Under the pieces are notes generated by a model. That model did no database searches. It saw only the letters and a program-made list of their open reading frames with translations, and had not been told where the DNA came from. Made by a program: the position numbers and the translations under genes. Shown here piece after piece: positions 1 through 64,000 of a stretch of 64,000 bases of DNA. The stretch is from an uncultured Dehalococcoidia bacterium. GTDB lineage: Bacteria; Chloroflexota; Dehalococcoidia; Lucifugimonadales; UBA1123. Position 1 is the first letter of the stretch. Every line of letters starts with the position of its first letter. Location of the stretch: contig OY282441.1 of assembly GCA_958296105.1 (NCBI GenBank), positions 1,213,800-1,277,799 of the forward strand, given 5' to 3'.

Positions 1-293
1 CGCAGCGAGTGCGCAGGGCTTCCGCTCTCCACCTCGCCCGTCATCAGTATGGCGAAGATTATCAGGACGGATATCGCGCCCACGTAGATCAGCACCTGCA
101 CGGCGGCGATGAACTCGGCTCTGAGCAGGACGAACATCCCAGCCACAGCCACGAACGAGACGATCAGGAACAGCGCCGCCCTGAACAGGTTGCGCATATG
201 CACCACCGCGAAGGCGGCTACGATGCTCGACACGGCGAGAACCCAGAATACGACGTCCACCGTCAGAGATGCTTCTGTCCCCTGTCCGGGCAT
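1..293 (-). CDS. nuoJ: NADH-quinone oxidoreductase subunit J (partial)
   Basis: Membrane-arm subunit of respiratory complex I; the window edge removes its C-terminus. About 97 residues are visible, starting MPGQGTEASL, with hydrophobic helices and the family-typical stretch VLIYVGAISVLIIFAILM near the pi-bulge helix. The ATG at 291-293 overlaps the nuoI stop codon by one base (TGATG), so the two are translationally coupled. nuoK-N probably continue outside the window. Identification rests on the helix sequence and its place after nuoI. Confidence 0.9.
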   Translation of the reverse strand, partial: MPGQGTEASLTVDVVFWVLAVSSIVAAFAVVHMRNLFRAALFLIVSFVAVAGMFVLLRAEFIAAVQVLIYVGAISVLIIFAILMTGEVESGSPAHSL

Positions 294-967
294 CAGCGCT
301 GTCCCCACCTGCTCCGCTGCTGGGACAGCGAGGGCTTCTCGTGCCTGTGGACGTCGTGAGAATCGGCCTCGTCGCCTTCCAGCGGGTTGTATGCGTCGCG
401 TGCGGCGAGCTGCGGTCTGAACCAGTGGCTCGGACGCTTGGGCGAAGCCACCAGCTTGGCTTTGTCTATGACCAGCTCGGCGCGGCTGTACCTGCCCTCC
501 TCGAAGCCGCTGCCCATGTGCAGCGCGTCGTAAGGGCATGCCTCCACGCACAGGCCGCAGAACATGCACCTGCCTATGTCTATGTCGAACACTTCGAGGA
601 AGTACTTGTCTCCCTCTTGAAGATCGGTCTTGGCGGGGTCGGTGACGATCTTGATGATTCCGAGCGGGCAGTACTTGGCGCACGAGGCGCAGCCTGTGCA
701 GCGGTTCTCGTACCAAGAGAACTCCTCGCCTCTGAAGCGCGGGTGCTGGTACTGGCGATCTCGAACGGACGCGAGGCCCACGAGCGCCTTCATCGCCTCG
801 GCGGGCTGCCTGAACGTGAACGTCAGCGGGTTCTGGCCGTTCATTCTGGCGAGGCCCATCAGCCCGATCTTGCGGTCTGGGTACTGGTGTACCGTGAACA
901 TTCTGCCGGGCGAGACGAGGTTCTTCATGGTCACGCCAAGCCCCTTGAACAGTGCGAGGCCATACAT
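293..967 (-). CDS. nuoI: NADH-quinone oxidoreductase subunit I (two 4Fe-4S ferredoxin domain)
   Basis: Peripheral-arm subunit that passes electrons through two [4Fe-4S] clusters (N6a/N6b) towards quinone. The 224-residue protein carries two canonical motifs, CTGCASCAKYCP and CMFCGLCVEACP, in the middle of the chain. The C-terminal tail is long, polar and Arg/His-rich, which is not part of the conserved core. The gene lies 3 bases after nuoH and overlaps nuoJ by one base. Its N-terminus (MYGLALFKGLGVTMKNL) matches the amphipathic membrane-binding helix of the family. Confidence 0.95.
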   Translation of the reverse strand: MYGLALFKGLGVTMKNLVSPGRMFTVHQYPDRKIGLMGLARMNGQNPLTFTFRQPAEAMKALVGLASVRDRQYQHPRFRGEEFSWYENRCTGCASCAKYCPLGIIKIVTDPAKTDLQEGDKYFLEVFDIDIGRCMFCGLCVEACPYDALHMGSGFEEGRYSRAELVIDKAKLVASPKRPSHWFRPQLAARDAYNPLEGDEADSHDVHRHEKPSLSQQRSRWGQR

Positions 968-970
968 CTT

Positions 971-2182
971 CTAATCAGCCTCCGCGTACATATTTGCGAG
1001 TGGCGAAGGCGAAGCCCGCCGACGCTCCAGCTTGCGCTGTCCGAGCGTCCTTGCGGTCACGACCACCGCCGCTATCGTTATTGCCCAGTTTATAGCCGCC
1101 ATTATCCACATCTGCCCCGCCGTAATCGCGCCGGTCTCGTCCTGGAATATCACCACCTCTATGGCTATGGCGAATATGTTCACCAGCGAGAGCGCGAACA
1201 GACCCTTCCACGCGAAGCCCATGATCTGATCGACCCTGAGTCTGGGCCACGTGGCGCGCACCCACAGCAGCGCGAACACCACCGCGAACGTCTTCAGTAT
1301 GAACCATATCTGGCCCGGCACTGGGGAGAAGCCGCGCGTGCCGCCAAGGAAGAGTACCACGATTATCATGGAGTTGATCAGGGGCGCCATGAACTCGGCA
1401 AGGAACAGCAGCGCGAACTTGATGCCGCTGTACTCGGTGTTGTAGCCGGAGCCTAGCTCGGACTCTGCTTCGATCTGGTCGAAGGGGGTTCGGCTCATCT
1501 CGGCGGACGCCGCCGCCACGAAGATGAGGAATCCGAGCGGCTGAACGAGCAGGAAGGGGATCGGCTGCGCCTCTACGATGTCGAACAGCGCGAGCGAGCC
1601 GGACAGGAGAACGACGCCCACCACGCCGAGCGCCATCGGCACCTCGTAGCTCACGAGCATCGCCACGCCGCGCATCGCGCCCAGCATGGCGTACTTGTTG
1701 GCGGACCCCCACCCCGCCATGAATATGGCGATGGTGTTGACGGACGTTACGCCAAGCACGAACAGGATGCCTATGTTCAGCCTGCCCAGAAAGCTGTCCT
1801 GTCCGAACGGGACGACTGCCACCACCAGCAGGGTGGGAACGAGCAGGACCACGGGCGCCAGCGTCATAACCCAGCGGTCGGCATCGTCGGGGGTCGTGTC
1901 CTCTTTGGTGATCAGCTTCACCAGATCCGCGATTGGCTGAAGCACGCCGAAAGGACCCCATCGGTTGGGGCCTAGCCTGTTCTGGAATCTGCCTAGCGTC
2001 CTGCGCTCGAACCAAGTATAGACTGCGGTGGACATCACCAGCGCGTTGATGACGATGAACGAGAGTACGAAGCCGCCGACCGTGAAGGCGAGCCAGTCTA
2101 GGCCTTCGGGCAGCAGGCTGTCTATGAAGGCGTATATGCTGCCGAAGTCCAAGATGCCGGCGGCATGGATCTCGTAGCTCAC
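971..2182 (-). CDS. nuoH: NADH-quinone oxidoreductase subunit H
   Basis: Membrane subunit that lines the quinone-binding chamber of complex I with NuoB and NuoD. The 403-residue polytopic protein has the invariant first cytoplasmic loop (ERRTLGRFQNRLGPNRWGP) and the acidic segment RTPFDQIEAESELGSGYNTE. Length fits the family. The start overlaps the nuoD stop by four bases (ATGA). Gene order D-H is direct, with no nuoE, nuoF or nuoG between. Confidence 0.96.
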   Translation of the reverse strand: MSYEIHAAGILDFGSIYAFIDSLLPEGLDWLAFTVGGFVLSFIVINALVMSTAVYTWFERRTLGRFQNRLGPNRWGPFGVLQPIADLVKLITKEDTTPDDADRWVMTLAPVVLLVPTLLVVAVVPFGQDSFLGRLNIGILFVLGVTSVNTIAIFMAGWGSANKYAMLGAMRGVAMLVSYEVPMALGVVGVVLLSGSLALFDIVEAQPIPFLLVQPLGFLIFVAAASAEMSRTPFDQIEAESELGSGYNTEYSGIKFALLFLAEFMAPLINSMIIVVLFLGGTRGFSPVPGQIWFILKTFAVVFALLWVRATWPRLRVDQIMGFAWKGLFALSLVNIFAIAIEVVIFQDETGAITAGQMWIMAAINWAITIAAVVVTARTLGQRKLERRRASPSPLANMYAEAD

Positions 2183-3285
2183 CTGTCCACCTCGCCCAGC
2201 ACGATATCGACCGACCCGAAGGTGGTTATCAGGTCACCCATCTTTCCGCCCACGAGCATCTCGCGCAGCGGGGTCAGGTTGATGAAGGACGGCGCGCGCA
2301 CCTTGCAGCGGTACGGGGCGATTCCGCCGTCGCTGACGATGTAGAACCCAAGCTCGCCCTTCGGCCCCTCCACGGCGGAGTAGGCGTCGCCCTCGGGGGC
2401 GCGTATGAAGAACGGAGCGGGGGAGCGAACAGGGCCGCCTTCGGGCATCTGCCGAACGCACTGCTCTATGATGCGGACGCTCTCGCGCATCTCCTGAATG
2501 CGAACGACGTAGCGGTCGAAGTTGTCGCCGTCCGCGCCGATCGGAACGTCGAACTCCAGCCTGTCGTAGACTTCGTATGGGTCTGCCTTGCGAAGGTCCC
2601 ACTGGACGCCTGCAGCTCTGAGCATCGGACCGCTGACGGAGTTGTCTATAGCCTGCTCCGCCGTCAGCGTCCCCACGTTCCGCGTTCGCGTCAGCACGAT
2701 CTCGTTGCCCGTTATCAGCTGCTCCAGCTCGTCTATGGAGGCGGGCAGGTCTTTGACGACGCGGTCGAGCGCGGGCCAGAAGTCTGGCGGCGCGTCTTGG
2801 AGCAGTCCGCCGGGGCGCATGTAGCTGAGGGTGATCCTGGCTCCGCAAAGCATCTCGAACAGGTCTAGGATGCGCTCTCGCTCTCGGAAGCAGTACATGA
2901 GCGGGGTTGCGAACGCGCCGAGGTCGTTCAGCAGGAAGCCGGTCGCCATCATGTGGCTGGCGATGCGCTGAAGCTCCGCGCTTATCACCCGTATGTACTG
3001 CGCGCGCTCCGGCACGTCTATGCCCGCCAGCTTCTCGACCGCGCGGACGTAAGCCAAGTTGTTGGACATGCTGGCGATGTAGTCCATCCTGTCGGTCAGG
3101 GTGACTATCTGAACGTAGGTGCGCGATTCGGCGAGCTTCTCGGAGCCGCGATGCAGGTATCCGAACACTGGCTCCACGTCCAGCACCACCTCGCCATCGA
3201 AGGTAACGCGAAGCCTGAACACCCCGTGTGTGCTGGGGTGCTGCGGGCCAAGGTTTATGGTGACTGGCTCGGTCTTGATGGTCAT
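2179..3285 (-). CDS. nuoD: NADH-quinone oxidoreductase subunit D (49 kDa)
   Basis: Quinone-site subunit of complex I, related to the large subunit of NiFe hydrogenases. The 368-residue protein begins with the diagnostic LGPQHPSTHGVFRL and keeps the ESRTYVQIVTLTDRMDY segment. The cysteine ligands of hydrogenases are absent, as expected. It is a separate gene here, not fused to NuoC, 59 bases after nuoC and coupled to nuoH by an ATGA overlap. Confidence 0.96.
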   Translation of the reverse strand: MTIKTEPVTINLGPQHPSTHGVFRLRVTFDGEVVLDVEPVFGYLHRGSEKLAESRTYVQIVTLTDRMDYIASMSNNLAYVRAVEKLAGIDVPERAQYIRVISAELQRIASHMMATGFLLNDLGAFATPLMYCFRERERILDLFEMLCGARITLSYMRPGGLLQDAPPDFWPALDRVVKDLPASIDELEQLITGNEIVLTRTRNVGTLTAEQAIDNSVSGPMLRAAGVQWDLRKADPYEVYDRLEFDVPIGADGDNFDRYVVRIQEMRESVRIIEQCVRQMPEGGPVRSPAPFFIRAPEGDAYSAVEGPKGELGFYIVSDGGIAPYRCKVRAPSFINLTPLREMLVGGKMGDLITTFGSVDIVLGEVDR

Positions 3286-3344
3286 GGTCTTTGGCGGCTG
3301 CGGCTAGTGTGGCGCGCGGTCAAGACGACTCGAACGCCGCAGCC

Positions 3345-3788
3345 TCATCCCAAGAAGTCCTTTCTGAGCGGGTGTCCGGGGAAGCCCTCCCACAGCATGA
3401 TGCGCTTCATGTTGGGGTGTCCCTCGAAGTGAATGCCCATGAGGTCCCAGATCTCTCGCTCCTGAAGGTCCGCGCCCTTCCACACGTCATAGACGGAGTG
3501 GATCGACAGATCGTCTCTGCCGTAGATTCTGGATTTCACCACCAAGCTGGCGTTGCGGCGCAGCGACAGCAGATGATAGACCATCTCGAAGTATTCGACG
3601 TAGTCCACGGCGGATACGGCGTTCAGGAAGGAGAAATCGAGCGCGCCATCCTCCTTGAGCAGGCGCGCCGTCTGCTGGATGTACTGCGGGAGTATCCAGA
3701 CTTCCGTCTGGCTGTACTCGACCGCAGCGCCGGGAATGGCTTCGTCTATGCGCCGCGCCGCGTCCTCGCCCGAGTGCGCTCTGGTCAT
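3345..3788 (-). CDS. nuoC: NADH-quinone oxidoreductase subunit C (30 kDa)
   Basis: Peripheral-arm subunit next to NuoD. The protein is about 147 residues, short for the family, and holds the signature run around KGADLQEREIWDLMGIHFEG followed by HPNMKRIMLWEGFPGHPLRK. The frame stays open upstream inside nuoB to 4196, but that part is a shadow of nuoB. The start chosen is the ATG at 3786-3788 ([12 protein letters not shown]), whose A is shared with the nuoB TAA stop, matching the coupled organisation of this operon. Confidence 0.92.
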   Translation of the reverse strand: MTRAHSGEDAARRIDEAIPGAAVEYSQTEVWILPQYIQQTARLLKEDGALDFSFLNAVSAVDYVEYFEMVYHLLSLRRNASLVVKSRIYGRDDLSIHSVYDVWKGADLQEREIWDLMGIHFEGHPNMKRIMLWEGFPGHPLRKDFLG

Positions 3789-4429
3789 TAGCCCTGCCGC
3801 CTTGACTGCTGAATCGAGTAGCGCTTGATCTTCTCGTGCAGCTGCATGATGCCGTACAGCAGCGCGTCCGGGCGCGGAGGGCAGCCGGGGACGTAGACAT
3901 CCACCGGTATTATGTGGTTCACGCCGGGCACCACGCTGTAGGAGCCGTAGTAGGGGCCGCCGCTGGTGGCGCACACGCCCATGGATATGACCCACTTCGG
4001 CTCTGCCATCTGCTGATAGACGCGCTCGATTGCGGGCGCCATCTTCCACGTGACGGTTCCGGCTATGATGATCAGGTCCGCCTGTCGCGGGGAGGGTCTG
4101 AAGACCTCCATGCCGAAGCGCGATATGTCGAAGCGAGACATCGCGCTCGCCATCATCTCGAACGCGCAGCAGGCGAGACCGAACGACAGTGGCCACACGG
4201 CGGACTTGCGCCCCCAGTTGACCAGCGCGTCTACGGAGGTGACGGCGATGTTGCGGTCGAACTCATCCGGCACCTCGATCAGCGGCTCGGCGAGCGCTTC
4301 GGTGTGAGTCGCCTTCAGGTGGTTTACGTACTTGCCCTCCTCTCTGTCCAGATCCCAGGTGGTCTGGTGGAGATGCAAGCCGAGCGCGCCCACGCCGCTT
4401 CGATCCTGAGTCATGTCGTCAGCAGTCAT
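3788..4429 (-). CDS. nuoB: NADH-quinone oxidoreductase subunit B (N2 cluster)
   Basis: Carries the terminal [4Fe-4S] cluster N2 that reduces quinone. The 213-residue protein has the tandem cysteines in [11 protein letters not shown], then [17 protein letters not shown] and the last ligand in [12 protein letters not shown], so all four N2 ligands are present. An N-terminal extension of roughly 55 residues precedes the core. The stop overlaps the nuoC start (TAATG), and nuoA lies 4 bases upstream. Confidence 0.96.
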
Positions 4430-4433
4430 GTCG

Positions 4434-4829
4434 TCAGCTCCACTCCAGCGAGCCTTTGCGCCAAGCGTAAAGCCAGCCGACTACTAGGATCGCCACGAAC
4501 ACTGCCATTTCGATCAGCACGAACGCTCCGAACTGCGCGGACAGCAAGCCGAAGCCGGCAGCCCACGGAAACAGGAAGACTACTTCCACATCGAACACCA
4601 CGAAGATGAGCGCGAATGAGTAGAACCTGAAGTTGAACTGGCTCCACCTGCCCGAAAGTGTCTCGAAGCCGCACTCGTAGATCGCCTTCTTGACCGAATC
4701 GGGCGCATACGGTCTTATACGGAGAACGGAGAGAACCCAGCTGGCGATCAGCATTCCGACGGGAATAGCCACCGCCACCGCCGCGAATATGGCTATCAGA
4801 GCGTACTGCCTGAAGTAGTCGTCAAGCAT
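4434..4829 (-). CDS. nuoA: NADH-quinone oxidoreductase subunit A
   Basis: First gene of the complex I operon, a small membrane subunit with three predicted helices. The core segment [20 protein letters not shown] with the conserved Cys loop identifies it. The open frame extends 34 codons further upstream, but the extension is arginine-rich and unlike NuoA. The ATG at 4827-4829 ([14 protein letters not shown]) gives the normal N-terminus, about 131 residues. An AGGAG lies about 14 bases upstream. Confidence 0.93.
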
Positions 4830-4972
4830 GTCGGTAGAAGAGACTCCTGCTGAGCGGGTCGAGAGGGCTTGTCCAATGGGGCGCTCACGCCCTCGATCTG
4901 CGAGGTTCAGCCTGACGCATACTCTGGACACTGACGCCCAGACCGGCGATATTCAGGCTGGAATTCGGCTGA

Positions 4973-5002
4973 AATATATCACAGGAATCGCAAAATCCGC
5001 AA
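4973..5002 (-). promoter_or_regulatory. possible sigma70-type promoter of the nuo operon
   Basis: On the minus strand a TTGCGG box (4997-5002) is separated by 18 bases from TATATT (4973-4978), about 145 bases before the nuoA start. The surrounding AT-rich patch stands out from the GC-rich background. The -35 box is a weak match, so this is a tentative call. Confidence 0.3.
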
Positions 5003-5047
5003 GTATTACGAGCGGACGAGGCGCGGGCTTTGGCTGGGAATCAGAAA

Positions 5048-5077
5048 GGCCGGAGCGGAAGTACATCCGCTCCGGCC
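5048..5077 (-). terminator. rho-independent terminator after the metallo-hydrolase gene
   Basis: A perfect 12-bp inverted repeat, GGCCGGAGCGGA / TCCGCTCCGGCC, encloses a 6-base loop 33 bases downstream of the stop of the minus-strand gene ending at 5111. On that strand it is followed by TTTCTGATT, a short U-rich tail. It separates the metallo-hydrolase genes from the nuo operon. Confidence 0.65.
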
Positions 5078-5110
5078 CGAATTGTCCCGAGTGTCTATGA
5101 CTGCGGCGGG

Positions 5111-6412
5111 CTAGTCTCCGTGGTAGATCGCCAAGAGCATCCGCTCAACGTGCTTCGGGAACGCGGTGTCGTAGTTGCCCCAGCCCTGATACTTCTCCAG
5201 CTGGAGCGTCCCGGGCAGGGTGTCGAACAGGCCGTATGCGCCGAAGGCGGCGCCGCCCGCCTGCGCGATGGCTTCGTCGACTTTGGCCTTGACCGCGTCG
5301 AACAGGTCGTTGTAGTACTCCACGTTCTCCATCATGTCTATGGGGTCGGTGCCGAGCGAATGGGCGTTGACGGCGTGATCTATGGGCCACTTGCTGATTG
5401 TGTTCAGGATGTGGCGCACGCCGGCAAAGTTCTTGTCGTCGACTACGTCCGCCCCGCTGAGCGCGCGAGGCTCGTACATGTCCGAGGTAACTACGATTCG
5501 CTCGTCTGGCATGTACACCACCGTGGTGGCGTCGCCGTCGCCGGGGCCGAGATAGTGCAGCTGGACGACTTTTTCGCCTACGCGGATCTCCTTGAAGGTG
5601 TCGAATGTCTCGTCCACCTTGTCAGGCACGTCTCCCAGCTCTGGAATGAGGTTCGGCTCCCCCTGCCTGGAAGGGTGCAGGTTGAAGATAGGCTCGCAGT
5701 TGCGATGGCAAACCACGCTGGCGTCCGGGAACACGCCGGTGCCGCCCACGTGGTCGTAATGCTCGTGAGTCAGCACGATGGTCGTTACGGGCGCGTCCGT
5801 CAGCTTGGCGATCTCCTCCTTGAGCTCCTGCGCCCTGGAGACGTTGGCAGTGTCCGTAACGAGCACTCCATCATCGGAAATGACTATCAGGTTGCTGTAG
5901 AACGATGAGAAGTAGTGATAGACGCCATCGGCGAGCATGGCCATCACCGGGGGAGGCATCTCGAACGGGGGCGGTTCCGCCGGTTCGGGTGTGGCGGTTG
6001 GCTCTGGCGTTGCAGTTGGCTCGGTCGTGGCGGTTGGCTCTGGCGTTGCAGTTGGCTCGGTCGTGGCGGTTGGCTCTGGCGTTGCAGTTGGTTCGGTCGT
6101 CGCGGTTGGCTCTGGCATCGCGGTTGGCGCGGGCATCATGGTTGGCGCGGGCATCATGGTTGGCGCTGGCATTGCAGTCGGCGCAGGCATCGCAGTCGGC
6201 GCTGGCATTGCGGTTGGCGCGGGCATCGCAGCAGCGGGCGGGGCGGGGGCGGCTGGGGTCGGAGCGAGGGACGCGGTCGCGGGCATTGCGGTCGGCGCGG
6301 GCGCGGGCGGGGCCGGAGGCGGGGGCGGCTCGGAGCCGCAAGCCGCAAGCAGCAGCGACAGTGAAAGCGCCAAGGCGCAGCTCACGGCGAGCGCCTTCAT
6401 TCGGTGGTTCAT
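5111..6412 (-). CDS. surface lipoprotein, metallo-beta-lactamase-fold hydrolase with Pro/Thr/Ala stalk
   Basis: Predicted exported lipoprotein hydrolase of unknown substrate. The start MNHRMKALAV at 6412 is preceded by GGGAGG at good spacing; a further 11 upstream codons are open but have no such site. Residues 1-27 form a signal peptide ending in the lipobox LLAAC. About 130 residues of low-complexity stalk follow (PAPTAMPAPT and PEPTATTEPT units), then a metallo-beta-lactamase domain with the metal-binding THEHYDHVGG motif and later GPGDGDATTV. About 433 residues. It is a paralogue of the next gene upstream (6519-7445), which lacks the stalk and lipobox. Confidence 0.85.
   Translation of the reverse strand: MNHRMKALAVSCALALSLSLLLAACGSEPPPPPAPPAPAPTAMPATASLAPTPAAPAPPAAAMPAPTAMPAPTAMPAPTAMPAPTMMPAPTMMPAPTAMPEPTATTEPTATPEPTATTEPTATPEPTATTEPTATPEPTATPEPAEPPPFEMPPPVMAMLADGVYHYFSSFYSNLIVISDDGVLVTDTANVSRAQELKEEIAKLTDAPVTTIVLTHEHYDHVGGTGVFPDASVVCHRNCEPIFNLHPSRQGEPNLIPELGDVPDKVDETFDTFKEIRVGEKVVQLHYLGPGDGDATTVVYMPDERIVVTSDMYEPRALSGADVVDDKNFAGVRHILNTISKWPIDHAVNAHSLGTDPIDMMENVEYYNDLFDAVKAKVDEAIAQAGGAAFGAYGLFDTLPGTLQLEKYQGWGNYDTAFPKHVERMLLAIYHGD
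5991..6235 (-). repeat. tandem codon repeats encoding the lipoprotein stalk
   Basis: Inside the metallo-hydrolase gene the DNA repeats with a 36-base period (about 5991-6110), then with an 18-base period (about 6111-6235). It codes PEPTAT/TEPTAT and PAPTAM units. Such arrays can change length by slippage, which would alter stalk length without breaking frame because the period is a multiple of three. Confidence 0.8.
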
Positions 6413-6518
6413 TCTGTTGCCTCCCTGAAGTTCGGAGAATGTCATGTCTGTGGGGGGCGCCGCAGCGGACGGCGGCGCTCTGCCGTATGGTTAGGAGTCA
6501 GTCCAGTCCAGTCAGTCG

Positions 6519-7445
6519 TCAGTCCGCGTGTGTGATTGCCTGAAGCATTCGCTCGACGTGGCGAGGAAACGAGGTGTCGTAGTTCGCCCAGTCCTGATAC
6601 TTGCTCAGCTGGAGCGTATTCGGCAGGGACTGGAACACTCCGAAGAGCGCGGGGAAGCCTCCCTGCTCCAAGGCGGCTGCCAATGCGGAGTAGACGGCTT
6701 CGTAGAGGTCGTTGTAGTACTCCACGTTCTCCATCATGTCCATCGGGTCGGTGCCGGGGGAGTGGGCGTTGATGGCGTGGGTGATGGGCCACTGGCTGAT
6801 GGTGTTGAGGATGTAGCGCGTGCCTGTGAAGTTCTTGTCGTCAACCCAGTTCTTGTGGGTGAGCGCGCGCGGCTCGTACATGTCGGCGGTAACTATTATA
6901 TCCTCCTCCGGCATGTAGATGATGGTGGTCGCCTCGCCGTCGCCCGGGCCGAGATAGTGGAGCTGAACCGTCTTGTCGCCCACGGGAATCTCCAGCTGGT
7001 CCTCGAAGGTCGTATCCACGATGGGAACGTCTCCGAGCGAATCGAGATCGAAGTTGGGCTGGCAGTTGATATGGCACACGACTTCGGCGTCTGGGAATAC
7101 GCCGGTGCCGCCAACGTGATCGTAGTGTTCGTGCGTCAGCGCGATGGTCGTGACCGGCGTTTTCGTCAGCTTGGCGATCTCATCCTTGAGAGACTGCGCC
7201 CTAGCAGGGTTGGATGGGTCGGTGATCAGCACCTGATCATCCGAGACCACCACGAGGCTGCTGCCGAAGAAGCCGAAGTAGTGGTAGACGCCATCAGCGA
7301 GCTTGGTCATGGTGGGAGCCGGCATAGTCTGAGGGGATGCTGGCTCCTCAGACGGCGCGGGCTGCTGGTAGCCGTAAGCCACCAGCGTCAGCGAGAGTAT
7401 GGCGACGCCGCACACGGCAAGCGCCAGCTTAGACCTTCGGTTCAT
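6519..7445 (-). CDS. secreted metallo-beta-lactamase-fold hydrolase
   Basis: Paralogue of the gene at 5111-6412. The 308-residue protein begins with a Sec-type signal sequence (MNRRSKLALAVCGVAILSL) ending near VAYGYQQPAPS. No lipobox cysteine is present, so it is probably released or periplasm-like rather than lipid-anchored. The stalk is only about 25 residues. The catalytic domain holds DGVYHYFGFFGSSLVV, THEHYDHVGGTGVFPD and GPGDGEATTI. An AGGAGG lies 8 bases before the ATG. The two genes are 106 bases apart and likely arose by duplication. Substrate unknown. Confidence 0.85.
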   Translation of the reverse strand: MNRRSKLALAVCGVAILSLTLVAYGYQQPAPSEEPASPQTMPAPTMTKLADGVYHYFGFFGSSLVVVSDDQVLITDPSNPARAQSLKDEIAKLTKTPVTTIALTHEHYDHVGGTGVFPDAEVVCHINCQPNFDLDSLGDVPIVDTTFEDQLEIPVGDKTVQLHYLGPGDGEATTIIYMPEEDIIVTADMYEPRALTHKNWVDDKNFTGTRYILNTISQWPITHAINAHSPGTDPMDMMENVEYYNDLYEAVYSALAAALEQGGFPALFGVFQSLPNTLQLSKYQDWANYDTSFPRHVERMLQAITHAD

Positions 7446-7803
7446 CGAAGTGCCTCCTGATGCGATTGTGTCTGCTTTGCAGGCGGCACGGACGCCACCT
7501 AACAGCCATCTACTATATCATACATCAAGCGTCAAGCGGCGGCGGATATGGCAATTTTCTCGCATCGCTCTGTTGACACCACCTAGACCCGATGCTAGCA
7601 TGTTGCCGCTGGCGACATATTGGCTACCAGCATACCATCCTTAGCCCCTTAGCCGAACGGGCGCTTGCGATGCCGCGAACGCCCATCTCCGGCAGGATGC
7701 GCTGTAAACACCCGAATGGGGGCGGCCGGGGCCGACGCGTCAAGGTCGTCATCGCTCGACGTCAAAGGCGCGACTCTTAGCCACTGCGTCCCATCACGAC
7801 ACT
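7446..7803. other. intergenic region between divergent genes
   Basis: A 358-base gap between the divergent metallo-hydrolase and prenyl synthase genes. It holds an AT-rich segment (7510-7560), a clear plus-strand promoter (7573-7601) and then a roughly 200-base GC-rich leader before the prenyl synthase. Short hairpins (for example GGGCG/CGCCC near 7658-7684) can be drawn in the leader, but I recognise no known RNA family. Confidence 0.5.
7573..7601 (+). promoter_or_regulatory. sigma70-type promoter of the isoprenoid/hopanoid cluster
   Basis: TTGACA (7573-7578) and TAGCAT (7596-7601) are separated by exactly 17 bases. They face the plus-strand prenyl synthase, whose start is about 200 bases downstream. 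The -35 box is a perfect consensus. Confidence 0.6.
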
Positions 7804-8853
7804 ATGTCCCATCACAACGCGGATCAGGTACCCCTGCCTCCCATGATCGACCGATACGAGGAGGCTATTCAAGGCGCTCTCAGACAGGGGCTGAACCGAG
7901 ACGGCTCGTTCGTGTACGACATGCTCAGGTACTATATGGGATGGGCGGACGAGACGGGCGCGCCGATACATGCCACCACGGGCAAGGCGGTCAGGCCGAC
8001 CCTCTGCCTGTTCGGGTGCGAGGCGGTTGGGGGCGTGGCGTCTCATGCCATGCCTGCGGCGGTCGCCTTGGAGTTCATTCACAACTTCTCGCTCGTCCAT
8101 GACGACATCCAAGACGAAGACGCGACGCGGCGCGGGCGCAAGACGATCTGGGCTGTCTGGGGCAAGCGCAAGGCGCTGGCGGCGGGCAACGTGCTTCGAG
8201 TGGTAGCGGACGCATCTCTACAGGGGCTGATCGAGGCTGGGGTGGATTCCGAGCGCGCTCTGGCAGGCGTCTCCCTGCTCACCGAAGCGTATCTGGAGAT
8301 GATCGAGGGCCAGTATCTGGACATGTCGTTCGAGGGGCGGCACGACATCGGCATGGACGACTACCGCCGCATGATCTCCCGAAAGACGGGGGCGCTGCTC
8401 CGATGCTCCCTCAACCTGGGGGCCGCGGTCGGCACGGAAGATCCGGCCACGGTCTCGGCGTTCAGGGAGTGCGGGCGCGCGCTTGGCTACGTGTTCCAGA
8501 TAAGGGACGACGTGCTGGGGGTCTGGGGCGAGGAGGAAGTAACCGGCAAGCCTGTGGGCGCGGACATTAGACGGAAGAAGAACTCCTACCCGGTGGTGTG
8601 CGCCATGGAGTCCGCCGAAGACGAAGACGGCGACGCCATCTCCAGAATATACGGCAAGCGGGAGCTGGAAGATCGAGACGTCGATTCGGTCTTGGATATC
8701 ATGGACAGGGCAGGGGTGCGGGAGCGCGCCAGCGTGGAGGCGGGCGAGTGGGCGGATCTCGCAATGCAGGCGCTGACGCCTGTGGAGATGTCCGCTGACG
8801 CAAAGCGGGAGATCGAGGACTTCATCCACTTCCTGATGGTCAGAGACAGGTAG
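7804..8853 (+). CDS. polyprenyl (geranylgeranyl/farnesyl-type) diphosphate synthase
   Basis: Makes linear prenyl diphosphates from IPP and an allylic starter, the precursors for squalene and hopanoids encoded next door. The 349-residue protein has the first Asp-rich motif as DDIQDED and the second as RDDVLGVWG. The second motif lacks the usual last Asp (DDxxD becomes DDxxG), a form I know from actinobacterial-type synthases. KAVRP and the KTGALL loop are present. No strong ribosome site precedes the ATG at 7804; an in-frame ATG at 7843 (MIDRYEEAI) is an alternative. Product chain length cannot be read from sequence. Confidence 0.88.
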   Translation: MSHHNADQVPLPPMIDRYEEAIQGALRQGLNRDGSFVYDMLRYYMGWADETGAPIHATTGKAVRPTLCLFGCEAVGGVASHAMPAAVALEFIHNFSLVHDDIQDEDATRRGRKTIWAVWGKRKALAAGNVLRVVADASLQGLIEAGVDSERALAGVSLLTEAYLEMIEGQYLDMSFEGRHDIGMDDYRRMISRKTGALLRCSLNLGAAVGTEDPATVSAFRECGRALGYVFQIRDDVLGVWGEEEVTGKPVGADIRRKKNSYPVVCAMESAEDEDGDAISRIYGKRELEDRDVDSVLDIMDRAGVRERASVEAGEWADLAMQALTPVEMSADAKREIEDFIHFLMVRDR

Positions 8854-8915
8854 AGAACGTATCGGATCGTGCGCGGGGCGCGGGGGCTTTGTATGACTTA
8901 CGGATGGAGGGTGTA

Positions 8916-9941
8916 ATGGCAAGGCCGCTGGAGCTGGCCGCAAGGCTCGCTTGGTACATAGTCAGCAACAAGCTCAGGGGCAGAAAGCGATTTCCGCTCG
9001 TCACCATGCTGGAGCCGCTGGAGAAGTGCAACCTCGCCTGCGAGGGCTGTGGGCGCATCAGGGAGTACGAGCCTGTTCTGGACCGGATGCTGAGCGTGGA
9101 GGACTGTATAGAGGCGGTCGAAGACTCCGGCGCTCCCATCGTCTCGATAGCGGGCGGGGAGCCGACGCTTCACCCGCAGATCCACGAGATCGTCAACCGA
9201 ATCGTGGAGCGCAAGCGTTTCGTGTACATGTGTACCAACGCGCTGCTCATGGAGCGGGTGATGAAGAAGATACCGCCGACGAAATACTTCTGCTTCGTAG
9301 TCCATCTGGACGGCATGGAGGAGGCGCACGACAGATCGGTGTATCGCAAGGGGGTGTTCCGAATCGCCACCCGCGCGATCCGCGCCGCGCTCGACTCGGG
9401 CCACCGCGTCACCACCAATACCACCGTGTTCAACGGAGTGGACGAGGACGACGTTATCGAGATGTTCAAGATGGTTACGGGCATGGGCGTCGAGGGCGCG
9501 ATGGTCTCGCCCGGCTATCAGTTCGAGATGATTCCGAACCAAGACCTGTTCATCTCGCGGGAGAACGCGCGCAAGGTGTTCGAGAACGTTCTCGACCCCA
9601 AGCACGGAATACGCTTCTACAACAACCCGCTGTACTTGGACTTTCTGCGGGGCGAGCGCGAATACCAGTGCGCGGCGTGGTCGAACCCCACCTACACGGT
9701 GATGGGATGGCGCGAGCCGTGCTACCTGCTCGGAGACCGCCACACGAGCAGGTTCGACGACCTGATGTCGGAAGAGCTGTGGGAGCGCTACGGAGTCGGC
9801 AAAGATCCGCGATGCGCCAACTGCATGATGCACTGCGGGTTCGAGTCCGCCTCGATATTCGGCGCGCTGTCCAGTCCGAAGGACGCCTTCAGGATGGTGA
9901 AGGAAGGGGCGGTGCGGAACTCCGGCGTGGGCGCGGGCTAG
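8916..9941 (+). CDS. hpnH: adenosyl-hopene transferase HpnH (radical SAM)
   Basis: Radical SAM enzyme that adds adenosine to the hopane skeleton, first step of extended hopanoid synthesis. With the start at 8916 (MARPLELAAR, preceded by GGAGG at 6-7 bases) the protein has 341 residues and the cluster motif CxxxCxxC at Cys38, Cys42 and Cys45 (CNLACEGC). Further family blocks include IAGGEPTLHP and FCFVVHLDGMEEAHD. A second cysteine group near the C-terminus (CANCMMHCGFE) is also typical. An open extension to 8889 is less well supported. Confidence 0.93.
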   Translation: MARPLELAARLAWYIVSNKLRGRKRFPLVTMLEPLEKCNLACEGCGRIREYEPVLDRMLSVEDCIEAVEDSGAPIVSIAGGEPTLHPQIHEIVNRIVERKRFVYMCTNALLMERVMKKIPPTKYFCFVVHLDGMEEAHDRSVYRKGVFRIATRAIRAALDSGHRVTTNTTVFNGVDEDDVIEMFKMVTGMGVEGAMVSPGYQFEMIPNQDLFISRENARKVFENVLDPKHGIRFYNNPLYLDFLRGEREYQCAAWSNPTYTVMGWREPCYLLGDRHTSRFDDLMSEELWERYGVGKDPRCANCMMHCGFESASIFGALSSPKDAFRMVKEGAVRNSGVGAG

Positions 9942-9953
9942 GGCAAGGCGAGG

Positions 9954-10739
9954 GTGACGGGCGTGCTGGCTGTGGCGGCTGCGTTCAGGCAGGAGATCGG
10001 CGGATACCTGAAAGACGGGGGCTTCCGAGAAGTCTTGCGCAACGGCAGGCTGCGCTTCCACCTGTCCGACTCTCTGCCCGACGTAGTGGTGGCAGAGGGC
10101 GGACTGGCGCAGGCGGGGGCGAGGGAGTGCGTCAGGCTTGCCGTATCGAGGTTCGGCGCGAACATGATAGTCTCCGCCGGATTCGCGGCGGGCGCGCTGC
10201 CCGGGCAGCGTTCCGGAAGTGTGGTCATATGCGACAGGCTGCTCGCTCTCGACGGCCCGGCGTTCACGTGGAGAGGCGACGAGCGCATGGAAGTCGAGCC
10301 TAGCCGAACTGTGGTGAGGCGGATCGAGTCGCAGACACGGGCAAGAGAGCATGGCTATGCGACGGGCTCCTGCATCACCGTTCCGCAGCTCGTCGCCAGC
10401 TCGTCGATGAAGGCGTGGATCGGCAGGACTTTCGGCGTATCCACGATGGACATGGAGAGCTACTGGGTAGCCGAAGCCGCAAACGGCGCGAGTGTGCCTT
10501 GGGTCGCCGTCAGGGTGGTGCTGGATCCGATGGAGCAGGACGTATCTAGGCTGGTTGGCGAGTCGCTGACGGACGCTCCCGTCAGGATGGCGCTCAGAGC
10601 CGCTCGACACCTTGCCGCCCACCCCGATGACGCGCTCGGCCTTCTGAAGCTGTCCCGGCAGGTCGGAAAGTCCGGCAGATCGCTCACCCGCTTCCTGACG
10701 CAGCTGTCGGCAGCGCAGCTGTCGTTCCAACGTTACTGA
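9954..10739 (+). CDS. hpnG: hopanoid nucleosidase/phosphorylase HpnG
   Basis: Nucleoside phosphorylase-like enzyme that cleaves adenine from adenosylhopane in extended hopanoid synthesis. The 261-residue protein shows the phosphorylase-fold blocks SAGFAAGALPGQRSG and the purine/ribose-site segment STMDMESYWVAEAA. It starts with GTG at 9954, 12 bases after hpnH, and its TGA ends one base before the cyclase ATG, so the three genes form one operon. An alternative GTG nine bases further in cannot be excluded. Confidence 0.85.
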   Translation: MTGVLAVAAAFRQEIGGYLKDGGFREVLRNGRLRFHLSDSLPDVVVAEGGLAQAGARECVRLAVSRFGANMIVSAGFAAGALPGQRSGSVVICDRLLALDGPAFTWRGDERMEVEPSRTVVRRIESQTRAREHGYATGSCITVPQLVASSSMKAWIGRTFGVSTMDMESYWVAEAANGASVPWVAVRVVLDPMEQDVSRLVGESLTDAPVRMALRAARHLAAHPDDALGLLKLSRQVGKSGRSLTRFLTQLSAAQLSFQRY

Positions 10740-10740
10740 T

Positions 10741-12813
10741 ATGCGCGCGCACGTTCGAGCCGAAGATCTGGAACATGCCGTCAGCGGGGCGGTGAGCTAT
10801 CTGATGTCTGTCCAGCATGGGGACGGATTCTGGGTGGGCGAGCTAGAGTCCAACCCCACGATGGAAGCGGAATATCTGATGCTGACCCACTTTCTCGGCG
10901 TGGGCGGCCCCGAAGTCTGGCGCAAGCTGAGAAACCACCTTCTTCACGTTCAGAGGGAGGATGGCACGTGGGGGCAGTTCTACGGCGCGCCCGGCGACCT
11001 CAGCACCTCGACCGAGTGCTACTTCGCGCTCAAGCTCGCGGGCATGGACGCCGCCGATCCGCGCATGTGCGCCGCCAGAGAGTTCATACTGTCCAAAGGC
11101 GGGGTCACCGAGGCGCGGGTGTTCACCAAGATATGGCTGTCGCTGTTCGGGCAGTACGACTGGGGAGGCGTGCCGTCGCTGCCGCCGGAGCTGATGCTGC
11201 TTCCCAAATGGTTCCCGGTGAATCTCTACGAGTTCTCCAGCTGGGCGCGCTCTACGATAGTCCCGCTCCTCATAATCTTCGACAGGAAACCCGTCAGGCC
11301 AGTTGCGCCCCGCGCCGCTATTCCCGAGCTGTACACCCTGCCGCCGAGCGAAACCGACTACTCCATCAAGAGGCCGGACAAGCTCATCGGCTGGGAGTCT
11401 CTGTTCTACGCGGGGGACGTGGTTCTCAGCCAGCTGGAGAGACTCCCATGGAAGCCGACTCGGGCGCAGGCTGTAAAGAGGGTCGAGCAGTGGATAGTCG
11501 ATCATCAGGAGGCGGATGGAAGCTGGGGGGGAATTCAGCCGCCGTGGGTCTACTCCCTGATGGCGCTGAGCGAGCTTGGCTACCCTCTCGACCACCCGGT
11601 GATGAAGCGCGGCATAGAGGGGTTCGAGGCTTTTTCGGTGGAGGAGGACGACAGGCTGCGCGTGCAGGCGTGCGTTTCGCCGGTGTGGGATACCTGCCTC
11701 GCGCTGACGGGGCTGCTCGAAGCGGGGGTGTCTCCGGAAGATCCCGCGCTGCGAAAGGCGGGCGACTGGCTCGTGCGCGGGCAGATACTGACAGGCGGGG
11801 ACTGGCAGGTGAAGGCGTCGGACATTCCGCCCGGAGGCTGGGCGTTCGAGTTCCACAACAACCAGTACCCGGATCTGGATGACACGTCCGAGGTGGTAAT
11901 GGCTCTCGACCGCCTCGCGCTCGAAGACGAGGGCGCGAAGCGCGAGGCGATAGATCGCGCCGTGCGCTGGCTGCTCGGAATGCAAAGCTCCAACGGGGGG
12001 TGGGCGGCGTTCGACAAGAACAACACTCGCGCGCTGCTTGCCAAGATTCCGTTCTCGGACTTCGGCGAGACGATAGACCCGCCCAGTGTGGACGTTACCG
12101 CCCACATCCTGGAGATGCTCGGCCAGCTGGGATACAACGCAGGCAATCCACAGGTGGCAAGGGCGCTGGACTACATATTCGCCGAGCAGGAGGCGGACGG
12201 GCCCTGGTTCGGTCGCTGGGGCGTGAACTACATATACGGCACGGGCGCGGCGCTTCCCGCGCTGAAATCGCTGGGCATCGACATGACGATGAAGCCCGTG
12301 CTGAAGGCGGCGCGCTGGCTGATAGACCATCAGAACGCGGATGGCGGCTGGGGCGAGAGCTGCGCATCTTACGCGGATCCTCGATACCGCGGGCGCGGTC
12401 CCAGCACTCCGTCTCAAACCGCCTGGGCTATTCTGGCGCTTCTTGCGGCGGGCGAGGTGAGCAACCCCGCCACCGCTGGCGGCATTCGGCATCTGGTGGA
12501 CACGCAGCGGCGAGACGGCTCTTGGGACGAGCCGCACTTCACAGGCACGGGCTTTCCGGGGTACGGCGTCGGGCAGCGTCTGGACGCCCATCTAGCGCAG
12601 GACGAGCGCATCTGTCAGGGCGGCGAGCTGCCGGCCGGATTTATGATCAACTATCACATGTACCGCAACTACTGGCCGCTGATGGCTCTGGGGCGATACA
12701 GAAGGCTTCTGCGAGGCGAAGACCAGCCCGCGCCGCAGAGGGCGAATCAGGGCGGCGAGCGCGCGCTACAGAGGCCATCCAATCGTTTGCACCGTTTATT
12801 GAGGATGTGGTAG
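10741..12813 (+). CDS. shc: squalene-hopene cyclase
   Basis: Membrane-associated cyclase that converts squalene to hopene. The catalytic DxDD motif reads DLDD at about residues 378-381. Several QW repeats are visible (QREDGTWGQF, QEADGSWGGI, QSSNGGWAAF, QNADGGWGES) as well as the C-terminal GTGFPGYG and YHMYRNYWPL blocks. At 690 residues it is slightly longer than usual because of an Arg/Gln-rich tail after residue 660. It begins one base after the hpnG stop. Confidence 0.96.
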   Translation: MRAHVRAEDLEHAVSGAVSYLMSVQHGDGFWVGELESNPTMEAEYLMLTHFLGVGGPEVWRKLRNHLLHVQREDGTWGQFYGAPGDLSTSTECYFALKLAGMDAADPRMCAAREFILSKGGVTEARVFTKIWLSLFGQYDWGGVPSLPPELMLLPKWFPVNLYEFSSWARSTIVPLLIIFDRKPVRPVAPRAAIPELYTLPPSETDYSIKRPDKLIGWESLFYAGDVVLSQLERLPWKPTRAQAVKRVEQWIVDHQEADGSWGGIQPPWVYSLMALSELGYPLDHPVMKRGIEGFEAFSVEEDDRLRVQACVSPVWDTCLALTGLLEAGVSPEDPALRKAGDWLVRGQILTGGDWQVKASDIPPGGWAFEFHNNQYPDLDDTSEVVMALDRLALEDEGAKREAIDRAVRWLLGMQSSNGGWAAFDKNNTRALLAKIPFSDFGETIDPPSVDVTAHILEMLGQLGYNAGNPQVARALDYIFAEQEADGPWFGRWGVNYIYGTGAALPALKSLGIDMTMKPVLKAARWLIDHQNADGGWGESCASYADPRYRGRGPSTPSQTAWAILALLAAGEVSNPATAGGIRHLVDTQRRDGSWDEPHFTGTGFPGYGVGQRLDAHLAQDERICQGGELPAGFMINYHMYRNYWPLMALGRYRRLLRGEDQPAPQRANQGGERALQRPSNRLHRLLRMW

Positions 12814-12868
12814 TGTTTGCGATGTTCTGTGAGGCGCGCCCTCACCGTAACCACAGCGAGGTTCTTAG

Positions 12869-13336
12869 ATGAAGCTAGGTGAGGCAATCCTGAAGACCAG
12901 TGTTTTCACCCTCGAGGTACACACGGGCAGGTCTCCCGCTTTCTTTGACATCACAGACGACGTATCCGACCGTGTTCGACGTTCGGATACGCGCAACGGC
13001 TTCGCGCTGGTGTTCTCCAAGCACACCACGGCTGCCATCACCATTCAGGAGAACGAGCCGCTGCTGATAACCGACATGTGTTCGACGCTCGAACGGTTCG
13101 CGCCGCGCAATTCGCACTATCGACACAACGATTTCGCTGTCCGAACCGTCCACATGCACGAGGACGAGTGTCCCAACGGACATTCTCACTGCCAGCACCT
13201 CGTTCTGGGAACCAGCGAGACCATCCCCGTCATAGACGGCTGTCTCGCTCTTGGGGAGTTCCAGCGAATCTTCGTAGTGGAGCTGGACCCGGAGAAGATG
13301 CGCCGCCAAGTTCTCGTTCAGATCATGGGCGTCTAG
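12869..13336 (+). CDS. yjbQ: YjbQ/UPF0047 family protein
   Basis: Member of the UPF0047 fold family, some of whose members rescue thiamine-phosphate synthesis as a side activity; its real role is unknown. The 155-residue protein has the conserved patches FSKHTTAAITIQENEP, FAPRNSHYRHNDF, NGHSHCQHLVLGTSETIP and VVELDP. It sits between the cyclase and the squalene synthase-like gene on the same strand, so it may be co-transcribed with the hopanoid genes, but no functional link is evident. Confidence 0.9.
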   Translation: MKLGEAILKTSVFTLEVHTGRSPAFFDITDDVSDRVRRSDTRNGFALVFSKHTTAAITIQENEPLLITDMCSTLERFAPRNSHYRHNDFAVRTVHMHEDECPNGHSHCQHLVLGTSETIPVIDGCLALGEFQRIFVVELDPEKMRRQVLVQIMGV

Positions 13337-13440
13337 CTTCACGGCTCCTTCGTCCCTGCTTCTCGATCAGGACCGGGGGACTCCGGCGGCAGAGCGCCGC
13401 CTTCCCTGCCCTCCCGCGCATTTCGAGAGTGGAGCGCACT

Positions 13441-14337
13441 TTGGCTTCCGAGCTAGACCGAGCATACGACCACTGCCAGAGGGTTGCGAAGGAACATGCC
13501 AAGAACTTCTACTTCGCCTTCCGAGCGCTCCCGATCGTCAAACGGCGCGCCATCTACGCCGCCTACGCCTACTGTCGGATGTGCGACGACATCGCGGACG
13601 GCGATATTCCAGTCGAGCGCAAACGGCGGATGCTCGCTCACGTCAGGCAGACCTTGCGGACCGCGCTGTCACGGGGGGCATCCACCCGCGCCCTTGCGCC
13701 CGAGTTCCGCGCTCTGTCTCACGCCGCATCGACCTTCGACATTCCCTCGGAATACTTCTACCAGATTCTGGAGGGCGTGGAGTCGGATCTGACAAAGACC
13801 AGATTCGCCAACTTCGGCGAGCTCAGGGAGTACTGTTACAAGGTGGCTTCGGTGGTGGGGCTGGTCTGCATAGAGGTTTTCGGCTACACGGACGCGCGCG
13901 CCGCCGAGTACGCGATCGACATGGGCATCGCAATGCAGCTGACGAACATCCTCCGAGACGTCAGGGAGGATGCAGAGCGCGAGCGCGTATACCTGCCGCA
14001 GGACGAGATGGAGCGCTTCGGATACACGGAGCGCGATCTGATGGAAGGCGTGGTCAACGACAGCTTCAGACGCCTTATGAAGCTCCAAGCAGAGCGAGCC
14101 AGACGCTACTACGACAGATCTCGTCCGCTCTTCGACCTTCTGGACGCGGACTCTAGGTCGTGTCCCCGCGTCCTCCATGCCGCATACGCGGCGATCCTGC
14201 GAAGGATCGAGGAGGCGGGCTTCGACGTCCTGTCACAGCGCATCGGGCTAAGCGCCAGCGAGAAGCTCGTGATAGCCGCTCGACTCTGGATCGGCGGCAT
14301 CGCGCCCAGTCTCCCGCTCGTAAGGCGGCTGCGGTAG
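13441..14337 (+). CDS. squalene/phytoene synthase family protein (HpnC/HpnD type)
   Basis: Head-to-head condensation of two prenyl diphosphates. The protein has the two Asp-rich motifs CDDIADGD and LRDVREDAERERVYLP. In hopanoid producers this fold works as HpnC or HpnD (presqualene or hydroxysqualene formation). Only one such gene and no HpnE oxidoreductase is in view. The frame is open far upstream inside yjbQ, but homology begins at LASELDRAYDHC. A TTG at 13441 with GGAG six bases upstream is the best start (298 residues); a GTG at 13429 is possible. Confidence 0.88.
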   Translation: MASELDRAYDHCQRVAKEHAKNFYFAFRALPIVKRRAIYAAYAYCRMCDDIADGDIPVERKRRMLAHVRQTLRTALSRGASTRALAPEFRALSHAASTFDIPSEYFYQILEGVESDLTKTRFANFGELREYCYKVASVVGLVCIEVFGYTDARAAEYAIDMGIAMQLTNILRDVREDAERERVYLPQDEMERFGYTERDLMEGVVNDSFRRLMKLQAERARRYYDRSRPLFDLLDADSRSCPRVLHAAYAAILRRIEEAGFDVLSQRIGLSASEKLVIAARLWIGGIAPSLPLVRRLR

Positions 14338-14343
14338 CGAGCC

Positions 14344-15333
14344 GTGCGCGCCCTGATACTGGCTCCGTTCGACATGCCACAGCTTGCGCGTCTCGCCGAG
14401 CAGATGGACGTGGCTTATGAAAGCTGGCTCGACACGCGGCGCATCAGCGACCCGGACGAGCTGGCGGCTCGCGTCCTCTCGGAGGGTGTGTCCGTGCTGG
14501 TCATCGAGGCCGACTTCGTGTTCGAGGAGATGCTCGAGGGCTGCGCGTCTCTGAAGCTCGTGGGCGTATGCCGCGCGTCCACAAGCCACGTGGACGTGGA
14601 AGCCGCCACAGCGCGCGGCGTGGCTGTGGTCAACACGCCGGGCAGAAACGCGCGCGCCGTTGCCGAACACGCGCTCGGTCTGATGTTCTCACTGGCTCGC
14701 CGCATCCCGCGCGCGAACGAGTACGTCAGAAGCGGGAGATGGGGCCACCCCGCGGGCGGATACGTGGACTTGCGCGGGATCGAGCTGGGCGGGCGCACCA
14801 TCGGCATCGTGGGCATGGGCGCATCGGGCGGCGCGCTCGCGCGCATGTGCGCCGCGCTCGGAATGAACGTCCTCGCCTACGACCCGCTGCTGACGACCCA
14901 TCCCGCTGGCGCAACCCTCGCGGGTCTGGACTACGTAGCCTCAGAATCGGACTTCATCAGCGTCCACGCGCCGAGTACGAGCGACACGGCGGGTATGCTG
15001 GACGCGGAGTTCTTCTCCCGAATGAAGAGATCCGCGTTCTTGGTCAGCTGCTCGGACGCCGAGATAGCCGACCAGTCCGCGCTCGTCGACGCTCTGGCGT
15101 CTGCGCGGATAGCGGGGGCCGCGTTCGACATGTTCGAGACGCAGCCCATCGCTCCTCACAACCCGCTCCTCACACTCGACAACGTGATCCTGACCCCGCA
15201 CGTTGGCGGCGCGACCGAAGAGACGATCCGCCGCCACTCCGAGATGATGGCAGAAGACGTACTCCGCTTCGCGCGCGGGCGCAGACCCGTGAACCTCGTC
15301 AATCCGGAAGTGTGGGGAAGACATGGGGAGTGA
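14344..15333 (+). CDS. D-2-hydroxyacid dehydrogenase-like protein lacking the substrate Arg
   Basis: NAD-dependent 2-hydroxyacid dehydrogenase fold, 329 residues, GTG start six bases after the squalene synthase-like gene. The Rossmann motif is IVGMGASGGALA. The catalytic Glu (DMFETQP) and His (LTPHVGG) are recognisable. The position that normally reads N-T-x-R-G, with the Arg that binds the substrate carboxylate, reads SCSDAEIADQSAL here, so Asp replaces Arg. Activity on a normal 2-hydroxyacid is therefore doubtful. The second family member in this window (30235-31290) keeps the Arg. Confidence 0.82.
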   Translation: MRALILAPFDMPQLARLAEQMDVAYESWLDTRRISDPDELAARVLSEGVSVLVIEADFVFEEMLEGCASLKLVGVCRASTSHVDVEAATARGVAVVNTPGRNARAVAEHALGLMFSLARRIPRANEYVRSGRWGHPAGGYVDLRGIELGGRTIGIVGMGASGGALARMCAALGMNVLAYDPLLTTHPAGATLAGLDYVASESDFISVHAPSTSDTAGMLDAEFFSRMKRSAFLVSCSDAEIADQSALVDALASARIAGAAFDMFETQPIAPHNPLLTLDNVILTPHVGGATEETIRRHSEMMAEDVLRFARGRRPVNLVNPEVWGRHGE

Positions 15334-15572
15334 CTGCATTCTGGCGGTGGTCGCCGGGAGCGGCTCGGATGTCGCCTGCTCAAAAGCGCGGACTGCTCCG
15401 CATGGTGTATCATATCCTCTGCGGGCGTCCGACTGGCGTCAGGCTGTATCCTCGTATGGGCGGACGGCTGGGGGCGGACCAACTCTCGAAAACCGCCCAA
15501 GCCTTTCATGCCGCGCCGCGCTGGGGTAAGATACATACAGCAAAGCCGCGCGCGGCTGTGGGAGGAGTGTAT

Positions 15573-15758
15573 ATGAGCCATTCAGCCGGATTCGGCATAC
15601 TGATCTTGGGCGCAATTCTAGCCATCTTGGGCATCGTGATGATCGCGGGCCTGCTCGACTGGCTTCTGAACGTGATCGGATTCATCCTGCTTGTCATCGG
15701 GGTGATTCTCGCCGTCATGGGAGTCGTACAGATGTCTTCCGGCAAGAATCGGTTATAG
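15573..15758 (+). CDS. small two-helix membrane protein upstream of pspA
   Basis: A 61-residue protein starting MSHSAGFGIL with a strong GGAGGAG site five bases upstream. Two hydrophobic helices (about residues 7-27 and 34-53) are separated by a short DWLLN turn. The C-terminal tail is short and basic (SSGKNRL). It ends 51 bases before pspA and points the same way. It resembles small membrane partners found with PspA systems only in size and placement; I do not recognise a family. Confidence 0.7.
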   Translation: MSHSAGFGILILGAILAILGIVMIAGLLDWLLNVIGFILLVIGVILAVMGVVQMSSGKNRL

Positions 15759-15809
15759 TCGGTCTATCTCGAAACGGCAGGCAGCAGATCAAGTTCAGGA
15801 GGCAGGCAG

Positions 15810-16550
15810 ATGGGTGTGATGGCGCGAATGTCGACGGTGGTGAAGGCGAAGATGAATCGTCTTCTGGACAGGGCAGAGGACCCCGGCGAAACGCTCGACT
15901 ACGCCTACGAAAAGCAGCGCGAGATGCTTCAGAACGTCAAGCGCGGCATAGTGGAGATGGTGACTACGAAGCGCAGGCTCCAGCTTCAGGCTGAGAAGGT
16001 TCGCTCCAGCATCGTCAACGTGGAAAATCAGGCTCGTCAGGCTATGGCGGCGGGGCGCGAGGATCTGGCTCGGCTGGCGCTTCAGAGGAAGCAGACTGCG
16101 CTGATCGAGCTGGACGGGCTGGACGAGCAGATCGCTCAGCTAGAGATGGAGCAGGAGAAGCTGACGCACGCCGAGCAGCGGCTGGTGGCGAAGGTGGACG
16201 CTTTCAGGTCTCGCAAGGAGATCATCAAGGCGCAGTACAACGCCGCTCAAGCGCAGGTGCGCATCGGATCCGCCCTGTCGGGCATCTCGGAGGAGATGGG
16301 GGACGTCCAGCTCGCCGTGGAGCGCGCCGAAGACAAGACGGAAAACCTACGCGCCAAGGCGGGCGCGATAGACGAGCTTGCGGATTCTGGGGTTCTGGAC
16401 AACCAGCTTACGATTGGCGGCAGCGATCCGCTGAGCCGCGAGCTTTCCCAGCTGACCGCCGAGCAGAACGTGGAAGACGAGCTTGCCGCGCTGCGCACGA
16501 GCCTGCCGCCCGCGTCCGCGTCTGGGCGAAGGTCACTGCCGGGAGGCTAA
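15810..16550 (+). CDS. pspA: PspA/IM30 family membrane-stress protein
   Basis: ESCRT-III-like coiled-coil protein that binds stressed membranes. The 246-residue sequence opens with a short amphipathic segment (MARMSTVVKAKMNRLLDRAEDP), followed by the family hallmark ETLDYAYEKQREMLQNVKRG and long heptad-rich helices up to about residue 190. The C-terminal 55 residues are low in structure. AGGAGG lies 7 bases before the ATG. The next gene encodes a PspAA-like partner, which supports a PspA operon. Confidence 0.92.
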   Translation: MGVMARMSTVVKAKMNRLLDRAEDPGETLDYAYEKQREMLQNVKRGIVEMVTTKRRLQLQAEKVRSSIVNVENQARQAMAAGREDLARLALQRKQTALIELDGLDEQIAQLEMEQEKLTHAEQRLVAKVDAFRSRKEIIKAQYNAAQAQVRIGSALSGISEEMGDVQLAVERAEDKTENLRAKAGAIDELADSGVLDNQLTIGGSDPLSRELSQLTAEQNVEDELAALRTSLPPASASGRRSLPGG

Positions 16551-16646
16551 CGACCAAGTCGGGGCCAACGGGCTTCTCTCTATTTGGACTGCCGCGACCG
16601 TCTGCGCGGACGCCGTGCCAGCCTGTGCTTTGGAGTACGTGAAACG

Positions 16647-16925
16647 ATGATAATACGGATACTGACGGAGGGGCAGTACAACCTTCCGGGCGCGTTCTTG
16701 GACGAGCTGAACGATATGGACAACACCCTCGTAGAGGTCGTGGCAGAAGAGGACCGCGCAAAGTTCGAGGTGGCGCTCAAAGAGATGCTCGATCTGGTTC
16801 GAGACAATGGAACGCCCGTGCCGGTGGAGGAGCTGGTGGAGTCCGACCTGGTGCTGCCAGAGCCGGACATCACCCTCAGGGAGGCGGAGGAGCTGTTCGT
16901 AGGGGAGGGGTTGCTGCCCGACTAG
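16647..16925 (+). CDS. pspAA: PspA-associated protein (PspAA domain)
   Basis: Small partner of PspA. The 92-residue product begins MIIRILTEGQYNLPG and continues FLDELNDMDNTLVEVV, the usual PspAA pattern. The acidic C-terminus includes PEPDITLREAEELFVGEGLLPD. The frame is open 21 codons further upstream to 16584, but that Arg-rich stretch does not fit the family. It lies 96 bases after pspA. Confidence 0.85.
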   Translation: MIIRILTEGQYNLPGAFLDELNDMDNTLVEVVAEEDRAKFEVALKEMLDLVRDNGTPVPVEELVESDLVLPEPDITLREAEELFVGEGLLPD

Positions 16926-17014
16926 ATTACGGCGCAAGCGCGACCACATTAGCCTTGATACCTACCCGCTCATAGGGGTATGCTGAAATCGAATTCAGTA
17001 ATGGAGGGTTAAGG

Positions 17015-17284
17015 ATGGCTCGGTCGTCAGGTGGCGTCGTATGTCAGAGTTGCGCCATGCCCATGGTGCGCGAGGGTGACTGCGGGAGCAACGCGGACGG
17101 CTCCCCGAATCACGAATTCTGCGCCCACTGCTATCGGGACGGCGCATACACCGCGCCCGACGTGACCTTCGCTCACATGGCGGACTTCTTGCGAGACTTC
17201 ATGATCGGCGAGCATGGCATGGACGAAGACCTCGCCCACTCCGCGGCGCGCATGAGCATTACGGGGCTGAAGCGCTGGAGCTGA
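17015..17284 (+). CDS. zinc-ribbon protein (Zn_ribbon_2-like)
   Basis: An 89-residue protein with two cysteine pairs, CQSCAMPM and CAHCYRDG, which should bind one zinc ion. The pattern CxxCxMPM followed by an FCAHCYxDG block is typical of the putative zinc-ribbon family PF12674. A good ribosome site (GGAGGGTTAAGG) precedes the ATG. The C-terminal half is helical. Its role is unknown and the neighbours give no strong hint. Confidence 0.8.
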   Translation: MARSSGGVVCQSCAMPMVREGDCGSNADGSPNHEFCAHCYRDGAYTAPDVTFAHMADFLRDFMIGEHGMDEDLAHSAARMSITGLKRWS

Positions 17285-17370
17285 CACCGCCTACACCCAC
17301 ATAGGCCATAGGCGCGCCTTCGAGCAGCCGAACCGTCTGGCGATGGCAGCTGGCGCGTCGCTGTCGGGGC

Positions 17371-17399
17371 TTGACATCCTCTTAGGATGTTGGTTAGGC
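17371..17399 (+). promoter_or_regulatory. promoter of the tRNA gene with a palindrome in the spacer
   Basis: TTGACA (17371-17376) and TTAGGC (17394-17399) are 17 bases apart, about 45 bases before the tRNA. A perfect 7-bp inverted repeat, ACATCCT-CTT-AGGATGT (17374-17390), occupies most of the spacer and overlaps the -35 box. This could be an operator or a chance hairpin. Confidence 0.45.
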
Positions 17400-17444
17400 T
17401 TGAGACAGCCTCCCACTCCCCAAGCGTGTCGCGCTGGCAAACGT

Positions 17445-17519
17445 GGGCCTGTAGCTCAGTGGCAGAGCGGTCGGCTCATAACCGATTAGTCGCAGGTTCG
17501 ATCCCTGCCAGGCCCACCA
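17445..17519 (+). tRNA. tRNA with CAU anticodon (tRNA-Ile2 more likely than elongator tRNA-Met)
   Basis: A complete cloverleaf can be drawn. The acceptor arms GGGCCTG/CAGGCCC pair fully. The D stem is GCTC/GAGC, the anticodon arm is GTCGG-CTCATAA-CCGAT, and the T arm is GCAGG-TTCGATC-CCTGC. The CCA end is encoded. The CAU anticodon fits Met or lysidine-modified Ile2. C4-G69 and C5-G68 in the acceptor stem match the features that the lysidine synthetase TilS prefers, so Ile2 is favoured by inference. The restriction-modification island begins 62 bases downstream. Confidence 0.92.
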
Positions 17520-17580
17520 GCTGCGCGAGACCGAGAACCTTCTCGCTGAGGTTCGGGTTGTCGATGCAGTCGAAGCGAGG

Positions 17581-20500
17581 CTAACTCGCGCTTCGAGCAG
17601 CCGCCCAGCCCTCCGACAAGACCTCTGCCTGCTCGATGACCGTGTTCGTAGCCTTCTCCTGCCTGTCGGGAGGGTAGCCGTGTCTGCGCAGGATGCGGCG
17701 AACCAACACGCGGAGCTGGGCGCGGACGTTCTCTCGCAGCGTCCAGTCGATTGTGACGCTGCGGCGCACGGTCTCGACCAGTTCGCGGGCTATGCCCCGC
17801 AGGGTGTCGTCGCCCATCACGCGCACCGCGCTGTCGCTGGTCTCCAGAGCGTCGTAGAAGGCTAGCTCGTCCTCGGACAGTCCCAGCCTCTCCCCTCGCG
17901 CGCTGGCTTCGCGCATGTCTCCGGCAAGCTCGATAAGCTCCTCGATGACCTGCGCCGCCTCTATCGCGCGGTTCTGGTAGCGGCGGAGCGTCTGCTCCAG
18001 CAGATCGGCGAACGAGCGAGCCTGCACTACGTTCTTGCGGCGACGTGTGGCGATCTCACCCCTGAGCAGCTTCTGAAGCAGCTCGACGGCAAGGTTGCGC
18101 TGGGGCATCCCTCGCACCTCGTCGAGAAACTCTTCGGACAGAACCGAGATGTCGGGCTTGTCCAGTCCGGCGGCGGCGAAGATGTCCAGCACACCCTCGG
18201 ACGCCACCGCGCGGGAGATGATCTGTCGCACGGCGTGGTCTAGCTGCGCATCCGGGCGCGCCTCTCCCTCCACCCGCTTGACCAGCGCCGACTGCACGGC
18301 TTGGAAGAACCCCACATCGTCCCTGATGCGCAGCGCCTCCTCGCGCGGAACTGCCAGCGCGAAGGCTTGGGACAGGTCACGCACCGCGTTCACGCAGCGC
18401 TCTTTGCCGTCCTCTTGGGTCAGGATATGCTCTTGGGCAGCCGGAAGGATGCCTAGCCGATCTTGGGGGCTGCCCGTCGTCCATGCGGACCAGTCGAAGC
18501 CGTGGAACATGCCGCAGCATATCTCGTACTTCTCGACCATCACCGCCACTGCTTCACTCTGATCCAGCGCGGTCCGACCCGTGCCTCCGCTCTCGGTGTA
18601 GGCGGCGAGGGCGCGCTTCAGCTCGTGCGCCAAGCCGAGATAGTCCACCACGAGGCCGCCGGGCTTGTCCCCGAACACGCGGTTGACACGGGCTATCGCC
18701 TGCATCAGCCCATGACCGCGCATCGGCTTGTCCACGTACATGGTGTGCAGGCTGGGCGCATCGAAGCCGGTTAGCCACATGTCGCGCACCAGCACGATTT
18801 GGAGCGGGTCGGCGGGGTCGCGGAAGCGATTTGCCAGCGCCTCGCGCCCGGGCTTGCCGCGCACGTGCGGCTGCCAGTGCGGAGGGTCGGACGCCGAGCC
18901 GGTCATCACGACCTTCACGCTCCCACTGTCGTCATCCTCATGGTGCCAGTCGGGACGCAGGCGCGCCAGCTCGCGGTACAGGTCGATGCAGATGCGCCTG
19001 CTCATGCACACGACCATCGCCTTGCCGTCTAGGGCTTCGAGGCGACGCTCGAAGTGAGCTACGATGTCCTCGGCTATCCGCTCGATCCGTTTCTCCGCGC
19101 CGACGACGGCCTCCATCTGCGCCCACTTGGTCTTGAGCTTCTCCCTGCGCTCGACCTCCTCTCCCTCGGTGGCATCCTCGAACTCAGGGTCGATGCGCGG
19201 CCTCTCTCGCTCGTCGAGGGTCAGCTTGGCAAGGCGGCTCTCGTAGTAGATAGGCACGGTTGCGCCGTCCTCTACGGAGCGCTGGATGTCGTAGATGCTG
19301 ATGTAGTCTCCGAACACGGCGCGGGTGTTGGCGTCCTGAAGCTCGATGGGCGTACCCGTGAAGCCGACGAACGAGGCGTTGGGCAGGGCGTCGCGCATGT
19401 GGCGCGCGAAGCCGTCTATGAAGTCGTACTGGCTGCGGTGCGCCTCGTCTGCGATGACAACGATGTTGCGCCTATTCGACAGCGCGGGGTGGGCGTCGCC
19501 CTTCTCTTCTGGGAAGAACTTCTGGATGGTGGTGAACACCACGCCGCCGGAGTCGACCGAGAGCTTGCGGCGCAGGTCGGCGCGGCTCTGCGCCTGCGTG
19601 GGCGGCTGGCGCAGAAGGTCGCTGCATCGGGAGAAGGTGGCGAACAGCTGGTCGTCCAGATCGCTGCGGTCGGTGAGGACTACGATGGTCGGGTTCTCCA
19701 TCGCCGGCTCGCGGATGATGGCTCCGGCGTAGAAGGCCATGGTCAGGCTCTTGCCCGAACCCTGCGTGTGCCAGACGACGCCGATGCGACGGTCGCCGGG
19801 GTCGCCGCCGCGCTTGCGGCCCGATACGTACCCGCCTGAGACGTCGCCGATACGCAGCCTTGCCGCGCGCAGCGTCTCGTCCACCGCCGCGCGCACCGCG
19901 TGAAACTGGTGATAGCCAGCCATCTTCTTGACGAGAGCGCCGCCCCCGTCGTCCTCGAACACGATGAAGTCGCGGACGAGGGACGAGAATCGCGCATGGT
20001 CGCACACGCCTTCCAGAAGCACCTGAAGCTCTGGCAGGCGCGGATCCGCCAAGTCTTCGCCGTAGATGGTGCGCCAGGGCTTGAACCACTCCCGCGCGGC
20101 GGTGAGAGCGCCGATGCGCGCCTGCGTCCCGTCCGAGACCATGAGCATCGCGTTCATCGAGAAGAGCGTTGGAAGCTCGGACTTGTAGGTCTGAAGCTGC
20201 TGCCACGCCGTCCAGACAGTGGCGTCCTCGTCCGCCGGGTTCTTCAGCTCGATGACGCCCAGCGGCAGGCCGTTGAGGAACAGCGCGATGTCGGGCCTGC
20301 GCGTGTTCCGGTTCTCGGTGACGGTGAGCTGGTTGACTGCCAGCCAGTGGTTGCTGGCGTGATCGTCGAAGTCGATGACGCGCGCCTGCGCCCCGCGAAT
20401 CGCGCCGTCGTCAGCGCGATACTCCACCGTAACGCCGTCCACGAGCATACGGTGGAAGGCGCGGTTGCGAGCTTCGAGCGTCGCCCCCTCCGGGCGGGTC

Positions 20501-20721
20501 AGCTTGCGAAAGGCGTCGTCCAGCGCGTCGAAGGGCAAGACGGGGTTGATCTCGGCGAGGGCATCGCGCAGCCGCCGATCCAAGATCACCTGTCCGTAGT
20601 CGTCGCGCTCCGCGCCGGGGGCGCCTGGGGCGATGTGCGGGCCGTAAGCGATCTGCCAGCCGAGTGATCCCAGCCAAGCCAGTGCGGCCTGCTCGACGTC
20701 GGCTTCGGTCAGGGTGGTCAT
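17581..20721 (-). CDS. hsdR: type I restriction enzyme subunit R
   Basis: Motor and nuclease subunit of a type I restriction-modification enzyme. The 1046-residue protein has the PD-(D/E)xK nuclease site near residue 165 ([19 protein letters not shown]), Walker A ([20 protein letters not shown] is the P-loop), Walker B ([11 protein letters not shown]) and later helicase motifs FVGFTGTP and MQAIARVNR. It is the last gene of the operon. Its ATG overlaps the stop of the preceding unknown gene as ATGA. The first seven codons (MTTLTEA) recur at two other places in the operon (22364-22429 and 23771-23836). Confidence 0.96.
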
Positions 20722-21866
20722 GGGGCGCTTTCAGCCAGTAATGACAGGTTGCGAGGGTTGCGCAGCTCGTAGCGGCTGCCGACTCGGTATATATCGCCGT
20801 ACATGCCGATGGAGTCGTGGTCTTGGAAAGCCTTGATAACGGTGTCGTATGCCGACTCTTCGAATTGGACGTCCAGCCGAGACGGGCGGCCGTCGCGGAC
20901 GCAGGATATCGTGGCTCGCCCATGGAACTCTTGGAGTTCCCTCTCCAGTTTGACGACATGCGCGATTACGTATTCGTCGATAGATGGTTCTCGACTGCGG
21001 AAAGACTTGGCGACATCGGTCAGGATATCCGCCGAGTGTTCGGAGAACAGGAAAAGAGGGTTGGGGTTGCGGTAAGTGGATGGAGTGCGCCCGCTCGCCC
21101 AAGACATGCCTATTTCGATTCCCTCCCCTTTCTTCGCCAGCTTTGCCAGCGCGTCGCACAGGTTGGCGCTGACGCCGAAGTTCACCCCTTGCAGCATGAA
21201 CGGCTCCAGCGTATCACCGGCGACTACTCGATCTATCGCCGAGCTGGTATGGCTCAACCCCTGAACGAGTTTGGTGGTGACGCGACGTGAGAAAGGAGGG
21301 TAGAAGTCGTCTCTCAGATATTCCAGTCTTTCTAATTCTACGGGTACGGGGGAGTGCAAGGTCAGGTCGTAACCCTGGAAGTAGCCGGACAGTGGGCGCA
21401 CGCTGTCAAGATACTCTGCCACGTCCGAGCTTAATCTACCAAGATATACCGCTTGCGGTTTCTCCGCGGCGCGGGCGGCAGAAGCCAGCATGTCTCCCGC
21501 GTCATCGAGCAGGCTTGCGCTCTGTCGCAGCGACAGAGGCTCTTCCACCTTTCCGTTGATCGAGCGGACTCGTATCACGTCGGCGCCGGCGGCGGACAGG
21601 TCGTAGAACACGTCCATCTGGGAGCGGCTTTCGACTTCGGCGAGAACTGCGACGGACTCCGCCATATTTTCGGCGTAGCCGCCTATGGTTTCCCGGTGGG
21701 GAACCAGGATCTCCCAGATTCTGCCGCCGTGTTCTTTGGCAAACACTGTGACGGGACGCTCGCCCCAAGGCCCTTCGTCTTTCCAGCCGCGTGAATGGAG
21801 GTATGCGCGGAGGCTCAATATCGGCAAGGAAGACAAGGCGGCGCGGTCTAGTATCTGGACTAGCAC
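20718..21866 (-). CDS. unknown protein, cargo of the restriction operon
   Basis: A 382-residue protein that I do not recognise. GTG at 21866 with GGGGAGG six bases upstream is a strong start; the frame is open for 51 more codons inside the upstream gene, which is a shadow. No signal peptide or membrane helix is apparent. The N-terminal 100 residues look like an alpha/beta domain ([20 protein letters not shown], then [17 protein letters not shown]). It overlaps the DUF4365 gene by seven bases and hsdR by four (ATGA), so it probably works with the DUF4365 nuclease-like protein. Confidence 0.75.
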
Positions 21867-22345
21867 AGTGACCTCCCCGCGTTGGCGCTCGTCATCATGT
21901 CGATGAGCTTGCCACTGCCGAACACTTTGTCCATTGGCACTCGAACCGTGACGCTGGAAGTGTTGGAGCTTGGGGGTTGTCCTTCGAGAGACATCCAGTA
22001 AGCGCAGCGGCGAAGGCAAAGCTCATCATCCGTCTGATCAATCCACTCTTGGGTCTCCTGCGGCATAATCAGGACTATCAGAATTCTAGGGTTGATGGCC
22101 TTGATGCGGAGGTCGTCATAGTTCTTGACCGGAAGCGGAAAGTGGATCCGATTCTGCCTGACAAGATCCCTGGCAGTCGCCTTGGCTTGAAATTCAATAC
22201 GGGGTCTCCGTCCGAAATCCGAAATGAGAATCCCGTCCACACTGTCGTGGTCCACCTTTGGTTCCGCAACCTGAAACCCCGCATGGGAAGCGACGGCTCC
22301 AATGTAGGACAGAGAGAACCTGGCTTTTCGTTCATTCAGGTTCAT
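21860..22345 (-). CDS. DUF4365 family protein (PD-(D/E)xK-like)
   Basis: About 161 residues. FSLSYIGAVASHAGF near the start, then VDHDSVDGILISDF and RIEFQAKAT, fit the DUF4365 pattern: a restriction-endonuclease-like fold with an Asp and an E-x-x-x-K strand. I chose the ATG at 22345 (MNLNERKARFS), which starts about nine residues before the conserved block; ATGs at 22357 and 22360 are also open. It overlaps the downstream unknown gene and probably forms a two-gene module with it. The base composition is visibly lower in GC than hsdR. Confidence 0.72.
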   Translation of the reverse strand: MNLNERKARFSLSYIGAVASHAGFQVAEPKVDHDSVDGILISDFGRRPRIEFQAKATARDLVRQNRIHFPLPVKNYDDLRIKAINPRILIVLIMPQETQEWIDQTDDELCLRRCAYWMSLEGQPPSSNTSSVTVRVPMDKVFGSGKLIDMMTSANAGRSLC

Positions 22346-22363
22346 CGAACAACTCATCACAAT

Positions 22364-22429
22364 CTATATCCGCGCCTCATTAGAAGTTGGGGCGGGGCGC
22401 TCGATGGTGGCTTCGGTCGGGGTGGTCAT
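22364..22429 (-). pseudogene. 21-codon copy of the hsdR 5' end (copy 2)
   Basis: The ATG at 22429 overlaps the DUF1828 stop as ATGA, exactly as the real hsdR start overlaps the gene before it. The codons read MTTPTEATIERPAPTS and then diverge to a TAG at 22364. The first seven codons match hsdR except for one residue. It ends 19 bases before the DUF4365 start. It may be a relic of an earlier hsdR junction or a short leader ORF; the copy at 23771-23836 has the same length. Confidence 0.6.
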
Positions 22430-23220
22430 GCTGCTCTGAGTATCTCTTCGAGTCGTTCGGGTCGAGACCAGTAAGCAACCTCTGAATAGCGCGAGAGCAG
22501 ACGGAAGTCTTCATCCTGCCAGACGTCGGACGTGTCATCGAAAAGCGATACGAAAGTCGGAGGTAGGTAGTAGGTTGTTATGTCATTGTAGTAGACTCTT
22601 ATATCATTCAGGTCCGCGCAACCCACAAATACGTTATTTGTGATCCGATTAGCCATCGCGCGATCTCTTGCGCTGAGCAGAAAGACCAGCGAAGTTCGGG
22701 GGGCGGAGTAAGTCTGAAAGTCGATCGTCCACTCTCTGCCCGAGCTGCCTTTGTATCTGACATCCGCCTTGAATTCAATGTGTCTCTCGACGAGCCACTC
22801 GCGCACTTCGTCCACCGCGGACACTTTCGTTCTCATAGTAAACCATATGTCTGACACGCGAACCACTGCCTGCGCGAGTCGGGTTACTGTCTCGCTCAAC
22901 TCGTCCGCTGCGTGTGAGCGCAATACTAGCTGGCCTCGGATGAGTTTCACTCCCAGCGTCTGGCAAACGTCTTCAATCAAGCGTAGCTGTTTTGGAGTCC
23001 GCCGAGGCGAGCTAGTCTGCATTCGCAGCCAAGCGAGAGCTTCCCCGAAGTCGGTGAGTGTATATGAGCCGCCTCGTTCCAGCACGAAAACATCCACGAT
23101 TCCGCCGTCCGGGTACATCATGGGTGTGCGGACGCGCACTCCCTCACGCGGAGCGGGAGTACACTCATAAAGCGACGGCAGCCCGTCCCTGATGACGGCG
23201 CACAAATCTGTGGAACTCAT
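22426..23220 (-). CDS. DUF1828/DUF1829 domain protein
   Basis: A 264-residue protein starting MSSTDLCAVIRDGL; upstream open codons are a shadow of the preceding gene. The N-terminal half matches DUF1828 in pattern: a CTPAPREGVRVRTPMMYPDG block and then VFVLERGGSYTLTDFGEALA. The C-terminal half with REWTIDFQ and VFLLSARDRA fits DUF1829. These families occur in mobile defence neighbourhoods, function unknown. The start overlaps the DUF6978-like stop as ATGA, and the stop overlaps the hsdR-like ATG at 22429. Confidence 0.75.
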   Translation of the reverse strand: MSSTDLCAVIRDGLPSLYECTPAPREGVRVRTPMMYPDGGIVDVFVLERGGSYTLTDFGEALAWLRMQTSSPRRTPKQLRLIEDVCQTLGVKLIRGQLVLRSHAADELSETVTRLAQAVVRVSDIWFTMRTKVSAVDEVREWLVERHIEFKADVRYKGSSGREWTIDFQTYSAPRTSLVFLLSARDRAMANRITNNVFVGCADLNDIRVYYNDITTYYLPPTFVSLFDDTSDVWQDEDFRLLSRYSEVAYWSRPERLEEILRAA

Positions 23221-23672
23221 ATTGACAATTCCTGTGGGATGTGAGGTGGATACATTGCGCCATGATGAGCAAGATTCGCTTCCGCGCAAAATTGACTCCA
23301 CACTTCTACCGGACGCTCCCATGTCTCGGTAATATCTTCAGGTGAGTAAGCGAACTTATCCTTAAATCCCTCTCTCCAACTGTGCTTATGCTTGTCTCCT
23401 GGGAACTCCCCGTCCGGGTTGCGGTGGTCCGCGCCCAAGTCCAGTCCATAGATTCGACCCGTGCCGCGCAAGATTAAGGTGTATGACAGCTTACCAGAGA
23501 ACGGGTTGTATCTTCCTGCTACGAACATAGGATAGTCCAAATTGGTCTGAACTTCGACCCTGAACCCACTGGCGGGGGAGTGATCTACGTCATCGGCCCA
23601 TGTGATGTCCCCGGCAATATGCTTGGTCTCGTCTGCAAGGATGGATTCGAACTCTTGCTGGCTGATTGTCAT
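23217..23672 (-). CDS. DUF6978-like protein, partner of DUF1828
   Basis: A 151-residue soluble protein: MTISQQEFESILADETKH at the start, then GDITWADDVDHSPASGFRV, then GTGRIYGLDLGADHRNPDGE. The layout resembles the family I know as DUF6978, often found with DUF1828 genes; this assignment is from memory of the pattern. It is coupled to the DUF1828 gene by a four-base ATGA overlap. A toxin-antitoxin or defence pair is plausible but unproven. Confidence 0.65.
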   Translation of the reverse strand: MTISQQEFESILADETKHIAGDITWADDVDHSPASGFRVEVQTNLDYPMFVAGRYNPFSGKLSYTLILRGTGRIYGLDLGADHRNPDGEFPGDKHKHSWREGFKDKFAYSPEDITETWERPVEVWSQFCAEANLAHHGAMYPPHIPQELSI

Positions 23673-23699
23673 AGTCGGGATTTCTCAAAAGCATCTTCT

Positions 23700-23760
23700 G
23701 GCATACCCGCGTCTCTCTCGGCAACAGTGTATCACGCAGGGCGGCTATGGTGCGGGGGCG
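23700..23760 (-). pseudogene. relic of an hsdS 3' end
   Basis: On the minus strand this stretch codes RTIAALRDTLLPRETRV. The real hsdS C-terminus reads RTLAALRDALLPKLVSGTVRV. The DNA is also clearly similar (GCAACAGTGxATCxCGCAGGGCGGC on the plus strand). Six codons are missing and the stop is lost. It lies directly after the short hsdR-like ORF at 23771-23836 and 28 bases before the DUF6978-like gene. Confidence 0.65.
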
Positions 23761-23770
23761 CAGTGGCGGT

Positions 23771-23836
23771 TCAACAAGGGCGCTCCTCAGAAGTGGGGGC
23801 GGGGTGCTCGATGGTGGCTTCGGTCAGGGTGGTCAT
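23771..23836 (-). pseudogene. 21-codon copy of the hsdR 5' end (copy 1)
   Basis: The ATG at 23836 overlaps the stop of the upstream gene as ATGA. It reads MTTLTEATIEHPAPTS and ends at a TGA after 21 codons. The first 21 bases match the hsdR start. The rest matches the other short copy (22364-22429) better than it matches hsdR, so the two short copies share a common origin. Confidence 0.62.
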
Positions 23837-24798
23837 GGGTTCGTGCGGAGGCCAGGGCCTTCCCCAATCACGGCAAGAATGCGGTTCTTCAGTTTTTCGC
23901 GCAAATCCGCGGAGCCCTTCCAGACTATATGGTTGTAGTGGTTTATGTCGAAGTGCAAAGTGTTCAGCGCATCCTGCCGACACATGAAAATAACCGGCAG
24001 GGCAAGCCCATGCGCAAATCCCGCCTCGTAATAGACGCCGCCTCTTGCTCCGTCATCGCCATGAGTGAAATCTGCCACGAGAAATCTCGAACGGCGAATC
24101 TCGGCTATGATTTCATCGTCAATCTTGTTGATATGCTCTTTCCGGTCTATCCTGAAGGGGTTGTAACCGGCGTCCACAATAGCCGGATCAATCCCGTTCT
24201 CGAAAGACTCGCTCATGCTGTCGTCAAACCACATGGCGACAAATGCTTGAGAGGAATCTACGGCGGCGGCCCGCTCCTCAATTCTACTATGACCATCTAC
24301 TGTGACCGTACCGAGAAATCCTCCGTCTTCAAATCTAACTTCTTTTATTATCCAGCCATTTCCCTCTAGATAGTCTAAATAGTAACTAACCTCGTACCAG
24401 TGGGTTGACTCTGACCAAGCATAGGCTTCATGTGTGTCTGCTCGCACTCTAATTTCGGACCCTACTCTTTCTGCCTGACTTGCGATAAACCGAAGAAGTC
24501 TATCTGCACGCTCGTGAACTGAAAGAGATGGACTGTTCTTGGCACGCATGACAATTTGCTGTGTTACTGTTGGGAGTTCAACCCCTTGCAATCTTTGATC
24601 TATAAGCCAAGTTGTCAACCGTGCTTTCTCGGCGTCATCCAGATGGTTGACTACTACTTGTGCTTCGTAGGTAATCATATATGAACCTCCGGCACTAGGG
24701 GAGTTGTTCACGCAAATCAAACCGTTGGAATGGAAATCGAGTCCTTCCACTCCGTAGCTTGCTCCCCAGATCGGGCATGTACCTGTTTGGTTCATCAT
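23833..24798 (-). CDS. nucleoside deoxyribosyltransferase/TIR-like putative effector
   Basis: A 321-residue protein. The C-terminal third has the Rossmann-like pattern of nucleoside 2-deoxyribosyltransferase-type and TIR-like enzymes: FVAMWFDDSM, then SRFLVADFTHGDDGARGG, then VYYEAGFAHGLALPVIFM with a candidate catalytic Glu. The N-terminal part (residues 1-130) is a separate helical domain, probably the sensor. ATG at 24798 has GGGAGA seven bases upstream. Its stop overlaps an hsdR-like ATG (ATGA). In defence loci such enzymes often attack NAD or nucleotides; that role here is inferred. GC content is visibly lower than hsdR or hsdM. Confidence 0.72.
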   Translation of the reverse strand: MMNQTGTCPIWGASYGVEGLDFHSNGLICVNNSPSAGGSYMITYEAQVVVNHLDDAEKARLTTWLIDQRLQGVELPTVTQQIVMRAKNSPSLSVHERADRLLRFIASQAERVGSEIRVRADTHEAYAWSESTHWYEVSYYLDYLEGNGWIIKEVRFEDGGFLGTVTVDGHSRIEERAAAVDSSQAFVAMWFDDSMSESFENGIDPAIVDAGYNPFRIDRKEHINKIDDEIIAEIRRSRFLVADFTHGDDGARGGVYYEAGFAHGLALPVIFMCRQDALNTLHFDINHYNHIVWKGSADLREKLKNRILAVIGEGPGLRTNP

Positions 24799-24840
24799 TT
24801 CCAATTCTCCCTATGTTTCATTCGATGTTCCTATCCGACT

Positions 24841-26496
24841 CTATACCCGCACCGTCCCAGACACCAGCTTCGGCAACAGTGCATCTCGCAGGGCGGCGAG
24901 GGTGCGGGATTCTCTGAGACAGTAGAGTGTATCGTTCAGAAATTCGGATGCGATCATCTCGAACTCATCAATGATCTGTACTGGCGGTGTAAGCATGTTC
25001 AGCGAAAGTATATCACTTGCTGGCGCTCGCTGGTGACTCCTTGATGTGCCTGTCACGAGAGATTCAATCTGCTGGCGGAAGAGGTGGGAACATGCGAGGC
25101 AGTAGATATAGCTTCGCTGAAACGGCGGGCGAGCTTGAAAAACCAAGAATTCTGTGGAGCATACCGCTCTCTCATTCGTTGCTACGTCCACCAACCAGAC
25201 GCGCTCAATTTCCGGGTTGAGTTTGGAGACTAGAACGACATCAGGCTCTACCCGTGACTTGGAACTCTTGATGTTTTCACCTAATTCATACTTGGGGATC
25301 TGTCCCTCATCATAGGCTGGGATGCTGAAGTGACTGAAAACCGTATCGGGGGATGTAAGCGGATTCTCTTTACCTCGGAGTTGAGTTACGGCGTCGCTGA
25401 ATCTCCCAACCCCCCAGCCCGCTGGTATCTCGCCAAGCTCGGACTCCGCTAGGCGGTCGGGGAACAGGTCTGCGATCTTGGGCGGCAGGCCGGGGTCTCG
25501 GCCCTCCATCTTGGCGCGGACGGGGTCGAAGTCCACGAACCACGACTTGAACAGCGCTCGCGCCATCTCTTCCAGTGTCTGGTTCATGCGGCGGTTCAGC
25601 TCGATCTTGTCGTCGAGCGCGCCGAGGACGTGGGCGATGGCGCGCTGTTCGGGGAGGGGCGGGATGGATATTGTGAGATGGTCAAGCGAGTTGGCAGGAA
25701 CCCTTTGGCGTCCTGAAGTACCCGTCATTTGACTAATGGCGTATTCGCGGACTTCATTCCATTGTGTCAGATAGTAAGCAAAGTCGTTATCTGTAACATT
25801 TGGACGCCCACGAATGATTATGAACTCTGTTGAGCCGTGCGCCTTCCGCTTATCTTGTGAAGCGTGGTAGCGAGCGATCTTCCCGTTCTCCAAACACGGA
25901 GTGATTCGAGCCATAAGCGTGTCGCCACTCTGAAAGCGTGAACCATTGCCCTTAAACGGGCGTTCATCCCTAGGGTAGGCGCTTCTCGAATCCGCGTTCA
26001 CGGCGGCCATATCCACAAATGGATAAACCGATCCACGGTCAAGGCGTACCGCTGGATTGACCAAGACGGCCTCGCTGAACGTCACCTCGCGCCACTCGGT
26101 CGAAGTAGGGGTGAGTGGCGCTCCGCCGCTGGCAGTCCCACCCGATAGGTGGCTGACCGGAGGGGGCCTTCTATCAGATCCATCTCCGCCCCGGGGCAGG
26201 GGAGTTCTCTGTAACTCCACGATCTGCCTGAAGGAGTCTCCAATCCGGTTGAAGTCCACAACGTCAACCGTGTACGGGAGGGCTGAGTCCTCGAATGCGT
26301 CCTTCAGCGCCCCCAGCGACTTATTGCTGAGCCTGCCCTCGCCCTCTAAGACTAGATCCAAGTCTGATGAGTCTTTCGTGGCCCAGCTGGCGCGGCTGCC
26401 GAACACCCAGACTCCGACATCCGCGGATAGATGCTCGCGCAGGATGTCCTGCACGATTTCGAGATGGTCGGGTCTGATGTCCACCGGGCTAGTCAA
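24841..26496 (-). CDS. hsdS: MNT nucleotidyltransferase (antitoxin) fused to type I specificity subunit HsdS
   Basis: A 551-residue fusion. Residues 1-100 form a complete minimal nucleotidyltransferase: GSRASWATKDSSDLDL gives GS-X10-D-x-D (Gly33, Ser34, Asp45, Asp47), the motif of MntA-type antitoxins that AMPylate HEPN toxins. A Pro/Gly-rich linker of about 35 residues follows. Then comes a full HsdS with two target-recognition domains and the conserved helices LPEQRAIAHVLGALDDKIEL and AALRDALLPKLVSG. It probably starts at the TTG at 26496, inside the end of the HEPN gene (8-base overlap, AGAGG upstream); a GTG at 26484 is possible. It links DNA recognition by the restriction enzyme to toxin control. 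Confidence 0.85.
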   Translation of the reverse strand: MTSPVDIRPDHLEIVQDILREHLSADVGVWVFGSRASWATKDSSDLDLVLEGEGRLSNKSLGALKDAFEDSALPYTVDVVDFNRIGDSFRQIVELQRTPLPRGGDGSDRRPPPVSHLSGGTASGGAPLTPTSTEWREVTFSEAVLVNPAVRLDRGSVYPFVDMAAVNADSRSAYPRDERPFKGNGSRFQSGDTLMARITPCLENGKIARYHASQDKRKAHGSTEFIIIRGRPNVTDNDFAYYLTQWNEVREYAISQMTGTSGRQRVPANSLDHLTISIPPLPEQRAIAHVLGALDDKIELNRRMNQTLEEMARALFKSWFVDFDPVRAKMEGRDPGLPPKIADLFPDRLAESELGEIPAGWGVGRFSDAVTQLRGKENPLTSPDTVFSHFSIPAYDEGQIPKYELGENIKSSKSRVEPDVVLVSKLNPEIERVWLVDVATNERAVCSTEFLVFQARPPFQRSYIYCLACSHLFRQQIESLVTGTSRSHQRAPASDILSLNMLTPPVQIIDEFEMIASEFLNDTLYCLRESRTLAALRDALLPKLVSGTVRV

Positions 26497-26920
26497 GGTA
26501 CTCGTTCCTCTCTTGAAGTCGATTCAAGAGATACCGGGCCTCTTGCAGGAAGTCAGGGACACTCTCGAACACCTCCTGCGCCTTCTCTCCGCTGTAGGTG
26601 TGACTGGTCGTTCCACGGTTTCTTCTAAACTCCATCCAAGCCGGGAGCTCGGACGCGAGCAGAGCTTGCCTGAACCCCTCACGAATAACGTCATTGAAGG
26701 CGAGGCGGTCTATCTCTGCCGGATTGGCGGACGCAAGCTGGAGATAGCGCTTCAGCATCTTGAAGGAGACTTCGTAGGTGAACTCGAATGCTTGGATTAC
26801 GGCAGCCCTCAGATGCCTCCTGAGGCGAGGGTGGTCAGAAGCCAGATCGGAGTGGTATATGTCCAGGGCTTCTTCCAGCTGGGTAACAGAATCTTCCAGC
26901 GGCGACAGGTCCAGCTTCAT
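26489..26920 (-). CDS. HEPN toxin, nucleotidyltransferase-substrate-binding (HI0074-like) family
   Basis: A 143-residue all-helical protein of the HI0074/NTase_sub_bind group. It holds R102-GTTS-H107-T-Y109, the RX4HXY motif of HEPN ribonuclease toxins. ATG at 26920 is preceded by AGGAGG; 33 further open codons upstream belong to the hsdM-tail repeat and are not used. It overlaps the MNT-HsdS fusion by eight bases. In studied HEPN/MNT pairs the MNT protein modifies the Tyr of this motif. Here the antitoxin is part of HsdS. Confidence 0.85.
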   Translation of the reverse strand: MKLDLSPLEDSVTQLEEALDIYHSDLASDHPRLRRHLRAAVIQAFEFTYEVSFKMLKRYLQLASANPAEIDRLAFNDVIREGFRQALLASELPAWMEFRRNRGTTSHTYSGEKAQEVFESVPDFLQEARYLLNRLQERNEYLD

Positions 26921-26934
26921 CGAACGCCTCCTAT

Positions 26935-27013
26935 TCCCCAAAACCCAGCCGCGAGAGATTCGCCTCGACAGCCGCGTCCAGTCTTGCGGCTTCGGTCTGC
27001 TGACTGCGCCGCT
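26935..27013 (-). repeat. hsdM 3'-end repeat, copy A
   Basis: About 79 bases coding [20 protein letters not shown] then RLGFGE and a TAG stop, in frame with the hsdM tail. It ends 15 bases before the HEPN start, and its stop overlaps the HEPN ribosome site region. It carries several silent and conservative changes relative to copies B and C, so it is the most diverged copy. Confidence 0.8.
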
Positions 27014-27045
27014 GCACAATTGAACGCCCTCCCCAACCTGCGCGC

Positions 27046-27489
27046 TCAGTCGTCAGTCGAGTCTCCAGCGGATGACGCCGTTTTCTGGACAAGAAGATCG
27101 GCGGGTATGCCGAGGCGCTCTTCGAGCGAGCGCGCCATTGACGTTGTGACGGCTCGCTTGCCAGACATGACTTCGGCAACCTTTTCACGGCTGCCTATGA
27201 ACGGGATGAGGTCGCGCTCGGTCAGCCCGGTCTGGTCCATAACGAATTCGATCGTCCCCACAGGGTCGAAGGCGGGATCGATTGGGTGGCGCTTGTCTTC
27301 GTACTCTTCTACGAGATATACGAGGGTGTCCAGCTCGACCCTGTCAGGGTGGTTGGGGTCTTCTTCCTGTCTTCCGTCTGGATATGTCAGGGCATCCATC
27401 AGATCAGAAATCCTTGCTAGGGCCAGATCGTAGTCATACTCGGTGCGGATCGACTCGATCTCCCTCCGCAGGTTTTCAATGACTGCCAT
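27046..27489 (-). CDS. HigA2-type (COG5499) antitoxin/HTH regulator without toxin
   Basis: A 147-residue protein with the COG5499 pattern: ALARISDLMDAL, VELDTLVYLVEEYEDKRHPI and the C-terminal HTH FVMDQTGLTERDLIPFIGS then REKVAEVMSGKRAVTTSM. ATG at 27489 has AGAGGAAG upstream. Such antitoxins normally sit beside a HigB/RelE-type toxin, which is not found on either side. It lies between two copies of the hsdM tail. A broken second copy of its 5' half lies at 28090-28221. Confidence 0.82.
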   Translation of the reverse strand: MAVIENLRREIESIRTEYDYDLALARISDLMDALTYPDGRQEEDPNHPDRVELDTLVYLVEEYEDKRHPIDPAFDPVGTIEFVMDQTGLTERDLIPFIGSREKVAEVMSGKRAVTTSMARSLEERLGIPADLLVQKTASSAGDSTDD

Positions 27490-27540
27490 GCTAGACTTCC
27501 TCTGAAAACTATTCGAGATTGTATCACGCCACATCGCTAC

Positions 27541-27633
27541 GACGGGCGCGGGGCGTTTCCAAAACCCAGCCGCGCCAAGTTCGCCTCGATAGCCGCGTCC
27601 AGCCTTGCGGCTTCGGTCTGCTGACTGCGCCGC
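27541..27633 (-). repeat. hsdM 3'-end repeat, copy B
   Basis: Codes [20 protein letters not shown] then RLGFGNAPRPS and a stop, almost identical to the real hsdM tail (copy C, 28272-28365). It starts at the same codon (RRSQ) as copy A and lies between the HigA-like gene and the COG5499 antitoxin gene. Confidence 0.82.
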
Positions 27634-27658
27634 TTGTCGACCATATACAACCGCCCGG

Positions 27659-27949
27659 CTATGCGCTTTTTGCCACGGTCGGCAGGACGCGCACGGCTTC
27701 GCCGACCTTCCGTTCGGCCGCGACTAGGTCGAACTGGGTTTGCAGGTTGAGCCAGAATTGGGGATCGACTCCGAACCAGTGTCCAAGCCTCAGCGCGGTG
27801 TCGCCGGTTACGCAACGCTTGCCGGCGATGATCTGACCGATCCGGTTCGGTGGCACGTCAATCTGTCGCGCGAGCGTCGTTGGAGTTACGCCCAACTCCG
27901 CCAACTCGTCTTTCAGAATCTCTCCGGGATGAACGGCACGATCGAACAT
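27659..27949 (-). CDS. HigA-family antitoxin (HTH) without toxin
   Basis: A 96-residue protein of the HigA addiction-antitoxin type: VHPGEILKDELAELGVTP, the HTH TTLARQIDVPPNRIGQII and then FGVDPQFWLNLQTQFDL. ATG at 27949 has GAGGAGG about 10 bases upstream; 12 more codons are open. HigB toxins normally precede HigA by a few bases, but the upstream 140 bases hold no such gene, so it is an orphan. It may neutralise toxins from elsewhere or regulate the operon. Confidence 0.82.
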   Translation of the reverse strand: MFDRAVHPGEILKDELAELGVTPTTLARQIDVPPNRIGQIIAGKRCVTGDTALRLGHWFGVDPQFWLNLQTQFDLVAAERKVGEAVRVLPTVAKSA

Positions 27950-28006
27950 GCTCCATGCCCTCCTCGCTTCCAGTACAGCGTCCAACTGGTTTTGACTGAT
28001 GAATCA

Positions 28007-28041
28007 CCCTCACCCTGGACATCTCCCGTCGAGGGTGAGGG
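28007..28041. repeat. short palindromic repeat CCCTCACCCT
   Basis: A 10-bp inverted repeat, CCCTCACCCT (28007-28016) and AGGGTGAGGG (28032-28041), with a 15-base loop. The same CCCTCACCCT start occurs in the palindromic insertion inside hsdM (28528-28559), so both may belong to one family of dispersed short palindromes. Confidence 0.6.
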
Positions 28042-28089
28042 GATGACTCTGAAGCTGTCGATCCGTCATGTTCAGGTGGGCGCTATGCA

Positions 28090-28221
28090 AGACAGGGTCG
28101 AATGTGGGATCGCTTGAGTGGCGCTTGTCTTCATATTCTTCTACGAGATAAGGGCCAGATCGTAGTAATACTCGGTGCGGATCGACTCGATCTTCCTCAG
28201 CAGGTTTTCAATGACTGCCAT
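28090..28221 (-). pseudogene. broken copy of the COG5499 antitoxin gene
   Basis: Starts at an ATG at 28221 in the same context as the intact gene (27489). It follows it for about 70 bases, then jumps over roughly 100 bases and resumes with GCGCTTGTCTTC before losing similarity near 28090. The missing segment destroys the protein. It records a second, failed insertion of the same cargo next to the hsdM tail. Confidence 0.75.
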
Positions 28222-28267
28222 GCTAGACTTCCTCTGAAACTATTCGAGATTGTATCACGCCACATCG

Positions 28268-29971
<1,704 letters not shown>

Positions 29972-30234
29972 CGCGCCTTCCTCTCACGTTAGCATTCGTT
30001 AGCATTCGGTCTGTCGTCTTGGATTCCAAGTTAGGGTATGTTCCCAGTCGCGCTTGGTCAACGGGTGAGCGGGCTGTAGCCGTCCCCGCGGTATGGGATT
30101 TCGAGGGCGGCGCGAAATGCCGTGTTTCGCTCTCGCAGTCGCGCGCCGTCTGGACATACTCCGTCCGCTCTCATATCCTAACGCTTGGGGGCGGTCACAT
30201 GCCCGCTGTTCGGACGATGAAAGGAGATTTTGGG

Positions 30235-31290
30235 TTGGCAAGATACAAAGTGGGAGTTCAGAAGCCTACGAACGTGACCTACGCCCTGGGCGGCGGAGGG
30301 TACGAGTACGAGATGGAGTACCTATCGGCAATCGACGCCGAGATAGTCGAGATAGACGCTGCCAGCGAAGGGGAGTTCATAGAGCAGGCGAGGGACTGCG
30401 ACGCTCTGATCGCCAGAGGGAACCCGATTACCGCCAGCATCATAGACAGCCTCGACAACTGCCGCATAATAGCGCTGGGGAGCGTTGGGGCGGATACGGT
30501 GGACGTGGCAGCGGCTACGGCGAAGAACATACCGGTTACCAACGTTCCGGACACCTTCATCGAGGAGGTGGCGGATCATACGATGATGCTGCTTCTGGCG
30601 ACCTTCCGGCGTCTGACGCTGATGGATACGATGGTGCGGACAGGACGCTACGCAGAGGGCAGGCCATACCTGAACCAGTTCCCTCGACTGTATGGGCAGA
30701 CGCTGGGCTTCGTCTCTTTCGGACACGTGGCGCGCGCTACGGCGATACGCGCCCAGCCCTTCGGTCTGCGGATGATCGCGTTCGATCCATATATAGAAGA
30801 GCTGATGATGACCAGCTACGGAGTGGAGCCGGTCAGTCTCAACGAGGTGCTGGAGCGCTCCGACATAGTTTCTATGCACGCTCCTTCCACTTCGGAAGTC
30901 CATCACATGCTCAGCGAGGAGCATTTCCGCAGAATGAAGCCCACTGCGCTGTTCATCAACAACGGTCGCGGTCCGACTGTCGATGAGGCGGCGCTGATAA
31001 AGGCGCTGCAAGAGGGCTGGATAGCGGGCGCGGGTCTGGACGTGACGGAGAAGGAGCCGCCGGACGCAGACAACGCGCTTCTGGGCATGGACAACGTGAT
31101 CCTGACGCCGCACGTGGCTTCGGCATCCTCGCGGATGTCGCCGGAGGCGAGGCGGCGCGTGGGGCAGGAGATATCTCTGGCGCTGAGCGGACGCTGGCCC
31201 AGGACGTGTGTCAACCCGTCCGTGCTGGCAAAGACCGATCTGGCGCGCTGGCAGCCCTACTCGATGGAGCGGGGGCCGGGGTCGGGCTGA
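30235..31290 (+). CDS. D-2-hydroxyacid dehydrogenase family protein
   Basis: NAD-dependent dehydrogenase fold, about 351 residues. All three catalytic positions are present: Arg in FINNGRGPTVDE, Glu in LDVTEKEPPD and His in LTPHVASAS. The dinucleotide loop is relaxed (VSFGHVARA instead of GxGxxG). TTG at 30235 has AAAGGAGA eight bases upstream and gives the natural N-terminus ARYKVGVQKP; ATGs at 30198 and 30219 are in frame. Its 3' end overlaps the convergent MFS gene by 34 bases. Substrate unknown. Confidence 0.85.
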   Translation: MARYKVGVQKPTNVTYALGGGGYEYEMEYLSAIDAEIVEIDAASEGEFIEQARDCDALIARGNPITASIIDSLDNCRIIALGSVGADTVDVAAATAKNIPVTNVPDTFIEEVADHTMMLLLATFRRLTLMDTMVRTGRYAEGRPYLNQFPRLYGQTLGFVSFGHVARATAIRAQPFGLRMIAFDPYIEELMMTSYGVEPVSLNEVLERSDIVSMHAPSTSEVHHMLSEEHFRRMKPTALFINNGRGPTVDEAALIKALQEGWIAGAGLDVTEKEPPDADNALLGMDNVILTPHVASASSRMSPEARRRVGQEISLALSGRWPRTCVNPSVLAKTDLARWQPYSMERGPGSG

Positions 31291-32576
31291 CGTTCTAGGC
31301 TTGGCGGTCTTGCCAGCAGCACCGCCAAGCCTGTCAGCGCTCCCAGAGCGGCGAAGCCGACGAATGCCCAGTAGTAGCTTGCGCTCACGTCGAAGACCAC
31401 TCCCATGAGAACCGCGCCTATGGCCTGTCCGAGAGTGGAAAACGGCTCGGTCACGCCCCTGATCACGCCCAGCGAGCGCCGTCCGAAGTAGTCGGCGTAT
31501 GCCACCGGGGGGACGGACAGCATCCCGCCAAGTCCGAATCCGAACAGGGCGGAGTATGCCAGCGCTTCGGAGACGCTGTCCACGGTGATGAACAGCGCGG
31601 AGGCGACGGCCATGGTCGAAGCCACGGCTGCCATGACGAAGCGCGCCGGTACGCGCTCGGCGATCCAGCCCCAAGCCAAGCCGCCAATGCCCAAGAACGC
31701 GGCGTTCAGGGTTATGCCCAGCGTGGCGGTCGTCTGTCCAAGCCCCAGGTCGCGCAGGTACGCCGCCGCGTGTATGTTCGTACCCGCCTGCATCAGGAAC
31801 AGCGCGCCCGTGCCTGTGGCGAGGATCCAGAGCGCGGGGGCGCGCATGGCGTTCTTGGCTGTCCACTCGGGTTCTGCCGCGCCTGCGCCGCCGTCCGCCG
31901 TGTCGTCCTTCGCGGAATCGCCGTCTGGCAGAAGGCCTACGTCTTCGGGCCGCTGTACGACCAGCAGCGCGACGGGCGCAAGCGCAACCGCCCATGCGAT
32001 GACGCCCAGCGCGATCCATGCTCTCTGCCACTCGCCGCCGCTGCCTATCATCAGGCCCGCTACCAGCGGAAACGAGATCATCCCCGCCGAGTGCGACATG
32101 GTGAGGATGCCGCTGGCGCGCCCTCTGAGTCTGATGAACCAGCGCGACACCACGACGGAGGCTCCGATCTGGAGCGGACTGGAGAACAAGACGCGCCCGG
32201 TGCCGTATGCCAGCCAGAACGCTATCGGCACCGTAAACCCCGCTATGGAGACGGTGGCGGTGGCTGCCGCTAACGATACGGTCGAAAGCCCCAAGATGAA
32301 TACGCTGACGGCTAGGACGATTCGCGCGCCGTACCGATCTATCAGCCAGCCCACGCCGGGCGAGACGAACGAGGCTGCCAAGCCGCCAAGCGTGGCAGCG
32401 CCGGCGATCATCGTCCTGCTCCAGCCAAGCTGCTCGGACAGCGGGTACACGAAGACGGCGATGGTCAGGCTGGCGGCGGCGTTCCTCACGAACTGCGAGC
32501 TGCAAACTGCCGACAGCACCACCCAGCCGAAGAAGAATGGGGTTCTATGGGCGAGCCTGTGGGCCGGATTCACCAA
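31257..32576 (-). CDS. MFS transporter
   Basis: A 439-residue protein with twelve predicted membrane helices split by a hydrophilic loop near residues 205-240. The first cytoplasmic loop GWLIDRYGARIVL matches the MFS signature, and GSGGEWQRAW and FSTLGQAIGAVLMG fit monocarboxylate-porter-type members. It starts with TTG at 32576 or GTG at 32573, with AAAAGG upstream. It is convergent with the 2-hydroxyacid dehydrogenase gene, so the two might handle related acids, but that is only a guess. Confidence 0.88.
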   Translation of the reverse strand: MVNPAHRLAHRTPFFFGWVVLSAVCSSQFVRNAAASLTIAVFVYPLSEQLGWSRTMIAGAATLGGLAASFVSPGVGWLIDRYGARIVLAVSVFILGLSTVSLAAATATVSIAGFTVPIAFWLAYGTGRVLFSSPLQIGASVVVSRWFIRLRGRASGILTMSHSAGMISFPLVAGLMIGSGGEWQRAWIALGVIAWAVALAPVALLVVQRPEDVGLLPDGDSAKDDTADGGAGAAEPEWTAKNAMRAPALWILATGTGALFLMQAGTNIHAAAYLRDLGLGQTTATLGITLNAAFLGIGGLAWGWIAERVPARFVMAAVASTMAVASALFITVDSVSEALAYSALFGFGLGGMLSVPPVAYADYFGRRSLGVIRGVTEPFSTLGQAIGAVLMGVVFDVSASYYWAFVGFAALGALTGLAVLLARPPSLERQPDPGPRSIE

Positions 32577-32757
32577 CGCAGCCTTTTCAAGGTGATCGGG
32601 GCGCGAAGCCCAGAGGATGCTACCACCGCCAACGAACGGGAGTCAACAGCGTACTGCCGCGCGGGGCGGGAAGGCGAGGAGGGAGGGGATTTTGCAAGAC
32701 CAATTCAATTATATATGGGGAGAGAGCGGCTGATCTTCCTGCGCAGCGTCCAACGGC

Positions 32758-35082
32758 CTACGGGATGGTTGGCGGGACGGTTGGCGCTCGGCTGTGTCCG
32801 TGTCCCTCACCGAGTATCGAGGCGAGGATCAGCTTCGCCACTTCCTTGTTCAGCGGGTGGTTGCCGTTGCCGCACTTTGGGGAGTGGATGCAGGAGGGGC
32901 AGCCAGCCTCGCATGGGCATTGGGAGATCACATCGAAGGTGGCGCGCCACAGGTCTTCGATCACTTCGTAGCCATGCTCCGCCACTCCCACGCCGCCGGG
33001 GTAGCCATCGTGGATGAAGACCTGCGGCTGTCCAGTGTCAGGGTGCAGGGGGGTCGATATGCCGCCGATGTCGTTGCGGTCGCACATGGCGAACAGGGGC
33101 AAGATACCTATGGCGGCGTGTTCGACCGCGTGCAGTCCGCCCATGAGGTCGAGCTTTTCGGAGTGGATGCGGTCGAGGGCGTCATCGGTCGGTCCGAACC
33201 AGAGCGCGGTGGTGTCGTACTCCTGCGAAGGCAGCTCCAAGTACTCGTCTCCCAGCATCTCATCGGTGTGGTGCTGAAGACGCCTGAAGCCAACGACCTG
33301 AGTCGATACGTTCACCTCGCCGAGAAACACGGTCACGCCGCCAACGGCGCGCTGCCTGTACGTGCGCAGAACCCGCGTCTCGGTGTAGTCGCGCGCCTGT
33401 GTGTAGTATGGAACTTCGGTCAGTGTGGCGTAGACGGTGCGAGAGTCCAGGTCTAGGCGCTTTATCAGGTACGATTCGCCCTGATGCAGATAGATCGCGC
33501 CGGGGTGGAGCTGCATGTATGCGCTGTGTTCGGATACGGTCTCCAAGATCGCGCCGGTTTCGGAGTCTACGAGGGTGAAGAAGCCGCCGGATGCCGAGCG
33601 GATGTTGACCCGCTGGGCGGGATATGACACCTCCGGCAGCAGGTGCCAGCGCTGCTGTCGGACGTGGAGGTATTCATCTTGGACCAACTCAGGGGCGTAC
33701 CAGAGCAGATCGGGGCCGAAGAACTCGGTGTCGCTCATGGTCAGGGGCGCTTCGTATGCGGCGCATATCAGATGGGGCTTCATGACGTAGGGGTTGGCGG
33801 GCGAGATTCTGGCGGCTTCGTGGCTCTTGCCGAAGAACGATTCGGGGTGGCGCATCAGGTACTGGTCGAGCGGGTCGTTCTGTGCGATGAGGACGCTGAG
33901 CGAGCGTTCGCCGCCGCGTCCGCTGCGCCCCGCCTGCTGCCACGCGCTGGCTATGGATCCGGGGTAGCCGGTGATGAGCGTGGCATCCAGATTTCCCACG
34001 TCCACGCCAAGCTCCATGGCGCTGGTGGTCGAAAGGCCGAGCAGCCTGCCCTCGAACAGGTCTTTCTCGATGCGTCTGCGGTCTTCGGGCAGGTAGCTGG
34101 CGCGGTACGGGGCTATGCGCTTCGCCACCAGTGGATGGGTGGGCCTGAGCTGGTCGCGGGCGTACAGGTAGATCAGCTCTGCCTGTCGGCGGCTGCGGAC
34201 GAAGGTCATGGTTCTGGTATGGCGCTTCAGAAGCTCTGCGAACAGCTGGGTCGCCTCGGAGTTGGTGGATCTGCGCGATCCTTCGGCAAGGTCTATCATC
34301 GGCGGGTTCCAGAAGACGAAGTCCTTGCCGCCGTATGGCGATCCGTCCTCGTCTATGACCTCGAAGGGGATGCCCACAAGCCGCTCGGCGTGTTCTCTGG
34401 GGTTGGCGATGGTGGCGGAGCAGAGGACGAACTGCGGATCGCTGCCCACCTTGCGGCAGATGCGCCTGAGCCGTCTCAGCACGTTGGCTACGTGGGTTCC
34501 GAATACGCCGCGGTAGACGTGCGCCTCGTCAAGCACTATGTACCTGAGTCCGCGCAGGGCGCGATACCAAGCGCGATGGTTGGGCAGAATGCCGAGGTGA
34601 AGCATGTCGGGGTTGGTCATGACGATGTGGGAGTCGCGCCGAATCGCCAGCCTGTCGGCTCGGGGCGTGTCGCCGTCGAAGATGGCGTGGCGCAGACGGA
34701 GATCGGCTGGCATCAGCGCGGCGAGCTTCTTTCCCTGATCCTGAGCCAGCGCCTTGGTGGGGTACAGGTACATCGCGCGGGCGGAGCGGTCGGCGAGCAG
34801 GGTTTCGAGGATGGGCAGGTTGTAGCAGAGGCTCTTGCCGCTTGCGGCGGGGGTGGCGACTATGACGCTGCTTCCGCTTCTGATCGCGCTGACGGCGGCG
34901 GCTTGGTGGGTGTAGAGCGAGGTTATCCCCAGACCTTCGAGACTTGCCTGAAGACGGGCGTCGAGCGGGGGATGGACCTCGGCGGGTCTGGCGCGGCGCG
35001 GCGGCACACGCTCCAGATGCGCGAGCTGGCCCTGATACCAGAGAAGGCTTTGTATGTGTCTGAGGAAGTCTGCGGTGTCCAT
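32758..35082 (-). CDS. mrfA: MrfA/YprA-type DEAD-box helicase with 4-Cys C-terminal domain
   Basis: Superfamily 2 helicase of the MrfA group, linked in Bacillus to mitomycin C lesion repair. The 774-residue protein has Walker A (TPAASGKSLCYN), the DEAH-type box (YIVLDEAHVYRG), motif III (CSATIANP) and motif VI (QQAGRSGRGGE). The C-terminal DUF1998-type domain ends with four cysteines in CPCEAGCPSCIHSPKCGNGN. It follows the DUF503 gene by 19 bases and is probably co-transcribed with it. Confidence 0.92.
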   Translation of the reverse strand: MDTADFLRHIQSLLWYQGQLAHLERVPPRRARPAEVHPPLDARLQASLEGLGITSLYTHQAAAVSAIRSGSSVIVATPAASGKSLCYNLPILETLLADRSARAMYLYPTKALAQDQGKKLAALMPADLRLRHAIFDGDTPRADRLAIRRDSHIVMTNPDMLHLGILPNHRAWYRALRGLRYIVLDEAHVYRGVFGTHVANVLRRLRRICRKVGSDPQFVLCSATIANPREHAERLVGIPFEVIDEDGSPYGGKDFVFWNPPMIDLAEGSRRSTNSEATQLFAELLKRHTRTMTFVRSRRQAELIYLYARDQLRPTHPLVAKRIAPYRASYLPEDRRRIEKDLFEGRLLGLSTTSAMELGVDVGNLDATLITGYPGSIASAWQQAGRSGRGGERSLSVLIAQNDPLDQYLMRHPESFFGKSHEAARISPANPYVMKPHLICAAYEAPLTMSDTEFFGPDLLWYAPELVQDEYLHVRQQRWHLLPEVSYPAQRVNIRSASGGFFTLVDSETGAILETVSEHSAYMQLHPGAIYLHQGESYLIKRLDLDSRTVYATLTEVPYYTQARDYTETRVLRTYRQRAVGGVTVFLGEVNVSTQVVGFRRLQHHTDEMLGDEYLELPSQEYDTTALWFGPTDDALDRIHSEKLDLMGGLHAVEHAAIGILPLFAMCDRNDIGGISTPLHPDTGQPQVFIHDGYPGGVGVAEHGYEVIEDLWRATFDVISQCPCEAGCPSCIHSPKCGNGNHPLNKEVAKLILASILGEGHGHSRAPTVPPTIP

Positions 35083-35101
35083 GCCTGTCGGAGGCTGCCA
35101 G

Positions 35102-35401
35102 TCAAAAGCCTGTGATGATTTCCAGCTCGCAGTCTATCATCTCCGCGTCCGGGCGGTCGGATTCGATGAATCTCATAACGGCCTCCAGAGCCTGCTGGGC
35201 GTGGGGCGCGCTGTTGGAGACGCTGGCGATGCCCAAGACAGCCACCTGCCACGTATCCTGACGCTCGACCTCGGCTATTGCCACGTCGAACTTGGCGCGC
35301 ACGCGCTGGCGGATGGAGCTGACGACGCGCCGCTTCTCTTTGAGGCTGTGGCTGGAAGGCAGTCTAAGGGTCACTTTGGCGACGCCTACGTTCATCTTCA
35401 T
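35102..35401 (-). CDS. DUF503 (YlxP-like) protein
   Basis: A 99-residue protein with the DUF503 pattern: KVTLRLPSSHSLKEKRRVV and VSSIRQRVRAKFDVAIAEVE, then QVAVLGIASVSNS. In Firmicutes a homologue lies in the nusA-infB operon, and a role in translation or ribosome assembly is suspected. Here it sits ahead of the helicase gene instead. An in-frame second Met (residue 3) could be the start. Confidence 0.88.
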   Translation of the reverse strand: MKMNVGVAKVTLRLPSSHSLKEKRRVVSSIRQRVRAKFDVAIAEVERQDTWQVAVLGIASVSNSAPHAQQALEAVMRFIESDRPDAEMIDCELEIITGF

Positions 35402-35477
35402 CGTCTCCTCGCCTGCAAATATCGCGTAAACATTCTACAATGCCGGCGTGAATACGCGAGAGAGCAAGGAGGGACTC

Positions 35478-35987
35478 ATGACGCTGGGGGACATCCTGAT
35501 TTCGGAGGCGGAGATCGCACAAGTCATTCCGGAGATCGCAGCGGAGATAGTGGAGGACTACGGCGACGCGCGGCTCGTGCTGGTTGGCGTCATGGATGGC
35601 GCGGTCTGCTTTCTGGCGGATCTGATGCGCGCGCTGCCGCGCTCGGTGGAGATGATCACGGTGCGCGCTCAGAGCTACGAGGGCAGAGAAGCGGGGAACG
35701 TGGTAATCGACCTGCCGCCGCGCGAGCGCATCGAGGGCAGGCACGTGCTGATCGTGGAGGACATAGTGGACACCGGGGCGACCGCCGAAATGATGGTGGA
35801 GGAGATGGCGAAGCTCGGCGCGGAGTCTGTGGAGATATGCGCGCTTCTGGACAAGCCTTCGAGACGGACGCGCGAGGTGGACGTAGTCTACGCGGGCTTC
35901 GACGTGCCGGACATGTTCGTGGTGGGCTACGGCCTAGACTACGACGGGCTGTATCGCAACCTGCGGGACGTTAGGGAGCTGGCATAG
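35478..35987 (+). CDS. hpt: hypoxanthine phosphoribosyltransferase
   Basis: Purine salvage enzyme converting hypoxanthine or guanine to the nucleotide. The 169-residue protein carries the PRPP-binding motif VLIVEDIVDTGAT, VGVMDGAVCFLADL and the C-terminal [15 protein letters not shown] at 35478 has AAGGAGGG 5-6 bases upstream; a GTG at 35448 is in frame but lacks a site. The last 38 codons lie inside the tandem duplication and recur at 36571-36684. Confidence 0.93.
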   Translation: MTLGDILISEAEIAQVIPEIAAEIVEDYGDARLVLVGVMDGAVCFLADLMRALPRSVEMITVRAQSYEGREAGNVVIDLPPRERIEGRHVLIVEDIVDTGATAEMMVEEMAKLGAESVEICALLDKPSRRTREVDVVYAGFDVPDMFVVGYGLDYDGLYRNLRDVRELA

Positions 35988-36094
35988 CTGCTGGCAGCGT
36001 CTCCAAGAGCAGGGGCGGGGAAAGAGGATGTCCCAAGAACCGGTACCGGGTCGGCGACCTAGATATGTCAGAGAGGGGCGCGGGGGACTGGGGG

Positions 36095-36369
36095 AAAAGA
36101 GGATGTCCCAAGTGACCTCACCCTCGACCTGCCGCTTCCCGGACTGCCTTCGCCGAAGCTTCAGCCTCCCGTTCCACTGACTCCGACGACCCCGCCGCCC
36201 AGCTTTGCGAATCCACCCGGGCTGCCATCGCAGAAGCTCTGGCCTCCCTGTCGATCCGCTCTGGTGGACTGCCGAACCGCCCTCACCGTCTGCCTCGCGT
36301 ACTGCCTGCGGAGAACCGCCTGCCGCCCGCTCAGCCGAGTCATCAAGCTCAACCACTTGGGACACTCTT
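36095..36369. repeat. possible MITE-like element with 14-16 bp inverted ends
   Basis: AAGAGGATGTCCCAAG at 36097-36112 and CTTGGGACACTCTT at 36356-36369 are near inverted repeats about 275 bases apart. A third copy of the left end lies at 36021-36036. The tandem duplication copies the element to about 36792-37066. Inside are only overlapping, Arg-rich open frames with no recognisable protein. No target-site duplication is obvious. Confidence 0.45.
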
Positions 36370-36492
36370 AATTTATACCAAGACTTGGCATCTGTCAACA
36401 CGTAATTCGGGCAATTTTCGAGAATCGGGAAAATTGGTCGGGCATCTATAAGAACGACGACGAACGACGCTCGGATGCGGGGGCTGTCGCGG

Positions 36493-36684
36493 CTAGGACT
36501 CAGGCTCTGTGATCTCCAGCGTCTGGTCTGCGGGGACGTGGCTCAGGGTTTGGGCGCGTCCGCTGCGCCAGAGGTGGACGTAGTCTACGCGGGCTTCGAC
36601 GTGCCGGACATGTTCATGGTGGGCTACGGCCTAGACTACGACGGGCTGTATCGCAACCTGCGGGACGTTAGGGAGCTGGCATAG
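36493..36684. pseudogene. fused tail relics of the ASPIC gene and hpt at the duplication junction
   Basis: 36493-36570 (minus) repeats the ASPIC C-terminal codons ([15 protein letters not shown]), and 36571-36684 (plus) repeats the hpt C-terminus from [14 protein letters not shown] to the stop. They meet at CGCCA|GAGGTGG. Neither has its own start; an open frame runs through the joint by chance. Confidence 0.85.
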
Positions 36685-37180
36685 CTGCTGGCAGCGTCTC
36701 CAAGAACAGGGGCGGGGAAAGAGGATGTCCCAAGAACCGGTACCGGGTCGGCGACCTAGATATGTCAGAGAGGGGCGCGGGGGACTGGGGGAAAAGAGGA
36801 TGTCCCAAGTGACCTCACCCTCGACCCGCCGCTTCCCGGACTGCCTTCGCCGAAGCTCCAGCCTCCCGTTCCACTGACTCCGACGACCCCGCCGCCCAGC
36901 TTTGCGAATCCGCCCGGGCTGCCATCGCAGAAGCTCTGGCCTCCCTGTCGATCCGCTCTGGTGGACTGCCGAACCGCCCTCACCGTCTGCCTCGCGTACT
37001 GCCTGCGGAGAACCGCCTGCCGCCCGCTCAGCCGAGTCATCAAGCTCAACCACTTGGGACACTCTTAATTTATACCAAGACTTGGCATCTGTCAACACGT
37101 AATTCGGGCAATTTTCGAGAATTGGGAAAATTGGTCGGGCATCTATACGAACGACGACGAACGACGCGCGGCTGTCGCGG

Positions 37181-39316
37181 CTAGGACTCAGGCTCTGTGA
37201 TCTCCAGCGTCTGGTCTGCGGGGACGTGGCTCAGGGTTTGGGCGCGTCCGCTGCGCCACCTGATTCTGATTTCGTCCACGCTCTGGGCGTCGCCAAGTCC
37301 GAATTCCAGCTCGATGCTGTCCATGGAGAGGTAGCTGGATCCGGCGCGAACTTCCTGAACCTGCGTCCTGCCGCCGCTCTCCAGATATACGCGCGCTCCG
37401 ATGGCGTCGGCGCTGCTGCCGGAGCCGTCAATGCCCATTCGTCCCTTCAGGCGGAGCGTCAGCCAGTGGTTGTCCCCTCCACCGTTCATCCACACGAACA
37501 CAGGGCCGAGCGCCGGAACGAACGAGCTAGAAAGGTCGTCCCACACGGGGCCGCTGCTGTTGGTGGCGATGAGGTCCAGGTAGCCGTCTCCGTTCAGGTC
37601 GGCGTGCGCGAGCGCCTTGCCGTTGAGGTGAAACCTGCTGCCGATCCTCTGGCGGTCGGGGTCGAACGCGGGATCGGCAGGGTCGAGGATCGAGTAGTCC
37701 ACGTCGAGGATGTCGAGGAGGCGCGCTCGAACGGTGATGTCCTCGAAGCTCCCCTGCCCGTCGCCTCTGAGCATTCTGCCCGCTGCCGGGTAGCTGGACT
37801 TGCCCGGCGGCCCCTCGGAGCCGAGCCAATATATGTCCTGATCTCCGTCGTTGTCGTAGTCGAAGAAGGTCGTTCCGTATCCGAAGTCGTATGCGCCCAG
37901 CCCGGTGGGGACGTCCCATTCGGGATGAATTCGCCTCCTGTCCAGCGAGCGAGGGGGCATGATGGGGCTGGGAGCTACGGTCGTATCCGAAGCCACGTCT
38001 TCGAACGCTCCGACCACGCCAGCGCCGTCCAGCCGGGCGGGGCCGTCGTTTCTCAACAGATAGTGGAGGCACGTTCCCCAGTCGAAGCGCTCGGTGTACC
38101 TGCAATCGCCGCCCGGCTGCTGCTGCGGCTCGAAGCGGCGCAGGTGGGGGCCGACGTTGGGGATGAACACGTCCAGATCCATGTCGCCATCGTAGTCGCC
38201 CACGGCGAAGCCCATCCAGTTGCCGGACTTGTCTATCCCCATTGCCTCTGCCAGCGGGGTGAATCGGGCGCGGCCGGGGGTGGAGTCGTTCCGAAAGACG
38301 TAGGGGCGGTGTCCATCGTTGGCGACCCACAGGTCGGGGTCGCCGTCGTCGTCGTGATCGAAGAACAAGACGGCGTGGGTGCGCCCGGACGGGTCGCCCG
38401 CCCTGCTGCCGGATGCGTCCAGTACAGTGGGATCGTAGCCTTCGTACTCCGCGCCGGTGTCGGGGTCACGGAACAGGACAGGGTTTCCGTCTGGGTCTCG
38501 CAGGGTTATCTGGCCGCCCTCCACGCCTGCGGCTCTGGAAACTTCATCGAAAGTCATGTCGCCGTTGTTCATGTACAGGCGGTTGTAGTGTCCGAGGTGG
38601 GACGGCTGATCGAATACGAACCAGTCTTCATCGACTGCGTTTCCCACGTAGATATCCAGCCATCCGTCTCCGTCCACGTCGGCGCAGGCGATGCTGGAGG
38701 CGGAGCGGATGTTGACGTTCTCGCCAAAGGCGCGCTCGGTGACGTCCGTGAAGCCGCCGTCTCCGTCGTTCGTGAACAGGTGGTCGCCAATTGCGCGCCT
38801 CAGCTGCTTGGAAGCCGTGTCCGCGCCTGTGGCGGATCGGAAGTCCAGCCCGTCCCCGATGACTCCCCTCGCGCCAACGTACATGTCCTGATAGCCGTCG
38901 TTATCGAGGTCGCAGGCCACGGCTCCGCTGCTGTTGTTATCCACCAGAGCGACGCCGGCTTCGCGGGACACGTTGGCGAACGTGCCGTCGCCTTGGTTGG
39001 CGTAGAGGAAGTTGGCGTTTCCGGCGTTGGACGTGATATACAAGTCGTGATCGCCGTCTCTGTCGTAGTCGAACGCCACTGCGGAGGGTCTGTAGTTGCT
39101 GACCTCGAATCCGTCCAAGAGGGCTTGGGGCGCGACGTTGGTGAACGGGGTGACGGCACTTTCGGGGCTGGCGGTCTCCGAAGCCGTCGTCAGTGGCGAA
39201 GGGGCGAGCGCGGGGGAGTCGGCGGGCGGGATCTCGGGGGCGGCAGGCGTGGGATCCTGGGTGCAGGACAGGACGAGCAGCGCGGCGGCGATGAGCGGCG
39301 CGGCGCGCCGAATCAT
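37181..39316 (-). CDS. ASPIC/UnbV and FG-GAP (VCBS) repeat lipoprotein
   Basis: Exported beta-propeller lipoprotein of about 711 residues. ATG at 39316 gives a signal peptide (MIRRAAPLIAAALLVLSC) with lipobox Cys18; 36 upstream open codons overlap dppC. Seven or more FG-GAP repeats carry Ca2+-type DxDxDG loops (FDYDRDGDHDLYI, DLDNDGYQDMYVGA, DVDGDGWLDIYVGN, DYDNDGDQDIYWLG, DLNGDGYLDLIATN). The C-terminal 100 residues are an ASPIC/UnbV domain ([25 protein letters not shown]). Its start overlaps the dppC stop as ATGA, so it is translated with the transporter. Confidence 0.9.
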   Translation of the reverse strand: MIRRAAPLIAAALLVLSCTQDPTPAAPEIPPADSPALAPSPLTTASETASPESAVTPFTNVAPQALLDGFEVSNYRPSAVAFDYDRDGDHDLYITSNAGNANFLYANQGDGTFANVSREAGVALVDNNSSGAVACDLDNDGYQDMYVGARGVIGDGLDFRSATGADTASKQLRRAIGDHLFTNDGDGGFTDVTERAFGENVNIRSASSIACADVDGDGWLDIYVGNAVDEDWFVFDQPSHLGHYNRLYMNNGDMTFDEVSRAAGVEGGQITLRDPDGNPVLFRDPDTGAEYEGYDPTVLDASGSRAGDPSGRTHAVLFFDHDDDGDPDLWVANDGHRPYVFRNDSTPGRARFTPLAEAMGIDKSGNWMGFAVGDYDGDMDLDVFIPNVGPHLRRFEPQQQPGGDCRYTERFDWGTCLHYLLRNDGPARLDGAGVVGAFEDVASDTTVAPSPIMPPRSLDRRRIHPEWDVPTGLGAYDFGYGTTFFDYDNDGDQDIYWLGSEGPPGKSSYPAAGRMLRGDGQGSFEDITVRARLLDILDVDYSILDPADPAFDPDRQRIGSRFHLNGKALAHADLNGDGYLDLIATNSSGPVWDDLSSSFVPALGPVFVWMNGGGDNHWLTLRLKGRMGIDGSGSSADAIGARVYLESGGRTQVQEVRAGSSYLSMDSIELEFGLGDAQSVDEIRIRWRSGRAQTLSHVPADQTLEITEPES

Positions 39317-40215
39317 ATCTGTCTGAGCCTCGGGGCCAGCTTGTCCCTGAGCCAGTCTCCGAAGAAGTTCATGGAGAACACGATCAGCAGGATGGCGAAT
39401 CCGGGGAAGAAGGATATCCACCATGCGGTGGATATGTACTCGCGCCCGTCAGACACCATGCTTCCCCACGAGGGCTGAGGCGGCGGGATGCCGACGCCGA
39501 GGAAGCTCAGCACCGATTCGGTGAGGATGAGCGATCCGACCTGAAGCGAGGAGAGTACCATGACGGTATTGACCACGCCGGGCAGTATGTGTCTGAGCGC
39601 GATTCGCAGTCCGGACGCGCCGGCGACTCTGGCGAGGGATACGTAGTCGGTGGTTTTCAGCTGAAGGGTTTCGGCGCGCACCTGACGGGCGAACGGCGCC
39701 CACGTGAACAGGGCGAGCAGGATTATGACGAGCTCCAGGCTCGCGCCCCACACGACGGAGGCGACCAGCGCCACGACGATGAAGGGCAGGGCGAACACGA
39801 AGTCCACCAAGCGCATCAGGACTTCATCTACGATTCCGCCCACGTAGCCGGACACGAGGCCGACCACGGTTCCGAGCGCGGCGCCGGCGACGAGAACGGT
39901 TCCCGCCACTATAAGGGACACGCGAGCGCCGAAGATCATGCGGCTCAGTATGCCGCGCCCTATGTGATCCGTTCCCAAGAGGAACTTCGCCGATCCCTCC
40001 TCCGCCCACGCGGGCGGCGTATTGCGGTCGTCCAGATCGCCTCCGAGCGGGTCGTTGGGCGCGACCAGCTCGGCGAAGACGGCTACCACGACCAGCAGCA
40101 TCACGATCGCGACGGGAATGATCGGCCAGCGCCTGAAGGCTAGGTACGCAGTCACGAACCTGTTTTCACGCGGGAGCAGCTCGCGCGCGGCGGTGATGTC
40201 CTCGGCGCTACTCAT
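39313..40215 (-). CDS. dppC: peptide/nickel-type ABC transporter permease DppC
   Basis: A 300-residue inner-membrane permease with an N-terminal helix and five more in the BPD_transp_1 domain. LLGTDHIGRGILSRMIFGAR is the DppC hallmark. The coupling loop for the ATPase is YVSLARVAGASGLRIALRHILPG. It overlaps dppB by 8 bases and the ASPIC lipoprotein gene by four. No ATPase gene (dppD/dppF) is visible nearby. Confidence 0.93.
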   Translation of the reverse strand: MSSAEDITAARELLPRENRFVTAYLAFRRWPIIPVAIVMLLVVVAVFAELVAPNDPLGGDLDDRNTPPAWAEEGSAKFLLGTDHIGRGILSRMIFGARVSLIVAGTVLVAGAALGTVVGLVSGYVGGIVDEVLMRLVDFVFALPFIVVALVASVVWGASLELVIILLALFTWAPFARQVRAETLQLKTTDYVSLARVAGASGLRIALRHILPGVVNTVMVLSSLQVGSLILTESVLSFLGVGIPPPQPSWGSMVSDGREYISTAWWISFFPGFAILLIVFSMNFFGDWLRDKLAPRLRQI

Positions 40216-41131
40216 AGCGAATCCGGGGATCGAGGACGCCGTACACCAGATCTGCGAACAGGCTTGCGAACAGGAACACGATTCCGAAGACCAGCGCCAG
40301 CCCGGTCACCAGCGGGAAGTCTGTGTTGAGCGCGGCGTTGACTGCCAGCCTGCCGATGCCGGGCCATGCGAAGACGGTCTCCACCACGACGGTTCCGGTC
40401 ATGAAGCCAGCCAGCAGGATCATGGCGTAGGTGAGCGGGGCTATCAATGCGTTCCTGAAGGCGTGCTTCCAGATTATCTTGGTGGATCCGACGCCCTTCG
40501 CTCTGGCGAGCTTGACGTACTCGCTGTCCAGCACTTCCAGCATGGACGAGCGGGTGAGGCGCAGAAGGCCGGCGGCGGGCAGCCAGCCGAGTGTGGCAAC
40601 GGGCAGGACGAAGTGTGTCCAGTCTCCGCGCCGCGAGGTGGGCAGCCAGCCGAGCTGCACGCTGAACACCAGCACCAGCACTATGGCTATCCAGAACGGC
40701 GGGACGGACTGCCCAAGCAGCGCGAAGCTGCGCCCCAGATAGTCCCACGCCGTGCTGCGCTTGACTGCGGACAGGACGCCAAGCGGCATCCCCAAGGCTA
40801 TGGCGAACGCGAACGATATGCCGGACAGCTGAAGCGTTGCGGGCAGGGATTCCATGATCATTTGCAGTGAGTTTCGCTGGTAGTAGACGGAGTTTCCGAA
40901 GTCTCCGCGCACCGCCTTGCCAACCCATATGGCGTACTGGACGAGCAGGGGCTTATCCAGCCCCATCGCCTTGCCCTGCGCCTCTCACGCCTCTGAAGTA
41001 GTCCTCGTGTACTGCGTCATGTACAGGTATCGGGGGTCTCCGGTGGCGTGCGACAGCGAGAACACCAGAATGGTGAGGCCAAACAGGACTACCACGATAG
41101 CCGCGAGTTTTCGGAGCAGGAGCTTTCGCAT
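40208..41131 (-). pseudogene. dppB: ABC transporter permease DppB interrupted by an in-frame TGA
   Basis: The ATG at 41131 opens a DppB-like N-terminus (MRKLLLRKLAAIVVVLFGL, then FSLSHATGDPRYLY). After 48 codons the frame hits TGA at 40985-40987 and then continues without a shift into the rest of DppB (EAQGKAMGLDKPLLVQYA and onward), including the ATPase-coupling loop YVKLARAKGVGSTKIIWKHA. The 252 codons after ATG 40964-40966 are intact, but the first helix and half the external loop would be lost. A point mutation from CGA is the simplest cause. A sequencing error is possible. Other genes here use TGA as a stop, so recoding is unlikely. Confidence 0.85.
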
Positions 41132-41141
41132 GTGTCGGCCG

Positions 41142-41657
41142 TCAGCCTTTCGGTCGGTCGGGGTTTTCCAAGTTCTCGACTGGAAGGCCGATTGCGTCGT
41201 CTGCGCATGAAAGCGCCTGCCTCAGACGCTCGATTGGCAGTCTTTCCGTCCCGCCGCTTTCCCACATCTCTTCCGAGCAGATCGCCACGTGTTCGACGTA
41301 TGAGCCGCTCTCGTCCAATCCGCGAACGAATGCCCGCGTACATTCGTCGGAGATTTCGGAGTAGGGCAAGCCAAGAACGCCCTCTACCATGGCGCTGTCG
41401 TGGAAAAACGCCTTGTCGTTAGCCACGCCTGCCACCTGTCCGATCTCTTCGAGGGTGAGAATCCCAAGCGTTATGTCGATGCAGAGGGGCTGCATCTCCG
41501 ACAGCCTTATTTCCAGCAGGGGGTCGTCTGGATCCTCGGTGGGCTCTTCTTCGGTGAAGAAAGCGAGTGACAGGGCAAGCGCGGCCGCCGCTATCAAAGC
41601 TATCCCAGCCGCGAGTCCCAAGACTATCCACAGAGTCTTTGTTCTTGCCATCGTCAC
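41142..41657 (-). CDS. membrane-anchored protein of unknown function
   Basis: A 171-residue protein with one N-terminal membrane helix (LWIVLGLAAGIALIAAAAL) and a soluble, acidic domain with four cysteines (PLCIDITL, DECTRAF, AICSEEMW, LSCADDA), consistent with disulfides outside the cell. GTG at 41657 has GGAAGG six bases upstream; ATG at 41651 is also possible. It sits just upstream of dppB on the same strand, where a substrate-binding protein might be expected, but it is too small and unlike one. Confidence 0.7.
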   Translation of the reverse strand: MTMARTKTLWIVLGLAAGIALIAAAALALSLAFFTEEEPTEDPDDPLLEIRLSEMQPLCIDITLGILTLEEIGQVAGVANDKAFFHDSAMVEGVLGLPYSEISDECTRAFVRGLDESGSYVEHVAICSEEMWESGGTERLPIERLRQALSCADDAIGLPVENLENPDRPKG

Positions 41658-41679
41658 ACTCGGCCTTCCGCGTGGCCAG

Positions 41680-41719
41680 GGGCGCCGGACGGGGGAGAAC
41701 GTTCCTCCGCCCGGCGCCC
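41680..41719 (-). terminator. strong intercistronic hairpin after the binding-protein relic
   Basis: GGGCGCCGG (41680-41688) pairs with CCGGCGCCC (41711-41719), and partial pairing continues inward (CGGGGGAG with CTCCGC). It lies just 3' of the relic's stop (41733) on the minus strand. There is no U-tract, so it may act as an mRNA-stabilising or attenuating stem rather than a classic terminator. Confidence 0.5.
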
Positions 41720-41732
41720 GAACGCCGGAGGG

Positions 41733-41890
41733 CTACTTGTCTATGACGACCGTAGCCGGGTTGTTGAAGCTGCTTCCCCAGTAGGGATGCCACTCCGCGA
41801 TCGTGGGCAGTTTGACCCAGAAGCTCTTGACCGTCGCCACTGCCGCGTTGATGTGCCAGTAGGACATGTAGCTCTGGAAATGGATTCGGG
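41733..41890 (-). pseudogene. 3' fragment of a peptide ABC transporter substrate-binding protein
   Basis: About 50 codons ending in TAG remain: HFQSYMSYWHINAAVATV, then FWVKLPTIAEWHPYWGSS and FNNPATVVIDK. The pattern fits the extreme C-terminus of a DppA-type binding protein. Upstream of 41890 similarity stops and no long frame continues, so at least 450 codons are missing. Together with the dppB stop this indicates a transporter operon in decay. Confidence 0.65.
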
Positions 41891-42004
41891 GCGATCAGAC
41901 GAAGTGCGAGGCACAGAACGCCTGCGGCACATACGCGCCGATCCATCCAAAGCCAGTTTATACTTCTTATGAGTGGTGTCAAGTGAGGAGCGGGAGGGGA
42001 TAGG

Positions 42005-42112
42005 CTGGCGCGATTCATGTCTCTGCCATTCAAGGGCAGCGAGAGAAGAGATATGGGGTCTGCGAAATCGCGCTGCGACTGGCGCGATTCACGTCTCTAC
42101 GACCAAGGGCAG
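42005..42112. repeat. two imperfect 34-35 bp direct repeats between the transporter relic and pyrG
   Basis: CTGGCGCGATTCATGTCTCT (42005-42024) and CTGGCGCGATTCACGTCTCT (42079-42098) are each followed by a variant of CCAAGGGCAG. They are 74 bases apart in the roughly 280-base gap between 41890 and 42171. Otherwise I see no gene in this gap. Confidence 0.6.
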
Positions 42113-42170
42113 CCAGTAAGGGGGCAGCCAAGGGCATAGGGGGAGACATGGCTTTGGGCAGGCGGGGCCT

Positions 42171-43805
42171 CTAGCCGCTGATTGGCAGGGGGCGCTGGCC
42201 TCCCTCTCTGACCACGTCGGTGGCGACGCCGATGAACTCTCTGAACAGCGGGTGCGGTCTGTTGGGCCTGGACAGGAACTCCGGGTGGAACTGCGTTCCC
42301 ACCATGAACCTGCTGGGGACGTACTCCATTATCTCTATGAACTCGCCGCAGGGCGATATGCCGGTGGGCCAGAGGTCTACTGCCTCGAATCGCTCGCGGT
42401 ATTCGTTGTTCACCTCCCAGCGGTGGCGGTGACGCTCCTCGACGATGTCTTGGCGGTAGGCGCGCTCTGCCCAGCTGTCGCTGACGGTCTCGCATGGGTA
42501 GATGCCCAGCCGCATCGTGCCGCCCATGTCGGTAACGCCCTTCTGACTGTCCATGAGGTCTATGACCGGGTGAGGGGTGTTTGGGTCCATCTCGGTGGAG
42601 TTCGCGTCCCTGAGTCCGACCAAGCTGCGGCCTATCTCTACGACCATCACCTGAAGGCCGAGGCACAAGCCGAGATATGGCACGTCGTGATCGCGCGCGT
42701 ACTGCACGGTGCGAATCATGCCCTCTACGCCCCTGAGTCCGAAGCCGCCGGGAACCACGATGCCGGCCGCGGATTCTAGCAGTCTGTCAGGCCCCTCAGC
42801 CTCCACCTGCTCGGAGTCGATCCACTGCACGTCTATGGCTCTGTCGTACTGTAGGCCGGCGTGAAGCAGCGCCTCCTTCACGGATATGTACGAGTCCCGA
42901 AGGTCTACGTACTTGCCGACTATGGCTATGGGCAGGGTCTCTTTCGGGGCCTGGATCGCCTCGACCATCGCGCGCCAGTCGATCAGGTCGTCAGCGGATA
43001 CGCCCAGCCGCAGCGCGTCCACGATCAGGTCGCCAAGACCCTCCTCCTGGAGGATGAGCGGCACTTCGTAGATGCTGGACACGGTGGGCAGGTTTATCAC
43101 CGCCTCGTTCGGCACGTCGCAGTGTATGGATATCTTCTTCTTGATCTCCTCGTCCACGTGGTGATCTGCGCGGCAGATGATGGCGTCTGGCTGGATGCCG
43201 ATGCTGCGAAGCTCGCGCACGCTGTGCTGGGTGGGTTTGGTCTTCAGCTCGCCGGCGGCGGAGATGTATGGAAGGAACGTGACGTGGATGTAGTATACGT
43301 TGTCGCGTCCGACCTCGTTTCGCATCTGGCGGATGGCTTCGAGGAACGGCAGCCCCTCGATGTCGCCGACGGTGCCGCCCACCTCGACTACGATGACCTC
43401 GGCGCCGGAGTGATCGGCAAGATCCAGGATGCGCCGCTTGATGGCGTCCGTAACGTGCGGCACCGCCTGTATGGTGCCTCCGAGGAACTCGCCGCGCCGC
43501 TCACGCGCGATCACGTCGCTGTATATCTGGCCTGCGGTGATGTTGGACAGCTTGGTTAGGCTGACGTCCACGAAGCGCTCGTAGTGGCCAAGGTCGAGAT
43601 CGGTCTCGGATCCGTCCGCGGTGACGAAGACCTCGCCATGCTGGTAAGGCGACATGGTTCCGGGGTCCACGTTTAGGTACGGGTCTAGCTTCATGAGGGA
43701 GACGGACACGCCGCGACTTTTGAGGATGCGCCCAATAGAGGCGACGCTGACGCCCTTGCCGACCGAGCTGACCACGCCGCCGGTAACGAAGATTATTCTG
43801 GTCAT
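42171..43805 (-). CDS. pyrG: CTP synthase
   Basis: Makes CTP from UTP, ATP and glutamine. The 544-residue protein has the N-terminal synthase domain starting MTRIIFVTGGVVSSVGKG and the class I glutamine amidotransferase domain with the nucleophile in YLGLCLGLQVMV and the catalytic His-Glu in GTQFHPEFLSRP. Length and motifs are normal. It is a single-gene unit transcribed away from the FAH hydrolase gene. Confidence 0.97.
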   Translation of the reverse strand: MTRIIFVTGGVVSSVGKGVSVASIGRILKSRGVSVSLMKLDPYLNVDPGTMSPYQHGEVFVTADGSETDLDLGHYERFVDVSLTKLSNITAGQIYSDVIARERRGEFLGGTIQAVPHVTDAIKRRILDLADHSGAEVIVVEVGGTVGDIEGLPFLEAIRQMRNEVGRDNVYYIHVTFLPYISAAGELKTKPTQHSVRELRSIGIQPDAIICRADHHVDEEIKKKISIHCDVPNEAVINLPTVSSIYEVPLILQEEGLGDLIVDALRLGVSADDLIDWRAMVEAIQAPKETLPIAIVGKYVDLRDSYISVKEALLHAGLQYDRAIDVQWIDSEQVEAEGPDRLLESAAGIVVPGGFGLRGVEGMIRTVQYARDHDVPYLGLCLGLQVMVVEIGRSLVGLRDANSTEMDPNTPHPVIDLMDSQKGVTDMGGTMRLGIYPCETVSDSWAERAYRQDIVEERHRHRWEVNNEYRERFEAVDLWPTGISPCGEFIEIMEYVPSRFMVGTQFHPEFLSRPNRPHPLFREFIGVATDVVREGGQRPLPISG

Positions 43806-43844
43806 ATGGTCACCGGATGGTAGAATTCACTCATACTGCGCGCC

Positions 43845-43874
43845 AGTATAGAACGGCAGCCTGTCAACATCCAA
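43845..43874 (-). promoter_or_regulatory. possible pyrG promoter
   Basis: On the minus strand TTGGAT (43869-43874) and TATACT (43845-43850) are 18 bases apart, 40 bases before the pyrG ATG. The -10 box is good and the -35 box is moderate. Confidence 0.4.
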
Positions 43875-43926
43875 GTCAACTTCCAAGATGTATTGATGTA
43901 TTAGTGACAGAGAAAGGGGAAACGCC

Positions 43927-44832
43927 ATGCGCTACTACACCCTGATATCGAACGATGGAGACGCCCGAATGGTCGTGGAGACGCCGGATTCGCTCGCTCT
44001 CGACCTCACCAGCGTGGATCCTGACCTGACGGACCTCGCCGATCTGCTGCTGGCGTCATCGCTGGCCGGCGTCTCCATAGACGAGATAGCCGAGCGGGTC
44101 CTCAGCGGGGGAGACGCCGACAGGTTCGACCTCGGTGAGGTGATGGACAGATCGAGGGACGGGGACGGCTACTATCGGCTCGACCGTCCCTTCGAGCCGC
44201 CGGAGGTGTGGGCGGCGGGGGTGACGTACAAGACCAGCGAGATGGAGCGGCAGCGGGAGAGTGAAACGCCGGACGTCTACGCCAGAGTGTTCGCCGCCGA
44301 GCGTCCGGAGGTGTTCCTGAAAGCCACCTCGGAGCGCTGCGTGGGGCCGTTCGAGGCGGTGGGAATCAGGGGGGATTCCGATTGGAGTGTACCCGAGCCG
44401 GAGCTGGCTTTCGTGCTGTACAGGGGGGAGATAGTGGGCTACACGATCGGCAACGACATGAGCAGCCGCTCGATAGAGGGGCAGAATCCGCTGTATCTGC
44501 CGCAGGCGAAGGTGTTCGACAGGTGCTGCGCAATCGGCCCATGCTTCGTCCCAGCCGAGGAGATAGACCCCGCGAACCTAGAGATTGGCTGCTCGATCAC
44601 GCGGGACGGCGGCGAGGTGTGGAGCGAGCGCACGTCCACGTCTCTCATGGCGCGAACGTGCGAGGAGCTGGCGGACTGGCTCCAACGCCACAACCTGGTT
44701 CCGGACCTGACTACAGTGCTTACGGGAACCGCTATAGTCCCGCCGCCGGAGTTCACACTGCGCGAGGGCGACGTGGTGACGATCACCATAGAGGGCATCG
44801 GCGTATTGGAGAACGAGGTGATGGAGGTGTAG
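43927..44832 (+). CDS. fumarylacetoacetate hydrolase family protein
   Basis: Member of the FAH superfamily, which cleaves or decarboxylates acylpyruvate-like substrates with a divalent metal. The 301-residue protein has metal ligands in SVPEPELAFVL, YTIGNDMSSRSIEGQNP and the following PQAKVFDRCCAIGP. A domain of about 90 residues precedes the catalytic core. ATG has AAAGGGGAA upstream. The next gene is an SDR dehydrogenase on the same strand, so the two may act in one catabolic route for a sugar acid or aromatic, but the substrate cannot be read. Confidence 0.9.
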   Translation: MRYYTLISNDGDARMVVETPDSLALDLTSVDPDLTDLADLLLASSLAGVSIDEIAERVLSGGDADRFDLGEVMDRSRDGDGYYRLDRPFEPPEVWAAGVTYKTSEMERQRESETPDVYARVFAAERPEVFLKATSERCVGPFEAVGIRGDSDWSVPEPELAFVLYRGEIVGYTIGNDMSSRSIEGQNPLYLPQAKVFDRCCAIGPCFVPAEEIDPANLEIGCSITRDGGEVWSERTSTSLMARTCEELADWLQRHNLVPDLTTVLTGTAIVPPPEFTLREGDVVTITIEGIGVLENEVMEV

Positions 44833-44992
44833 CAGGGTCAGACACTCTTGCATCGAGGGGCAGACGGGGCAGCCGCCGGCCGCGCCTGTGTGCCAGTGCC
44901 AATGATCGCCCGTTTCGCTGGGGTGTCTCCAGTGGACGCACTCGACCACATGCTGGATACTCAAGCTGGATACTCAAGAAGGAGGGTACAGA

Positions 44993-45781
44993 ATGCTGCC
45001 GCGAGAGTTCGAGGTAAAGGACAAGACGGTGATAGTCACGGGGGCCGCGCGTGGAATCGGCAAGGGAATCGCGCGCGTCTTTGCGGAGTCTGGCGCAAAG
45101 GTGATGGTCACTGCGCTGACCAGCCGCTATCTTGCGCCGCTGGCTGAGGAGTTCGAGGCGGCTGGAACTCCAATCGTACCCGTCACCGCGGACGCCACAG
45201 ACTCGGCGGACTGGCGGCGCACTGTGGATACCGCGCTGGACGCATGGGGCAGGGTGGACGTGCTGATCAACAACTTGGGAGACGCCATCCGCAAGCCGCT
45301 CGTGCCTCTTCCGGGGTCTGGCGGCTCCCCGATCACGGACGATGAATGGCGCTTCGTACTAGACGTCAACCTCACCGAGGCGTTCATGGGATGCCGCGCC
45401 GTGGGCGCGCACATGATAGAGAGGGGGCATGGGCGGGTGATCAACATAAGCGGGTTCGCGGCGCGGAGGGGAAGCCCCGAAGGGCTAGTGTACTCCACCG
45501 CGAAGGCTGGGCTGGCGCGCCTCACGCAGACGCTCGCCCTGGAGTGGGCGGCATACGGCATAACGGTCAACTGCATAGCGCCGGGCATCTTCCCTGATCC
45601 GGAGACCGCAGACCCAGAGCGGATCGCGCGCTCGCGGGAGAGCGCCAAGTCCAGTGTGCCGCTCGGACGGGTGGGCGAGCTTCGAGAAGTGGGCCTGCTC
45701 GCGCTGTACCTCGCTTCGGACGCCTCGGCGTACATGACGGGGGAGACGCTCTACATAGACGGCGGTCTGAGCCACAGTTAG
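44993..45781 (+). CDS. short-chain dehydrogenase/reductase (SDR)
   Basis: A 262-residue classical SDR oxidoreductase. The cofactor motif is TGAARGIGKGIA, then LINNLGD, the catalytic Ser in INISGFAARRG and YSTAK as the Tyr-Lys pair. The C-terminus MTGETLYIDGGLSHS is typical. AAGGAGGG lies seven bases before the ATG. Between this gene and the FAH gene is a 160-base gap holding a 15-base tandem repeat (CTGGATACTCAAG twice, about 44952-44980). Its stop overlaps the convergent PHP gene by four bases. Confidence 0.92.
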   Translation: MLPREFEVKDKTVIVTGAARGIGKGIARVFAESGAKVMVTALTSRYLAPLAEEFEAAGTPIVPVTADATDSADWRRTVDTALDAWGRVDVLINNLGDAIRKPLVPLPGSGGSPITDDEWRFVLDVNLTEAFMGCRAVGAHMIERGHGRVINISGFAARRGSPEGLVYSTAKAGLARLTQTLALEWAAYGITVNCIAPGIFPDPETADPERIARSRESAKSSVPLGRVGELREVGLLALYLASDASAYMTGETLYIDGGLSHS

Positions 45782-46494
45782 CGGCTCCGGAGCATCTTCT
45801 TCCGAATCTTGGTCAGGGACGTCACTATGTGTATCAGGGGGGACATCTTGCGCGCGTGGATCTCGCCCTGAGAGAGGGATTCGAGGAATCCTCGCGGGCT
45901 GCCGTCGAACTCGGGCATGGTGACGAACGTCCTGCCCAGCTCGATGGCAGTGTGAGCGTCGCTGACGCCGGACGTCAACAGCCCGTGTTCGCGCGCGAAC
46001 TCATGCGCCTTCTGGTTATCGGCGTCCATGTTGTTGCGCGAGTTGAACACCTCGACGATGTCCGCGTAGGGCAGCACGTCTTCGATGCCGCTGCGCGTGA
46101 TTACCTCGCTGCGGAAGCGGTCGAACGGGTGCGGAAGGCTGACAAGGCCGCCCTGCTCCTTGATGCGCTTTGCCGTCTCCACAGGCGAAAGCCCCCTCGG
46201 TATGGTCTCGCTCAGGAACAGACCCGTCACCTCGCCCTCGGAAGTGGCGACCTCTTCGCCGATTATCACCATGAACGGCGCGATCTCGCGCACTGCGAAC
46301 GCGCCTTCGGTCGTGTTGTGGTCCGTAACTGCGATGCAGTCGAGCCCGACGTGGAGACAGCGCGCCACCAGCTTCTCGGGGGGCAGAACCGAATCGGGCG
46401 AGTAGTGGGTGTGCATGTGGAAGTCTGCCTTCAGCATCTCGCCCTCGACCGGGAGCGCGGGCGGCGCGCCGGCGAACAGTATGCGCTCCCCCAT
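45778..46494 (-). CDS. PHP-domain metal-dependent phosphoesterase
   Basis: About 238 residues. The PHP metal-binding pattern is visible: DFHMHTHYSPDS, AVTDHNTTEGA, GEEVATSEGEV, LVSLPHPFDRFR and SGVSDAHTAIEL. Such stand-alone PHP proteins hydrolyse nucleotide or histidinol-like phosphates; the substrate is not predictable. The start is uncertain: GTG 46500 and ATG 46494 give a 19-21 residue leader, while ATG 46437 (MLKADFHMHT) would begin directly at the domain. Confidence 0.88.
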   Translation of the reverse strand: MGERILFAGAPPALPVEGEMLKADFHMHTHYSPDSVLPPEKLVARCLHVGLDCIAVTDHNTTEGAFAVREIAPFMVIIGEEVATSEGEVTGLFLSETIPRGLSPVETAKRIKEQGGLVSLPHPFDRFRSEVITRSGIEDVLPYADIVEVFNSRNNMDADNQKAHEFAREHGLLTSGVSDAHTAIELGRTFVTMPEFDGSPRGFLESLSQGEIHARKMSPLIHIVTSLTKIRKKMLRSR

Positions 46495-46713
46495 CGCCAC
46501 TCATCCGCCGATCCAGCCTTTATCGGATTCGGCTCGATATGCCCTACAGCGCCAGCGAGACGTTCGGCGTCTCGGATACGGCGGTAGACAGGTCTGCGGA
46601 GCTCTGGCGCGACGGACTGGACGATGCCGGGAGCGCAGAGATGGGGAAGAATGCAGCCGCGTCTGCGCCATGCTCGGCGCGGGCGAGCAACCCGCGCTCC
46701 AAGCCCCGGGCAG

Positions 46714-46983
46714 CTAGATCGGCTCATCTTCGTCGTCCTGTGTCACCATGCGCATCTGCTCGCCGTAGGCGGTGCGGATGCGCGTTATGCGCGTCTCGGC
46801 GGAGGTCAGCATCTCGTTGCACACGCGCGCCAGCTTCATACCGCGCTCGTACATGGCGGTGGACTCTGCCAGCGGCAGCTCGCCCGACTCCAGCGCGCGG
46901 ACGGTCTCGTCGAGAAGCGCCAGCGCCTCCTCGAAAGACAGCTTTTCGATGTTCGGCTGCTTATCCGAGCCGTTGGACGCCAT
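46714..46983 (-). CDS. xseB: exodeoxyribonuclease VII small subunit
   Basis: Coiled-coil subunit of exonuclease VII. The 89-residue protein has the family core LSFEEALALLDETVRALESG and MYERGMKLARVCNEML. ATG at 46983 with AGGGAAGG upstream is preferred over a start eight codons earlier. It is separated from xseA by two DUF4389 genes on the same strand, which is unusual since the two subunits are normally adjacent. Confidence 0.92.
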   Translation of the reverse strand: MASNGSDKQPNIEKLSFEEALALLDETVRALESGELPLAESTAMYERGMKLARVCNEMLTSAETRITRIRTAYGEQMRMVTQDDEDEPI

Positions 46984-46996
46984 GCGGACCTTCCCT

Positions 46997-47578
46997 CTAC
47001 TCGTCAAGACTGAACGGTGGATACCTGTCGGTGGTCAGCATCCCCGCGTATGCCGAAACCCGGACCGTCCATCTGTTGACGCCAACGGCGAAGTCGAACA
47101 GCCCGCTCGGGTATCGACCCACTATCAGGATGGCGAACCATGCGATGACCGAAACCACGAACGCCAGCGGCCCAAGTACTAAGAGAACGATGTAGTGTGG
47201 AAACGCCAGAATCCACTTGATCAGCGGCAGTACGCGGTTCAGCTGGGCGGAATCTGGGTAGGCGATGTCCAGTGTAACGGACTGCTCGTCGTCGGTGGAC
47301 GGGTACTCGTCTCGCAGAAGGCCTGCGTAGGCGTTTATCCTGTACTTCAGGCGGTTGACTTCCACCTGCCAATCGAACCACTGGCGCGGGTACTTCTTGC
47401 GGAACAGGATCACCAGCGCCGTTGCCAAGCTCAGCCAGAACATGCCATACGAGACCAAGCCGATGATGACGAATGCCGGTATCGCCAAGATGAGGCGCAC
47501 CAGCGCGGTCAGCCTGTTTCGGATTTCCGGGTACTCTACGTCGAACTGAACCGGGTACATATCCGAGTCATAGACCAT
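46997..47578 (-). CDS. DUF4389 membrane protein (copy 2)
   Basis: A 193-residue protein with two hydrophobic helix pairs (about residues 30-55 and 125-155) separated by a soluble loop. Each half carries a DUF4389 signature: RKKYPRQWFDWQVEVNRLKYRINAY-like and VGRYPSGLFDFAVGVNRW. ATG at 47578 has AGGAGG upstream. Its first 33 codons are almost identical in DNA to those of the neighbouring copy (47620-48234), indicating recent duplication or gene conversion. Function unknown. Confidence 0.85.
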   Translation of the reverse strand: MVYDSDMYPVQFDVEYPEIRNRLTALVRLILAIPAFVIIGLVSYGMFWLSLATALVILFRKKYPRQWFDWQVEVNRLKYRINAYAGLLRDEYPSTDDEQSVTLDIAYPDSAQLNRVLPLIKWILAFPHYIVLLVLGPLAFVVSVIAWFAILIVGRYPSGLFDFAVGVNRWTVRVSAYAGMLTTDRYPPFSLDE

Positions 47579-47619
47579 GTTATCCTCCTGCGGGGGCGCT
47601 GCGTGATACTCGCGTCTGT

Positions 47620-48234
47620 CTATGGAGACATGCGGAACGGCGGGTAGCGGTCGGTAGTCATCAGAAAAGCGTATGCGAATACCCGATTCCCCCAGCGAGC
47701 GAATCCGACGGAGAAATCGAACAGCCCTCGCGGATAGCGCCCCACGATGAGGATGGCGAACCATGCGATTATCGTCACTAAGAACACCAGTATGCCCAAG
47801 AAGCCCAAGATGATGTAGTGTGGAATCGCCAGAATCCACTTGATCAGGGGCATGAACCTGTTCAGCTGAGTTTCGGCATCGGGATAGGCTATGTCCAGCG
47901 ACACCGCTTGGGCTTCGTCTGTGGAGGGGTATTCGTCGCGCAGCAGGAGCAGGTAGGCGAATATCCTAGCGTTGAATCTGGACAGCTCCAGGTTCCAGTC
48001 GAACCACCAGCGCGGATACTTCCTGCGGAACAGAATCATGAGCGCAATGGCCACGTACAGCCCAATGGCCGCGTACAGCGCATCTATGCCTTCCCCGGCC
48101 TGGGGCGCGATGAGGGTGATGATGACGAATACCGGTATCACCAAGATGAGGCGCACCAGCGCGGTCAGCCTGTTTCGGATTTCCGGGTACTCTACGTCGA
48201 ACTGAACCGGGTACATGTCCGAGTCATAGACCAT
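47620..48234 (-). CDS. DUF4389 membrane protein (copy 1)
   Basis: A 204-residue paralogue of the gene at 46997-47578, with the same start (MVYDSDMYPVQFDVEYPE) and the same two-domain layout (FRRKYPRWWFDWNLELSR; VGRYPRGLFDFSVGFARW). It differs mainly in the second helix, which is longer. It begins one base before the xseA stop region (48236), so it is likely co-transcribed with xseA. Function unknown. Confidence 0.85.
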   Translation of the reverse strand: MVYDSDMYPVQFDVEYPEIRNRLTALVRLILVIPVFVIITLIAPQAGEGIDALYAAIGLYVAIALMILFRRKYPRWWFDWNLELSRFNARIFAYLLLLRDEYPSTDEAQAVSLDIAYPDAETQLNRFMPLIKWILAIPHYIILGFLGILVFLVTIIAWFAILIVGRYPRGLFDFSVGFARWGNRVFAYAFLMTTDRYPPFRMSP

Positions 48235-48235
48235 G

Positions 48236-49459
48236 TTATCCACCTGCGGGGGCTTGGGGTCGATCGGTACCGTCCGATACCGATTCCACGACAGCCGCTA
48301 TTGTACCCCTATCGAGGGCAATAGCCAATGCGTCTCCCGGTCGAGCGTCACGCGCATCTGTCAGCACTCTGCCCGTGGACGGGTCGGCGACTATGGCGTA
48401 TCCGCGCCTGAGAGTATCCAGCGGGGAGAGGGCGCCGAGCGCGGTCGAAAGCGTCTCGACCTTCGCGCGGGACAGCTCGATTCGGCGCAGCAGCCCCGTT
48501 CTGGCGTCTTCGAGCAGATCGTCCACCCTGATGCGCTGCTCGTCCAAGTTCGGGGCGGCGCGCTCCATACGCTCGTGGACGGCTGCGAGCTCAGCCGAAG
48601 AGCGCTCGATCAGCCCAAGCATTCGAGCCTCGATCGTCCTCGTGACAGCCGCGACCCTTGCCGCAAGCTCGATCCGATCCGGTACGACAAGCTCGGCGGC
48701 GGCGGACGGGGTGGGCGCGCGCAGGTCTGCGACGAGGTCGCAGATGGTGGTGTCGGTCTCGTGTCCGACGGCGCTGACGACTGGCACGCGGCTGGCGAAG
48801 ACCGCGCGCGCCACAGCCTCCTCGTTGAACGGCCACAGGTCTTCCAGCGAGCCGCCGCCTCTGGCCACGATGACGGCGTCTACGTCCGGCTCCTCGTTCA
48901 GCGCGGACAGCGCCTCTACGATGGTCGCGGCGGCGGCGTCCCCCTGAACCATGGAGGGGGCGAGCAGAAGCTCCGCCAGCGGGTAGCGTCGCTCGACGAC
49001 CGATCTGATGTCCTGCCAGACGGCTCCGGTCGGCGAGGTCACAACGCCGATGCGGTCTGGGAACGCGGGCAGCGGGCGCTTGCGAGTGGGGTCGAACAGG
49101 CCTTCGCGCTCAAGGCGCATCAGCAGCTGCTCCAAGCGCATCTGAAGCTCGCCGACCCCTTCGGGCTGGACGAGGTCTGCGATCAGCTGGAGGTCGCCCC
49201 TGGCCTCGTAGATCGACACGCGCCCATGCGCCACGATCTTCGCTCCATCGACCAGATGGCGAATGCCGCGAGAGTTTCGGAACGAGACGCAGCGCAGCGA
49301 GCTGCTGGCGTCTCTAAGGGAGAAGTAGGCGTGGCCGGAGCCGGGACGCCGCAGGTTGGCGACCTCGCCCTCGATCCAGATGTCTCTGAGCAGGTCGTCG
49401 TAAGCGAGCGTCTCCCTGATGTAGGAGGTGATCTGCGATACGGCGTAGACGGCAGCCAA
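48236..49459 (-). CDS. xseA: exodeoxyribonuclease VII large subunit
   Basis: Catalytic subunit of exonuclease VII. The 407-residue protein has the N-terminal OB fold (IWIEGEVANLRRPGSGHAYF), the catalytic region GVVTSPTGAVWQD, IVARGGGSLEDLWPFNEE and SAVGHETDTTICDLVAD, then a long coiled coil and the C-terminal LSPLDTLRRGYAIV. A TTG at 49459 with GGAG eight bases upstream is the likely start. xseB lies 1.25 kb downstream. Confidence 0.95.
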   Translation of the reverse strand: MAAVYAVSQITSYIRETLAYDDLLRDIWIEGEVANLRRPGSGHAYFSLRDASSSLRCVSFRNSRGIRHLVDGAKIVAHGRVSIYEARGDLQLIADLVQPEGVGELQMRLEQLLMRLEREGLFDPTRKRPLPAFPDRIGVVTSPTGAVWQDIRSVVERRYPLAELLLAPSMVQGDAAAATIVEALSALNEEPDVDAVIVARGGGSLEDLWPFNEEAVARAVFASRVPVVSAVGHETDTTICDLVADLRAPTPSAAAELVVPDRIELAARVAAVTRTIEARMLGLIERSSAELAAVHERMERAAPNLDEQRIRVDDLLEDARTGLLRRIELSRAKVETLSTALGALSPLDTLRRGYAIVADPSTGRVLTDARDARPGDALAIALDRGTIAAVVESVSDGTDRPQAPAGG

Positions 49460-49569
49460 TCAGCCACTCCGATCGAACATAGATGTGCGGGATGGACAGG
49501 ATAGGTCGATACGCCCGGCGCGCCAGGGCCTGTTCACTGCGCGCTTCCTGTGTGGGCGCTTCTCGAAGG

Positions 49570-50133
49570 TCACACTCTGGACAGGTAGGTGGCGCTGCGG
49601 GTGTCCACCTTGACGGTCTCGCCCTCGCCGACGAACAGGGGAACCTGGATGAGCAGGCCGGTCTCCAGCGTGGCGGGCTTGGTGGCGCCGGTGGCGGTGT
49701 CGCCTCTGAGTCCGGGAGGGGAATCCACCACCTTCAGGTCCACGGTGAGCGGCAGCTCGATTGCTATGGGGCTGTCTTGGAAGAAGACGAGGTCGACGGT
49801 CATCTCTTCCTTGAGATAGCTCAGCTCGTCTGCGATCTGGCTCTTGGACAGCGGGAACTGCTCGTAGTTGTCGGTATCCATGAAGTAGCAGAGGTCGTCC
49901 TCGTCGTAGATGTACTGCGCCGTGCGGCGTTCCACGTCTGCGGGCGTCAGCTTGACGTCGTAACCCGAGAAGCTGCGGTCGAGCACCTTGCCGCTGCGAA
50001 TCTCGCGGAACCTAATCCGCATCGTGGGCGCGCGCTGCTGCATCTTGCTGCGGTCGTAATCCACGACGAGGTAAGGCTCGCCGTCAAGCTCGATGGCCAT
50101 TCCCTTGCGGAGGTCTCCGTATCCGATAGTCAT
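49570..50133 (-). CDS. efp: elongation factor P
   Basis: Rescues ribosomes stalled at polyproline. The 187-residue protein has the three beta-barrel domains, ending in GLLIQVPLFVGEGETVKVDTRS. The domain I loop that usually shows PGKG or SGRN reads SKMQQRAPTM, so the modified Lys/Arg position appears to be Gln with Arg beside it. Many proteins in this window have Pro-rich stalks that would need EF-P. It lies 110 bases before xseA. Confidence 0.95.
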   Translation of the reverse strand: MTIGYGDLRKGMAIELDGEPYLVVDYDRSKMQQRAPTMRIRFREIRSGKVLDRSFSGYDVKLTPADVERRTAQYIYDEDDLCYFMDTDNYEQFPLSKSQIADELSYLKEEMTVDLVFFQDSPIAIELPLTVDLKVVDSPPGLRGDTATGATKPATLETGLLIQVPLFVGEGETVKVDTRSATYLSRV

Positions 50134-50243
50134 TCGCTTCGCCTCTTGCGCGCTTCACTCATTTCGTATTTCGGGGCTTGCTGAAGATGCTCACGCATGA
50201 GAAACCGCGCCGTCCCACGTGGATTCCCGACAGCTTTTCCGCG

Positions 50244-50680
50244 ACGTCCTCAAGATCGTGTTCCCTGCCTTCTGCGCTCCTTCCGCGCCTTGGCGACGAA
50301 CTCTTTCAGTCTACGTTCTCGGTCCGCGCTGATTTCGGAGCCCTCTTCCTGCATGAAGAATTGGATCACGGCCCCCAGTGTTTCCTCACTGCCTTGCTCT
50401 CGGCCCTCTTCTCGGCCTTCTTCACGACCCCTGTCGAACCTCTCCTGTTTGTAGTGTTCCCACGTCCTCAAGATCGTGTTCCCTGCCTTCTGCGCTCCTC
50501 TCGAGCCTTGGCTACGAACTCTTTCAGCCTACGTTCTCGGTCCGCGCTGATTTCGGAGCCCTCTTCCTGCATGAAGAATTGCATCACGGCCCCCAGCGTT
50601 TCCTCGCTGCCTTCTTCTCGGCCTTCTTCACGGCCCCTGTCGAACCTCTCCTGCTTGTAGTGTTCCCACGTCCTCAAGAT
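50244..50680. repeat. tandem duplication with 13-base direct repeats at its borders
   Basis: ACGTCCTCAAGAT occurs at 50244-50256, 50462-50474 and 50668-50680. The two intervals (218 and 206 bases) are near copies of the 3' part of the small membrane protein gene. They differ by four codons (GREEGREEGREQ against GREEGREE). The downstream unit holds an open frame without a membrane segment or good start. Confidence 0.85.
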
Positions 50681-50926
50681 GCCATCCCTCGCTTTCAGGA
50701 TTAGGAAAGCCTGTATCGCCGCCACTACGCCTACGGCAGTCACGCGCGCCAGCGCGTTCGCGGCTACGTCTGCTATGTCAGCTTCTGGCGGCCGCCTCGT
50801 TACCTCATACCATATCACGAATATCTCGCCAATGACGCACAGGATGGCGAAGATGTCGAAATACAGCTCGCTCCACTTCGCGGGAACGCTCATCATGGAC
50901 TGTCTGGACTGGTCGGAGTCTTGCAC
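50468..50926 (-). CDS. small membrane protein with charged coiled-coil tail
   Basis: About 152 residues. Two hydrophobic helices (YFDIFAILCVIGEIFVIW and ALARVTAVGVVAAIQAFLIL) are followed by a highly charged tail (DRGREEGREEGSEETLGAV). Starts at GTG 50926, ATG 50896 or ATG 50893 are all possible and none has a clear ribosome site. The tail is duplicated directly downstream (50250-50467). I do not recognise a family. Confidence 0.6.
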   Translation of the reverse strand: MQDSDQSRQSMMSVPAKWSELYFDIFAILCVIGEIFVIWYEVTRRPPEADIADVAANALARVTAVGVVAAIQAFLILKARDGILRTWEHYKQERFDRGREEGREEGSEETLGAVMQFFMQEEGSEISADRERRLKEFVAKAREERRRQGTRS

Positions 50927-50933
50927 TGGCGCG

Positions 50934-52007
50934 CTACTTTGGCGACCCTGTCAGCTGCCTCGCGCGTCCGTTCTCCATCACCACCATGTCCTCGATCCTG
51001 ACGCCGCCCCACCCGGAGATGTAGATTCCCGGTTCTATGGTGAACACCATCCCGTTGTCTATCACGTCCTCGGAAGTCGGGACGACCATCGGGCGCTCAT
51101 GCACGTCCAGCCCGACTCCATGCCCCAGTCCGTGGCCGAACTCCTCTCCGTATCCGGCGTCCTCGATGACCTTGCGCGCTATGGAGTCCAGCTCTTTGCC
51201 GCTCATGCCTGGCCGCGCTCCTTCGATCGCGGCTTGCTGTGCGCGCAAGACGATGCGATAGACACGCCTGAACGTGTCGTCCACCTCGCCGACGTGGAAA
51301 GTTCGCGTCAGGTCGCTGCGGTAGGCGCGATAGATCGCGCCCATGTCTATGACCACCGAATCTCCGGTCCTCGTGGGCGTATCGGCTGCTCGATGATGGG
51401 GAAGCGCGCCGTTGGCGCCCGCGCCAACTATGATGTCGAAGGCGGGGCCGTCCGCCCCCAGCTCGCGCATCTCACGCTCGATCTCCCACGCTATCTGTCT
51501 CTCGGTCATGCCCGGTTCTATGGCTGTGCCAACCGCGCCCATCGCAAGGTCGGCTATCCGCGCCGCCTGGGTGATCGTAGCCAGCTCGTCGGCGTCTTTG
51601 ATCTGCCTGATCCCCTCGATCAGCCCTGTGGTCTCCTCGATTTCGATGTTGGAAATCTCGTCTGCCTCATCCAGATCCGAGAGCATCTTGCGATACGCGG
51701 CAACCGTCAGGTGGCTAGCCTCGATGCCAAGCCTGCGACAGTCAAGCTCTGCGAGCAGTCCGGGAAGCCACGTCTCGCCTCCCTTTATTCGGCGCACGTC
51801 GTAGGCGGGGGATTCGTCCGCCGCCTGCTCGATGTACCTGAAGTCGGTCGCAAGAAGAGCGTCCGAGTCCGTTACGAGCAGGAAGCCGTGCGAGCCGCTG
51901 AACCCGGAGAGATACCTCCGACTGTTGGGGGCGGACACGAGCATGGTATCCACTTCGGCTTCGACCATCTCGGCGCGCAGCCTGCCCAGCCGCTTCCGGT
52001 GGCTCAC
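50934..52007 (-). CDS. pepP: M24 family Xaa-Pro aminopeptidase
   Basis: A two-domain metallopeptidase of about 357 residues. The N-terminal creatinase-like domain contains SAPNSRRYLSGFSGSHGF. The catalytic pita-bread domain has the five metal ligands in VVIDMGAIYRAYRSDLTRTF, GHGLGHGVGLDVHE, FTIEPGIYI and VRIEDMVV. GTG at 52007 overlaps the aroQ stop (GTGA). The longer open frame upstream is a shadow of aroQ. In many bacteria this gene, aroQ and efp are neighbours, as here. Confidence 0.92.
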   Translation of the reverse strand: MSHRKRLGRLRAEMVEAEVDTMLVSAPNSRRYLSGFSGSHGFLLVTDSDALLATDFRYIEQAADESPAYDVRRIKGGETWLPGLLAELDCRRLGIEASHLTVAAYRKMLSDLDEADEISNIEIEETTGLIEGIRQIKDADELATITQAARIADLAMGAVGTAIEPGMTERQIAWEIEREMRELGADGPAFDIIVGAGANGALPHHRAADTPTRTGDSVVIDMGAIYRAYRSDLTRTFHVGEVDDTFRRVYRIVLRAQQAAIEGARPGMSGKELDSIARKVIEDAGYGEEFGHGLGHGVGLDVHERPMVVPTSEDVIDNGMVFTIEPGIYISGWGGVRIEDMVVMENGRARQLTGSPK

Positions 52008-52459
52008 TGGCTCGCCCGCCTGCGCGCCTCGTCTGCGCGCGAGACGAGGAAATCGAGCGCGTACAGGTATCCTCTCCATCCGAGTCCCGCGATCTGCCCC
52101 ACTGCCAAGTCCGCTATCACGGAGTGGCGGCGATGCTCTTCTCGCGCGTGGATGTTGGACAGATGCACCTCCACGATGGGCAGGCGCGCGTCCGCGAGCG
52201 CGTCTCGCATGGAGTAGCCGTAGTGCGTCAGCGCGCCGGCGTTTATTATGATGCAGTCGGAGCTGGTCGTGGAGTTCTGGATGCAGTCTACGATTGCTCC
52301 TTCGTGGTTCGACTGGAAGAAGGTGACCTTGTCTCCGCGCCCAGAGGCGCGGTCTCGAAGCGCCCGCTCGATTTCGGCTAGCGTCACGACGCCGTAGTGG
52401 GTGGCGTCTCGCCTGCCGAGCCTGTTCAGATTCGGCCCGTTTATCACCAGGATGTTCAA
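52004..52459 (-). CDS. aroQ: 3-dehydroquinate dehydratase, type II
   Basis: Third step of the shikimate pathway. The 151-residue protein shows the family blocks NILVINGPNLNRLGRRD, the active-site Tyr in THYG, QSNHEGAIVDCI, IINAGALTHYGYSMRDAL and VEVHLSNIHAREEHRRHSV with the catalytic His. TTG at 52459 has GGGAGA upstream. The frame is open to 52795, but that extension has no homology and is not counted. Confidence 0.93.
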   Translation of the reverse strand: MNILVINGPNLNRLGRRDATHYGVVTLAEIERALRDRASGRGDKVTFFQSNHEGAIVDCIQNSTTSSDCIIINAGALTHYGYSMRDALADARLPIVEVHLSNIHAREEHRRHSVIADLAVGQIAGLGWRGYLYALDFLVSRADEARRRASQ

Positions 52460-52957
52460 GTAAGATAGTCTCCCGCTGCATCCAAGGGGCGCTCGCACTG
52501 CCGCACAGCAGCTCGGAATAGGGCCGTCGCAGTTCTGATTGCAGCAGTTTAGCACAGCCTGCGGGCGTGTGTCAGAAGTGTCCGAAGACGGGCGGGAAGC
52601 GTCCGACGGCAGTGAAGGAAGTGACGAATTTGGAAAGACTCGACTCTGTTTCGGATAGGGGACAGGCTCGTCGATCGAACGGCTGAGATGGGCTTGGCCT
52701 CTGACTGCGTGAATCTTACTCTGGACGTCAGCGGGGGCTGCTGGGCGGGATGGATTTTCACCTTTCGTCCGGCGCGCCGACATGTTCAGCTGCACTCAGA
52801 ACACCGAGTGCAGCCGCAGCCCCTCGTTCCTAATGCCATCAGCGCGTGAGAGTAGTACCGCTGCGCGGCATCGTAGATTGGACGAGCGGTTGGGGGTATA
52901 ATGCCTTGACTTTGGGGTCATGCTAGGTCCGTACTTGGCAGTTTGGGAGCGCGCAGC
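52460..52957. other. intergenic region with LRR-gene promoter
   Basis: A 498-base gap between divergent aroQ and the first LRR gene. No gene is supported. The last 110 bases (about 52830-52957) are repeated before the second LRR gene and contain TATAATGCCTTGACTTTGGG, with TATAAT at about 52899-52904 as the likely -10 box and a GGGAG ribosome site before the ATG. Confidence 0.55.
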
Positions 52958-55900
52958 ATGAAGCTAATGGCAGTCATGGCAGCAGCGCTTGCAGTCGCGC
53001 TGATATTTGCCGCGGGCTGTACAGATGGATTGCAGCCCCCGGCTGAGCCGTTACCACGATACGCGCCGCTAACGGTGACCGCCGCGCCCATATCGACGCC
53101 TGCGCCCGCCGCCACTCCCACACCTACCGCCACTCCCATATCGACGCCCACGCCGACACCTACCGCCATTCCCACATCGACGCCCACGCCGTCACCTACT
53201 GCCACTCTCACGCCGTCACCTACCGCCGCGCCCACATCGACGCCTACGCCGCCACCTACCGCCGCGCCCACATCGACACCCACACCGACACCTACCGCCA
53301 CGCCCACATCGACGCCCACGCCGTCACCTACGTCCGCAGCATCAGGCGGAGCTTCGACCGACAGAGCCGCCTTGACATCGTTCTACAACGCCGCCAACGG
53401 CCACGGCTGGACAAACAGCACAAACTGGCTAAGCGACAGGCCAATCGGCGAATGGTACGGTGTCACCACCAACGGTAGCGGGCGCGTCACGGCACTGAAC
53501 CTCCCCGAGAACCAGTTGAGCGGCAAGATTCCGCCTGAGCTGGGCAGTCTCACCAACCTGAGAGAATTGCGGCTCTACATCAATCAGTTGAGCGGCGAGA
53601 TTCCGCCTGAACTGGGCAATCTCACCAATCTGACAGATCTGGAGCTCGCCGCCAATCGGTTGAGCGGCGAGATTCCGCCTGAACTGGGCAACCTCGCCAG
53701 CCTGACAGTCCTACGGCTCAACTGGAATCAGTTGAGCGGCGAGATTCCGCCTGAACTGGGCAACCTCGCCAACTTGGGGGAGCTGGACCTCTTCGGCAAT
53801 CAGTTGAGCGGCGAGATTCCGCCTGAACTGGGCAGCCTCGCCAGCCTGAGAGTGCTGGACCTCGACCACAATCAGTTGGGCGGCGAGATTCCGCCGGAAC
53901 TGGGCAACCTCGCCAACCTGACAGAGTTGCACCTCTACGAGAATCAGTTGAGTGGCGAGATTCCGTCGGAACTGGGCAACCTCGCCAACCTGACAGAGTT
54001 GTACCTCTGGGGCAATCAGTTGAGCGGATGTGCGCATGCAGACTTGCGACGTGTGCTGGACAACGATTTCCCGGGGCCTGTCCTGCCGTTCTGCGGCGAG
54101 CTCACGCCCGAAGACAGAGCCGCCGCCTTGGCAGCGCTCTACAACGCCACCAACGGCCGCAGTTGGACGAACAACACAAACTGGCTGAGCGACAGGCCAA
54201 TCGGTGAATGGTACGGCGTCACCACCTACGGCATCGGGCGCGTCACAGAACTAGAACTGTACCTCCCCGACAATCAGTTGAGCGGCGAGATTCCGCCGGA
54301 GTTGGGCAGCCTCACCAATCTGACAAGGCTGTACCTCGGCAATAATCAGTTGAGCGGCGAGATTCCGCCGGAACTGGGCAACCTCGCCAACCTGAGAGAT
54401 CTGGGGCTCGACGGCAATCAGTTGAGCGGCGAGATTCCGCCGGAACTGGGCAATCTTACCAACTTGGAGTGGCTGGGCCTCTCCGACAATCAGTTGAGCG
54501 GCGAGATTCCGCCGAAGCTGGGCAGCCTTGACAATCTGAGATTACTGTACCTCTCCGACAATCAGTTGAGCGGCGAGATTCCGCCGGAACTGGGCAATCT
54601 CGCCAACCTGAGAGAGATGAACCTCTCCGAGAATCAGTTGAGCGACGAGATTCCGCCGGAACTGGGCAACCTCGCCAACCTGAGAGAGTTGCAGCTCGGC
54701 GACAATCAGTTGAGCGGCGAGATTCCGCCGGAACTGGGCAATCTCGCCAACCTGAGAGAGATGAACCTCTCCGACAATCAGTTGAGCGGCGAGATTCCGC
54801 CGGAACTGGGCAGCCTCGACATGCTGACAGTGCTGTACCTTCACAGCAATCGGTTGAGCGGATGTGTGCCTTCAGGCTTGCGGCGTGTGCTGGACAACGA
54901 TCTCTTCGAGCCTCGCCTGCTGTTCTGCGATGAGACGCTCACGCTCGTAGACAGAGCCGCCTTGACAGCGCTCTACAACGCCACCAACGGCAGCAGATGG
55001 ACGAACAGCACAAACTGGCTGAGCGATAGGCCAATCGGTGAATGGTATGGTGTCATCACCGACGGTAGCGGGCGCGTCACTGCACTGAGCCTCTTTGAGA
55101 ACCGTCTGAGCGGCGAGATTCCGTCGGAACTGGGCAACCTCGCCAGACTGACAGAGCTGTGGCTCTACGACAATCGGTTGAGCGGCGAGATACCGTCGGA
55201 ACTAGGCGATCTCGCCAGACTGAGAATGCTGGTACTCTACGACAATCGGTTGAGCGGCGAGATTCCGCCGGAACTGGGCAACCTCGCCAGACTGACAGAG
55301 CTGTATCTCGACGACAATCAGTTGAGCGGCGAGATTCCGCCGGAACTGGGCAATCTTGCCAACCTGAGAGTGCTGCACCTCTACGAGAATCGGTTGAGCG
55401 GCGAGATTCCGCCGGAACTGGGCAGCCTTGCCAACCTGGAGCGGATGTGGCTTTCCGGCAATCAGTTGAGCGGCGAGATTCCGCCGGAACTGGGCAATCT
55501 TACCAACTTGGAGCTGCTGTGGCTCTACGGCAATCAGTTGAGCGGCGAGATTCCGCCGGAACTGGGCAGCCTTGCCAACTTGGAGGCGCTGAACCTCGAC
55601 AGCGGTCAGCTGAGCGGATGTGTGCCTTCAGGCTTGCGACGTGTGCTGGGCAACTATTCCTCGGGGCTTGGCCTGCCGTTCTGCGACGAACACACGCCCG
55701 TCGACAGAGCCGCATTGACAGCGCTCTACAACGCTACCGACGGCCGCAGTTGGGCGAACAACACAAACTGGCTGAGCGACAGGCCAGTCGGTGAATGGTA
55801 CGGCGTCACCACCGACGGCTGGCGCGTCACGGAACTGTACCTCTACGAGGATCAGTTGAGCGGCGAGATTCCGCCAGAACTGGGCAGTCTCGACAACTTG

Positions 55901-56725
55901 GAGGCGCTGCACCTCTACAGCAATCAGTTGAGCGGCGAGATTCCGCCAGAACTGGGTAGCCTCGACAATCTGAGAGAGCTGTACCTACGCGGCAAGTTGA
56001 GCGGTGAGATTCCGCCGGAACTGGGTAACCTCGACAATCTGAGAAAGCTGTCCCTACGCGGCAAGTTGAGCGGTGAGATTCCGCCGGAACTGGGTAACCT
56101 CGACAATCTGACAGTTCTGGAGCTCGGCGGCAATCGGTTGAGCGGCGAGATTCCGCCGGAACTGGGCAGTCTCGACAATCTGACAGTTCTGGAGCTCGGC
56201 GGCAATCGGTTGAGCGGCGAGATTCCGCCGGAACTGGGCAATCTTACCAACCTGAAGCAGATGCTCCTCAGCAGCAATCAGTTGAGCGGCGAGATTCCGC
56301 CGGAACTGGGCAATCTCGCCAATCTGAGAGAGTTGCGGATCCCCCACAGTCAGTTGAGCGGCGAGATTCCGCCGGAACTGGGCAATCTCGCCAGTCTGGA
56401 GGTGCTGTTCCTCTACGATAATCGGTTGAGCGGCGAAATTCCGCCGGAACTGGGCAGTCTCGCCAACCTGGAGGCGCTGCACCTCTACAGCAATCAGTTG
56501 AGCGGCGAGATTCCGCCGGAACTGGGCAGTCTCGCCAACTTGGAGGCGCTGCACCTCTACAGCAATCAGTTGAGCGGCGAAATTCCGCCGGAACTGGGCA
56601 ATCTTACTAACTTGGAGACGTTGGGGCTCTACGGCAATCAGCTGAGCGGATGTGTGCCTTCAGGCTTGCGGCGTGTGCCGGACAACGATTTCTCGGAGCT
56701 TGGCCTGCCGTTCTGCGGCAATTGA
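52958..56725 (+). CDS. giant leucine-rich-repeat lipoprotein 1
   Basis: Surface lipoprotein of about 1255 residues. A signal peptide ends in the lipobox IFAAGC, then a Thr/Pro/Ser/Ala stalk of about 100 residues. Four LRR blocks follow. Each opens with a cap of the type [17 protein letters not shown] then NWLSDRPIGEWYGV, has 24-residue plant-type repeats ([20 protein letters not shown]) and closes with [12 protein letters not shown] and a Cys motif. I count 7, 8, 7 and 11 repeats, 33 in all, plus closing caps. The start at 52958 has GGGAG at good spacing. Probably adhesion or ligand binding at the cell surface. Confidence 0.9.
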   Translation: MKLMAVMAAALAVALIFAAGCTDGLQPPAEPLPRYAPLTVTAAPISTPAPAATPTPTATPISTPTPTPTAIPTSTPTPSPTATLTPSPTAAPTSTPTPPPTAAPTSTPTPTPTATPTSTPTPSPTSAASGGASTDRAALTSFYNAANGHGWTNSTNWLSDRPIGEWYGVTTNGSGRVTALNLPENQLSGKIPPELGSLTNLRELRLYINQLSGEIPPELGNLTNLTDLELAANRLSGEIPPELGNLASLTVLRLNWNQLSGEIPPELGNLANLGELDLFGNQLSGEIPPELGSLASLRVLDLDHNQLGGEIPPELGNLANLTELHLYENQLSGEIPSELGNLANLTELYLWGNQLSGCAHADLRRVLDNDFPGPVLPFCGELTPEDRAAALAALYNATNGRSWTNNTNWLSDRPIGEWYGVTTYGIGRVTELELYLPDNQLSGEIPPELGSLTNLTRLYLGNNQLSGEIPPELGNLANLRDLGLDGNQLSGEIPPELGNLTNLEWLGLSDNQLSGEIPPKLGSLDNLRLLYLSDNQLSGEIPPELGNLANLREMNLSENQLSDEIPPELGNLANLRELQLGDNQLSGEIPPELGNLANLREMNLSDNQLSGEIPPELGSLDMLTVLYLHSNRLSGCVPSGLRRVLDNDLFEPRLLFCDETLTLVDRAALTALYNATNGSRWTNSTNWLSDRPIGEWYGVITDGSGRVTALSLFENRLSGEIPSELGNLARLTELWLYDNRLSGEIPSELGDLARLRMLVLYDNRLSGEIPPELGNLARLTELYLDDNQLSGEIPPELGNLANLRVLHLYENRLSGEIPPELGSLANLERMWLSGNQLSGEIPPELGNLTNLELLWLYGNQLSGEIPPELGSLANLEALNLDSGQLSGCVPSGLRRVLGNYSSGLGLPFCDEHTPVDRAALTALYNATDGRSWANNTNWLSDRPVGEWYGVTTDGWRVTELYLYEDQLSGEIPPELGSLDNLEALHLYSNQLSGEIPPELGSLDNLRELYLRGKLSGEIPPELGNLDNLRKLSLRGKLSGEIPPELGNLDNLTVLELGGNRLSGEIPPELGSLDNLTVLELGGNRLSGEIPPELGNLTNLKQMLLSSNQLSGEIPPELGNLANLRELRIPHSQLSGEIPPELGNLASLEVLFLYDNRLSGEIPPELGSLANLEALHLYSNQLSGEIPPELGSLANLEALHLYSNQLSGEIPPELGNLTNLETLGLYGNQLSGCVPSGLRRVPDNDFSELGLPFCGN

Positions 56726-56974
56726 GACCGCCATGCTCGCGCCCGCTGCGGATTCGGGGATATGCCGAGCCTAGTCGTCAGCCTCGGCATGTTGTGGCTG
56801 CATCTGCGGGGATGTGCCATAGAGTCACGTTCTCTGAGCGCTGAAGCGGTTCGCTCTCGATGGCATGAGAGGAGTACCGGCGCGCGGCATCGTAGGTTGG
56901 GCGGAGTGGATGGGATATAATGCCTTGACTTTGGGGTCATGCTAGGTCAGTACATGGCAGTTTGGGAGCGTAGC
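56726..56974. repeat. flank repeated around both LRR genes
   Basis: This 249-base spacer resembles both the region before LRR gene 1 (about 52830-52957) and the region after LRR gene 2 (60299-60450). Shared pieces include GGGATATGCC-like and CCAGCCTCGGCATG-like segments and the TATAATGCCTTGACTTTGGG promoter block. The duplication that made the second gene therefore included promoter and 3' flank. Confidence 0.75.
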
Positions 56975-59900
56975 ATGAAGCTAATGGCAGTCATGGCAGC
57001 AGCGCTTGCAGTCGCGCTGGTATTTGTTGCGGGCTGTACCGATGGGGCGCAGCCGACGCCTGAGCCGTTCCCACTCGATACACCCGCGCCGCCAACGGCT
57101 ACCGCCGCGCCGCCAACGGTGACCGCCACGCCCACATCCACGCCCGCGCCGCCAACGGCTACCGCCGCACCCACATCCACGCCCACCCCAACCGATACAC
57201 CCACGCCCGCACCCACATCCACGCCCGCACCCACATCCACGCCCGCACCCACATCCACGCCCACCCCAACACCTACCGCCACTCTCACGCCAACACCTAC
57301 CCCCGCACCCACGCTAACACCTACCCCCGCACCCACATCCACGCCCACGCCTACCGCCACTCCCGCACATACCGCCACGCCAACACCTACGCCCGTCAAC
57401 AGAGCCGCCTTGACAGTGCTCTACAACGCCGCCAACGGCCGCAGCTGGACGAACAGCACAAACTGGCTGAGCGACAAGCCAATCGGTCAGTGGTACGGCG
57501 TCACCACCGACGGCAGCGGGCGCGTCACGGAACTGAGCCTCACCGACAATCAGCTGAGCGGCGAAATTCCACCAGAACTTGCCAGCCTTGCCAACCTGAC
57601 AGGGCTGTACCTATACAGCAATCAGTTGAGCGGGGAAATTCCTCCGGAATTGGCCAGACTCACCAATCTGACAGTGCTGAGTCTCTTCGGCAATCAGTTG
57701 AGCGGCGAGATTCCGACTGAACTGGCTAGCCTCACCAATCTGACAGCGCTGAGTCTCTCCAGAAATCAGTTGAATGGCGAAATTCCGCCAGAGCTGGGCA
57801 GCCTCACCAACCTGACAGAGCTGTACCTATACAGCAATAAGTTGAGCGGCGAAATTCCGCCGGAACTGGGCAGACTCACCAATCTGACGACAGGGCTGAG
57901 TCTCTCCGGCAATCAGTTGAGCGGCGAGATTCCGCCGGAACTGGGCAATCTTACCAACCTAGAGGAGCTGTGGCTCGGTAACAATCAGTTGAGCGGCGAA
58001 ATTCCGCCGGAACTGGGCAGCCTCACCAATCTGACATATCTGGGTCTCGGCGGCGGCAATCAGCTGAGCGGCGAGATTCCGCCACAACTGGGTAATCTCG
58101 CCAACCTAGAGCGGCTAGACATCTCCTTCAATCAGTTGAGCGGCGGGATTCCGCCAGAGCTGGGCAATCTCGCCAACCTAGAGCAGCTGTGGCTCAACGG
58201 CAATCAGTTGAATGGCGAAATTCCGCCAGAGCTGAGCAATCTCGCCAACCTAGAGCAGCTGTGGCTCAACGGCAATCAGTTGAGCGGCGGGATTCCGTCA
58301 GAACTGGGCAACCCTACCAAGCTGATAGAGTTGCATCTCTGGGGCAATCAGTTGAGCGGCGGGATTCCGCCAGAGCTGGGCAGACTCACCAATCTGACAG
58401 TGCTGAGTCTCTTCGGCAATCAGTTGAGCGGCGAGATTCCGACTGAACTGGCTAGCCTCACCAATCTGACAGCGCTGAGTCTCTCCAGAAATCAGTTGAA
58501 TGGCGAAATTCCGCCAGAGCTGGGCAGCCTCACCAACCTGACAGAGCTGTACCTATACAGCAATAAGTTGAGCGGCGAAATTCCGCCGGAACTGGGCAGA
58601 CTCACCAATCTGATAGATCTGGCCCTCCACAACAATCAGTTGAGCGGCGAGATTCCGCCGGGGCTGGGCAATTTTACCAACCTAGAGCAGCTGTGGCTCT
58701 CCGAGAATCAGTTGAGTGGCGAGATTCCGCCGGAGCTGGGCAATCTCACCAGCTTGACAAAGATATACCTCGCCTTCAATCAGTTGAGCGGATGTGTGCC
58801 TTCAGGCTTGCGGCGTGTGCCGGACAACGATTTCTCGCAGCTTGGCATTCCGTTCTGCGGCGATGAGACCGCCATGCCCTCGCCCGTCGACAGAGCCGCC
58901 TTGACAGCGCTCTACAACGCTGCCAACGGCCGCAGCTGGACGAACAGCACAAACTGGCTGAGCGACAAGCCAATCGGTCAGTGGTACGGCGTCACCACCG
59001 ACAGCGGGCGCGTCACGGAACTGAGCCTCACCGACAATCAGCTGAGCGGCGAGATTCCAACTGAACTGGGCGATCTCACCAATCTGAGAGTGCTGAACTT
59101 CTACAGAAATCAGTTGAGCGGCGAGATTCCGACGGAACTGGGCAGCCTTACCAAGCTGGAGCGGCTGAGGCTCTCCAGAAATCAGTTGAGCGGCGAGATT
59201 CCGACGGAACTGGCTAGCCTCGCCAAGCTGAGAGTGCTGAACTTCTTCGGCAATCAGCTGAGCGGCGAGATTCCGACTGAACTGGCCAGCCTCACCAACC
59301 TAGAGCAGCTGAGTTTCTCCAGAAATCAGTTGAGCGGCGAGATTCCGACTGAACTGGCCAGCCTCACCAAGCTGACAAGGCTGAGACTTGACGTCAATCA
59401 GTTGAGTGGCGAGATTCCGCCGGAACTGGGCAGACTCACCAACCTGACAGTGCTGAATCTCTTCGGCAATCAGTTGAGCGGCGAGATTCCGCCAGAACTG
59501 GGCAGACTCACCAATCTGACAGGACTGAACCTCGGCGGCGGCAATCAGTTGAGCGGCGAGATTCCGCCAGAACTGGGCAGACTCACCAAACTGACAGTGC
59601 TGAATCTCGGCGGCGGCAATCAGTTGAGCGGTCAGTTGAGCGGCGAGATTCCGCCAGAATTGGGCAATCTTACCGACCTAGAGCAGCTGTGGCTCTACGG
59701 CAATCAGCTGAGCGGTGAGATTCCGCCGCAACTGGGTAATCTCGCCAACCTAGAGCAGCTGGGTCTCTACGGCAATCAGTTGAGCGGCGAGATTCCGTCA
59801 GAGCTGGGCAATCTCGCCAACCTAGAGCAGCTGTGGCTCAACGGCAATCAGTTGAGCGGCGGGATTCCGTCAGAACTGGGCAACCCTACCAAGCTGATAG

Positions 59901-60298
59901 AGTTGCATCTCTGGGGCAATCAGTTGAGCGGCGAGATTCCGTCAGAATTGGGCAGCCTCACCAATCTGACAGGGCTGAGTCTCTCCGGTAATCAGTTGAG
60001 CGGCGAGATTCCGTCAGAATTGGGTAGCCTCACCAATCTGACAGGGCTGAGTCTCTCCGGTAATCAGTTGAGCGGCGAGATTCCGTCAGAATTGGGCAGC
60101 CTCACCAATCTGACAGGGCTGAGTCTCTCCGGTAATCAGTTGAGCGGCGAGATTCCAACTGAACTCGCTAGCCTCACCAATCTGACAGATCTGAGTCTCG
60201 GCGGCGGCAATCAGTTGAGTGGATGTGTGCCTTCAGGCTTGCGGTATGTGCCGGACAACGATTTCTCGGAGCTTGGTCTGCCGTTCTGCGGCAATTGA
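56975..60298 (+). CDS. giant leucine-rich-repeat lipoprotein 2
   Basis: Paralogue of the preceding gene, about 1107 residues. It has the same signal sequence ([21 protein letters not shown]), a Thr/Pro stalk of about 115 residues and two LRR blocks of about 17 and 16 repeats, each with the cap and the closing CVPSGLR segment. Repeats with [11 protein letters not shown] variants distinguish it from gene 1. A segment of about 230 bases occurs twice (57657-57888 and 58383-58614), and three nearly identical 72-base units lie at 59921-60136. An irregular [13 protein letters not shown] doublet suggests slippage. Confidence 0.9.
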
Positions 60299-60536
60299 GA
60301 CCGCCGCGTCAGCGTCAGCTACGCATTCGGGGATACGCCGCGCGAGCCTAGCCGCCAGCCTCGGCATGTCGTGGCGTCAGCTGCGGGGGCGTGCCATAGA
60401 ATGGCATTCTCTGAGAGTCGAAGCGGTCCGCTCTCGGTGGCGTGAGAGGAACACCAGCGGTTCGGTTTCTTGACACTCACTCTCGGCAGTTTTACACTTG
60501 GCGCAGACTTTTCAAGTACGTTCAGGAGCGGGCGGA

Positions 60537-61007
60537 ATGACACAGGAATCGGCTATCACCCCCGAGATGAAGGCGGCAATCGGAGTCGAGTCGGAAGCGT
60601 ATACCAACGAGGTGGAAAAGGGCGCCATCATAAAGTTCGCTCGCGCCATAGGCGACACGAATCCGATCTACAACGACGAGGAGGCGGCGCGGAAGTCCAG
60701 ATACGGCGGGCTTGTCGCTCCACCTACCTTCTTCCGCTCGATGAGGTCCGGCCCTATGAAGGTGGATGTGCAGAGTCCCTATTCCGCCAATCTGGACGGC
60801 GGGAGCGAGTGGGAGTACTACGAGCCTGTGCGTCCGGGCGACCGAATTACGGTGACGACGAAGATCTCCAACATATTCGAGCGCGCCGGACGTCTGGGGA
60901 ACATGATGTTCATTCAGCGCGAGACCAAATACGTAAACCAGTTCGGCTCCACGGCAGCCATCCAGCGCACCACGGGAATCAGCTACCAGCCGCCGGACGA
61001 GAGTTAA
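60537..61007 (+). CDS. MaoC-like dehydratase, N-terminal-type subunit
   Basis: A 156-residue hot-dog-fold protein of the MaoC N-terminal (FAS1-like) group: FARAIGDTNPIYNDEEAARK, then YGGLVAPPTFFRSM and ITVTTKISNIFERAG. ATG at 60537 has AGGAG upstream; 13 earlier codons are open. It lacks a second hot-dog and is followed 20 bases later by its probable partner. Together they should form a heteromeric hydratase/dehydratase for a CoA or ACP thioester. Confidence 0.85.
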   Translation: MTQESAITPEMKAAIGVESEAYTNEVEKGAIIKFARAIGDTNPIYNDEEAARKSRYGGLVAPPTFFRSMRSGPMKVDVQSPYSANLDGGSEWEYYEPVRPGDRITVTTKISNIFERAGRLGNMMFIQRETKYVNQFGSTAAIQRTTGISYQPPDES

Positions 61008-61027
61008 GCGAGGAGAGGAAGCGGACA

Positions 61028-61462
61028 ATGGCAGAGCAAATCTACTTCGAGGACGTCGAAGAGGGGACGGAAGTCGCCACACTTCGCAAGGACCCGACCA
61101 CCCAGCAGCTGGTGATGTACGCCGGCGCTTCGGGAGACTACTATCAGATCCACTACGATCTGGAGTTCGCAAAGAACAACGGACTTCCAGACGTCATACT
61201 GCACGGCGCGCTCAAGAACGCCTTTCTCGGCCAAGTGATGACCGACTGGATCGGCGATTGGGGTACGCTCAAGAAGCTCAGCGTCCAGTACAGGGGCATG
61301 GACGTCCCCGGCACCCCGGTGTTCGGCAAGGGCGTAGTCAAGAAGAAGTACCAGCTGGACGGCGAGAACATCGTGGAGTGCGAGATCTGGCTGGAAGACC
61401 ATCAGGGCCAGCGCACCACTCCCGGCTACGCCGTCGCCGCGCTCCCAGAGCGCCCCGAGTAG
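61028..61462 (+). CDS. MaoC-like dehydratase, catalytic subunit
   Basis: A 144-residue hot-dog-fold protein with the hydratase-2 type motif ASGDYYQIHYDLEFAKNNG, followed by DVILHGALKNAFLGQ. The Asp and His of DYYQIHYD are the likely catalytic pair. ATG at 61028 with GAGGAGAGGAAG upstream. Adjacent to the N-terminal-type subunit; the pair resembles split (R)-specific enoyl hydratases seen in actinobacteria and Chloroflexota. Substrate unknown. Confidence 0.87.
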   Translation: MAEQIYFEDVEEGTEVATLRKDPTTQQLVMYAGASGDYYQIHYDLEFAKNNGLPDVILHGALKNAFLGQVMTDWIGDWGTLKKLSVQYRGMDVPGTPVFGKGVVKKKYQLDGENIVECEIWLEDHQGQRTTPGYAVAALPERPE

Positions 61463-61493
61463 CCGAACCGCATCACAGTATCAGGGGCAGTCG

Positions 61494-62303
61494 TCAGGCG
61501 ACGGGCGCGAGCGCGGCTCCGACCTGCTTGGCGATGCCCCTGTACTCTTTCAGCACCGCGCCGCTGCTCAGCGCGGCGGGCTTGGACGTGTCTCGATAGT
61601 CGGCTCGCATTGCGATGCTGCCCAAGAACGGGATAGCCAGATGCTCGGCAAGCTCCTCTCCGGCGCCAGAGCCGAATATCTCGCCGGTGAAGTTCTCGAC
61701 CACGCCGAGAACCTCGATTTGCAGCTTCTTGATCATGTTGATCGAGCGCACGGCGTCTATCTTGGCGAGCTCCTGCGGTGTGGTGACGACGACGAAGCCG
61801 TCCATGTCGAGCGTCTGCATCACGGTTAGGGGCGCGTCCGAAGTTCCGGGCGGAAGGTCTATGACGAGGTAGTCCAGCCTGCCCCAGTCGGTGGACTGGA
61901 GAAGCTGGTTGATGGCGTTGTGTATCATGGGGCCGCGCCAGATGATTGCCTCCTCCTCGTTCTGCTGGAAGAAGCCCATGGACATCACCTTCACGCCGAA
62001 GCGCTGCGGAGGGATCATCTTTCGGCCTCCGCTCACCTGCGGGGCCTCCGCCACCTTCATGGCGCGAATGACGTTGGGACAGTCTATGTCCACGTCCAAG
62101 ATTCCGACGTTTGCGCCATCGTTCGCCAAGGTTACCGCCAGGTTGACGGCCACGGTGGTCTTGCCAACTCCGCCCTTTCCGCTGTAGACGCCGACCTTGT
62201 GTTCGATCTGCGCCAGTGTCTCGGATATGGCGCGCTTCTGCTCGAACTGGCGACGCATCGCCTCGACTTTTGCCCTAGCCTGCGCCTGCTGCTGTGGATT
62301 CAT
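61494..62303 (-). CDS. mrp: Mrp/NBP35-type P-loop ATPase lacking the CxxC motif
   Basis: A 269-residue ATPase of the Mrp/ApbC Fe-S carrier family. The deviant Walker A is SGKGGVGKTTVAVNLA (about residues 41-56); GILDVDIDCPNV and DYLVIDLPPGTSDAP are present. The segment that normally holds the CPxC cluster ligands (VENMSxFxCPxCG) reads VVENFTGEIFGSGAGEEL, so both cysteines are absent. It therefore may not carry an Fe-S cluster in the usual way. A SufT/MIP18-like gene lies upstream on the same strand. Confidence 0.9.
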   Translation of the reverse strand: MNPQQQAQARAKVEAMRRQFEQKRAISETLAQIEHKVGVYSGKGGVGKTTVAVNLAVTLANDGANVGILDVDIDCPNVIRAMKVAEAPQVSGGRKMIPPQRFGVKVMSMGFFQQNEEEAIIWRGPMIHNAINQLLQSTDWGRLDYLVIDLPPGTSDAPLTVMQTLDMDGFVVVTTPQELAKIDAVRSINMIKKLQIEVLGVVENFTGEIFGSGAGEELAEHLAIPFLGSIAMRADYRDTSKPAALSSGAVLKEYRGIAKQVGAALAPVA

Positions 62304-62430
62304 GGAATTCTCCTGTTCGACAGGGTATGCCGCGAAGATCGAGGGCGACCTTCCGGCCGCCCCGATATTGTCGTATCAAGCTCCGACCCGGGTGGAATGG
62401 CGCCCGGCGAAGTGGTAATCGCGCAGTCGG

Positions 62431-62745
62431 TCAGTCGAGACCGAGCAGCTTCTTGCCCTCGTCGGTGATCAGGTCGGGTGTCCAAGGCGGATCGAACGTC
62501 AGCTCGACGTTCACGTCTTCGACGTTCTCGATCTCTGCGATGCGCCACTCGGCCTGCTGGGCGATGTACGGGCCCATGCCGCAGCCCGCGAACGTCAGCG
62601 TCATCGTGACGTCCACGCTGCCCTCGGCGACCTCGACGCCGTATATCAGCCCCAGATCGACCACGTTGACGGGAATCTCGGGGTCGTACACGTCCCTCAG
62701 CGCATCGTAAACTTCTTCGGTGGTGAGCGTTTGGGTGGTGGTCAT
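62431..62745 (-). CDS. MIP18/DUF59 (SufT-like) Fe-S assembly protein
   Basis: A 104-residue DUF59 protein: VYDALRDVYDPEIPVNVVD and LGLIYGVEV, then TLTFAGCGMGPYI with the family Cys, and VNVELTFDPPWTPDLI. Such proteins help mature Fe-S proteins. It precedes the mrp-like gene by 127 bases on the same strand, a common pairing. The region 62746-62989 upstream shows no supported gene. Confidence 0.9.
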   Translation of the reverse strand: MTTTQTLTTEEVYDALRDVYDPEIPVNVVDLGLIYGVEVAEGSVDVTMTLTFAGCGMGPYIAQQAEWRIAEIENVEDVNVELTFDPPWTPDLITDEGKKLLGLD

Positions 62746-62989
62746 TGTCTAGCCTCCTAGAGCGGCGTCTCCGCTAGTCTTTCTGTTCCCGGGTCTGGTA
62801 TGGGCAGCGCCAAACAGCCGATTCTTGCGCAATTCGTCCATTACGCGGCGAGTCGGTCTCTCGGACAACTCTTCTCGCCGGAGCTGCGGACGGCATCCGG
62901 AGCGGGCATCGCTGCGACAGGCGCGCTGTCTGATTCAACCAAGGTGGTATGGAGTATAGCATATGTTGGCGGGATGGTCTGCCGCCCGC

Positions 62990-63967
62990 CTACTCCGCCG
63001 CCGCATCCTCCATCATTCGCAGCATGAGCGCCTCGGCGCGGTCGCGGGTGGCGGCCAGGGTGGTGTAGATCAGGCTCCCTCTGTTCTTGATGATCAGATG
63101 GGCGTCGTCCACCTGCTTGTAGCGGGCGTTGGAGCTGCCTAGCGGCATCGTCTCCATGTCCAGCTGGCCAGCGATCGAGCGCACCAAGAAGGAGACGGCC
63201 ACGCCGGGGTAGCTTGCGGCGCTGACCATTACCACGCCTATATCATGCTCGCTGAAGAAAGCGGCGTCCATGGCGTCCGGTATCTCGGCGGGCAGGCTGC
63301 CGTAGATGCCGAAGGCGACCGTCTCCACGCGCACGATGCCGAAGGCGGTTTCGAGTCCTTCGGCTCCGATGCCTACGAGACGCGCAAGCTGCTGAACGAG
63401 ATCGTTGTCGATGGACACGATCCCCGCAGCCAGAGGAGGGTCGTCATCGGATGCTGGCAGGTTGGTCAGCAGGTTCCACGCCTGCGGCCTTCCTTCGCTG
63501 AGGGGGACGAGCGATCCAGACTCGAAGTCTGCCAGCACGCCGTCCGCCCACAGGGAATCGCCGCGGATAACGTGTATGGCGTTGGCGTCGAGCTGAGTCA
63601 GCGTCGGGTCGTCGTCCGCTCGCCGCTGGTACAGGTCGTATGCGGTCTGGGCGTCCAGATCGGCGGGGAAGCCGAGCGTTCCCGCGAAGTCGTCGAAGCT
63701 GGACAGTACGAGCGCGACCTTGGATATGGGGACAACATCGGGCGCGTCCACTGGCACTTCGGCGTCGGACGGCAGGAAGCGTTCGCGCGCCACGTTCAGC
63801 GACGTCTCCGAGTAGAAGTACAGGTAGAGTACGAACTCGGTATCGGGTATGGGCTGGGTTTCCATGCCCTGGGGCAAAGTCGCGCTGCCCGCGCCGACTT
63901 CCGAGGCGCAGGCGACGCCCAGCAGGGCGATGGCGACGGTTACCAATATGGCGCTCAGAGCGCGCAC
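62990..63967 (-). CDS. lipoprotein of unknown function
   Basis: A 325-residue predicted lipoprotein. GTG at 63967 has GGAGG eight bases upstream; the signal peptide MRALSAILVTVAIALLGVAC ends in a lipobox. The mature part is acidic with no membrane helix. It has two roughly similar segments (VPISKVALVLSSFDDFAG and FGIVRVETVAFGIYGSLP), so it may be a two-domain protein. I recognise no family. It may be monocistronic. Confidence 0.75.
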   Translation of the reverse strand: MRALSAILVTVAIALLGVACASEVGAGSATLPQGMETQPIPDTEFVLYLYFYSETSLNVARERFLPSDAEVPVDAPDVVPISKVALVLSSFDDFAGTLGFPADLDAQTAYDLYQRRADDDPTLTQLDANAIHVIRGDSLWADGVLADFESGSLVPLSEGRPQAWNLLTNLPASDDDPPLAAGIVSIDNDLVQQLARLVGIGAEGLETAFGIVRVETVAFGIYGSLPAEIPDAMDAAFFSEHDIGVVMVSAASYPGVAVSFLVRSIAGQLDMETMPLGSSNARYKQVDDAHLIIKNRGSLIYTTLAATRDRAEALMLRMMEDAAAE

Positions 63968-64000
63968 GGACGACCTCCAGGGACGGTGAATGTTCGTGTT

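Follow-up and report, generated by a model that had tools for sequence, protein, structure and literature searches.

Why do two genes of a peptide-type importer operon stand intact beside two that are broken? The question is raised by a locus within a window of 64,000 nucleotides, bases 1213800–1277799 of the single-contig 3.18 Mb genome (G000) of an uncultured Dehalococcoidia bacterium. An initial annotation described an importer operon in decay and proposed that the lipoprotein still coupled to it may have assumed a transport-independent role. We consider it probable instead that this SAR202-like member of the Dehalococcoidia has recently inactivated a redundant importer in the window, of the dipeptide/nickel type and dependent on a binding protein, in which dppC and the lipoprotein gene are intact because the damage is young.

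Organization of the locus

The remnant of a binding-protein (SBP) gene, a 171-codon ORF, dppB, dppC and the ASPIC lipoprotein gene all lie downstream of pyrG and are read from the minus strand. The features are as follows:

37181–39316, minus strand: ASPIC/UnbV (CRTAC1-like) beta-propeller lipoprotein gene, 711 aa, open frame throughout
39313–39316, minus strand: ATGA in which dppC stops and ASPIC starts, read from the sequence
39313–40215, minus strand: dppC-type permease gene, 300 aa, open
40208–41131, minus strand: dppB-type permease gene, ATG at 41131, broken at codon 49
40985–40987, minus strand: in-frame TGA in dppB, where the 11 closest aligned relatives have Trp
40208–40966, minus strand: possible restart ORF of dppB, 252 aa, based on Pfam (PF00528) and hydropathy
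41142–41657, minus strand: 171-codon ORF that separates dppB from the SBP remnant, unmatched in the relatives searched
41733–41888, minus strand: SBP_bac_5 gene remnant, final 51 codons and stop
41955–41982, minus strand: candidate sigma-70-like promoter 5' of the SBP remnant (TTGACA, 16, TAAACT), a consensus match only

The frames of dppC and the lipoprotein gene are both open and overlap by the ATGA, as had been annotated. Both permease subunits match PF00528 (BPD_transp_1), dppC at 110.3 bits and the restart ORF of dppB at 149.2 bits (cutoff 26.4), while OppC_N on dppC scored 19.9 bits (cutoff 23.9). The permease sequences resemble the NikC, Opp2C and Opp2B models; no NCBIfam equivalog cutoff was reached, and the substrate of the pair therefore cannot be named. 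Matches to DUF3482 on dppC (E 0.032) and to TcdB_toxin_midN on the ASPIC protein (E 0.11) were far under the Pfam cutoffs and were discarded.

The ASPIC protein carries FG-GAP repeats (FG-GAP_3, 128.9 bits, cutoff 26.9) followed by a UnbV_ASPIC domain (PF07593, 76.8 bits, cutoff 23.4), and contains LLVLSC, identified by eye, which we take to be lipobox-like. Its predicted model (pLDDT 77, pTM 0.82) had murine CRTAC1 (9etn) as the first-ranked Foldseek match (E 4e-29; VIA Z 36.1, rmsd 2.6, 466 aligned), and on these domains and this predicted fold the protein is a relative of CRTAC1. It shares the repeats, the UnbV_ASPIC domain and the predicted fold with the CRTAC1/ASPIC-UnbV FG-GAP proteins but differs from them in being a predicted lipoprotein of a bacterium whose gene accompanies those of an ABC permease.

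Intact relatives

In a genome of the same genus (G001, locus L064) the genes for SBP, dppB, dppC, ASPIC and a gamma-glutamyltransferase follow one another on one strand, with about 30 bp from the end of dppC to the opening of the ASPIC ORF. This whole order bears out the annotated coupling of the lipoprotein gene to the importer operon. Amino-acid identity between the window and G001 is 89% for dppB, 84% for dppC and 73% for ASPIC. A member of the same order (G028) has SBP-dppB-dppC with a dppB 75% identical, and ASPIC does not adjoin this set. The operon is neighbored by pyrG and hpt in G000 and by a phosphofructokinase gene in G001, whose contig ends within pyrG; around pyrG and the phosphofructokinase gene, no dpp genes were found in the stretches of G002 and G003 examined, the G002 stretch ending near the gene. 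At a second G001 locus (L081, close to where its contig ends), ASPIC and dppC are both frameshifted, which may represent joint decay of the two genes, provided that the sequence is right.

The SBP-B-C order of the intact relative and the BPD_transp_1 permease pair of the window are like those of Dpp/Opp/Nik-type ABC importers (SBP_bac_5, two BPD_transp_1 and two oligo_HPY). The window differs in that its operon is without ATPases, its SBP is nearly gone and its dppB is interrupted, and by the added lipoprotein gene.

The lesions in dppB and the binding-protein gene

The in-frame TGA annotated in dppB is present in the sequence and falls at codon 49. Trp occupies this position in G001 dppB, in all 11 DppB homologues nearest the window and in 15 of the 61 aligned overall, and a single base separates the TGA from the Trp codon that close homologues have. 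The initial annotation had expected CGA if the stop were an error; because the closest homologues have Trp and not Arg at this site, CGA is not the expected intact codon. Eighteen nucleotides past the TGA lies a possible restart ATG (40966, Met at residue 56), and by Pfam and hydropathy its 252-residue ORF keeps the whole BPD_transp_1 domain and lacks the first hydrophobic segment. A shortened DppB from this ATG is possible, and it could work, since dppB past the TGA and dppC are otherwise undamaged.

No stop was flagged inside the 18 dppB matches listed for this genome (of 29 in all, the window's own match covering just the portion beyond the TGA), nor inside any of the 31 SBP matches. Genome-wide recoding of TGA as Trp was rejected, as these genes are stop-free in the standard code and dppC itself ends at TGA.

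The binding-protein gene, annotated as reduced to about 50 codons, indeed retains at most 51. The intact SBP of G001 has 634 aa, and the remnant matches its residues 584–634 at 90% identity, is free of further stops or damage, and shows DNA homology with G001 starting at 41885. No close copy of the missing 583 residues was found in the genome, where the best paralogue is just 34% identical, and relocation of the SBP body within the genome was rejected. We likewise rejected a retained promoter or 5' end of the SBP gene, as the 285 bp lying upstream of its remnant gave no homology with G001 at a local score of 23 (shuffled maximum 37). The candidate promoter at 41955–41982 was observed once against an expectation of 0.2. 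An interspersed repeat at the breakpoint was also discarded, an 18-mer at 42007 and 42081 being present just twice in the genome.

The intergenic DNA between SBP and dppB showed no homology between the window and G001 (score 20, shuffled maximum 31). The 171-codon ORF located there had no match in 29 other relatives or in 293 other genomes of the class (overlapping sets), nor in Pfam or NCBIfam. By eye it has one hydrophobic N-terminal segment followed by an acidic part, and its coding signal was positive in its own frame alone and weaker than those of dppC, ASPIC and pyrG.

Redundancy of importers in the genome

Own-genome searches returned 31 SBP_bac_5 matches (27 places without second pieces), 29 for the dppB query and 19 for oligo_HPY ATPases. 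Paralogous dpp sets, whose presence in intact form the initial annotation had proposed to check, are plentiful: among the dppB matches listed (18 of 29), there are 17 other dppB places, all with open frames of at least 309 aa and all with an SBP within 2.3 kb. The nearest other SBP to the window's operon is 113 kb off. Since an SBP stands near all 17 of these listed places, the missing SBP is a sign of decay. The annotation was correct that ATPase genes are not near, the nearest oligo_HPY match being 173 kb away, but this is usual in the genome: among the matches listed, 15 of the 17 other dppB places have no ATPase within 10 kb and 2 have one, so that the absence of ATPases is no sign of decay.

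DppA/B/C-type COGs (COG0747, COG0601 and COG1173) are among the abundant families in SAR202 according to PMC6946804. The window agrees with the expansion of Dpp-type paralogues described there in its lineage and in the many dpp-like sets per genome, and differs in its ASPIC partner and its decay; the main text of that paper is without the words FG-GAP, ASPIC and lipoprotein, and its passage on these COGs mentions neither an ASPIC partner nor decay. Other broken permease genes occur, namely a frameshifted second dppC in the same genome (L066) and a two-piece dppB in G001 (C48), which, unless these are sequence errors, suggests that permease turnover happens elsewhere too. With so many dpp paralogues in the genome, we read the loss seen in the window as, in itself, ordinary turnover.

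Age of the lesions

At fourfold-degenerate sites G000 and G001 are identical at 34% in dppB, 28% in dppC and 35% in ASPIC; these sites are saturated, and the split between the two genomes is therefore old, although the proteins have stayed well conserved. Using G028 as outgroup, unique amino-acid changes on the window and G001 lineages numbered 10 vs 12 in dppB and 16 vs 13 in dppC, a test of low power given the few changes. This comparison found no excess change on the window lineage in dppB and dppC; for ASPIC it covered just two genomes. Balanced changes despite saturated synonymous sites, together with an SBP remnant still 90% identical to its G001 counterpart, indicate that the lesions are probably young, and on these sequence comparisons, with their small numbers, decay probably began late on the window branch. 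If the lesions are young, intact dppC and ASPIC genes are expected without any new function. The decay itself stands, given a TGA in dppB and a truncated SBP where G001 is intact.

Association of the CRTAC1-like family with permeases

Named ASPIC loci and distant controls were taken from the best 80 matches of one scan, among which the 20 named loci whose ASPIC relative is at least 47% identical are all labelled Chloroflexi, Dehalococcoidia or SAR202. The comparison covered 36 further distinct ASPIC copies, 25 unfused and 11 fused (at least 1040 aa). The unfused set leaves out the window and L098 (a duplicate of L076), and includes L104 (truncated at the start of its contig, and possibly fused), the frameshifted L081 close to the end of its contig, L091 (on a short contig, with ATPases alone) and L096 (one dppB match, and a weaker one). 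Within the Dehalococcoidia, 19 of these 25 unfused copies adjoin dppB or dppC, within 4.6 kb. The layouts comprise SBP-B-C-ASPIC (L064, L071, L095), SBP-B-C-D-F-ASPIC (L067, L068), B-C-SBP-ASPIC (L080), B-C-ASPIC with no SBP match (L076, L103), and an arrangement in which ASPIC faces SBP-B-C (L069, L077, L078, L086). The remaining 6 of the 25 have no dppB or dppC in the flanks examined, and in three of them (L070, L073, L085; flanks of at least 5 kb) no dpp gene of any kind was found.

Relatives with a long N-terminal region present a second arrangement. Of the 11 fused copies, 9 carry an ArsP_1 permease domain by Pfam, which did not detect it in the two L075 fused proteins. Only 1 of the 11 adjoins dppBC, vs 19 of the 25 unfused copies beside dppB or dppC (Fisher p 2.7e-4, phylogeny ignored). 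Distant CRTAC1 homologues among the 80 matches were near dppB or dppC in 0 of 60 cases and had an ATPase match in 6; most of these controls belong to other phyla, where the density of dpp genes differs, and several lie on short contigs. Inspection by eye of the surroundings of 4 distant CRTAC1 genes from Bacteroidota revealed no SusC/SusD-like neighbors.

A comparison within nine genomes placed 11 of 19 ASPIC genes at most 5 kb from dppB or dppC (10 of 18 without the window) against 1.58 expected (P 3e-8); it was coded by hand, treated genes as independent and counted L081 through its dppC, and the expectation, drawn from dppB match counts, may include some dppC genes, making 1.58 too high. 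ASPIC and dppC distances are also correlated (19 pairs without L081 and L096; Mantel r 0.76, permutation p 2e-4), with a species tree common to both. Linkage requires 8 changes on the tree and fusion 6, and the arrangement of ASPIC and permease has therefore changed several times.

From gene order and domain content, the CRTAC1-like family looks like a permease partner. We extend this tentatively, at a little under even confidence, to the proposal that in SAR202-type Dehalococcoidia a CRTAC1-like lipoprotein may be a standing permease partner or unnamed accessory receptor, Dpp-adjacent in several layouts or fused to ArsP_1 and co-diverging with its permease, the window being a set that is losing its importer. 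Among the titles and abstract openings listed, with few subscription papers, we found no report of a link between CRTAC1 and ABC permeases or ArsP_1; titles and abstract openings likewise yielded no transport function for a bacterial CRTAC1/ASPIC protein.

Alternative explanations

It is unlikely, though worth weighing, that the permease still works by restarting at ATG 40966 and receiving its ligand from another SBP of the genome. The close restart codon, the whole BPD_transp_1 domain in the 252-aa ORF, the lack of acceleration in amino-acid change and the 27 other SBP places all fit this explanation, as does a precedent in Pseudomonas aeruginosa, where several SBPs serve one DppBCDF according to PMC4206461. 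Against it, the first hydrophobic segment lies in the lost part of DppB, and the 17 other listed dppB places have both long frames and an SBP close by. We regard as slightly less likely again that the TGA is a consensus error and the SBP loss alone is real, a whole permease then using another SBP. The TGA is one base from the relatives' Trp codon and everything downstream is intact, but the other listed dppB and SBP matches of this genome show no such stops, and the single stopped dppB among those listed is the very one with the broken SBP.

That the ASPIC protein has taken over a transport-free role, with dppC as its passenger, appears very improbable. In its favor are the contrast between intact ASPIC and dppC and broken SBP and dppB, and the 3 of 25 unfused copies, among the best 80 matches, that have no dpp gene nearby. 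The lesions, however, look too young for gene survival to be informative, and the link of the family to permeases across the Dehalococcoidia argues against an ASPIC role without transport; the possible joint decay of ASPIC and dppC at L081 in G001 would also speak against it. We therefore do not follow the initial annotation on this point, and retain the recently inactivated, redundant importer as the preferred reading.

A model for the locus and its significance

Under that reading, the ancestral operon would have been SBP-dppB-dppC-ASPIC lipoprotein, with ATPases presumably encoded elsewhere. In its intact form, the SBP would pass ligand to the DppB-DppC channel, transport would be driven by shared DppD/F-type ATPases (a sharing suggested by gene counts alone), and the CRTAC1-like lipoprotein would sit beside the channel, on the membrane's outer face, as an accessory binding or scaffold protein. 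Gene neighborhood and fusion are what point to the ASPIC protein as an accessory extracytoplasmic importer protein. The operon of the window lineage stands in a different place from that of its sister and has an extra ORF before dppB; it would have lost the SBP except for its last 51 codons and acquired the stop in dppB, in an order that we can only infer. DppB would now be absent, or present as a restart product of 252 residues that lacks the first membrane segment. With no SBP encoded beside the permease and DppB absent or shortened, import by this set has most likely been lost.

The linkage and fusion of ASPIC proteins to permeases in a widespread ocean clade suggests a role for them in aiding the capture of solutes or their routing for uptake, and the window would offer a natural case of such a lipoprotein whose importer has been lost.

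Genes and repeats around the ASPIC gene

Between the binding-protein remnant and the interrupted dppB of the operon lies an additional reading frame, and the 3' end of the ASPIC gene (encoding the CRTAC1-like beta-propeller lipoprotein) is part of a tandem repeat:

41142-41657, minus strand: 171-codon ORF, single hydrophobic segment plus an acidic part
35869-37258: tandem duplication, repeat step 688-697 bp

The coding signal of the 171-codon ORF was positive in its own frame and in no other, and a search of 293 other genomes of the class returned no homologues of it; it is possibly a young or imported gene. The duplicated unit contains the 3' ends of two genes, ASPIC and a hypoxanthine phosphoribosyltransferase-like gene (an identity read by eye), together with the intergenic sequence. 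Its copies share 98% identity over 300 nt and 100% over 89 nt, and the duplication accounts for a chimeric ORF at 36475-36684.

Related loci

Damaged or apparently damaged permease and ASPIC copies were found at two further loci:

L066 7224-8173, minus strand: second, frameshifted dppC copy, same genome as the window
L081 7962-11514: ASPIC and dppC, both apparently frameshifted, near a contig end in the same-genus relative G001

The former lies downstream of an intact SBP-dppB-dppC set; the latter reflects either joint decay or poor sequence. Among the matches listed, an N-terminal ArsP_1 predicted permease domain is fused to the CRTAC1-like protein at L071, L072, L074, L079, L097 and L099-L102. 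Two distant loci, from one Maribacter and one Lutimonas genome, share a four-gene row encoding a ∼1200-residue protein, the CRTAC1-like protein, and proteins of ∼443 and ∼318 residues:

L157 4213-11781
L159 4199-11862

In L159, a CxxxCxxC run can be seen in the ∼318-residue protein.

Gamma-glutamyltransferase genes were located near ASPIC at two loci:

L064 5363-7003, minus strand: gamma-glutamyltransferase gene of G001 (Pfam)
L088 8240-9982, plus strand: gamma-glutamyltransferase gene (profile match)

The first directly follows the ASPIC gene, and the second lies ∼1 kb downstream of it with one opposite-strand gene intervening. Their proximity hints that gamma-glutamyl peptides might be substrates.
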